Assembly (NCBI GenBank): GCA_902826885.1
Contig: CADEGL010000003.1
Location: 51,328 to 83,730, forward strand
Direction of reading: 5' to 3'
Source: an uncultured Alphaproteobacteria bacterium
GTDB taxonomy: Bacteria > Pseudomonadota > Alphaproteobacteria > CADEGL01
Length of the DNA stretch: 32,403 nt
Shown here: piece after piece, positions 1 through 32,403 of the stretch
Numbering within the stretch: the first letter of the stretch is position 1
Layout of the letters: each line of letters begins with the position of its first letter
The notes under the pieces: model-generated
What the model saw: the letters and a program-made list of their open reading frames with translations, nothing else
What the model was told of the DNA's origin: nothing
Databases searched by the model: none
Position numbers and translations under genes: made by a program

Positions 1-706
1 TGGCCACCACGTCGGGCAGCTTCATGCCCATGGGGTTCATCTCGTCGCCCGAGATACGGATGCCGATGGGAAAATCCTCGCCCACCGCGGCGCGCACGGC
101 CTGGGCGATCTCGACCACGAAGCGCAACCGGTTCTCGAAGCTGCCGCCGTAGCGGTCGTGGCGCTGGTTCGACTGTTCGTTGAGGAACTGGCCGATGCCG
201 TAGCCTTGGCTCGCCAGGACCTCGACGCCGTCCATGCCGGCTTCGCGGTAGCGCCGCGCCGATGCGCCATAGCGCTCGACGAACTCGCGCACCATGCGCT
301 TGGACATGGCACGTGGCATGGCGTGGAAGCGCTCGTTGGGAATCGCCGACGGGGCATAGGTGATGGGCTTGCTGCCGTCGAAGGCGATGCTCATCTCGCG
401 GCCGGGATGGAACAACTGGCCGAACACCTTGGCGCCGTGGGAATGCACGGCATCGGTGACGAGGCGGAAACCCTTGATGTCCGAGTCGTTCGCGATGGAA
501 AGGTGCCGGCCGGTCTCGTGGACGACCGCGCCCTCGGTCAGGATCAGGCCCGCGCCCCCCTTGGCGCGCTCGGCGTGATAGGCCGCCAGCGCCTCGTTGG
601 CCACATTGGCCCAGGCCAGGCGCGTGTTGTGGCCGGTGGAGGCGATCCGGTTGCGGATCGTCACGCCCTTGAGGGTCAAGGGCGAAAACAGGCGTTCGAA
701 AGGCAT
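1..706 (-). CDS. NADH:flavin oxidoreductase, Old Yellow Enzyme family (partial, C-terminus off the left edge)
   Basis: The visible 235 residues are the N-terminal half of an FMN-binding TIM barrel. Family marks are the opening MPFERLFSPLTLKGVTIRNR, GQLFHPGR near residue 97-103, and NQRHDRYGGSFENRLRF near 180-196. The active-site motif that reads HAAHG in classical ene-reductases is LASQG here (residues 164-168), so the usual substrate-binding histidine pair is absent. This places it nearer the 2,4-dienoyl-CoA reductase or N-methyl amino acid/betaine demethylase branches, which often carry an extra FeS and NAD(P)H module in the missing C-terminal part. It is the last gene seen in a leftward run, 51 bp after the luciferase-like monooxygenase. 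The substrate cannot be set from half a protein; the family call is secure. Confidence 0.9.
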   Translation of the reverse strand, partial: MPFERLFSPLTLKGVTIRNRIASTGHNTRLAWANVANEALAAYHAERAKGGAGLILTEGAVVHETGRHLSIANDSDIKGFRLVTDAVHSHGAKVFGQLFHPGREMSIAFDGSKPITYAPSAIPNERFHAMPRAMSKRMVREFVERYGASARRYREAGMDGVEVLASQGYGIGQFLNEQSNQRHDRYGGSFENRLRFVVEIAQAVRAAVGEDFPIGIRISGDEMNPMGMKLPDVVA

Positions 707-757
707 CGCTACGTCCCGGTTATGACCGGCGGACTGTAGAGACGGGCCGCTAAGCGA

Positions 758-1777
758 TCAATTGGCGCGCAGGCCAAAAGCCTTAGCGATCAGTTCGTAC
801 GAGCGCATCCGCGCGGCGAAGTCGGCACAGATGGTGACGATGGATAGCTCGTCGGCGGCGTAGGTCTCGGCCAGTTCCAGCAGGCCTGCCTTCACCTGGT
901 CCGGATTGCCGACGATGGAGCGGCGGCCGCTGCGGCGGAGCAATTCCTCTTCCTGCTCGGTGTAGGAATAGGCCAGAGCCTCTTCGACACTGGGATAGGG
1001 CTGCTCGCGCCCCGTGAAGAAGTTCAGCAGCCACAGCTTGCGGCTTGCGGCCAAGATTTTTGCCTCGTCCTCGGTGTCCGCGCACAGGACGAAGGTGGAG
1101 ACGCTGGCCAAAGGCTTCGCCAGGCGGTGCGAGGGTTTGAAGCCATCCTTGTAGGCGCGCAGCACGGCCTCTCCGCCCGAGCCGGTGATGAACTGGGCGA
1201 AGGAGAAAGCGCAGCCGATATGGGCGGCGTAGGCCGCGCTGTAGTCGCTGGAGCCGAGCAGCCACAGCTCCGGCTGTTGGGCGGGCTCCGGCACCACGCG
1301 GATACGCGCATAGGGATGATTGTCGGGTAGAGACCCGTCGAGATAGCCCAGCAACATGCCGAGCTTGGGCGCGAAATTGTCGGCGCCTGCTGCCTCGGGC
1401 GAAAGCTGCAGCGCTGCGGCCGTGCGCTGGTCCGAACCCGGCGCGCGCCCCAGCCCCAGATCGATGCGGCCGGGATAGAGCGTCTCTAGCATCCGGAACG
1501 TCTCGGCCACCTTGAGCGGGCTGTAATGGTTCAGCATCACCCCGCCGGAGCCGACGCGCATGTCCTTGGTTTCCGCCGCGATGCGCGTGATCAGAATCTC
1601 GGGCGCGGAGCCAGCGAGGCCGTTGCTGGCATGGTGCTCGGCGACCCAATAGCGGTGATAGCCCCAGCGGTCGCAGGCGCGCGCCAACTCCAGCGATTCG
1701 CGGATCGCGTCGCCGGTCGTGGCGCCGCGCCGGATGGGTGACTGGTCGAGGACGCCGAGCGGAATTTTTTGGGTCAT
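758..1777 (-). CDS. LLM-class flavin-dependent oxidoreductase (bacterial luciferase-like monooxygenase)
   Basis: This 339-aa protein has the form of the single-component-looking luciferase family that uses reduced FMN and O2. It opens with IPLGVLDQSPIRRG, then has the conserved YWVAEHH (about residue 43-49), GGVMLNHYSPLKVAE and GRIDLGLGRAPGSD segments that build the flavin pocket of the MsnO8/YhbW-type group, and a late NPDQVKAGLLELAETY segment. Length is normal. Its start overlaps the stop of the lactonase-like gene by 4 bp, which suggests translational coupling. Such enzymes need a flavin reductase; a candidate lies about 3.5 kb away at 5227-5727. The substrate is unknown. Confidence 0.92.
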   Translation of the reverse strand: MTQKIPLGVLDQSPIRRGATTGDAIRESLELARACDRWGYHRYWVAEHHASNGLAGSAPEILITRIAAETKDMRVGSGGVMLNHYSPLKVAETFRMLETLYPGRIDLGLGRAPGSDQRTAAALQLSPEAAGADNFAPKLGMLLGYLDGSLPDNHPYARIRVVPEPAQQPELWLLGSSDYSAAYAAHIGCAFSFAQFITGSGGEAVLRAYKDGFKPSHRLAKPLASVSTFVLCADTEDEAKILAASRKLWLLNFFTGREQPYPSVEEALAYSYTEQEEELLRRSGRRSIVGNPDQVKAGLLELAETYAADELSIVTICADFAARMRSYELIAKAFGLRAN

Positions 1778-2577
1778 GCGCCGGTGGGATCGACGTCCAG
1801 ACGCGCGACGATGCCTTCCAGCTTGGGCGAGGCCGCGGGATAGCGCGCCATCACCAAGGGATCGTGGCCGGGAATGATGTGGTTGGGCGACGCGGCCAGG
1901 CGGCGCAGGGTGCGATAGCCTTCCAGCGTTTCGGTCATGTTGTGAACGATGGGGAAGGGGCGGCCGAGTTCCATGTTGTCGTACATGTGGCTCGCGTCGG
2001 ACGCCAAGACAACCCAGCCGCGCTTGGTATGCACGCGCACCGACTGCATGCCCATCGTGTGGCCGCCGATCTTGTGCAGCGACAGGCCGGGCGCCAGCTC
2101 GCGGTCGCCGTCATGGAACTCGACCCGGCCGGCATAGACCGCGCGCACCATCTGCACCACGTCCTCGACCGAATAGGCGTGGCGGATCGAGGCGTGGCAC
2201 ATGTGGCGGCCGGTGGCATAGGCCACTTCGCCGTCCTGGACGTGGAAGCGTGCCTTGGGGAACCGGTCCATCCCGCCCGCATGGTCGTAATGCAGATGCG
2301 TGATGACGACGTCCTCGACCGTCGCCGGATCGACGCCGAGCGAGACCAGGCCTTCCTCAGGCTCGCGGAACCGCTGCCGTCCGCGCCGTGCCGCTTCCTC
2401 GGCGCCGAAACCCGTGTCGATCACGAAGCTGCGGCCCGCGCCGCGCACCAGCCACAGGAAATAATCGAGTGGCATGGGGCCTTCATGCGGGTCGCCGCCG
2501 ACGAAATTGTCGCTGCGGCGGCGCGGAACCGTACCGTAACGGATGGCGAACACTTCGTATTGCGGCATATCAGCCAT
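1774..2577 (-). CDS. N-acyl homoserine lactonase-family metallo-beta-lactamase-fold hydrolase
   Basis: This 267-aa enzyme carries the complete dinuclear zinc set of the AiiA/AttM lactonase group: HLHYDH at residues 94-99, H173 in GGHTMGMQSV, D194 in LASDASH and H238 in IIPGHDP. The spacing matches AiiA closely. No signal peptide is visible, so it should be cytoplasmic. The group opens lactone rings, including quorum-sensing acyl homoserine lactones, but many members act on other lactones. It is the first gene of a leftward run with the luciferase-like oxidoreductase and the OYE-family protein, and is divergent from a lactone-type decarboxylase gene (2670-3065). That setting makes a catabolic lactone as plausible a substrate as a signal molecule. 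Fold confidence is high, substrate low. Confidence 0.9.
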   Translation of the reverse strand: MADMPQYEVFAIRYGTVPRRRSDNFVGGDPHEGPMPLDYFLWLVRGAGRSFVIDTGFGAEEAARRGRQRFREPEEGLVSLGVDPATVEDVVITHLHYDHAGGMDRFPKARFHVQDGEVAYATGRHMCHASIRHAYSVEDVVQMVRAVYAGRVEFHDGDRELAPGLSLHKIGGHTMGMQSVRVHTKRGWVVLASDASHMYDNMELGRPFPIVHNMTETLEGYRTLRRLAASPNHIIPGHDPLVMARYPAASPKLEGIVARLDVDPTGA

Positions 2578-2669
2578 AGCGCTCTCGCTGCTTTGCGGCC
2601 CCGGTGCAGGGCGGCTACCTTACCGGCTCCAAAGTTTCCGCATAAGGCCGTTACGGGAGAGGAAAGACC

Positions 2670-3065
2670 ATGGCATCCGAGAAGTTCGAGCGCGGCCTCA
2701 AGATCCGCACCGAGGTCCTGGGCAAGGACTATGTCGAGAAGGCGACCAAGAACGTCGACGACTTCAACCGCGAGTTCCAGCAGATGGTCACGGAATATTG
2801 CTGGGGCGGTATCTGGGGCCGCGAGGGGATCATTTCGCACAAGCAGCGCAGCATGCTGAACCTGGCCATGCTGGCGGCGCTCAACCGGCCGCATGAGTTC
2901 GAGCTGCACATGCGCGGCGCGCTCAACAACAAGGTCTCGCTGGACGAGATCCGCGAGGTGCTGATGCAGGTGGCCGTCTATTGCGGCATCCCGGCGGGCG
3001 TCGAGGCGTTCCGCATCGCGCGCAAGGTGATCGCGGAGGAGAAGGCCGCCGGAGCCAAGCTCTGA
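2670..3065 (+). CDS. pcaC: 4-carboxymuconolactone decarboxylase family protein (PcaC-like)
   Basis: The 131-aa product aligns by eye along its whole length with PcaC, the decarboxylase of the protocatechuate branch of the beta-ketoadipate pathway. It shares the opening GLKIRTEVLG, the middle WGREGIISHKQRSMLNLAML and the late VAVYCGIPAGVEAF. The CxxC motif of the AhpD-like redox branch is absent, which favours the decarboxylase branch. A good ribosome site (gggagaggaaag) precedes the ATG. Its stop overlaps the next ATG by one base, so it is coupled to the dehydrogenase at 3065. No other protocatechuate gene is in view, so it may act on a related lactone or keto acid; the symbol reflects family similarity only. 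Confidence 0.85.
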   Translation: MASEKFERGLKIRTEVLGKDYVEKATKNVDDFNREFQQMVTEYCWGGIWGREGIISHKQRSMLNLAMLAALNRPHEFELHMRGALNNKVSLDEIREVLMQVAVYCGIPAGVEAFRIARKVIAEEKAAGAKL

Positions 3066-3931
3066 TGGAAACAATCGGCTTCGTTGGCCTGGGCGCGATG
3101 GGCAAGCCCATGGCCGGGCGGCTGGCCCAGGCGGGCCTGAAGCTGATTGTCCACGACAAGGCCGGCACGGCGGAGCGCGCGCCCGCCGGCGCCCGTGCCG
3201 CCGGCTCGGTCGGCGAAGTCGTGGCCGATGCCGAGACGCTATTTCTCAGCCTGCCCGACGGAAAGGTGGTGGAGGCTGTGGCGCGTGCGATCGCCGCGGC
3301 CAAGCCGCGAAAAACGAATCTGGTGGTGGATCTGTCCACCATCGGCCTCGAGGCCGCGGGCAAGACCGCCGCGATCTTCTCTGGCGCCGGGATCGCTTAT
3401 CTCGATGCGCCCGTCTCGGGCGGCGTCGCGGGTGCGTCCAAGGGCACGCTGGCCGTGATGGCGGCGGGCTCGAAAGCGGACTTCGCGCGCGTCGAGGCGC
3501 CGCTCAAGGCCATGGCCAAGAACCTGTTCCATGTCGGCGAGACGCCGGGGCAGGGCCAGGCCATGAAGCTGCTCAACAACTTCCTGTCCGCGACCGCCAT
3601 GGCGGCGACCAGCGAGGCCGTCATCTTCGGCGAATCGCAAGGCCTCGACATGGGCACGATCCTGTCGGTGCTGAATGTCTCCACGGGCCAGAACACGGCC
3701 AGCAGCGACAAGTTCGTGAACCGCATCCTGACCGGCACGTTCAACGCCGGCTTCACCGTGCATTTGATGGCGAAGGATGTCGGCCTCTACCGCAACGCGG
3801 TCGAAGGTGCCGGCACCGCGGCCAAGGTGGGCGAGCCTGTCTCGGCCGTGTGGCGGGAGCTGGACGACAAGATGGGCGCGGAGGACTTCACCCGCGTCTA
3901 CACCCATCTCGGCGGCAAGCGCGGCGCCTAG
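3065..3931 (+). CDS. NAD(P)-dependent beta-hydroxyacid dehydrogenase (3-hydroxyisobutyrate dehydrogenase family)
   Basis: The 288-aa protein begins METIGFVGLGAMGKPMA, a Rossmann glycine motif (G8-x-G10-x-x-G13). It has the family substrate loop LDAPVSGG (residues 113-120) and the catalytic lysine K168 in GQAMKLLNNF. The C-terminal helical domain is complete. This ATG was chosen over an upstream frame extension because it overlaps the preceding stop (TGATG) and starts exactly at the Rossmann strand. The family oxidises 3-hydroxyisobutyrate, tartronate semialdehyde, 6-phosphogluconate-like or related 2- and 3-hydroxyacids. Pairing with a PcaC-like decarboxylase suggests a small catabolic operon. 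Its stop overlaps the convergent M24 gene's stop by 4 bp. Confidence 0.9.
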   Translation: METIGFVGLGAMGKPMAGRLAQAGLKLIVHDKAGTAERAPAGARAAGSVGEVVADAETLFLSLPDGKVVEAVARAIAAAKPRKTNLVVDLSTIGLEAAGKTAAIFSGAGIAYLDAPVSGGVAGASKGTLAVMAAGSKADFARVEAPLKAMAKNLFHVGETPGQGQAMKLLNNFLSATAMAATSEAVIFGESQGLDMGTILSVLNVSTGQNTASSDKFVNRILTGTFNAGFTVHLMAKDVGLYRNAVEGAGTAAKVGEPVSAVWRELDDKMGAEDFTRVYTHLGGKRGA

Positions 3932-5088
3932 CCGTTGACCACGAGGTCGAGCGAGCTTTTGGACAAGGGCTCGGGTCCCTTGGCCGTGACGTGATAGGAC
4001 TGGCCGGGCGCTGTCGCCAGGCCGGTCTTTTCATCCACCAGAACGGTATGGATGAAGAACACGTTGCCCGGCTCGATCACCGCCGGATTGTTCCGGTACA
4101 GCATCGGCCAATCCATCCAGGTCGGCTGGAACACCGCGCCCATGCTGTAGCCCGTCGATGTCTGGCGCACGTGCCGGGATACGCCATGCTTGCCGCAGAC
4201 GCGGTCATAGGCGGCAAAGACATCGCCGCACGTGTTGCCGGGCTTGAGCGCCGCGGCACTGGCCAAATGCGCCTCGACCGCGATGTCGTGCATCTTGGCT
4301 TGGCGCGGCTTCAGCTTGCCGACCACGATCGTGCGCATCATCGCGGCGTGATAGCGCAAGTATGAGCCCGCCCATTCGATGGTCATCTGGTCGTTTTTCT
4401 TGAGCGTTTGCCGCCCCGAGATGTACCGGCCGAGCAGCGCGCGGCGTCCGGCGCCGATCACCTGGTCATTGGCCGGCCAGTCGGCGCCGCCCTTGAACAT
4501 CTCGCCCTGCACGGCGGCCAGAATGGTGCCTTCGTTCGCACCCGCCACGGTCAGCCGGTTGGCATGCCGCAGCGCCTTGTCGGCCAAGGAGGCGGCCGTC
4601 CGGATATATCCGATCTCGGCGCGGCTTTTGACGCAGCGCAAGCGCGTGACGAGGTCCGACGCATCTTCCAAGGCGCAGAAGCCCTTGAGCGCCGCGCTCA
4701 GCTTGCGGTGGATCGCGCCGGTCAGCCCGTAGGCGTCGTATTCGATGCCGATGCGCTTGCCTTTCACGCCGCGCGAGTCCAGGAGGCGCTTCAAGTCGAG
4801 CGACGGGTTCGCACCCGGCAGGTTGATCCAGGCGTGGATGTCTTTCCGCGCGAGGATCGAGATTTCGCGTGCAACGATGGCATCGGGTGGGCGCGTCACC
4901 AGGAAGATGCGGCCATCGGTGCCGAGATACATGGCCTGGAAGAAGCAATAGCCGAACGTCTCATGGCCGGTCAGGTAGTACATGCTCTCCTGACGAAACA
5001 TCAGGAGGCCTTTCAAGCCACGCCGCTCCAGCTCCTCGATCGTCTTCTTCTGACGGCTCTTGAACTCGGCGTTCGTGAAGTGGGCCAT
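3928..5088 (-). CDS. M24 pita-bread family hydrolase, ectoine hydrolase (DoeA)/creatinase-like, metal ligands lost
   Basis: This 386-aa protein has the creatinase N-terminal domain (about 1-150) and an M24 C-terminal domain. The N-terminal stretch YYLTGHETFGYCFFQAMYL and the later SDLVTRLRCVKSRAEIGYIR resemble ectoine hydrolase DoeA as I remember that family. The five metal ligands of aminopeptidases (D, D, H, E, E) appear replaced: TIEWAGSYLRYHAAMMRT has E and A for the two Asp, STGYSMG stands where GHGIG is usual, FFIHTVLV has H for E, and GQSYHV lacks the last E. Creatinase and DoeA-type enzymes are metal-free amidinohydrolases/amidohydrolases, so a C-N bond of a small zwitterion is the likely target. 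A strong GGGGAGGA site precedes the ATG. No doeB partner is seen. Confidence 0.88.
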   Translation of the reverse strand: MAHFTNAEFKSRQKKTIEELERRGLKGLLMFRQESMYYLTGHETFGYCFFQAMYLGTDGRIFLVTRPPDAIVAREISILARKDIHAWINLPGANPSLDLKRLLDSRGVKGKRIGIEYDAYGLTGAIHRKLSAALKGFCALEDASDLVTRLRCVKSRAEIGYIRTAASLADKALRHANRLTVAGANEGTILAAVQGEMFKGGADWPANDQVIGAGRRALLGRYISGRQTLKKNDQMTIEWAGSYLRYHAAMMRTIVVGKLKPRQAKMHDIAVEAHLASAAALKPGNTCGDVFAAYDRVCGKHGVSRHVRQTSTGYSMGAVFQPTWMDWPMLYRNNPAVIEPGNVFFIHTVLVDEKTGLATAPGQSYHVTAKGPEPLSKSSLDLVVNG

Positions 5089-5170
5089 TGTCGTCCTCCC
5101 CTTGTGTTCTTTACGCGAGCTTAGGTTGCCGCGCGCGTTCGTCTCGTTGCCATCTCGCGCAACCAGTCAT

Positions 5171-5198
5171 GCCAATTTGCTATGGCCAAATTTCTATG
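5171..5198. repeat. Tandem 14-bp repeat in the upstream region of the M24 gene (possible operator)
   Basis: Two abutting 14-bp units, GCCAATTTGCTATG and GCCAAATTTCTATG, agree at 12 of 14 positions. They lie 83-110 bp upstream of the M24 start in an A/T-rich island within a G/C-rich region. An overlapping inverted pair, AATTTG and CAAATT with a 7-bp spacer, is also present. Tandem copies one and a third helical turns apart fit binding of a regulator, but no regulator gene lies beside it. The role is inferred only from position and repetition. Confidence 0.35.
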
Positions 5199-5226
5199 GG
5201 TGTTCCGGCGGTCGGACGGCGCGCGG

Positions 5227-5727
5227 CTAGTGTACTTCGGGCGACAGCTTGCCGTAGGCGCCGCGGAAATAGAGCAGGGGCTTTTTCGACGGGTCCGTGG
5301 CCATATGAATCACCTCGCCGACGAAGATGACATGGTCGCCGCCATCGTAGCGTTCGCGCGTATGGCACTCGAAGCTGGCCAGGGCGCCGATCAGGATCGG
5401 GCAGCCTGTCTCCCACGTCGTGTAGGCGATGTTGTTCCATTTGTCCGGATGGGGCCGCGCGAAGTTGCCCGACAGCGCGCGCTGCTCGTCCGACAGGACG
5501 TTAACCGCGAAATTTTGACTTTCGAAGAAGGCGCCCAGGCTGTTCGCGCGCTTATCCAGGCTGAACAGGACCAGCGGCGGTTCGAGCGAGACGGAGTTGA
5601 AGGAGTTGGCCGTGAAGCCAAGCAACACGCCGTCCGGCCCACAGCCGGTGATGACGGTGACGCCGGTTGCGAAACAACCAAGAGCGTTGCGCAGGCTGCG
5701 CTGATCGACGGGTTTTATTTTTTCCAC
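5227..5727 (-). CDS. Flavin reductase family protein (FMN-binding split barrel)
   Basis: The 166-aa product is a short-chain flavin reductase that makes free FMNH2 or FADH2 for a partner monooxygenase. Family motifs are FATGVTVITG near residue 19-28, GFTANSFNSVSLEPPLVLFS near 36-55, and a late FVGEVIHM. I chose the GTG start (VEKIKPVDQRSL) because AGAGG lies 6 nt upstream and the protein then starts right before the family's first conserved helix; the open frame further upstream lacks homology-like sequence. It ends with YFRGAYGKLSPEVH, as is common for this group. The luciferase-like monooxygenase at 758-1777 could be its client, though the genes are not adjacent. Confidence 0.87.
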   Translation of the reverse strand: MEKIKPVDQRSLRNALGCFATGVTVITGCGPDGVLLGFTANSFNSVSLEPPLVLFSLDKRANSLGAFFESQNFAVNVLSDEQRALSGNFARPHPDKWNNIAYTTWETGCPILIGALASFECHTRERYDGGDHVIFVGEVIHMATDPSKKPLLYFRGAYGKLSPEVH

Positions 5728-5753
5728 GGGAAACCTCTGGACGGCGATTGCAG

Positions 5754-6242
5754 CTAGGGCGTGGTCTTGCTGCCGCGCGGCGTCATGGTGATATCCACGT
5801 TCGATCCGCCGAAGGTGGTGCGCGCGATCTGGATGGTAGCGACGCGCTCGCCCTGCGAGAAGGTCAGAACGCTTGTCTCGCTGCGCACGGCGGACACCTC
5901 GCTCCAACCGAAGCGAGGCATTTGGGATTGGAACGTGTCGAACACCGCCGGCGCGGATTGACTGGTCGACAGCGACAGGCGGCCGATCCAGCGTTCTTGC
6001 GCGCCCAGGATCAGCGAGCGGTCCATGTCCATCGTCGAGCCTTCGGGGATCGGGATGTCGTTGAACTGGCCGAAGCCCGTCGGAGTGACCGCGCCGGATT
6101 TCTTGGCTTCGGGCGTGGTCGAGGATACGGCCGTCGAGCGGGTGCAGCCCGCGGTCAACGTGGCCGCGACGATTGCGGCCGCGACAATGGCGGTCCGCCG
6201 CGCCGTCAACCCCTCGTGAGCTTTGTTCGGTGTCCACCCCAT
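5754..6242 (-). CDS. Predicted lipoprotein of unknown function
   Basis: The N-terminus has a charged region, a hydrophobic core (TAIVAAAIVAATL) and a lipobox LTAGC with the lipidation cysteine at residue 33, so it should be exported and anchored in a membrane. The mature part of about 130 residues begins with a Ser/Thr-rich linker, then IPIPEGSTMDMDRSLILG and a mostly beta-strand pattern ending in ITMTPRG. I do not recognise a named domain. The start is uncertain: a GTG 21 bp upstream is also possible, and no start has a good ribosome site. It sits 26 bp upstream of the flavin reductase on the same strand and diverges from the aldehyde dehydrogenase gene. Confidence 0.75.
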   Translation of the reverse strand: MGWTPNKAHEGLTARRTAIVAAAIVAATLTAGCTRSTAVSSTTPEAKKSGAVTPTGFGQFNDIPIPEGSTMDMDRSLILGAQERWIGRLSLSTSQSAPAVFDTFQSQMPRFGWSEVSAVRSETSVLTFSQGERVATIQIARTTFGGSNVDITMTPRGSKTTP

Positions 6243-6407
6243 CGGTGGCGTCAACCGTCTCACGCCGTTGTTCTGGCGTCAATATTTCGCGTTCAAAACC
6301 GCGATACGGGCAGGTGTTTTCCCCTGCGTCTTTGGTGTAAGGACATCGTCCTGCGGCGGCATCGCCGCCCGTCTTCGAACATCAAGCCATCGAAAGGGAT
6401 TCGACAG

Positions 6408-7844
6408 ATGTACGAGAAGCTTGCGCTCTTCATTAACGGCGAATGGACCAACGGCAGCGGGCGCGGCGGCGAGGACGTCATCAATCCCGCGACGGAAGCC
6501 TCGCTCGGCCGCTTGCCGCACGCGACCGTGAAGGATTTGGACCGCGCGCTCGAATCGGCCGCCAAGGGTTACGAGATTTGGCGCAAGACGCCGGCCTACG
6601 ACCGCGCACGCATTATCAAGAAGGCCGCCGACATCGTGCGCGCCAACGCGGAATCGATCGCGACCACGCTGACCACCGAGCAGGGCAAGGTCCTGGCCGA
6701 GGCGCGCATCGAGGTGAACGTCAGCGCCGACATCCTGGAGTGGTATGCCGAGGAAGGTCGCCGCGCCTATGGCCGCATCATTCCGGGCCGCATGCCGAAT
6801 CAGCGCCAGATGGTGGTGAAGGAGCCGATCGGCGTTTCCGCGGCCTTCACGCCGTGGAACTTCCCGGCCCTGACGCCGGTGCGCAAGATCGGCGGCGCGT
6901 TGGCCGCGGGCTGCGCGCTCATCATCAAGGCGTCGGAAGAGACGCCGGGCACCTGCGTCGCCGTCGTGCGCGCGTTCCAGGAAGCCGGCCTGCCGCCGGG
7001 TGTCCTGAACCTGGTCTTCGGCGTGCCGGCCGAGGTCTCCGAGCACATCATCGCCTCGCCGATCGTGCGCAAGTTCTCGTTCACCGGCTCGATTCCGGTG
7101 GGCAAGCACCTGGCGCGCATCGCCGCGGACCACATGAAGCGCGCGACGATGGAACTGGGCGGCCACGGCCCGGTCATCGTGTTCGACGACGTCGATGCGG
7201 AGAAGGTCGCGGCGGTCGCCGCGGTCGGCAAGTTCCGCAACGCGGGCCAGGTTTGCATCTCGCCCACCCGCTTCTTCGTTCACGACAAGGTGTATGACCG
7301 CTTCGTCGAGAAATTCGCCTCCATCGCCAAGGGGATGAAAGTCGGCAACGGCCTCGACAAGGATACGCAGATGGGCCCCATGGCCAACGCGCGCCGCGTC
7401 GAAGCCATGGAGAAGCTCGTGGGCGACGCGGTCCAGCGCGGTGCCAAAGTTGCCGCGGGCGGCCAGCGCCTGGGCAACCAGGGTTACTTCTATGCACCCA
7501 CCATCCTGGCTGACGTGCCGGATGACGCGCGCGTGATGAACGACGAGCCGTTCGGCCCCGTGGCGCCCTGCGTGCGCTTCAAGGAGTTCGGCGAGGTCGT
7601 GCACCAGGCCAACAAGTTGCCCTTCGGTCTGGCGGCCTACGCCTTCACCAACTCGACCGAACGGGCGACGGCGGTGGCCGATGCGCTCGAATCGGGCATG
7701 GTGGGCGTCAATCATTTCGGCGTCTCTCTGCCCGAGACGCCGTTCGGTGGCGTAAAGGAGAGCGGCTACGGCCACGAGGGCGGGATCGAAGGTCTCGATG
7801 CCTATCTTGTGAGCAAATTCGTCTCGCAGCTTCCGACCGCATAA
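6408..7844 (+). CDS. NAD(P)-dependent aldehyde dehydrogenase, succinate-semialdehyde dehydrogenase-like
   Basis: The 478-aa enzyme is full length for the ALDH superfamily. It shows N151 in TPWNFP, the general base E249 in MELGGHGP, the catalytic nucleophile C283 in FRNAGQVCISP, and the late PFGGVKESGYGHEGG. The pattern FALT-like PALTPVRKIGGALAAGC and the GQVC context fit the GabD/succinate-semialdehyde branch better than betaine aldehyde dehydrogenases. I placed the start at the ATG with GAAAGGGA 8 nt upstream; a far longer open frame to the left has no support. It is transcribed alone, away from the lipoprotein gene, and is followed by a hairpin. Exact substrate is uncertain. Confidence 0.92.
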   Translation: MYEKLALFINGEWTNGSGRGGEDVINPATEASLGRLPHATVKDLDRALESAAKGYEIWRKTPAYDRARIIKKAADIVRANAESIATTLTTEQGKVLAEARIEVNVSADILEWYAEEGRRAYGRIIPGRMPNQRQMVVKEPIGVSAAFTPWNFPALTPVRKIGGALAAGCALIIKASEETPGTCVAVVRAFQEAGLPPGVLNLVFGVPAEVSEHIIASPIVRKFSFTGSIPVGKHLARIAADHMKRATMELGGHGPVIVFDDVDAEKVAAVAAVGKFRNAGQVCISPTRFFVHDKVYDRFVEKFASIAKGMKVGNGLDKDTQMGPMANARRVEAMEKLVGDAVQRGAKVAAGGQRLGNQGYFYAPTILADVPDDARVMNDEPFGPVAPCVRFKEFGEVVHQANKLPFGLAAYAFTNSTERATAVADALESGMVGVNHFGVSLPETPFGGVKESGYGHEGGIEGLDAYLVSKFVSQLPTA

Positions 7845-7856
7845 AATTGCATGGCG

Positions 7857-7886
7857 GGGGATGGCGGCGAATTCGCTGCCATCCCC
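7857..7886 (+). terminator. Hairpin terminator candidate after the aldehyde dehydrogenase gene
   Basis: The arms GGGGATGGCGGCGAA and TTCGCTGCCATCCCC pair over 15 positions with a single G-T wobble, beginning 12 bp after the stop codon. The centre is GAATTC, so the innermost pairs must open to form the loop. The following sequence is not a clean T-run (TTGCTATGGCTGGGTTTT), so termination may be weak or the hairpin may protect the 3' end of the mRNA. Confidence 0.6.
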
Positions 7887-8002
7887 TTGCTATGGCTGGG
7901 TTTTCCCGTTCGCGCTGTCACAGAATGGTCATGCAATCCCAACAATTTAGGGTTGTGAAGCGCGCATAGATCAGGTTACAAAAAAACCCATTGGTTCCAC
8001 CG

Positions 8003-8018
8003 CCTCCTCGGGGGGAGG
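8003..8018 (+). promoter_or_regulatory. Possible hairpin sequestering the ribosome-binding site of the CHAP gene
   Basis: CCTCC (8003-8007) can pair with GGAGG (8014-8018) around a 6-nt loop, and the GGAGG touches the ATG at 8019 with no spacer. Both the abutting ribosome site and the possible pairing would lower translation. With only 5 bp plus a wobble this could be chance in G/C-rich DNA. Confidence 0.25.
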
Positions 8019-8807
8019 ATGACGGCTTCTAGAAACGTATTCCTTACGCTCTGCGTCACTGTCGCCTCGGTCTTTGCCGTCGCTGCAACCGCTGGCCCCA
8101 ATCCGGGCGGCAAGAAGCCGGTTCCGACCTACAAGGTCGCCCAAAAGCCCACCGCACCCGCGAAGGCCCACAAAGCCTCGGCGCAGAAATCGGCCTCCAA
8201 AACAAAGACGGCCCGTAGCCCCGGCATCAATTGCGTCCAGTACGTGCGCTCGGTGTCCGACGTCGAACTGTCCGGCGACGGTTGGATGTGGTGGGACCGC
8301 GCCGGCGACCGCTACGAGCGCGGCAATACGCCGCAGCCGGGCGCCGTCATGGTGTTCAAGCGGACCAAGCAGATGGTCCACGGTCATATCGCGATCGTCT
8401 CCGAGCTGGTCGACGAACGCACGATCCGTATCAATCATTCCAACTGGGCGCCGCGTGGGGGCCTGCGCGGCCGCATCGATACCGATGTGACGGTCCAGGA
8501 CATCTCCGACAACAACGACTGGAGCGCGGTGCGCGTCTGGTACGAGAAGGCCGACAATTTCGGCCGCCCCTATCCGATCGCCGGCTTCGTCTACTCGCCC
8601 AGCGGTGGCCTTCCCCCGGCCCAGGAGCGGGCGCTCGAGGTTAAGACGACGCCCGTTAAGATGGATCGGAACGCTCCGTTGCAGCCCAACTATCCACCCT
8701 ACTATCAGGGGCAGCGCCGTTCGGACGAAGCGGCTTCGCTCAACGACAGCGTGTCGACCCAACTGGCCCAGCAGATCGATTGGGCCGCGGATCGCCGCTC
8801 GAACTGA
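8019..8807 (+). CDS. Secreted CHAP-domain protein (predicted peptidoglycan amidase/endopeptidase)
   Basis: The 262-aa protein starts with a likely Sec signal peptide (hydrophobic FLTLCVTVASVFAVAATAG), then a Lys/Ala/Pro-rich linker of about 45 residues typical of wall-binding regions. The CHAP catalytic domain follows, with C72 in INCVQYVR, H123 in GHIAIV and N139 or N142 in RINHSNW. CHAP enzymes cut amide bonds in peptidoglycan stems. The C-terminal 60 residues are Pro/Gln-rich and likely disordered. No other in-frame start lies near, but the GGAGG directly touches the ATG, which is unusual. It stands alone between the terminator hairpin and the cupin gene. The precise bond cleaved is unknown. 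Confidence 0.87.
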   Translation: MTASRNVFLTLCVTVASVFAVAATAGPNPGGKKPVPTYKVAQKPTAPAKAHKASAQKSASKTKTARSPGINCVQYVRSVSDVELSGDGWMWWDRAGDRYERGNTPQPGAVMVFKRTKQMVHGHIAIVSELVDERTIRINHSNWAPRGGLRGRIDTDVTVQDISDNNDWSAVRVWYEKADNFGRPYPIAGFVYSPSGGLPPAQERALEVKTTPVKMDRNAPLQPNYPPYYQGQRRSDEAASLNDSVSTQLAQQIDWAADRRSN

Positions 8808-8918
8808 CCGTCTTTTCCGTTTCAAACTCTTCCTCCCGCCCTGGGCAGCGCCCCCGGGCGCGCTCTATCATGTGGTGCGCGGGCCGCGATGCCGCGCCAA
8901 TAGAGGGAGGGACGGGCG

Positions 8919-9395
8919 ATGGACGACAAGGTGAAGACGCAGACCACCAAGGACGGCAGCGTCTATCCGGACCGGCGCGTCTGGAACATCGACGAGATCG
9001 AGTTCACGCCCTTCAACCGCTACGGCTCGGACGTGTCCAAGCTGTTCTGGGCGCCGCTCACCTTCGATCGCGCGACCGGTAAAGGCTGTTTCCTCATTCG
9101 CTTCCTGCCTGGCGGCACTTCGACGCCGCACGAGCATCACGGCTACGAGGAGTTCTATGTCGCCGAAGGCAGCGTCATCGACCATGACGGGGTCGAGTAC
9201 AAGGCGGGCCACTTCGTCTCGTTGAAGCCTGGCACGAAGCACTTCTCCCATTCGCCCAACGGCGCGCTTCTCGTGGCATGGCTCACGGACAACAACCGCG
9301 TGGTGCCCGAGGGGGAGAACCTGTCCTGGGGTAAGCCCACGGGCTGGGCGCTGGACACACCGCACGGCAAGGCCAAGGTGAAAAAGGCGAGCTGA
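8919..9395 (+). CDS. Cupin-domain protein (small metal-binding beta barrel)
   Basis: The 158-aa product is a single-domain cupin. Motif 1 gives H71, H73 and E77 or E78 in TPHEHHGYEEFYVAEG, and motif 2 gives H108 in LKPGTKHFSHSP, enough for one Fe, Mn or Zn ion. The N-terminal 50 residues (DRRVWNIDEIEFTPF) resemble ChrR/anti-sigma-like cupins and small enzymes annotated as acetylacetone-cleaving or unknown. A strong GAGGGAGGGA site precedes the ATG. The methyltransferase gene follows 35 bp later on the same strand, so they may form an operon. No specific reaction can be assigned. Confidence 0.83.
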   Translation: MDDKVKTQTTKDGSVYPDRRVWNIDEIEFTPFNRYGSDVSKLFWAPLTFDRATGKGCFLIRFLPGGTSTPHEHHGYEEFYVAEGSVIDHDGVEYKAGHFVSLKPGTKHFSHSPNGALLVAWLTDNNRVVPEGENLSWGKPTGWALDTPHGKAKVKKAS

Positions 9396-9430
9396 TCGAC
9401 CCCAGCCCGCGCAGCCGATCGGGGGAACGG

Positions 9431-10264
9431 GTGCACGACCTGCCGCGCGACATCGCGTCGATGAAGCTCTACTTTCAGGTGGGGCGGATCTTCAATGAAC
9501 TGCGCGCGCGGGGAATCGCCGAGAATGCGCCGCTCCAATGCGGCGATCTGACCGCATTCGACCAGTACCATTATTTGGGCACCGATACGGTCGACGAGGC
9601 CGCGCGGCGGCTCGGCGTCTCCGCGTCGAGCCATGTCTTGGACGTGGGTGCGGGCATCGGCGGGCCCGCGCGCCATTTGGCGGCGACCACCGGTTGCCAA
9701 GTCACGGCGGTCGAACTGCAGCCGGAGCTGAATGCCACCGCCGCCAGCCTGACCGCCCGTTGCGGCCTGGGCGGGCAGGTGCGGCATCTGGAAGGGGACT
9801 TCTTGGCCCACGACGTGGCTTCATGGCACTGCGGCGGCATGGTGAGTTGGCTGGTCTTTCTGCACATCGCCGATCGCGCGGCGCTCTTGCGCCAGATCCG
9901 GCGCGCCCTGAAGCCGGGCAGCAAGGTCTTTATCGAGGACTTCTTCAAACGCGGCGAGTTGACGCCCGCGGAGTGGCGCGACATTCGTCAGCAGGTCTAT
10001 TGCCAGGCCCTGCCTTCGCTCGGGGAATGGCGCGCCCAGTTCCGCGACGCGGGCTTTGCCGAGATCGAGATCACGGACATGACGGAGACCTGGAAGCCCT
10101 TCGTCGCGGGCCGCATGAACAGCTTCCGAGCGGAGGAGGCGCGCAACGTCGCCGTCCATGGGCGGCTGGTGTTCGATGCGCTGGACGAATTCTACACCAC
10201 GATGGACCGGCTGTTCGGCGGCGGAAACCTAGGCGGCATCCGCGTAATCGCGACCAGCCCCTAA
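9431..10264 (+). CDS. Class I SAM-dependent methyltransferase (small-molecule N- or C-methyltransferase type)
   Basis: The 277-aa protein has a helical N-terminal cap followed by a Rossmann methyltransferase fold. The SAM glycine loop is VLDVGAGIGGPARHLA from V69, motif II contains VTAVELQPELN, motif III is HLEGDF, and LKPGSKVFIEDFF follows. The order and the ILHL-like VFLHIADRAALLRQI segment resemble sarcosine/dimethylglycine and phosphoethanolamine N-methyltransferases. It starts with GTG after GGGGGAACGG. The cupin gene is 35 bp upstream. Its convergent neighbour ends 7 bp beyond its stop. The methyl acceptor is unknown; a glycine-betaine or phospholipid role is only a guess from the family. 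Confidence 0.88.
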   Translation: MHDLPRDIASMKLYFQVGRIFNELRARGIAENAPLQCGDLTAFDQYHYLGTDTVDEAARRLGVSASSHVLDVGAGIGGPARHLAATTGCQVTAVELQPELNATAASLTARCGLGGQVRHLEGDFLAHDVASWHCGGMVSWLVFLHIADRAALLRQIRRALKPGSKVFIEDFFKRGELTPAEWRDIRQQVYCQALPSLGEWRAQFRDAGFAEIEITDMTETWKPFVAGRMNSFRAEEARNVAVHGRLVFDALDEFYTTMDRLFGGGNLGGIRVIATSP

Positions 10265-10271
10265 GGGCGCG

Positions 10272-11915
10272 TCAGCGGTCCTCGGCGGCCGAGCGCCAGA
10301 CTTTCCGGCGATCGAAAACCGTGCTGAGCACCACGCCCGAGCGTTTGACTTGCGCGATGATGCGGCCCGTGATCGGCGACGAGCAATCGGCGTTGGCGCG
10401 TTCGACGATGAAGTCTGCGCCGTCGATCTGTTTCGAGCCGCGCAAGAACGACGGGAAATAATAGGACGCGGACAGCGGGTTAGCGCAGACGACCGCCACG
10501 CTGTAGCGCCGGTGCAATGCCTTGCCGTCTTCCTTTTCGATGAACTGCTCGAGGTCGGTCGTGGCCTCGCGCAACGAGCTGCCCCAATAGTCGGTTTCGA
10601 ATCGGCCCGATGCGCCGTGCACGCCGCCTACGAACGCGTTGTAGTAGATGTATTCATAGGGAAACAGCGACGCCATGATCAGCACCTGGAACAGAGCCGC
10701 GGCACCCATGATTCCGACGAGACAACGGCCCCATGCAGGCGCTAACCCGGCCACGAGATCCCAAGTGCGATCCCAGGCCAATGCGGCGGCCACGGCAGCC
10801 ACGGGGACGAGAAAGAGGAAGTGGCGGTAGCCATGGAAGACGTTGGGCCGAAAAACCGCGCAGTACGCGATGGGGAATAAGAGCGCCACCATCAGCACGA
10901 TATGCGGTAAAGCGCGGCGGGTGTCCGTTCGCGCGCTACTGCGCGCGAGCCAAGCCGCGGCAAAGCCGGCGGCGCCCAAGAGGCCGAACAGCACCGCCTC
11001 CGGCAACCGGATCGCCAGCATCAAGGGCAGGTAGTAGAACGGCAGCTGCGAGGGCGACATCCATGTGCCGTCCATCAAGACCTTGCCCGGCCACTGCATC
11101 TTCGCGAACGACAAAAGCGCATCGAGCGGATTGAAGGGCGACTGGACCGACCAAGGCCAGAAGATCGCCATCATCAGATAGGCGACGGGCAGGGCGGGAA
11201 GAAGCCTCGCGGCGAAGCGCGCCGCGTCGCGCGCGACGGTCGCGAAAGTCTCCGCCCGAAGGCGCAAGGCGCCATGAATCGAAATCGCGATGGCCAGGTA
11301 AACCAGGACGAGGCCGCCGCCCACGCGAATGCCCAGCGCACAGCCCAAGGCCAAGCCGAATCCCAGCACGTTGCGCAAGCGGGGCGTGGGGAATTCGAAA
11401 CCCAGCCGGCACGCAAAGAACAGCGCCCAGATCAATGCGCAGGCAAAAGGGATGTCCTTCGGATTGAAGAAGCTATGGCCATAATAGGCCGGCGTCAGGG
11501 CCGTCAATGCGAGGGCGATGGCGCCCGCGCGCGGGCCTGCCAACAGGCGTCCCAGACGCCAGCTTCCCACGGCACCCAGGATACCCACGAACGCGCAGAG
11601 AAGATGGCGCGTTTCGTATAGCCCGAAAGGCGAAATCTTTGCCGTCAGTGCCGCGACGATCTCGAACAGACCGCCGTAGTAGAACAGGTTGTCGAGCGAA
11701 AAGACCGAACGATCGTGAAACAGCGAGCCATAATAGGCCAGAAGCTTGTCGCCATAGATGCGCTGGATTTCCTCGTCCCAGGTGATTCCGTAGTCACGGA
11801 ACGTGAGGACCGCCACGACCGCCAGCAAAACGAGAAAACACGCGGCCAGCCGATCCCAAGACAAGTGCGGGAGTTCAGCGCCACCGCGGGTCCCACGAAC
11901 GCTGCGTGCCGGCAT
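10272..11915 (-). CDS. GT-C membrane glycosyltransferase (GT39/GT83-like, ArnT/FlmK-type role)
   Basis: The 547-aa protein has about ten hydrophobic segments. After the first membrane helix it shows the acidic pair D47-E48 in DYGITWDEEI, as expected for a polyprenyl-phosphate-sugar-dependent glycosyltransferase that works on the periplasmic side. A second loop motif, FFNPKDIPFA, is typical of this group. The GT2 gene is 14 bp upstream on the same strand, and a YdjC-family deacetylase gene diverges beyond it. These three steps (load the sugar on a lipid carrier, deacetylate, transfer) match lipid A decoration with an amino sugar. Whether the acceptor is lipid A, another glycan or a protein is not shown by the sequence. 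Confidence 0.88.
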   Translation of the reverse strand: MPARSVRGTRGGAELPHLSWDRLAACFLVLLAVVAVLTFRDYGITWDEEIQRIYGDKLLAYYGSLFHDRSVFSLDNLFYYGGLFEIVAALTAKISPFGLYETRHLLCAFVGILGAVGSWRLGRLLAGPRAGAIALALTALTPAYYGHSFFNPKDIPFACALIWALFFACRLGFEFPTPRLRNVLGFGLALGCALGIRVGGGLVLVYLAIAISIHGALRLRAETFATVARDAARFAARLLPALPVAYLMMAIFWPWSVQSPFNPLDALLSFAKMQWPGKVLMDGTWMSPSQLPFYYLPLMLAIRLPEAVLFGLLGAAGFAAAWLARSSARTDTRRALPHIVLMVALLFPIAYCAVFRPNVFHGYRHFLFLVPVAAVAAALAWDRTWDLVAGLAPAWGRCLVGIMGAAALFQVLIMASLFPYEYIYYNAFVGGVHGASGRFETDYWGSSLREATTDLEQFIEKEDGKALHRRYSVAVVCANPLSASYYFPSFLRGSKQIDGADFIVERANADCSSPITGRIIAQVKRSGVVLSTVFDRRKVWRSAAEDR

Positions 11916-11929
11916 GCTCTCTCGCTGTG

Positions 11930-12937
11930 TCAGCGGCGCTCGGCGCCGACCTTTTCCGCGCCATGCCAGCCCTCGTCGGGCCCGTCATCGACGCCATAGG
12001 TCGCGCGCACGATGAAGAGCGGACGCCCCTTCACCTCGCTGAAGATGCGGCCGATGTAATCGCCCAGGATACCGAGGGTGAGGAGCTGGATGCCGCCCAG
12101 GAACAGCACGATCATGATGATCGATTCGTAACCGGGCACGTCCACGCCGTGCAGCGCCGTGCGGATCAGGCGGAACAGGATGTAGAGGAAGGCGAAGCCG
12201 GAAATCGTGGCGCCCACGATCGTCCAAACGCGCAAGGGGAAGTTGGAGAAAGCTGTCAGCCCATCGACCCCTAGGCGCAGAAGACCGCGCAGGCCCCATT
12301 TTGTCTCGCCTTCGCGCCGCTCCTCCTCGCGATAGGAAATGCCGCCTTGGCGGAAGCCGACCCAACTGTAGATGCCCTTCATGAACCGGGTGCGTTCGGG
12401 CATGCGGTTAATCACCGTAACCACCCGGTGGTCCAACAGGCGGAAATCGCCGGTCCCATGGGGGACCGGGACTTCGGACAGCCGATCGAACAAGGCGTAA
12501 AAAACCCGGCGCAAGATACGGGTCATCAGTGTCTGGTCCGTGCGCTCCTCGCGCACGGCATAGACGACCTCATAACCTTCACGCCATTTCTCGATCATGC
12601 CCGCGATGCGCTCGGGCGGGTGTTGCAGGTCGGCGTCGATAATCACCACGGCATCGCCCGTGGCATGGGACAGGCCGGCGCTGAGCGCGCGCTCCTTGCC
12701 GAAATTGCGTGACAGATCCACCACCTTGATCGCGGGGTGGCGCGCGCGCGCGGCCAACAGGCGATCAAGCGTGTCGTCCGAACTGCCGTCGTTCACGCAA
12801 ACGACATCCCAGGCCAGCCCCAGCCCGTTCAGCACGGGCACCAGGCGTGCGAAGAACGACTGGACGTTGGCGCCCTCGTTGAAGAAAGGCACCACGATGG
12901 TCAAGCGCGATGGCGAGGTGGCGGACGCTGGCGTCAT
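11930..12937 (-). CDS. GT2 polyprenyl-phosphate glycosyltransferase (DPM1/ArnC/FlmF-like)
   Basis: The 335-aa protein has a GT-A domain opening with TIVVPFFNEGANVQSF, the nucleotide-sugar loop VCVNDGSSDDT, LSRNFGKERALSAG and the metal-binding D101-A-D103 in IIDADLQHP. Two C-terminal membrane helices (about 233-257 and 267-291) anchor it, as in ArnC, GtrB and FlmF. It should transfer a sugar from a UDP or GDP donor to a polyprenyl phosphate on the cytoplasmic face. It is followed after 14 bp by the GT-C gene and diverges from the deacetylase gene with a 132-bp gap. The sugar is likely an N-acetylhexosamine if the three genes act together, which is inference. Confidence 0.92.
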   Translation of the reverse strand: MTPASATSPSRLTIVVPFFNEGANVQSFFARLVPVLNGLGLAWDVVCVNDGSSDDTLDRLLAARARHPAIKVVDLSRNFGKERALSAGLSHATGDAVVIIDADLQHPPERIAGMIEKWREGYEVVYAVREERTDQTLMTRILRRVFYALFDRLSEVPVPHGTGDFRLLDHRVVTVINRMPERTRFMKGIYSWVGFRQGGISYREEERREGETKWGLRGLLRLGVDGLTAFSNFPLRVWTIVGATISGFAFLYILFRLIRTALHGVDVPGYESIIMIVLFLGGIQLLTLGILGDYIGRIFSEVKGRPLFIVRATYGVDDGPDEGWHGAEKVGAERR

Positions 12938-13025
12938 GCGCGCGACGTGATCTCTCGGTCCGGTGTCATGGGCCGCTCGTAATCCTGCTCAAGAGCGCCG
13001 CCGGCGCGTGACGAGCCTGCCATGT

Positions 13026-13035
13026 CTTATATAAG
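13026..13035. promoter_or_regulatory. A/T-rich palindrome in the divergent GT2-deacetylase promoter region
   Basis: CTTATATAAG is a perfect 10-bp palindrome in the otherwise G/C-rich 132-bp gap between the two divergent genes. It resembles a -10 element readable in either direction and may mark a promoter for the rightward deacetylase gene about 35 bp downstream. No convincing -35 was identified. Confidence 0.25.
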
Positions 13036-13069
13036 CTAGGCGCCTGGAATTCGGAAGGATCGGGCCCAG

Positions 13070-13933
13070 GTGAGCGCGCAGGCGCCGTCCGCGCCGGCGG
13101 GCGGTATTCCTATCATTCTTTGCGCCGACGATTACGGCATCGCCCCCGGTGTCAGCCGCGCGATCCGCGACCTGATCGCTCGGCGGATTCTGACGGCGAC
13201 CGGTTGTATGACCGCCGGGTCCTGGTGGCCGGAGGAGGGGGCGGCCCTGCGTCCCTTGGCGAGTCTGGCCGATTGTGGGCTCCATATCACTCTCACGGAT
13301 CAGCCGCCGCTGGGCGCCATGCCGCGCACCGCGCCTGCGGGACTGTTGCCGAGCCTGGGGCGGCTGACGGCAGCGGCTTATACAGGGCGCCTCGATCGCG
13401 GCGAGATTGCGGCCGAGATCGACCGCCAGATCGCCCGCTTTTCGGCCGTCATGGGGGCACCGCCCGCCTTTCTCGACGGGCATCAGCATGTCCATCAACT
13501 GCCCGTGGTGCGCGATCTGGTGATCGCGCGCGCGAGACAGACAGGCGCGTCTCTTCGCTATGCCACCGAACCTTTGTCCGCGATCCTTCGGCGCGGCGTG
13601 GCCGTCGCGCGCGCGGCGGCGATCAGCCTGATGGGCATGGGGCTGCGGCGGCACGGGCAGGCGGCGGGCGTGGCCGGGAACAGCGTCTTCCGCGGCGTAC
13701 GGGACTTTTCGCCCGGGGAATCTTATCCGCTCCTGTTTCCCCGCTACCTTGAGCGGCCGGTCCCAGGCATGATGATCGCGTGCCATCCGGGGCTGGTCGA
13801 CGATGCGCTGCGCGCGGTCGATCCGGTCACGGTGCCGCGCGAGGGGGAGTATCGATATTTCATGGACGACGCGTTCGCACGCGATCTCGCGGCGGCGGGC
13901 GTTCGTCTGGTCCGGGGAAGCGAAGGCAGGTAG
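13070..13933 (+). CDS. YdjC/ChbG/HpnK-family carbohydrate deacetylase (NaxD-like)
   Basis: The 287-aa enzyme carries the family's metal site: D20-D21 in LCADDYGI, H72 in CGLHITL and the cluster DGHQHVH with H138, H140 and H142. Such enzymes remove an N-acetyl group from a sugar. Members include ChbG (chitobiose), HpnK (hopanoid glucosamine) and Francisella NaxD, which deacetylates undecaprenyl-phosphate N-acetylgalactosamine before transfer to lipid A. The start is a GTG after GGGCCCAG; no better start is seen. Divergent neighbours are a polyprenyl-phosphate GT2 and a GT-C enzyme, which argues for the NaxD-type role. No hopanoid gene is in view. The antiporter gene starts 5 bp after its stop, so both are likely on one mRNA. 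Confidence 0.88.
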   Translation: MSAQAPSAPAGGIPIILCADDYGIAPGVSRAIRDLIARRILTATGCMTAGSWWPEEGAALRPLASLADCGLHITLTDQPPLGAMPRTAPAGLLPSLGRLTAAAYTGRLDRGEIAAEIDRQIARFSAVMGAPPAFLDGHQHVHQLPVVRDLVIARARQTGASLRYATEPLSAILRRGVAVARAAAISLMGMGLRRHGQAAGVAGNSVFRGVRDFSPGESYPLLFPRYLERPVPGMMIACHPGLVDDALRAVDPVTVPREGEYRYFMDDAFARDLAAAGVRLVRGSEGR

Positions 13934-13938
13934 GGGTC

Positions 13939-16401
13939 ATGGAACAGATCGCCATCACCATCATCGCCATCATGGTCTTGTTGGCGACCGCCAGCATGCT
14001 GGTGCCGGTGGCCGACCGGCTGCGCGTGCCGCACGCCGTGCTTCTGGCCGCGCTGGGGATGGCGGTCGGCATTGTGACCATCATCGTCGGTTCGGGCTCG
14101 GGCACGGACCAGGTGGATGACGCGCTACGCACCTACGACCGCTTCCATCTGGACGCGGAGGTCTTGCTTTACGTTTTCCTGCCGGCGCTCTTGTTCACCG
14201 CCGGCCTGACCGTCGACGTCCGGCGCATGCTGGACGAGGTCTGGGCGGTCTTGCTCTTGGCCGTCGTCGCCGTGCTCGTCTGCGCGGGTCTGGTCGGCTT
14301 TGCCTTGCACCAGGTGTCGGGCGTCGATCTGGCGACCTGTGTGCTGTTGGGCGCCGTGATCGCGACCACCGATCCCGCCGCCGTCATCGCCGTGTTCCGC
14401 GAATTGGGCGCGCCCCGGCGGCTGACCATCCTGGTTCAGGGCGAAAGCCTGCTGAACGACGCGGCCGCCATCGCCATCTTCGCCATCGTGGTCGGCATCC
14501 TGAGCGGGCAGCAGGAGGTCGGTGGCGGCATGGCCACCTTCAAGTTCCTGGAAGATTTCATCGGCGGCGCCATCCTCGGCTACCTCTTCGCCCGCGTCGC
14601 CTTTTGGCTCATCAAGCGGCTCGACGGCGAACTGGGCGCCGAGATCACCATCACCATCGCGCTGGCGTACCTTTCCTTCATCTTGGGCGAGCGCTATTTC
14701 CACGTTTCGGGCGTGGTTGCCGTCGCGGTCGCCTCGCTGACGGTCGCCGCCTACGGCCCCGTGCGCCTGTCGCCCGGCAATTGGAAGACGCTGAGGGAAG
14801 TCTGGCACCATCTGGAGTTTTGGGCGGCGTCGCTCATCTTCCTTCTGGCCGCGATCGCCGCGGGCCATGAATTGTCGAATCTGCAATGGAGCGATCTGGG
14901 GCTGATCGGCGTTTTGATCGCAGGCGCGATCACCGCGCGCGCCATCGTGCTTTACGGGCTCTTGCCCGGGCTGGCGATGCTGGGCCTCGTGGAGCCGGTG
15001 GACGGCCGCTATAAGGCGGTCATCCTGTGGGGCGGCTTGCGTGGCGCGGTCACCATGGCACTGGCCTTGGCCGTCGCGGAAAACCAGGCCTTGCCGGAAG
15101 AGACGCGGCGCTTCGTGGCCATTCTGGCCATCGGCTTCGTCCTGTTCACCCTGTTCGTCAGCGCGCCGACCTTGCGGCCGCTTCTGCGCCTTCTGGGCCT
15201 GGACAAGCTGGACCCCGTGGAGGCCGCGCTGCGCGAGCGCGTCGTGGCCATGTCCCACTCCAGCCTGCGCGAACAGATCGCGGAGTTCGCCAAAAGCAGC
15301 GGGATGGACGAAAAAACGGCCCAGCAATTCGACCTGGCCAAGCCGGAGGACGAGCAGGACGTCCAGTTATCCAAGGCGCAGCGGATGCAGGTGGGCTTGC
15401 TGACCTTGGCCTCGCGCGAGAAGAGCCTTTATATCGAGCGCGCGATGGAGCGCGCGGCGTCGCGCCGGCTGGTGGCCATCCTGGTCAGCGCGGCCGATCG
15501 TATGAGCGACCGAATCAAGAGCGCCGGCGTCGAGGGGTACAAGAAGGCCGCCAACGATCTGATCGCCTTTCCGCGGCCGTTCCGAATCGCCCATTGGCTG
15601 CACCGCCGCTTCGGCTGGAGCCAGTCGTTGAGCCAACAGCTGGCCGATCGCGTCGAGATGCTTCTGATGGCCCAACTCGCGGTGCGCGAACTGATGGCGT
15701 TCAACCGGGCCGATATGCGTGCGTTGCTGGGTCAAGGCACGAGCGACCGCTTGGCGGCCATTCTGGAAGAGCGCGCGGAAAGCGTGCGCGACGCGCTGTC
15801 GGCGATCACGCTGCAGTACCCCACCTTTGCGACCGCTCTGCGCGAACAGTATCTCGCGCGTACCGTGCTGCGGCTGGAAGCGGCGGACTACGAGCGCATG
15901 TTCCAGGACGCGTTGATCAGCCGCGAGGTCTATCGCGATCTGCAACACGAGCTGTCGCACCGCCGCGAGGGGCTGGAACAGCGGCCGGTCTTGGATTTGG
16001 GCCTCAAGCTGCAAGCCATGATGCGCAGCCTGCCCATGTTCGCCGACCTGCCGGCCGACAGCGTCGAGAAGATCGGCCGCTTGCTACGGCCCCGCCTGGC
16101 GATTCCGGGCGAGCATGTCATCCGCAAGGGCGACAAGGGCGACGCCATGTACTTCATCGCGAGCGGCGAGGTCGAAGTGCGGGTTCCGTCGGGCCCGATC
16201 CGGCTCAAGGACGCGGATTTCTTCGGCGAGCTGGCGCTGCTGCGCAACGCGCCGCGCAGCGCCGACGTGGTGGCGTCCGGCTTCTGTCAGCTTCTGGCGC
16301 TGTATCGCGGCGACTTCCACCGCTTCCTGCGTGCGAACCCGACGCTCAAGGAACAGATCGAGCGCGCCGCCGAGGCGCGCATGTCGAACGCGCCGGCCTA
16401 A
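13939..16401 (+). CDS. CPA1 Na+(K+)/H+ antiporter with C-terminal cyclic nucleotide-binding domain
   Basis: The 820-aa protein has an NhaP/NHE-type transport domain (about 1-430) with a dozen membrane segments and the motifs ATTDPAAV (D145), GESLLNDAA (N173-D174) and GGLRGAVTMALAL (R368). A long helical cytoplasmic linker (about 430-690) has the segment LREQYLARTVLRLEAADYE. A cyclic nucleotide-binding domain occupies about 695-815: RKGDKGDAMYFIASGEVEV and FFGELALLRNAPRSADV, the second holding the phosphate-binding E and R. This layout recalls plant SOS1 and animal sperm NHE. It should exchange Na+ or K+ for protons under control of cAMP or a related ligand. The ATG follows a TAGGGG site and lies 5 bp after the deacetylase gene. 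Confidence 0.93.
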   Translation: MEQIAITIIAIMVLLATASMLVPVADRLRVPHAVLLAALGMAVGIVTIIVGSGSGTDQVDDALRTYDRFHLDAEVLLYVFLPALLFTAGLTVDVRRMLDEVWAVLLLAVVAVLVCAGLVGFALHQVSGVDLATCVLLGAVIATTDPAAVIAVFRELGAPRRLTILVQGESLLNDAAAIAIFAIVVGILSGQQEVGGGMATFKFLEDFIGGAILGYLFARVAFWLIKRLDGELGAEITITIALAYLSFILGERYFHVSGVVAVAVASLTVAAYGPVRLSPGNWKTLREVWHHLEFWAASLIFLLAAIAAGHELSNLQWSDLGLIGVLIAGAITARAIVLYGLLPGLAMLGLVEPVDGRYKAVILWGGLRGAVTMALALAVAENQALPEETRRFVAILAIGFVLFTLFVSAPTLRPLLRLLGLDKLDPVEAALRERVVAMSHSSLREQIAEFAKSSGMDEKTAQQFDLAKPEDEQDVQLSKAQRMQVGLLTLASREKSLYIERAMERAASRRLVAILVSAADRMSDRIKSAGVEGYKKAANDLIAFPRPFRIAHWLHRRFGWSQSLSQQLADRVEMLLMAQLAVRELMAFNRADMRALLGQGTSDRLAAILEERAESVRDALSAITLQYPTFATALREQYLARTVLRLEAADYERMFQDALISREVYRDLQHELSHRREGLEQRPVLDLGLKLQAMMRSLPMFADLPADSVEKIGRLLRPRLAIPGEHVIRKGDKGDAMYFIASGEVEVRVPSGPIRLKDADFFGELALLRNAPRSADVVASGFCQLLALYRGDFHRFLRANPTLKEQIERAAEARMSNAPA

Positions 16402-16418
16402 AGGCGGCTTGTCCGCGC

Positions 16419-16763
16419 TTAGTGGTTCGAGCGGTGCAGGATCTTGTCGGTCAGGCCGGTTTCGTAGTCGATGCCGGCCTTGGTCAGCAGCACGCCATGC
16501 TCGGGCGAGTTGCGCACCAACCCTTTGCGGTCGAGCGCCAGCCAGACCGATTGGTTGTGCAAGCCCGAGGCGTCTTGGGCCATGACGACCGCGTCGCCGA
16601 CGTGGAAATGATCGCCATGCGCGTGGGGCAAATGGTTGATGGCAACCTCGTTCGTTTCCGCAACCGGCGTCGACAGACCCGAGGTGCGGGCGATCTGCTG
16701 CAGCAGGGTCAGGGTCTTGAGCTGCAGCGGGTTGAGCTTTAGCGGATTGATCTTGGACGGCAT
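16419..16763 (-). CDS. Small histidine-rich protein of unknown function (possible winged helix)
   Basis: I do not recognise this 114-aa protein. A strong GAGGGGAGA site before the ATG supports translation. The first 27 residues (LNPLQLKTLTLLQQIA) look helical. The centre holds a histidine cluster, H44, H47, H49, H52 and H54, within NHLPHAHGDHFHVGDAVV, that could bind metal. The end, VWLALDRKGLVRNSPEHG then VLLTKAGIDYE, has the pattern of a recognition helix, wing and closing strand seen in winged-helix proteins. That reading is tentative. The gene is convergent with the antiporter gene, 17 bp between stops, and is read in the same direction as the FkbM gene 82 bp upstream. Confidence 0.7.
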   Translation of the reverse strand: MPSKINPLKLNPLQLKTLTLLQQIARTSGLSTPVAETNEVAINHLPHAHGDHFHVGDAVVMAQDASGLHNQSVWLALDRKGLVRNSPEHGVLLTKAGIDYETGLTDKILHRSNH

Positions 16764-16845
16764 GGCGTTCTCCCCTCGGCGCCGCGGGGGCGCCTCTCAT
16801 CCCACCGGATAGCAAAGGGGGCGGGGCGGCACAAGACGCGGCCGC

Positions 16846-17655
16846 TCAGGGCCGCGGATCGCCGGGGGCCAGAATCTCGCGCAGATGCGGAACCGATTGC
16901 GGGCGCTCGCGCGGCAGGCACAGCATGTTCACCGCCCGCATCGACGCGAAGATATCGGCCCTGGCGTCCAGGAAATTCCGTCGCGAGAAGAGGGGCGGCG
17001 CGTGCCAATAGGCGCGATAGTCGAGTGCCAGGATCTGGCCGATCAGTCTCGCCGAATGCTCCGCCATGGCGTTGCCGACATAGAGGGTCGGCCGGCTGCG
17101 GCGGATCGTCTCCGCGGCCCCTGCCAGCACCTCGCCCTCGGTCGCCAGCACATCGACCTTGATCAAGTGGCAGGCCGGCAGGTCCAGCGAGTCGACGGTC
17201 ACGAGCGGGACTGGCTCGCCCGAGGTCCATTTTCCCAGGATCAGCGAGCCGAAATCGCCGTCGCGGCCATAGTCGATGCGCGGCACCAGCGTTTCGCCGT
17301 CCGTCGAGCCCGCCGCGGCCAGGTAGGCGTGGATGTTGGGCAGGCGGTTCAGGGCCGCGTTGCCGCACAGCATCTGGAACAGGGCGCGCTGGGGCTCGAT
17401 GGCAATGACGGACCCGGTCATCCCCACCATGCGCGCGAGTGCGATCGTGTGGCTGCCGACATGGGCGCCGACATCCACGGCCACCTGGCCGGGCTGGATG
17501 GCCGCCCGGAAGACACCGACCTCGTCCTCCATATATTCGCCATAGACGTCCAACGAGCGGCCGACGATCCGGTCGGTGCTGAAATACAGCATGGGGCCGT
17601 GACGGCAGCGCCGCAGCCGGACCGGCCCGCTCTCCAGTAGGACTTCTCCGGCCAT
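16846..17655 (-). CDS. FkbM-family SAM-dependent methyltransferase
   Basis: The 269-aa protein has the FkbM Rossmann fold: the SAM loop VAVDVGAHVGSHTIALAR with D61, the acidic strand-2 end IAIEPQ, and the family hallmark LIKVDVLATEGEVLAGA, a variant of the usual KxDVEGxExxVLxGA in which the EG-E pattern is slightly altered. FkbM members O-methylate sugars, often on cell-surface glycans or secondary metabolites. No glycosyltransferase is next to it, but the neighbourhood within 10 kb is rich in envelope genes. The ATG has no strong ribosome site. The acetoacetate decarboxylase gene is 82 bp upstream on the same strand. Confidence 0.87.
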   Translation of the reverse strand: MAGEVLLESGPVRLRRCRHGPMLYFSTDRIVGRSLDVYGEYMEDEVGVFRAAIQPGQVAVDVGAHVGSHTIALARMVGMTGSVIAIEPQRALFQMLCGNAALNRLPNIHAYLAAAGSTDGETLVPRIDYGRDGDFGSLILGKWTSGEPVPLVTVDSLDLPACHLIKVDVLATEGEVLAGAAETIRRSRPTLYVGNAMAEHSARLIGQILALDYRAYWHAPPLFSRRNFLDARADIFASMRAVNMLCLPRERPQSVPHLREILAPGDPRP

Positions 17656-17737
17656 TCTCCCCCCGGCGCCGGTTCTCCGCCGGCGTCACGCAACCAGTAT
17701 GCCAGCCGGGCTCCCGGCCCGGCCATATGGCCGTCGG

Positions 17738-18481
17738 TCAGCGCAGGTAATCGTGCAGGACGCGCCCGTAGGGCAGGGTGGCGTCCGCGATGAAATGCCG
17801 CCCACCCACGACCCGGCGGACCGGGAGGTCCGCGACCGGTGCGTTGACATGGGGGATCAGGTGCAGCCGGGCCGGCCCGGTCCAGGAACCCTTCACCGTG
17901 ATGTGGGTCATGTTGTAGGCGACCAGTTGGGCGATGGCGGGCTTGCCGTCCACATCGGGGATCAGCTTCAGGTTCACTTGTGTCTTCGACAGGGACGCCA
18001 CGGTCTTCTTCGGGTCGCGGGCGAACACTTCGTGCTTGTAGGCCATGGTGCCCACGGCCACGGTCTGGCCGGCATAGACCAGGGTGCCCGTCAGCGTATC
18101 CTTCGCCAGTTCGAGCGTGGGATGGGCGTGCTTCTTGGGAAAGCCCCAGATCTCGCGGCCGGCCGCGATGGGCGGCTCGTCGTCGAGGTACATCTGGACC
18201 GTGAAATTGCACGGCTCGCCCTTATAGGTGCAGGGAATGACGGTGCCCGTCTCGGTGTAATCGCCGAAGCCGGAACTGTCCGGCATGCGGATGAATTCAT
18301 AGAAGACGATATTGTCGGGCGTGGGCTCCAAAGGCTCGGGCACCGCGGCGCGGATGGCGGCCGGATCGCTCTCGTACATCACGATGAAGTACTGGCGGTC
18401 GATGAAGCGGAACGGGCCGTGCGGATAGCTGGGGCTGATCGCCGGCATGGACGGAAGCTTGAGGATTTCGTCACGCTTCAT
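17738..18481 (-). CDS. adc: Acetoacetate decarboxylase
   Basis: The 247-aa enzyme matches classical acetoacetate decarboxylase. The Schiff-base lysine region is GREIWGFPKKHAHP, with K116-K117 corresponding to the K115-K116 pair of the Clostridium enzyme. The acidic residues E62 (YEFIRMPD) and E77 (YTETG), and the strand TYKGEPCNFTVQMYLDDE, are in place. It would convert acetoacetate to acetone and CO2, though many relatives in Proteobacteria act on other beta-keto acids. No CoA-transferase for acetoacetyl-CoA is adjacent; the nearest CoA-transferase is the CaiB/BaiF gene 13 kb away. It diverges from the HD-domain gene. An AAAGGAGC ribosome site precedes the ATG. Confidence 0.93.
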   Translation of the reverse strand: MKRDEILKLPSMPAISPSYPHGPFRFIDRQYFIVMYESDPAAIRAAVPEPLEPTPDNIVFYEFIRMPDSSGFGDYTETGTVIPCTYKGEPCNFTVQMYLDDEPPIAAGREIWGFPKKHAHPTLELAKDTLTGTLVYAGQTVAVGTMAYKHEVFARDPKKTVASLSKTQVNLKLIPDVDGKPAIAQLVAYNMTHITVKGSWTGPARLHLIPHVNAPVADLPVRRVVGGRHFIADATLPYGRVLHDYLR

Positions 18482-18600
18482 GGCTGATGCTCCTTTGCGG
18501 GGTGGCGCCCGTCACGCATGGGTAACATGGCAGCGATAAACCGGAAACACCCTGGACGATGTCCAGCCGCGGGCGCAGTCTTGGACCGCTGGAGAGGGCG

Positions 18601-19149
18601 ATGGACGCGATTGATACGCTGTTCGGCTTGATGAGCCGCATGGGCGCCATACGATATGGCTCCGAGCCAGTCTCGCAACTCGACCATGCCCTGCAATGCG
18701 CCGCGCTGGCCGAACGGGAGGGGGCTCCGCCGCAACTGGTTACCGCCGCGCTTCTTCACGATATCGGCCATCTTACGGCCGATGATGAAGGCGCCGCGTT
18801 ACAAGGCGTCGATGCCCGCCACGAGATCGACGGCTCGGGCTTCCTGGCCGCGTGGTTCGGCGGCGAGGTGACGCGGCCGGTACGCCTGCATGTGGGCGCC
18901 AAGCGTTACCTTTGCGCGGTCGAACCGGCTTATTTCGATGGGCTGTCGGCGGCCTCGGTGCGCAGCCTGGCGCTGCAAGGCGGACCGTTCTCGGCCGACG
19001 AAGCGCGCCGCTTCATCGCCCAGGCCCAGGCGCCCCAGGCCGTGCGGCTGCGCCGTTGGGACGACGGCGCCAAGGTGCCGGGCGCCGCGACGCCGCCCTT
19101 GGCTCATTACCGCTTGCATCTGGAAGAGGCATTGGCCGCGCGGCGTTAG
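18601..19149 (+). CDS. HD-domain mixed-valence diiron oxygenase, PhnZ/TmpB-like
   Basis: The 182-aa protein matches the phosphonate-linked HD family more than generic HD phosphohydrolases. It has Y19 and E22 in IRYGSEPVSQLDHALQ (the mobile substrate loop of PhnZ), then H29, H53-D54 and H57 in LLHDIGH, H74 in DARHEIDG, H97 and K101 in LHVGAKRYLC, and a late D154 in RRWDDGAK. PhnZ uses two irons to oxidise and cleave the C-P bond of 1-hydroxy-2-aminoethylphosphonate made by PhnY. No PhnY-like 2-oxoglutarate oxygenase is in the window. The ATG after GGAGAGGGCG was preferred to one 42 bp upstream that has no ribosome site. Substrate could also be a trimethylammonio-phosphonate or a non-phosphonate. 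Confidence 0.85.
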   Translation: MDAIDTLFGLMSRMGAIRYGSEPVSQLDHALQCAALAEREGAPPQLVTAALLHDIGHLTADDEGAALQGVDARHEIDGSGFLAAWFGGEVTRPVRLHVGAKRYLCAVEPAYFDGLSAASVRSLALQGGPFSADEARRFIAQAQAPQAVRLRRWDDGAKVPGAATPPLAHYRLHLEEALAARR

Positions 19150-19160
19150 GCCGCGCGTTG

Positions 19161-20984
<1,824 letters not shown>

Positions 20985-21005
20985 GGGCCTAAGCCTAAAA
21001 ATACA

Positions 21006-21031
21006 GCGCGGTCGGATCGCTCCGGCCGCGC
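21006..21031 (-). terminator. Hairpin followed by a T-rich stretch in the typA leader (attenuator or terminator candidate)
   Basis: On the minus strand GCGCGGCCGGA pairs with TCCGACCGCGC over 11 bp with one wobble and a 4-nt loop. It is followed at once by TGTATTTTTAGG and then the typA ATG, 21 bp past the stem. The shape is that of an intrinsic terminator, but it sits between the probable promoter and the start codon. It could be a leader attenuator or a temperature-sensitive fold, or could stop read-through from upstream. Function is inferred. Confidence 0.45.
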
Positions 21032-21164
21032 GTGGGGGGAATATCGTGTCTCGGCGGTTGTTCGGCAAGGGCAATCGCGCCGAAACCCCGCTTTCGCCTC
21101 CCTTCAGTGCAGCTTCTATGCCAAGATCGCCGCGGTTTCCGCTGCGCAGATTGCTCGTAAGACC

Positions 21165-22691
21165 ATGGCACAAAACCGGAAATTCCGCCGGGCTGCCGCA
21201 TCCCGGGGCGCGGCACTGGGGTCCGCCCCCGCCGCGCGCCAGAAGGCCGCGGCCGCGCCGCCGGATGGGAAACCCGAGGTGATCGATCCCAAGGCGGTCT
21301 TCCAGGCCGGCCTCGCGCATTACAACGCGGGCCGCCACGCCGAGGCCGAGATCGTCTTCCGCCGCCTGATCGCGGGTCTCGAAAAGGGCGCGGCGCCTGC
21401 GTCGCGTGACGTGAGCCTGGCTCAGGCGCTCAACGCGTTGGGTGTCATGATGCGTGTCCAGCACCGCTATCCCGAGGCTATCGCCCTCTACGAGCGCGCG
21501 CTGCAATTGGACGACAAGAACCCCGGCGTGTTCAGCAATCTCGGCAACGCGCTCAAGGACGCGCACGAACTGGACGGTTCGATCGAGGCGCACCGGCGCG
21601 CGTTGGCGCTCAGCCCCAACGACGCCAAGATCAACCACAATCTGGGCGTCTCGCTGGTCCAGGCCGGGCGCTTCGCCGAGGGCATCGCGGCCTACGACAA
21701 GGCCTTGTCCATCACGCCCGATTTCGCCGACGCGGCCTGGGACCGGGCGCGCGCCTTGCTCTATCTCGGTGACTTCAAGCACGGCTGGCCGGCCTACGAG
21801 GCGCGCTGGGGTCTGGCCGAGCAGAAGGGCCGCAAGAAGCCGGGCGTGCAATGGCGCGGCGAGGATTTCGCCGGAAAACGCCTGTTCATTTACGGCGAGC
21901 AGGGCTTCGGCGATTCGATCCAATGCATGCGCTACCTGCCGCTGGTGAAGGCGCGCGGCGGCACGGTGATCTTCGAGTGCCAGCCCACGCTGATGCCTCT
22001 GGCCGAAGGGCTGGGCGCCGATGAATTGGTGCCGCGTACCCCCGGCACGCCGCCACCGCAATGCGATCTCATCATTCCGCTTCTAAGCCTGCCGGAGATC
22101 TTCACGCCGGATCTCGCTTCGATTCCGGCCGCGGTGCCTTATCTGCGCACGCCGCCCGGCCGCGCGGCCAAGTTCGACGAAGCGTTCGCGCGGGCGGGCC
22201 GGAAGCTCAAGGTCGGCATCGTCTGGTCCGGCAGCATCACCTTCAAGGGCAACCGCGACCGCGCACTGCGCCTGGCCACGTTCCTGCGCCATTTCACCTT
22301 GCCCAACGTCCAGCTCTACAGCCTTCAGAAAGGCCCGCCCGAGGTGGAGCTGAAGCTGGCGCCGCGCGACGCACCGATCATCGACCTGTCGCCGCTGTTG
22401 GGCGACTTCGCCGACACGGCAGCGGCCATCGACGGGCTGGACCTGGTGCTGATGACCGACAGCGCCGTCGCGCATCTGGCCGGCGCCATGAACCGGCCCG
22501 TGTGGGTGCTGATCTCCTTCGTCGCGCATTGGCTGTGGCTGGCGGACCGGGAGGACAGCCCTTGGTACCCGTCCATGCGTTTCTTCCGCCAGGTACGCCC
22601 AGGCGAATGGGGTCCGGCGATGGGCCAGGCGCGCGCCGAGTTGGAAGCCGTGGCCGCCGGCGACCGTTCGCGCCTGCCGCCCCGGCGCTAG
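21165..22691 (+). CDS. TPR protein with C-terminal GT9/GT41-like glycosyltransferase domain
   Basis: The 508-aa protein begins with a basic Ala-rich segment. About four tetratricopeptide repeats (roughly 43-200) follow, for instance [20 protein letters not shown] and [20 protein letters not shown], then the linker [10 protein letters not shown] common in this family. The C-terminal half (about 345-490) has a GT-B half-fold like heptosyltransferases: [25 protein letters not shown] and [22 protein letters not shown]. Such proteins may glycosylate envelope components or scaffold their assembly; substrates are mostly unknown. I chose MAQNRKFRR although the ribosome site is weak (GTAAGA). It diverges from typA and its stop overlaps the convergent kinase gene by 4 bp. 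Confidence 0.87.
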
Positions 22692-24208
22692 AGCACCCGC
22701 CGCGCGCGCGTTTCGGTTTCCCCGGCATCGCCGTCGGCGTTCACCCGGCTCCAGTTCATCGCACCGAGATCGAAGCCGGTCTGGCGGCGCAGCACATCGA
22801 CGGTCGCATCCGATGCATCGCCCCGCCGCGCGGCGATGCGCGCCTCCAGCACGGCTTGCGATCCTTCGAGCCACAGCCCGCGGAACGCCACACCGGCCTT
22901 GCGCGCGACGGCTTCGATGGATGCGCGCTCGGCGGGATCGGCAAACACCGCGTCGGCTACAACGGCGTGTCCGGCGGCCAAGGCATCCGCCGTCCGCTCG
23001 CACAAGCGCGCATAGACAGCTTCGCTGGCTTCGCGCGTGTAGGATTCGGCGGGCAAGCGCGTGGCGGGATCGACGCCGGCTATCTCCTTGCGGATCAGGT
23101 CGCTGCGCAGAACGACCGCGCCCGGCGCCGCGCCGAACGAAGGCGCCAGCGTGCGCGCCAGGGTGGACTTGCCCGTTCCCGACAGGCCGCCGACCGCGAT
23201 GAGGCGCGGCGGCGGCGGCGCCAGAAGCGCCAGTGCCAGCGTCAGATACTGCCGTGCCTCCTCGGCCTTTGTTTCGGCTTTCGCACCTGTTGATTGTGCG
23301 TGGGCCGCGCCAGCGACGTGAGAGCGGATGGCGGCGCGGTTGGCCAGGAACACCGGCATGAGCGCCAACCCGTCCCACTCGCCCGTGTCCGCCAAATAGC
23401 GGTTGAAGACGGTGTTAGCCGGAACGCGCAAGCTGCGCTTCTCCAGGTCCATCAGGAGGAAGGCCAGATCGTACAACACGTCGATGCGCGCGATGGCGTC
23501 GTCGAACTCGATGCCGTCGAAGGGCGTCGGACACCCGTCCAGCATCACGATGTTGCGCAGATGCAGGTCGCCGTGGCACTGGCGCACCTTGCCAGCCGCG
23601 CGGCGGCGTTCGAGCAAGGTTGCGTTGCGCTCCAGCGCCGCGCGGAGTTCCGCGTCGAGTTGCGCGACCTTGCTCATGTCTAGGATCTCCGGCCCATAGG
23701 CGCGGAAGGCCTCCAAATTGGTGTCGAACACCTCGCGCAAGGGCCCCGCGCCACCCGCCTCGCGGTGAACCTCGATACCGGCGTGAAAGCGGGCGATCTC
23801 GTCGGCCAATTTCTCCATCACCGCCGCGTCGAGGCGGCCGTTCTCCGCCATGTGATCGAGCACGCCGTCCTCGGCGAAGCGTTTCATCACGACAACCCAA
23901 TCGAGGACCGGCCCCTTGCCGTCGAGGGACAGGCCGCCATTCGTCGCGCGCGTCACCGCGGTCACGCGTTCATAAATCTCGGGGGCGGTGCGGCGATTGA
24001 GCGCCAGTTCGGATTCGCACATGCGCCGGCGTTTTTCCGGCGTGGAATAATCGAGATAGGGCAGGCGGATCGCGCGCTTCAACTTGTAGGCGCGCGGCCC
24101 CGCCAGGAAAATGATGGAACAATGGGTGTCGATGCGTTCGATCTTCTTCGCACCGTCGAAGTTGGACGGCTCGGATAGGAACGCGATGATCTCGTCTTGC
24201 TCGGCCAT
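22688..24208 (-). CDS. Fusion of an aminoglycoside-phosphotransferase-like kinase and a P-loop (zeta-toxin/gluconokinase-like) kinase
   Basis: The 506-aa protein has two kinase folds. The N-terminal domain (about 1-300) shows a lysine near K42, the APH catalytic loop CHGDLHLRN (D214, N219) and the metal aspartate D231 in PFDGIEFDD. The C-terminal domain (about 335-500) starts with the Walker A motif GGLSGTGKST (340-349) and has SDLIRKEIAG and VVADAVFADPAERA, as in small-molecule or zeta-toxin-like P-loop kinases. This bifunctional layout is widespread in Proteobacteria and poorly characterised; it is unlikely to be a drug-resistance gene. Its stop overlaps the TPR-glycosyltransferase stop by 4 bp on the opposite strand. 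A REP-like element lies upstream. Confidence 0.88.
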   Translation of the reverse strand: MAEQDEIIAFLSEPSNFDGAKKIERIDTHCSIIFLAGPRAYKLKRAIRLPYLDYSTPEKRRRMCESELALNRRTAPEIYERVTAVTRATNGGLSLDGKGPVLDWVVVMKRFAEDGVLDHMAENGRLDAAVMEKLADEIARFHAGIEVHREAGGAGPLREVFDTNLEAFRAYGPEILDMSKVAQLDAELRAALERNATLLERRRAAGKVRQCHGDLHLRNIVMLDGCPTPFDGIEFDDAIARIDVLYDLAFLLMDLEKRSLRVPANTVFNRYLADTGEWDGLALMPVFLANRAAIRSHVAGAAHAQSTGAKAETKAEEARQYLTLALALLAPPPPRLIAVGGLSGTGKSTLARTLAPSFGAAPGAVVLRSDLIRKEIAGVDPATRLPAESYTREASEAVYARLCERTADALAAGHAVVADAVFADPAERASIEAVARKAGVAFRGLWLEGSQAVLEARIAARRGDASDATVDVLRRQTGFDLGAMNWSRVNADGDAGETETRARRVL

Positions 24209-24284
24209 GCGGCGACCTTAGCCGAGTTCCGCGACGGTTCAACCCGCCGCTGTTCCGAGCGCTGTTTCAATTTGGTGTCTCATG

Positions 24285-24336
24285 CTTCGACAAGTTCAGC
24301 ACGAGTTTTTTGGCCTTACTCTGAGCTTGTCGAAGG
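24285..24336. repeat. REP-like palindromic intergenic repeat
   Basis: The arms CTTCGACAAGTTCAG (24285-24299) and CTGAGCTTGTCGAAGG (24321-24336) are inverted copies with one wobble, spaced by 21 bp that include a T6 run. The consensus CTTCGACAAGCTCAG is a widespread bacterial intergenic palindrome, often in many copies per genome. It lies between the ATPase stop and the kinase start, both leftward genes, so its transcript could end or stabilise the seven-gene mRNA. Only one copy is present in this window. Confidence 0.65.
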
Positions 24337-24360
24337 ACGGGGCCTAAAAAGAACGCCGCC

Positions 24361-25437
24361 CTATTCGGTCAGGATCAGCGCGTCGTCTGGACGCCACGAC
24401 AGGAAGACCTCGCTGTCCACACGCCAACGCGCGCCGCTCTCGCCGTCGTTGGCGATGCTGGCCGTCACCGTGCGCCCCGTGCCCAGATCGATGACGATGC
24501 GGCTCTCGTCGCCGTAATAGGCGATATGCGTCACACGGCCCTGCAAATTCGTGCCGTCGTCCGTCAAGGGCGCGGCGGAAAGCCGTATCCGTTCCGGCCG
24601 CACCATCAGCGTGACCGCGCCGGAGACGGACCGCTCCATCCGCCCGGTCAAAAGACCGAGGTCGGGGCAATTCACGACCGCTATGCCGCTTCCTTGATGC
24701 GTGACCGTGCCGCCGAAGAAATTGGCCTTGCCGATGAAGTCGGCGACGAAGCGGCAATTGGGTGTTTCGTACAGGCCGCGCGGATTGGCGATCTGGCGGA
24801 TGCGGCCTTTTTCCATCACCGCGATGCGGCCTGCCATGGACAACGCCTCGTCCTGGTCGTGCGTCACGAAGACGAAAGAGATGCCGACGGATTCCTGCAA
24901 CCGCACCAATTCCAGCCGCATGGTTTCGCGCAGCTTGGCGTCCAAGGCCGACAGTGGCTCGTCGAGCAGCAGCACCTTGGGCCGCTTCACCAGCGCGCGC
25001 GCCAACGCCACGCGCTGTTTTTGGCCGCCCGACAGCATATCGGGCCGCCGCTTCTCCATCCCCTCCAGCCGCACCAGCGCCAGCGCTTCCGTGGCGTGTC
25101 GTGTGGCATCCTTGGCGTTCATGCCGCCCGCGCGCAGGCCATAGGCCACGTTTTCGGCCACCGTCATGTGCGGGAACAGGGCGTAGGATTGGAAAACCAT
25201 ATTGACCGGTCGCCGGTTGGGCGGAACGCCGGTCATGTCCTTGCCGCCGATGATGATGCGCCCGGCATCGGGCGTCTCGAAGCCGGCCAGCATGCGCAGA
25301 AGCGTGGTCTTGCCGCAGCCCGATGGCCCAAGAAGGGCGAAGAACTCGCCTTGCGTCACCTCGAAGCTGGCTTGTTCCACGGCGGCGTCGGCGCCGAAGC
25401 GCTTGCTGACGCCCTCGACGGCGATGACGTCGCTCAT
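24361..25437 (-). CDS. ABC transporter ATP-binding protein, PotA/PotG-like (polyamine-type importer)
   Basis: The 358-aa ATPase has Walker A GPSGCGKTT (37-45), the Q-loop FQSYALFP, the signature LSGGQKQRVALARAL, Walker B LLLDEPLSALD and the switch histidine VFVTHD. A C-terminal TOBE/regulatory domain of about 110 residues follows, as in PotA and other CUT1-type ATPases. It energises the two permeases encoded just upstream. Its start overlaps the PotC-like stop by 4 bp, so it is the last gene of the seven-gene leftward run. The name reflects the whole cassette; ATPases of this group also serve iron, sulfate or opine importers. Confidence 0.94.
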   Translation of the reverse strand: MSDVIAVEGVSKRFGADAAVEQASFEVTQGEFFALLGPSGCGKTTLLRMLAGFETPDAGRIIIGGKDMTGVPPNRRPVNMVFQSYALFPHMTVAENVAYGLRAGGMNAKDATRHATEALALVRLEGMEKRRPDMLSGGQKQRVALARALVKRPKVLLLDEPLSALDAKLRETMRLELVRLQESVGISFVFVTHDQDEALSMAGRIAVMEKGRIRQIANPRGLYETPNCRFVADFIGKANFFGGTVTHQGSGIAVVNCPDLGLLTGRMERSVSGAVTLMVRPERIRLSAAPLTDDGTNLQGRVTHIAYYGDESRIVIDLGTGRTVTASIANDGESGARWRVDSEVFLSWRPDDALILTE

Positions 25438-26258
25438 CGCCGCGCCTCACGGTCGAGACGCGACTGGATCGCGATGCCGCCCAGCACAAGGGCCACGGTG
25501 ATCGCGATCAGTACGGTCGCGGCCGCGTTCATCTCCGGCGGCACGCTGAAGCGGACCATGGAATAGATCTTTAGCGGCAAGGTGGTCGAGCCCGGCCCCG
25601 AGGTGAAGAAGGTGATGACGAAGTCGTCGATGGAAAGGGTGAAGGCGAACAAGGCGCCGGTGACGATGCCCGGCATAGCGAAAGGCAGGACGACGCGCCG
25701 CATGGTCAGCCAATCACTGGCGCCGAGATCGCGCGAGGCTTCCTCCAGCGCCGGGTCGAAGCCCTGCATCCGGGCCCGCACGACCACGGCCACGAAGGGG
25801 ATCGAGAAGGCGATGTGGCTGGCCGTGATCGTCATCAGCCCCAACGGCAAGTCCAAAAGCGCGAAGAAGGCCAAGAGCGCGATGCCCATGCATACCTCGG
25901 GGATTACGATGGGCAAATGCAGCCAGCTTTCATAGGCCGCGCGGCCGGGGAAGCGAAAGCGCGCCAGCGCCATGCCAAGCGCCGAGCCCAGGATCGTCGA
26001 GACCAGGGTCGAGCCGCTCGCCACGATCATGCTGTTCAGGAAAGCCTCGTGCAGCGCCGCGTTGTCGTAGGCGAGGCCGTAGTTGCGAAGGGTGAAGCCT
26101 TCCCACAGCACGTTGCGGCGGCTGTTGTTGAAGCTGAAGGCCACCAGCATGACGATGGGGAAATAGAGGAACAGGAAATTGGCGGCGAAGATGGCCAGCA
26201 TCCACGGGCGCCGCCCGTATTCCAGCGGCCGCGCCGCGTGTGTGCGGCGGACGATCAT
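25434..26258 (-). CDS. ABC transporter permease, PotC/PotI-like
   Basis: The 274-aa membrane protein has six predicted helices. The EAA coupling loop is LEEASRDLGASDWLTMRRVVLPFAMPGI, and the segment FAFTLSIDDFVITFFTSGPG is characteristic of PotC-type subunits. The start MIVRRTHAARPLEYG overlaps the stop of the PotB-like gene by 4 bp; a longer frame through that gene is spurious. With its neighbour it forms the heterodimeric channel of a polyamine or related cation importer. Confidence 0.93.
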   Translation of the reverse strand: MIVRRTHAARPLEYGRRPWMLAIFAANFLFLYFPIVMLVAFSFNNSRRNVLWEGFTLRNYGLAYDNAALHEAFLNSMIVASGSTLVSTILGSALGMALARFRFPGRAAYESWLHLPIVIPEVCMGIALLAFFALLDLPLGLMTITASHIAFSIPFVAVVVRARMQGFDPALEEASRDLGASDWLTMRRVVLPFAMPGIVTGALFAFTLSIDDFVITFFTSGPGSTTLPLKIYSMVRFSVPPEMNAAATVLIAITVALVLGGIAIQSRLDREARR

Positions 26259-27166
26259 GCCGGCGCCCATTCGCCGCGCCGCCGGTGCCCGAGCGCGCGC
26301 AGCCACAGGAACAGGAAGGTCGCATAGAGCAGCAGCAGCGACAGGGCGGAGCCATAGGGCCAGTCGCTCGAAGCGCCGAACTGCTGGGCGATCAGGTTGC
26401 CGATCATCATGCTGTCCGAGCCGCCCAGGAGGTCGGCCGCGACGAAGTTGCCCAACGCCAGGATGAAGACCAGGACGGTGCCGGTCGCGAGGCCCGGCAT
26501 GGACAGCGGCACGATGACCGAGCGGAAGGTTCGTCCGTGCCCCGCGCCGAGATCCAGGCTGGCCTCCAGGTGCGCGCGATCGAGCTTTTCCAGCACGGCG
26601 TAAAGCGGCAGCACCATGAACGGAAGATGGATGTGGACCAACGCGATGATCACGGCCCAGTCGTTGTAGAGAAGCTCCAGCGGAACGAACGGGCCGAGCG
26701 CGTCCGGCCAGCCCAGCGCCGCGAACGCCGCCTGGCCTTTCGCGTGCGTCCATTCCAGCGCGTTGTTCAGGTGCCCCTTGGTGCGCAGGACGGCGATCCA
26801 CGCATAGGTGCGGATCAGAAGGTTGGTCCAGAAGGGCAGGGCGACGAGCGCCAGAAGCGGGGTCTTCCACGGGCGCGGCGCGAAGGCGATGCCGAGTGCG
26901 AGGGGAAAACCCATGACCAGGCAGGCCGCGGTGACCGCGGAGGCGATCCAGAAGGATTTCCAAAGGATGCCGAGCGTGACCCAGTCGAAGGCGCGGCCAT
27001 AGTTTTCGAACGTGAGGGTAAGGATCGTTTCGCCCGCGTCGCCTTGCTCGCTCACGCTGTATAGCGCGATCAAAACCAGCGGCAGGGTGAAGAAGACGAC
27101 GAGCCACAGCGTTCCCGGCGCGAGCAGCGCCAGGAACAGAGTGCGCCGTTTGCGCCAGGTCTCCAT
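26255..27166 (-). CDS. ABC transporter permease, PotB/PotH-like
   Basis: The 303-aa protein has a first helix (FLALLAPGTLWLVVFFTLPL) followed by a periplasmic loop with LTFENYGRAFD, as in PotB. A block of five further helices follows, with the signature PFWTNLLIRTYAWIAVL and the EAA loop LEASLDLGAGHGRTFRSVIVPLSMPG. LGNFVAADLLGGSDSMMIGN closes the transport domain. Length is normal. It is 28 bp after the binding-protein gene and overlaps the PotC-like gene by 4 bp. No strong ribosome site is seen, so coupling to the upstream gene is likely. Confidence 0.93.
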   Translation of the reverse strand: METWRKRRTLFLALLAPGTLWLVVFFTLPLVLIALYSVSEQGDAGETILTLTFENYGRAFDWVTLGILWKSFWIASAVTAACLVMGFPLALGIAFAPRPWKTPLLALVALPFWTNLLIRTYAWIAVLRTKGHLNNALEWTHAKGQAAFAALGWPDALGPFVPLELLYNDWAVIIALVHIHLPFMVLPLYAVLEKLDRAHLEASLDLGAGHGRTFRSVIVPLSMPGLATGTVLVFILALGNFVAADLLGGSDSMMIGNLIAQQFGASSDWPYGSALSLLLLYATFLFLWLRALGHRRRGEWAPA

Positions 27167-27194
27167 CGGGCGCCGCCGTCCGATCCGGTCCGCG

Positions 27195-28274
27195 TCAAGC
27201 CGAGCGGATCTTTGTCCAGGCGTCGTCGTAGAGTTTCGTGACCTTGCTGCCCAGGTCGATCAGCGACTCGCATTTCGCCAGCGCGGCTTCGGAAGGATAG
27301 ATGGCCGGATTCTTCAGATCGTCCGGATTGATCAGCTTGCGCGCGGCCAAGTTGGGCGTGGCATAACGGATCGTGTTGGCGATACCGGCGTTGACCTTGG
27401 GGCCGTTGACGAAATTGATCCAGGCCAGGGCGTTGTCGGGATTGGGCGCGCCCGTGGGGATGCACAAGCAATCGGTCCAACGCATGCCGCCTTCCTTGGG
27501 CAGGCTGTAGCTGAGATTCTGGTCTTGCTTCATCACCTGTACGATGTCGCCGTTCCATTCGACGACCATGTTCGCGTCGCCGGCCAGAAGCACGTCCTGT
27601 CCCGAATCGGGCGAGAAACTCTTGATGTTCTTCTTGGCGCGGATGAACAGGTCGCGTGCCTGGGCGATCTCGGCGGGGTTCGTGCTGTTCAGGCTGAAGC
27701 CGAGATACTTGAGCGCCGCGCCGATCATCGCGCGCTGGTCGTCCAGCACCACGATGCTGCCTTTCAGCGCATCGGCTTCGGGTCCGAAGATGTAGGACCA
27801 GCTGTCGGGCGTGCCCTTGATTGCCGGCATCCGGTAGCCCAGTCCGACCGTGCCCCACATATAGGGAATCGAGAATTTCGAGCCGGGGTCGTATTTCGGA
27901 TCGAGGAAGGACGGGTCGATATTGGCCAGGTTGGAAATCTTGCTCTTGTCGATGGGCAGCAGCTTTTTTGCCGCGATCATCTTCTGAATCATGTAGTCGC
28001 TGGGGACGATGATGTCGTAACCCGGATTGCGGGTCTTCAGCTTGGCGAACAGCTCTTCGTTGTTGGCATAGGTGTCGTAGCGGACGGTGATGCCAGTCGC
28101 GGCGGTGAAGTCGTCGATCGTGTTGTCGCCGACATAAGTGTCGAAGCTGTAGATGTTCAGCTTGCCGCCTTTCTTCTGGGCGAAGGCCGCGCTGGGAAGA
28201 AGCGAGGCGGCGGCGAGGCCGGCGCTTCCGGCCAGGAAGCGGCGGCGTGTCAAAGGCGTGGGCTTGCGGATCAT
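27195..28274 (-). CDS. Periplasmic solute-binding protein, PotD/PotF-like, with Tat-type signal
   Basis: The 359-aa protein has an export signal with three consecutive arginines, TRRRFLAGSAG (R10-R12), a hydrophobic stretch and a probable cut after A32 in PSAAFA. This is a twin-arginine signal, unusual for a solute-binding protein in Enterobacteria but common in Alphaproteobacteria. The mature part is the PotD/PotF fold: KLNIYSFDTYVGDNTIDDFT, YDIIVPSDYMIQKM, VEWNGDIVQV and CIPTGAPNPDNALAWINF. It would deliver a polyamine or related cation to the permeases. Its start lies 24 bp after the unknown 116-aa gene. Confidence 0.92.
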   Translation of the reverse strand: MIRKPTPLTRRRFLAGSAGLAAASLLPSAAFAQKKGGKLNIYSFDTYVGDNTIDDFTAATGITVRYDTYANNEELFAKLKTRNPGYDIIVPSDYMIQKMIAAKKLLPIDKSKISNLANIDPSFLDPKYDPGSKFSIPYMWGTVGLGYRMPAIKGTPDSWSYIFGPEADALKGSIVVLDDQRAMIGAALKYLGFSLNSTNPAEIAQARDLFIRAKKNIKSFSPDSGQDVLLAGDANMVVEWNGDIVQVMKQDQNLSYSLPKEGGMRWTDCLCIPTGAPNPDNALAWINFVNGPKVNAGIANTIRYATPNLAARKLINPDDLKNPAIYPSEAALAKCESLIDLGSKVTKLYDDAWTKIRSA

Positions 28275-28298
28275 GGCTTCGGTTCCCCCATGGCGACG

Positions 28299-28649
28299 TC
28301 AGGTCCGGTCGCGTTTCGCCTCGAAGATACGGGCCAATTCGGCCGCATGGAAGGCGCGCGCCTCGGGTCCGTCCTCGCGCCCGTCGTAGAGACCCAATTC
28401 GGCCGCCAACAGGAAGAAGCCCCGTCCGGGCAGTCCGGCCGGCCCCCGGCTGACGGCCAAGGCGGCCAGCAAGGGGCGGCCCGCGGCGGCGTCCTCGCGC
28501 AAGAGGTCCTCTAGCGCCAGCGTCAATTTGTGGATCGTGTGGGGCGGCGGCACTTGCACGCGCGCGGCCAAATCCTTGTAGGTCGCCGTGCGTCGCTCCG
28601 CCGCCAGCTCGGCCAGCGCATCCCGCAGGCGTGGCAGGAACTCGGTCAT
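28299..28649 (-). CDS. Unknown 116-aa protein coupled to the type III PKS operon
   Basis: I do not recognise this protein. Its start (MTEFLPRLRDALAEL) overlaps the methyltransferase stop by 4 bp and its stop is 24 bp before the PotD-like gene, so its place in the operon supports reality. The N-terminal 70 residues look helical, with TATYKDLAARVQVPPPHTIH suggestive of a winged or helix-turn-helix fold akin to the DNA-binding part of alkyltransferase-like proteins. The centre has a conserved-looking GRPLLAALAVSR then GLPGRGFFLLAAELG, followed by a final acidic helix. It may be regulatory, but this is a guess. A longer open frame to the right only reads through the methyltransferase gene. Confidence 0.7.
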   Translation of the reverse strand: MTEFLPRLRDALAELAAERRTATYKDLAARVQVPPPHTIHKLTLALEDLLREDAAAGRPLLAALAVSRGPAGLPGRGFFLLAAELGLYDGREDGPEARAFHAAELARIFEAKRDRT

Positions 28650-29134
28650 TGTCCGCGCGCGGCCTCCTCGCTGCGGATGCGATACGACAGCAAAAGCCCG
28701 TTGGCCAAGGAAAAGATCAGCGCCACGTCCCAGGCGCCGAACGACAAGGGCAAGAGCGCGATCTCCGCCGCGACAATCGCGTAGTTGGGATGGCGCAGCC
28801 AGCGATAGGGGCCGCGCCGGACGGTGGGCGCGCCGGGCGGCACGATGATCCGCGTGGTCCAATAGGGCCCGAGACTCGCGATCACCCAAACGCGCGCGAA
28901 TTGCAGCAGGGCGAAGGGCGTCAGAAACAGCCAGCGGATCGGCGCGTCATCGGGCACCCAGACCAGAAGCGTCCCTAGCCACGCGGCATGAAGGGCCACG
29001 ATGAAAGGATAGTGGCGCGCACCGTGCTCGACCGCGCCCACCGCCAACAGGCGCCGCGTGTTGCGCCGCGCGATCGCCAATTCGATCAGGCGCTCCGCGG
29101 CGACCAACGCGACCACGATTTCGACCGGGCTCAT
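28646..29134 (-). CDS. ICMT-family membrane methyltransferase, BpsB/SrsB-like partner of the type III PKS
   Basis: The 162-aa protein is a small four- to five-helix membrane methyltransferase of the isoprenylcysteine O-methyltransferase superfamily. Hallmarks are AERLIELAIARRNTRR near the start, the conserved GPYRWLRHPNY (H115, N117) of the SAM pocket and a last helix ending RIRSEEAA. Type III PKS operons often carry such a gene: BpsB methylates alkylpyrones in Bacillus and SrsB methylates alkylresorcinols in Streptomyces. It overlaps the PKS stop by 4 bp and the 116-aa gene's start by 4 bp. O-methylation of the PKS product is the likely role. Confidence 0.88.
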   Translation of the reverse strand: MSPVEIVVALVAAERLIELAIARRNTRRLLAVGAVEHGARHYPFIVALHAAWLGTLLVWVPDDAPIRWLFLTPFALLQFARVWVIASLGPYWTTRIIVPPGAPTVRRGPYRWLRHPNYAIVAAEIALLPLSFGAWDVALIFSLANGLLLSYRIRSEEAARGQ

Positions 29135-30192
29135 GTATCGTCGAGCAGAAGGAACGCCGCGGTGAAGCCGGGGCCCAGCGCCGACATCAAATGCCGCCCG
29201 CGCATTTCCTTGGCCAGCATGCGTTTCAGCACGAACAGGACGGTGACGGCCGACATGTTGCCGTGCTCGCGCAACACCGCGCGCGCGTCGGCCATGCCGC
29301 CCTGGGCCATGCCAAAGGCCGTTTCCAAGGCATCCAGCACCTTGGCGCCGCCGGGGTGGCACACCGTGCCCGCCAGGTCGTCGAGGGTCAGGCCCTCGCG
29401 GCCCAAGAACCGCTCGGCCGCCGCGCGCAGTTCGGTGCGGACCAGGTTGGGGATATCGCGCGAGAACAGCACGCCGAATCCGTCGTCCTCGATATGCCAA
29501 CCCATGACATCGAGCGTGCCGGGCCAGGTATGTTCGCCCCATGCCGCCAGGCGCATGCCGTCGTCCCTGTGGGTCAAGAGCGCCGCGGCCGCGCCGTCGC
29601 CGAACAGGGCCGTGGCGATGATGTTGCTCTTGTCGTCGTCCGCGCTGCGGAAGGTCAGGCCGCACAGCTCGACCACCACGACCAGCACGTTCGCGCCTGG
29701 GAGCGCGCGCGCCATCGCGGCGCCGCGCGAAAGTCCCAGCACGCCGCCCGCGCAGCCCAGGCCGAAGATGGGCAGGCGCTGCACGTCGCGGCGAAAGCCC
29801 ATGCGCTCGGCCAACAGCGCGTCCAGGCTGGGCGTGGCGACGCCGGAGCTGGAGACGGTCACGATCGCGTCGATCTCGTCCACGCCCATGCCGGTATGGC
29901 CGAGGCATTTCTCCACGGCCTCTTCGGCCAGCTTGGCCGCGTGCTCGATATAAAGGCGGTTCTTGTCGGCCCAGCCGTGGGGTTGCGCGTACCAATCCAG
30001 CGGCACGCAGGAATGGCGCTGTTCGATGCCGGCGTTCTCGAAGGCGGGCAGCAGGCGCTCGATCTCGGAACCGCGCTTGTCGCCGAACAGCGCGCGGGCG
30101 AAGCGCGCCACGTCCGCTTGCCGCAGGACATGGGGCGGCGAGGCCGTGGCCAGAGCCGTCAAGCGGACCGGGGAAAGGGGCGAGCGATGCAC
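29131..30192 (-). CDS. Type III polyketide synthase (alkylresorcinol/alkylpyrone synthase-like)
   Basis: The 353-aa homodimer-type enzyme has the full chalcone-synthase triad: C147 in IFGLGCAGGVLG, H279 in VCHPGGAKVLDA and N312 in REHGNMSAV. The end ALGPGFTAAFLLLDD is the family's closing GFGPG-like loop. Bacterial members extend fatty acyl-CoA or acyl-ACP starters with malonyl-CoA to phenolic lipids or pyrones. The downstream ICMT gene favours methylated resorcinol or pyrone lipids. The GTG start has a weak AGAGG close to it; no better start lies near. The gene diverges from the enoyl-CoA hydratase-family gene with a 102-bp gap and heads the seven-gene leftward run. Confidence 0.93.
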   Translation of the reverse strand: MHRSPLSPVRLTALATASPPHVLRQADVARFARALFGDKRGSEIERLLPAFENAGIEQRHSCVPLDWYAQPHGWADKNRLYIEHAAKLAEEAVEKCLGHTGMGVDEIDAIVTVSSSGVATPSLDALLAERMGFRRDVQRLPIFGLGCAGGVLGLSRGAAMARALPGANVLVVVVELCGLTFRSADDDKSNIIATALFGDGAAAALLTHRDDGMRLAAWGEHTWPGTLDVMGWHIEDDGFGVLFSRDIPNLVRTELRAAAERFLGREGLTLDDLAGTVCHPGGAKVLDALETAFGMAQGGMADARAVLREHGNMSAVTVLFVLKRMLAKEMRGRHLMSALGPGFTAAFLLLDDT

Positions 30193-30294
30193 GCCTCTAA
30201 GGTGGGGGTTTCGGTGGTCTCGCGCCAGCCGGGATTCGCGGCAGATGCATGGTCCGTAACCGCTTGGTAACGTCGCGCGGCGGGGAGGCGTTTC

Positions 30295-31074
30295 ATGATC
30301 GAACTGGTGCAGGTCTCACGGACGGACGGCGTGGCCACCGTCACTCTCAACCGGCCCGACAAGCTGAACGCGCTCAACAAGGCGATGTGGCAGGGCGTGG
30401 ACGCGGCCTTTCGCGCGCTCGGGCGCGACGAAGACGTGCGCTGCGTCGTGCTGACGAGCGCGGGCGGCAAGGCTTTCAGTCCTGGCGCGGATATCGCGGA
30501 GTTCGGCACCGAGCGCGCCGACGTGGCGCAGGCTACCGCCTATGGCGGGCTGATGCACGGCGCCATGGGTGCCATTGGCATGTGCCCGCATCCGACTTTG
30601 GCCGTGATCCATGGCATCTGCGTCGGCGGCGGGCTGGAACTGGCGGCCATGTGCGACCTGCGCATCTGCGGTGCGTCCAGCCGCTTCGGCGTGCCGATCA
30701 ACCGCATCGGCGTCGTCATGGCCTATCCGGAGATGGAGGCCTTGATCGGTCTGGTCGGGCGCGCGGCGGCGCTGGAGATTTTGTTCGAGGGCCGCGTCTT
30801 TGGCGCGGACGAGGCGTTGCAGAAAGGGCTGGTCAACCGCGTGGTCGCGGACGACCAGGTCGCGGCCGAAGGGCAGGCGGCGGCGCGGCGCATCGCCGAC
30901 GGCGCACCCTTGGTCAATCGCTGGCACAAGAAATTCGCGCGCCGGTTGGGCGAGGGCATGCCGTTGTCGCCGCAGGAACAGGCCGAGGGCTTCGCCGCCT
31001 TCGGCACCGAGGATTTCCGCGAGGGGGTGCGCGCGTTTCTCGCCAAGGAGAAACCGCGCTTTAGGGGACGCTGA
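30295..31074 (+). CDS. Enoyl-CoA hydratase/isomerase family protein lacking the second catalytic glutamate
   Basis: The 259-aa crotonase-fold protein has the oxyanion-hole segments FSPGADIAEF and ICVGGGLELAAMCD. The first catalytic Glu is E115. The second, usually in FGxPE, is isoleucine (I135 in RFGVPINRIG), and the following GxIPGxGG loop reads VVMAYPEMEAL. A classical syn-hydration mechanism is therefore doubtful; isomerase, hydrolase or decarboxylase activity is possible. A GGGGAGG site lies 6 nt before the ATG. The CoA-transferase gene starts 2 bp after its stop, so the two are co-translated and probably handle one acyl-CoA. Confidence 0.9.
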   Translation: MIELVQVSRTDGVATVTLNRPDKLNALNKAMWQGVDAAFRALGRDEDVRCVVLTSAGGKAFSPGADIAEFGTERADVAQATAYGGLMHGAMGAIGMCPHPTLAVIHGICVGGGLELAAMCDLRICGASSRFGVPINRIGVVMAYPEMEALIGLVGRAAALEILFEGRVFGADEALQKGLVNRVVADDQVAAEGQAAARRIADGAPLVNRWHKKFARRLGEGMPLSPQEQAEGFAAFGTEDFREGVRAFLAKEKPRFRGR

Positions 31075-31076
31075 CG

Positions 31077-32279
31077 ATGGCGGGTGCTCTTCAAGGCATA
31101 AAGGTCGTCGAGCTGAGCCACATCATGGCCGGGCCGACCTGCGGGCTGATGCTGGCCGATATGGGCGCGGACGTGGTGAAGGTGGAACGCCTGCCCAACG
31201 GCGACGACACGCGCCGCTTCGCCCCGCCCAAGATCGGCGACGAATCGGCCGCCTTCCTGATGATGAACCGCAACAAGCGCGGCATCGCCGTCGACTTGAA
31301 GAACGAGGGCGGCCGCGCGGCGCTGAAACGCCTGATGACGCGCGCCGACGTGGTGATCGAGAACCAGCGCAAGGGCGCCATGGAGCGCTGGGGTCTCGGC
31401 TACGAGGAATTGCGACGCGAGAATCCCGGCCTGATCTATTGCGCGATCAGTGGCTATGGCCGCACCGGCCCCTATGCCGAGCGCGGCGGCTTCGATCTGG
31501 TGGCGCAAGGCATGAGCGGCCTGATGAGCATCACGGGCGAGGGTCCGGGCCGCCCGCCCGTGAAGGTGGGCGCGCCCATGACCGACATCACGGCCGGCAT
31601 CCTCTCCGCCATGGGCGTGCTGGCGGCCTATATCCATCGCCTGCGCACGGGCGAAGGGCAGATGGTGGACGCCTCGCTGTTCGAGGCCGGCATCACCCAC
31701 ACCTATTGGCAATCGGCCATCGCACTCGCGACCGGCGTGGCGCCGGGGCCGATGGGCTCGGCCCATCCTCTGTCCGCGCCCTACCAGGCCTTCGCCACCT
31801 CCGACGGCTGGGTCACCATCGGCGCGGCCAATCAAAAGAACTGGCTGCGGCTGGTGGAGCTTCTGGGCGCGCCGCACCTCAAGGACGATCCGCGCTTCGC
31901 CGATAATCCGACGCGCATGGTGAACCGCCTGGCGCTGGAAGAGGCGCTCGCACCCTATTTCAAGACCCGCAGCTCGGCCGACTGGCTGGCGACGTTCGAC
32001 GCGGCGGGCCTGCCCGCCGGGCCGATCCTCGACGTGCTGGAGATGCATGCCGATCCGCAAGTCTTGGCGCGCGGCATGGTGACGGAAGCCGTGCACAGCA
32101 AGTTGGGTCCCGTGAAGACGCTGGGCCCGCCGATCAAGCTGTCGGCCACGCCGCCCACAATCCGCCGGGGTGCGCCGCGGCTCGGCGAGCACACGCGCGA
32201 GATTCTGGCCGAAATCGGATATGCGAACGGCGAGATCGATGCGCTGGCCGCATCGGGCGCCGTGCTCTGCTCGGGTTGA
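31077..32279 (+). CDS. CaiB/BaiF (class III) CoA-transferase
   Basis: The 400-aa enzyme has the family start IKVVELSHIMAGPTCGLMLADMGADVVKVE, the RNKRGIAVDLKNEGGRA segment and the catalytic aspartate D170 in GAPMTDITAGI, matching D169 of formyl-CoA transferase. The late PAGPILDVLEMHADPQV and LGEHTREIL are typical too. It moves CoA between carboxylic acids, as formyl-CoA:oxalate, carnitine or succinyl-CoA:aryl acid transferases do. It follows the crotonase-family gene after 2 bp. The pair could activate and then modify an imported acid. The native substrate is not readable from sequence. Confidence 0.93.
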   Translation: MAGALQGIKVVELSHIMAGPTCGLMLADMGADVVKVERLPNGDDTRRFAPPKIGDESAAFLMMNRNKRGIAVDLKNEGGRAALKRLMTRADVVIENQRKGAMERWGLGYEELRRENPGLIYCAISGYGRTGPYAERGGFDLVAQGMSGLMSITGEGPGRPPVKVGAPMTDITAGILSAMGVLAAYIHRLRTGEGQMVDASLFEAGITHTYWQSAIALATGVAPGPMGSAHPLSAPYQAFATSDGWVTIGAANQKNWLRLVELLGAPHLKDDPRFADNPTRMVNRLALEEALAPYFKTRSSADWLATFDAAGLPAGPILDVLEMHADPQVLARGMVTEAVHSKLGPVKTLGPPIKLSATPPTIRRGAPRLGEHTREILAEIGYANGEIDALAASGAVLCSG

Positions 32280-32294
32280 CGGCGTGACGCGGCT

Positions 32295-32402
32295 CTAGTC
32301 GACCGTTATGCGTCCCGGAAGACAGCAATAGGAGGCGGCGGCGTCACCTTCCGACCGGTCCAGCGCCTCATCCATCAGCTCATCAGCGAACTCGTGTTCG
32401 GT
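32295..32402 (-). CDS. C-terminal end of a small hypothetical protein (partial, runs off the right edge)
   Basis: Read from the edge, the frame gives 35 residues ending EALDRSEGDAAASYC and then CLPGRITVD before a TAG stop. The acidic amphipathic start and paired cysteines look coding. The stop lies 15 bp from the convergent CoA-transferase stop, a normal tail-to-tail gap. I cannot name the protein, and such a short fragment could be chance. Confidence 0.4.
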   Translation of the reverse strand, partial: TEHEFADELMDEALDRSEGDAAASYCCLPGRITVD

Positions 32403-32403
32403 G

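Follow-up and report, generated by a model that had tools for sequence, protein, structure and literature searches.

The locus discussed here raises the question of whether a bacterial protein, in which an antiporter domain is followed by a long helical region and a cyclic-nucleotide-binding domain (CNBD), belongs with SOS1, which serves salt tolerance in plants, and with SLC9C1, an exchanger of animal sperm, and whether its transport could be controlled by a nucleotide. The gene lies in a window of 32,403 nucleotides from an uncultured alphaproteobacterium, whose genome comprises 3.87 Mb in 134 contigs. Its reading frame opens with ATG, ends with a stop codon and encodes a protein of 820 residues, P0001 (Table 1). 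The start is supported by Met at the equivalent aligned residue in most relatives, and the stop of the preceding YdjC-like gene sits 5 bases before it. Translation and Pfam searches bear out the coordinates, motif and domain order given in an earlier note on this DNA.

Table 1. Features of the antiporter gene and its neighbours (positions in the window; residues of P0001)
Feature	Position	Strand	Basis
Family 2 glycosyltransferase (GT2)	11930-12937	-	
YdjC-like deacetylase	13070-13933	+	
CPA1 antiporter / alpha-CTD / CNBD protein (P0001), 820 aa	13939-16401	+	Translation, Pfam, end-to-end relatives
Na_H_Exchanger transport domain, residues 19-417	13993-15189	+	PF00999, E 4.8e-50; six residues invariant in 62/62 rows
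ESLLND (169-174), CPA1-type E-x-x-x-N-D ion-binding motif	14443-14460	+	Sequence; E169, N173, D174 in 62/62 rows
Helical cytoplasmic domain, residues 438-690, with supported homology to SOS1 alpha-CTD	15250-16008	+	Linker profile against PDB, shuffles, Foldseek
Cyclic-nucleotide-binding domain, Pfam span 723-800	16105-16338	+	PF00027, E 4e-18
Phosphate-binding cassette GELALLRNAPRSADV (763-777)	16225-16269	+	E764 (16228-16230) and R773 (16255-16257), both in 48/62 rows
FkbM methyltransferase	16846-17655	-	

PF00999 and PF00027 are the sole Pfam matches in P0001. The former scores 170.9 bits against a curated cut-off of 26.2, which assigns the transport domain to the CPA1 (NhaP/NHE) type and agrees with the full NhaP-type transporter claimed earlier; the NCBIfam CPA1 equivalogs stay below their cut-offs (TIGR00831, a_cpa1, 194.1 against 279.6; TIGR00840, b_cpa1, 139.7 against 251.25). 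Both the E-x-x-x-N-D motif, whose meaning for CPA1 ion binding is treated in the available part of PMC9408914, and the conserved Arg are present. The region between the two domains (about 431-690) comprises about 260 residues and is mostly helical in a partial AlphaFold2 model, as the earlier note had proposed, and the CNBD that it described as intact contains both E764 and R773. The C-terminus lies 20 residues past the Pfam match of this domain. The expected lack of a voltage sensor is likewise borne out, since Pfam gives no Ion_trans match in P0001 and residues 438-690 align continuously to the SOS1 alpha-CTD. The domain order was said to be shared with both SOS1 and SLC9C1; this stands for SOS1 and holds only in part for SLC9C1, whose voltage sensor appears to lie within that helical domain.

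Of 60 relatives, 12 (the window's own genome counted) retain the three-part layout over its whole length, and end-to-end relatives occur in 65 of the 385 genomes in the class sample (E <= 1e-80; a few rows are partial owing to contig ends or broken frames), so the layout is not due to chance. In the phylum sample, relatives were found in 34 of 398 genomes (E <= 1e-60; a few rows partial), including one family outside the class with ~30% identity across most of the length; the nearest sampled relative is 92% identical to P0001. The alignment used below has 62 rows. It excludes the window itself (L005 and L008), a broken frame (L049), two partial sequences (L063 and L064) and a match to the CNBD only (L004). 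Two pairs of rows (L009/L020 and L010/L021) are apparently the same genes from two collections, so that the rows represent ~60 distinct genes. T144, D145, E169, N173, D174 and R334 are identical in all rows, and R368 is found in 56, being replaced by K in the remaining six-row group. The bacterial antiporter/alpha-CTD/CNBD proteins are thus a real, conserved family. Within the alpha-CTD, E494 (window positions 15418-15420) is retained in 60 of 62 rows; the same position is also E in the SLC9C1 profile alignment and is not E in that of OsSOS1. This residue may be one at which the alpha-CTD touches the transport domain.

Relatives are also carried by plasmids. In PLSDB, 77 of 111 matching records span 80% or more of the query, each at <60% identity, and the matches include Azospirillum, Rhizobium and Roseomonas; among the 25 matches listed, the named ones are called 'cation:proton antiporter'. 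The conjugative plasmid pDSHI01 of Dinoroseobacter shibae (190 kb; L117) carries a relative at positions 3001-5466 with a degenerate cassette (FGQ...), which resembles those of rows L052-L054 and L057 and is missing from the gene list of the plasmid table. The single-sequence search of viral contigs gave no relatives, and the alignment search gave only six distant antiporter pieces. Verrucomicrobiota were also considered as carriers of the full layout and rejected: the alpha-CTD profile matches a single one of 145 genomes, in a protein that lacks a CNBD. Two proteins, L115 (704-aa frame, minus strand; Verrucomicrobiota sample) and L063 (1101-aa frame, plus strand), combine a transport domain and an alpha-CTD and have no CNBD. 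In the L063 frame, about 340 residues precede the transport domain, perhaps as a spurious extension.

The nature of the helical region could be assessed by sequence and by fold. The best PDB match of P0001 in a single-sequence phmmer search is AtSOS1 (E 1e-46), with residues 12-745 aligned to 43-786 of AtSOS1, that is, through the linker; SLC9C1 follows at about 1e-45, against 3e-25 for NHE1. A profile built from the linkers of 52 bacterial proteins gives OsSOS1 as the top match (E 1.2e-4) of 177,635 distinct PDB sequences, with a weak match to AtSOS1 (E 1.3) and none of significance to SLC9C1 (E 0.19-0.26). The linker profile aligns with SLC9C1 (8xq8) in two stretches, 550-593 and 839-916, which come in the right order and are weak, the second very weak by itself. 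The 62-row linker profile gives 28.0 bits for OsSOS1 and 15.6 bits for AtSOS1, the best of 2000 shuffles reaching 6.2. When rows of the alpha class only are used, OsSOS1 (21.9) remains above the best shuffle (7.5), and AtSOS1 (5.6) falls below it.

An AlphaFold2 model of residues 425-705, obtained from a shallow alignment of 4 sequences, has a mean pLDDT of 59 and is confident only at about 564-684; the corresponding full-protein model (4 sequences, mean pLDDT 43) was poor and no use was made of it. In a Foldseek search with the 425-705 model, PDB rows 1-16 are all SLC9C1 or SOS1, none at E <= 0.001. VIA-align gives Z 8.7 and an rmsd of 3.0 over 122 residues for SLC9C1 and Z 7.6 for AtSOS1, values which the tool's own note regards as weak for helical bundles (Z <13). 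In this alignment the C-terminal half of the model matches SLC9C1 828-949, and the N-terminal part is matched from 486 (several rows, large rmsd). Since the alpha-CTD of OsSOS1 ranks first in the PDB and SLC9C1 and SOS1 lead the Foldseek ranking, the helical region is more than a spacer. The view of the linker as an arbitrary coiled coil is contradicted by the profile, shuffle and Foldseek results. Homology of the P0001 linker to the SOS1 alpha-CTD is supported by these profile and model comparisons. The voltage sensor of SLC9C1 would then lie inside a helical domain which is continuous in bacteria and plants, and the individual matches, each of them weak, agree with this.

A maximum-likelihood tree was calculated for 48 transport domains, including 30 bacterial CNBD proteins chosen from the 62 rows, 14 CNBD-less bacterial CPA1 proteins and, as eukaryotes, AtSOS1, OsSOS1 and SpSLC9C1; mammalian NHEs and archaeal NhaPs were left out. 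The bacterial CNBD proteins group together (support 90) as the sister of SOS1 and SLC9C1 (100 for the eukaryotes) and are not placed inside the SOS1 clade. Support for the joint clade is moderate (89), and the CNBD-less proteins fall outside it. With L115 and L063 added, support drops to 78 for the bacterial group and to 81 for the joint clade. Both are found inside the bacterial group, L115 with the degenerate-cassette rows (96) and L063 weakly among them (65).

The cassette of P0001, FFGELALLRNAPRSADV, matches the letters quoted in the earlier note. In its core (GELALLRNAPR) it carries the ribose-binding Glu and the phosphate-binding Arg by which a functional CNBD is recognized, and an intact cassette of this kind is also the mark of an SLC9C1-type CNBD. 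The nearest solved CNBDs by sequence include those of PKA, PKG, MlotiK1 and SthK. Position 776 is D in P0001 and in 56% of rows and T in the aligned cassettes of PKA and PKG. The two key residues are found together in about 46 of 60 distinct genes; one or both are lost in 14 of 62 rows, which belong to four families and include no apparent duplicate. Nucleotide control is therefore not essential to the design, given these losses and the absence of the CNBD from L115 and L063.

Class III cyclases were counted in the window's genome, where 10 matches accompany 7 CNBDs, and in the 58 genomes from which the alignment was drawn. Of these 58, all 44 whose cassette is intact have at least one class III cyclase, vs 8 of 14 with a degenerate cassette (Fisher 7e-5, with relatedness and genome size ignored). 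In the class sample, the figures are 64 of 65 antiporter genomes vs 185 of 320 others (Fisher 1e-12, with the same two factors ignored), and the sole antiporter genome lacking a class III cyclase (G335) has a degenerate cassette. Against this trend, three degenerate-cassette genomes (G571, G418 and G391) have 6, 10 and 8 cyclases, so the cassette has not in every case decayed after loss of the cyclases. The CNBD of P0001 is probably able to bind nucleotide, and nucleotide gating is plausible in view of cassette conservation and co-occurrence with cyclases.

The gene neighbourhood was considered as a clue to function and set aside as weak evidence; no functional link is claimed. The order GT2, YdjC-like gene, antiporter, small ORF and FkbM gene is retained in only two of 21 loci (L020 and L021), most of which have only about 1.5 kb of flank, and it is absent from L022, where the flanks reach 5 kb. 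Other CNBD transporters are encoded elsewhere in the same genome. A Kef-like protein of 654 aa (contig C19; L090, 3980-5944, minus strand) carries PF00999 followed by PF00027 and has no long alpha-CTD. It shares about 45% identity with P0001 over the CNBD region, and a further PF00999 gene (413 aa) adjoins it. An Ion_trans channel of 383 aa with a CNBD is found on contig C54 (L091, 3056-4207, minus strand). Three different ion transporters of this genome thus carry CNBDs that are related and might all respond to a common signal.

By its sequence, P0001 joins a CPA1 domain that has the ion-binding residues to an alpha-CTD of SOS1 type and to a CNBD equipped with the residues for ribose and phosphate binding. 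It is fairly probable that the protein is a cAMP- or cGMP-modulated CPA1 cation/proton antiporter of a bacterial branch sister to SOS1 and SLC9C1. P0001 is predicted to exchange Na+ or K+ against H+ at the cytoplasmic membrane and could act as a homodimer. By analogy with SOS1, the alpha-CTD under the membrane would restrain the elevator domain so that activity is low. When cAMP (or cGMP) from the class III cyclases of the cell binds to the CNBD, it could shift the alpha-CTD and so raise transport, the sign of this effect being, like the ion, presumed. Such a design would amount to ligand gating realized with neither the voltage sensor of SLC9C1 nor the kinase control of SOS1.

Alternatively, the CNBD could be a structural or docking module which stabilizes the dimer and the alpha-CTD, while activity depends on pH, ions or a partner protein. 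SOS1 offers a precedent, since its own CNBD-like domain is considered incapable of nucleotide binding in the available text of PMC10372031, and both the 14 degenerate cassettes and the two relatives that keep the alpha-CTD without a CNBD are compatible with such a role. This explanation is nevertheless rather unlikely for P0001, which is among the 48 rows with both key residues; moreover, a purely structural domain would need no cyclase, yet all 44 intact-cassette genomes have one of class III. Gating by a ligand other than a cyclic mononucleotide, for example a small phosphate-bearing metabolite, could be suggested by D instead of the T of PKA and PKG at position 776. CNBD-fold proteins with other ligands exist. 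However, the ribose-binding E and phosphate-binding R are together a cyclic-nucleotide signature, and PKA, PKG, MlotiK1 and SthK are among the closest solved domains, which makes another ligand improbable.

The layout itself could have arisen by convergent shuffling, in which an ordinary NhaP was independently fused to a helical spacer and a CNBD and has no special kinship with SOS1 or SLC9C1. The same genome does fuse CNBDs to a Kef-like antiporter and an Ion_trans channel, the former with a CNBD close to that of P0001, and the joint clade is supported at only 81-89. SOS1 is also the first PDB match of an NhaP without a CNBD, scoring far less strongly (5e-25). Against these points stand the homology of the linker to the SOS1 alpha-CTD, by profile and fold ranking, and the position of the bacterial branch as sister of SOS1 and SLC9C1 in the tree; independent assembly is accordingly improbable. 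A wider history could tentatively be proposed, to which somewhat less than an even chance is given. Proteobacteria would have a large undescribed family of cyclic-nucleotide-gated cation/proton antiporters retaining the ancestral SOS1/SLC9C layout. In animals, a voltage sensor would have been inserted in the middle of the alpha-CTD to give SLC9C1; in plants, the CNBD would have lost its ligand and a kinase-controlled tail would have been acquired to give SOS1. Some bacterial branches would first have lost the ability to bind a ligand and later the whole CNBD, in part in lineages that no longer had cyclases.

Among known systems, plant SOS1 (NHX7; AtSOS1 7y3e/8jd9, OsSOS1 8iwo/8j2m) has the same succession of CPA1 domain, alpha-CTD and CNBD-fold domain as P0001, with partial support from fold comparison. 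The likeness to SOS1 pointed out earlier thus holds for the architecture and does not extend to the CNBD-like domain, which is inactive in SOS1 (R is replaced by Y820), or to the C-terminal parts: the available text of PMC10372031 describes a beta-CTD, an autoinhibitory tail and kinase control, whereas P0001 ends after an intact CNBD and has neither beta-CTD nor tail. SLC9C1 (sNHE; sea urchin 8pcz, 8otq, 8u6z, 8xpq) shares the CPA1 domain, two halves matching the helical domain and the CNBD, and its exchange is modulated by cAMP according to the consulted part of PMC6052114. Unlike P0001, which has no S1-S4 voltage sensor, it carries one between the two helical halves, as judged by weak sequence and model matches, and it has a second beta-roll after the CNBD (excerpts of PMC10602139). 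Bacterial NhaP/NHE-type CPA1 proteins without a CNBD have only the transport domain in common with P0001 and lack the alpha-CTD as well; the 14 sampled lie outside the clade. With the bacterial CNG K+ channels MlotiK1 and SthK it is the CNBD that is common (E 1e-15 to 1e-17), joined in their case to a channel and not to an antiporter.

No description of the bacterial protein was found in the open-licence PMC literature. A 2020 review (PMC7573149) states, in the part available, that the pair of exchanger and CNBD is 'not present in bacteria' and has its origin in algae; the absence so stated is contradicted by the bacterial relatives found here. In the accessible portions of the other sources, the cytoplasmic arrangement of SLC9C1 is said to resemble that of SOS1 (PMC10602139, a preprint), SOS1 is treated as an sNHE homologue without a voltage sensor (PMC6660944), and SOS1-like proteins with a CNBD are reported from a halophilic protist (PMC5447177). 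The family is open to testing, since relatives with the intact cassette are found in cultured bacteria, among them Azospirillum brasilense and A. lipoferum; the protein of A. lipoferum carries only the annotation 'cation:proton antiporter'. The bacterial branch provides an outgroup for timing the voltage-sensor insertion and the loss of the ligand in SOS1. SOS1 and SLC9C1, both from eukaryotes, are large and regulated at several levels; P0001 consists only of transporter, alpha-CTD and CNBD in 820 residues and could be a simple test case that isolates how a soluble sensor gates an elevator-type exchanger. As judged from its cassette and domain composition, the bacterial protein is a voltage-sensor-free and probably ligand-competent variant of the SOS1/SLC9C kind.
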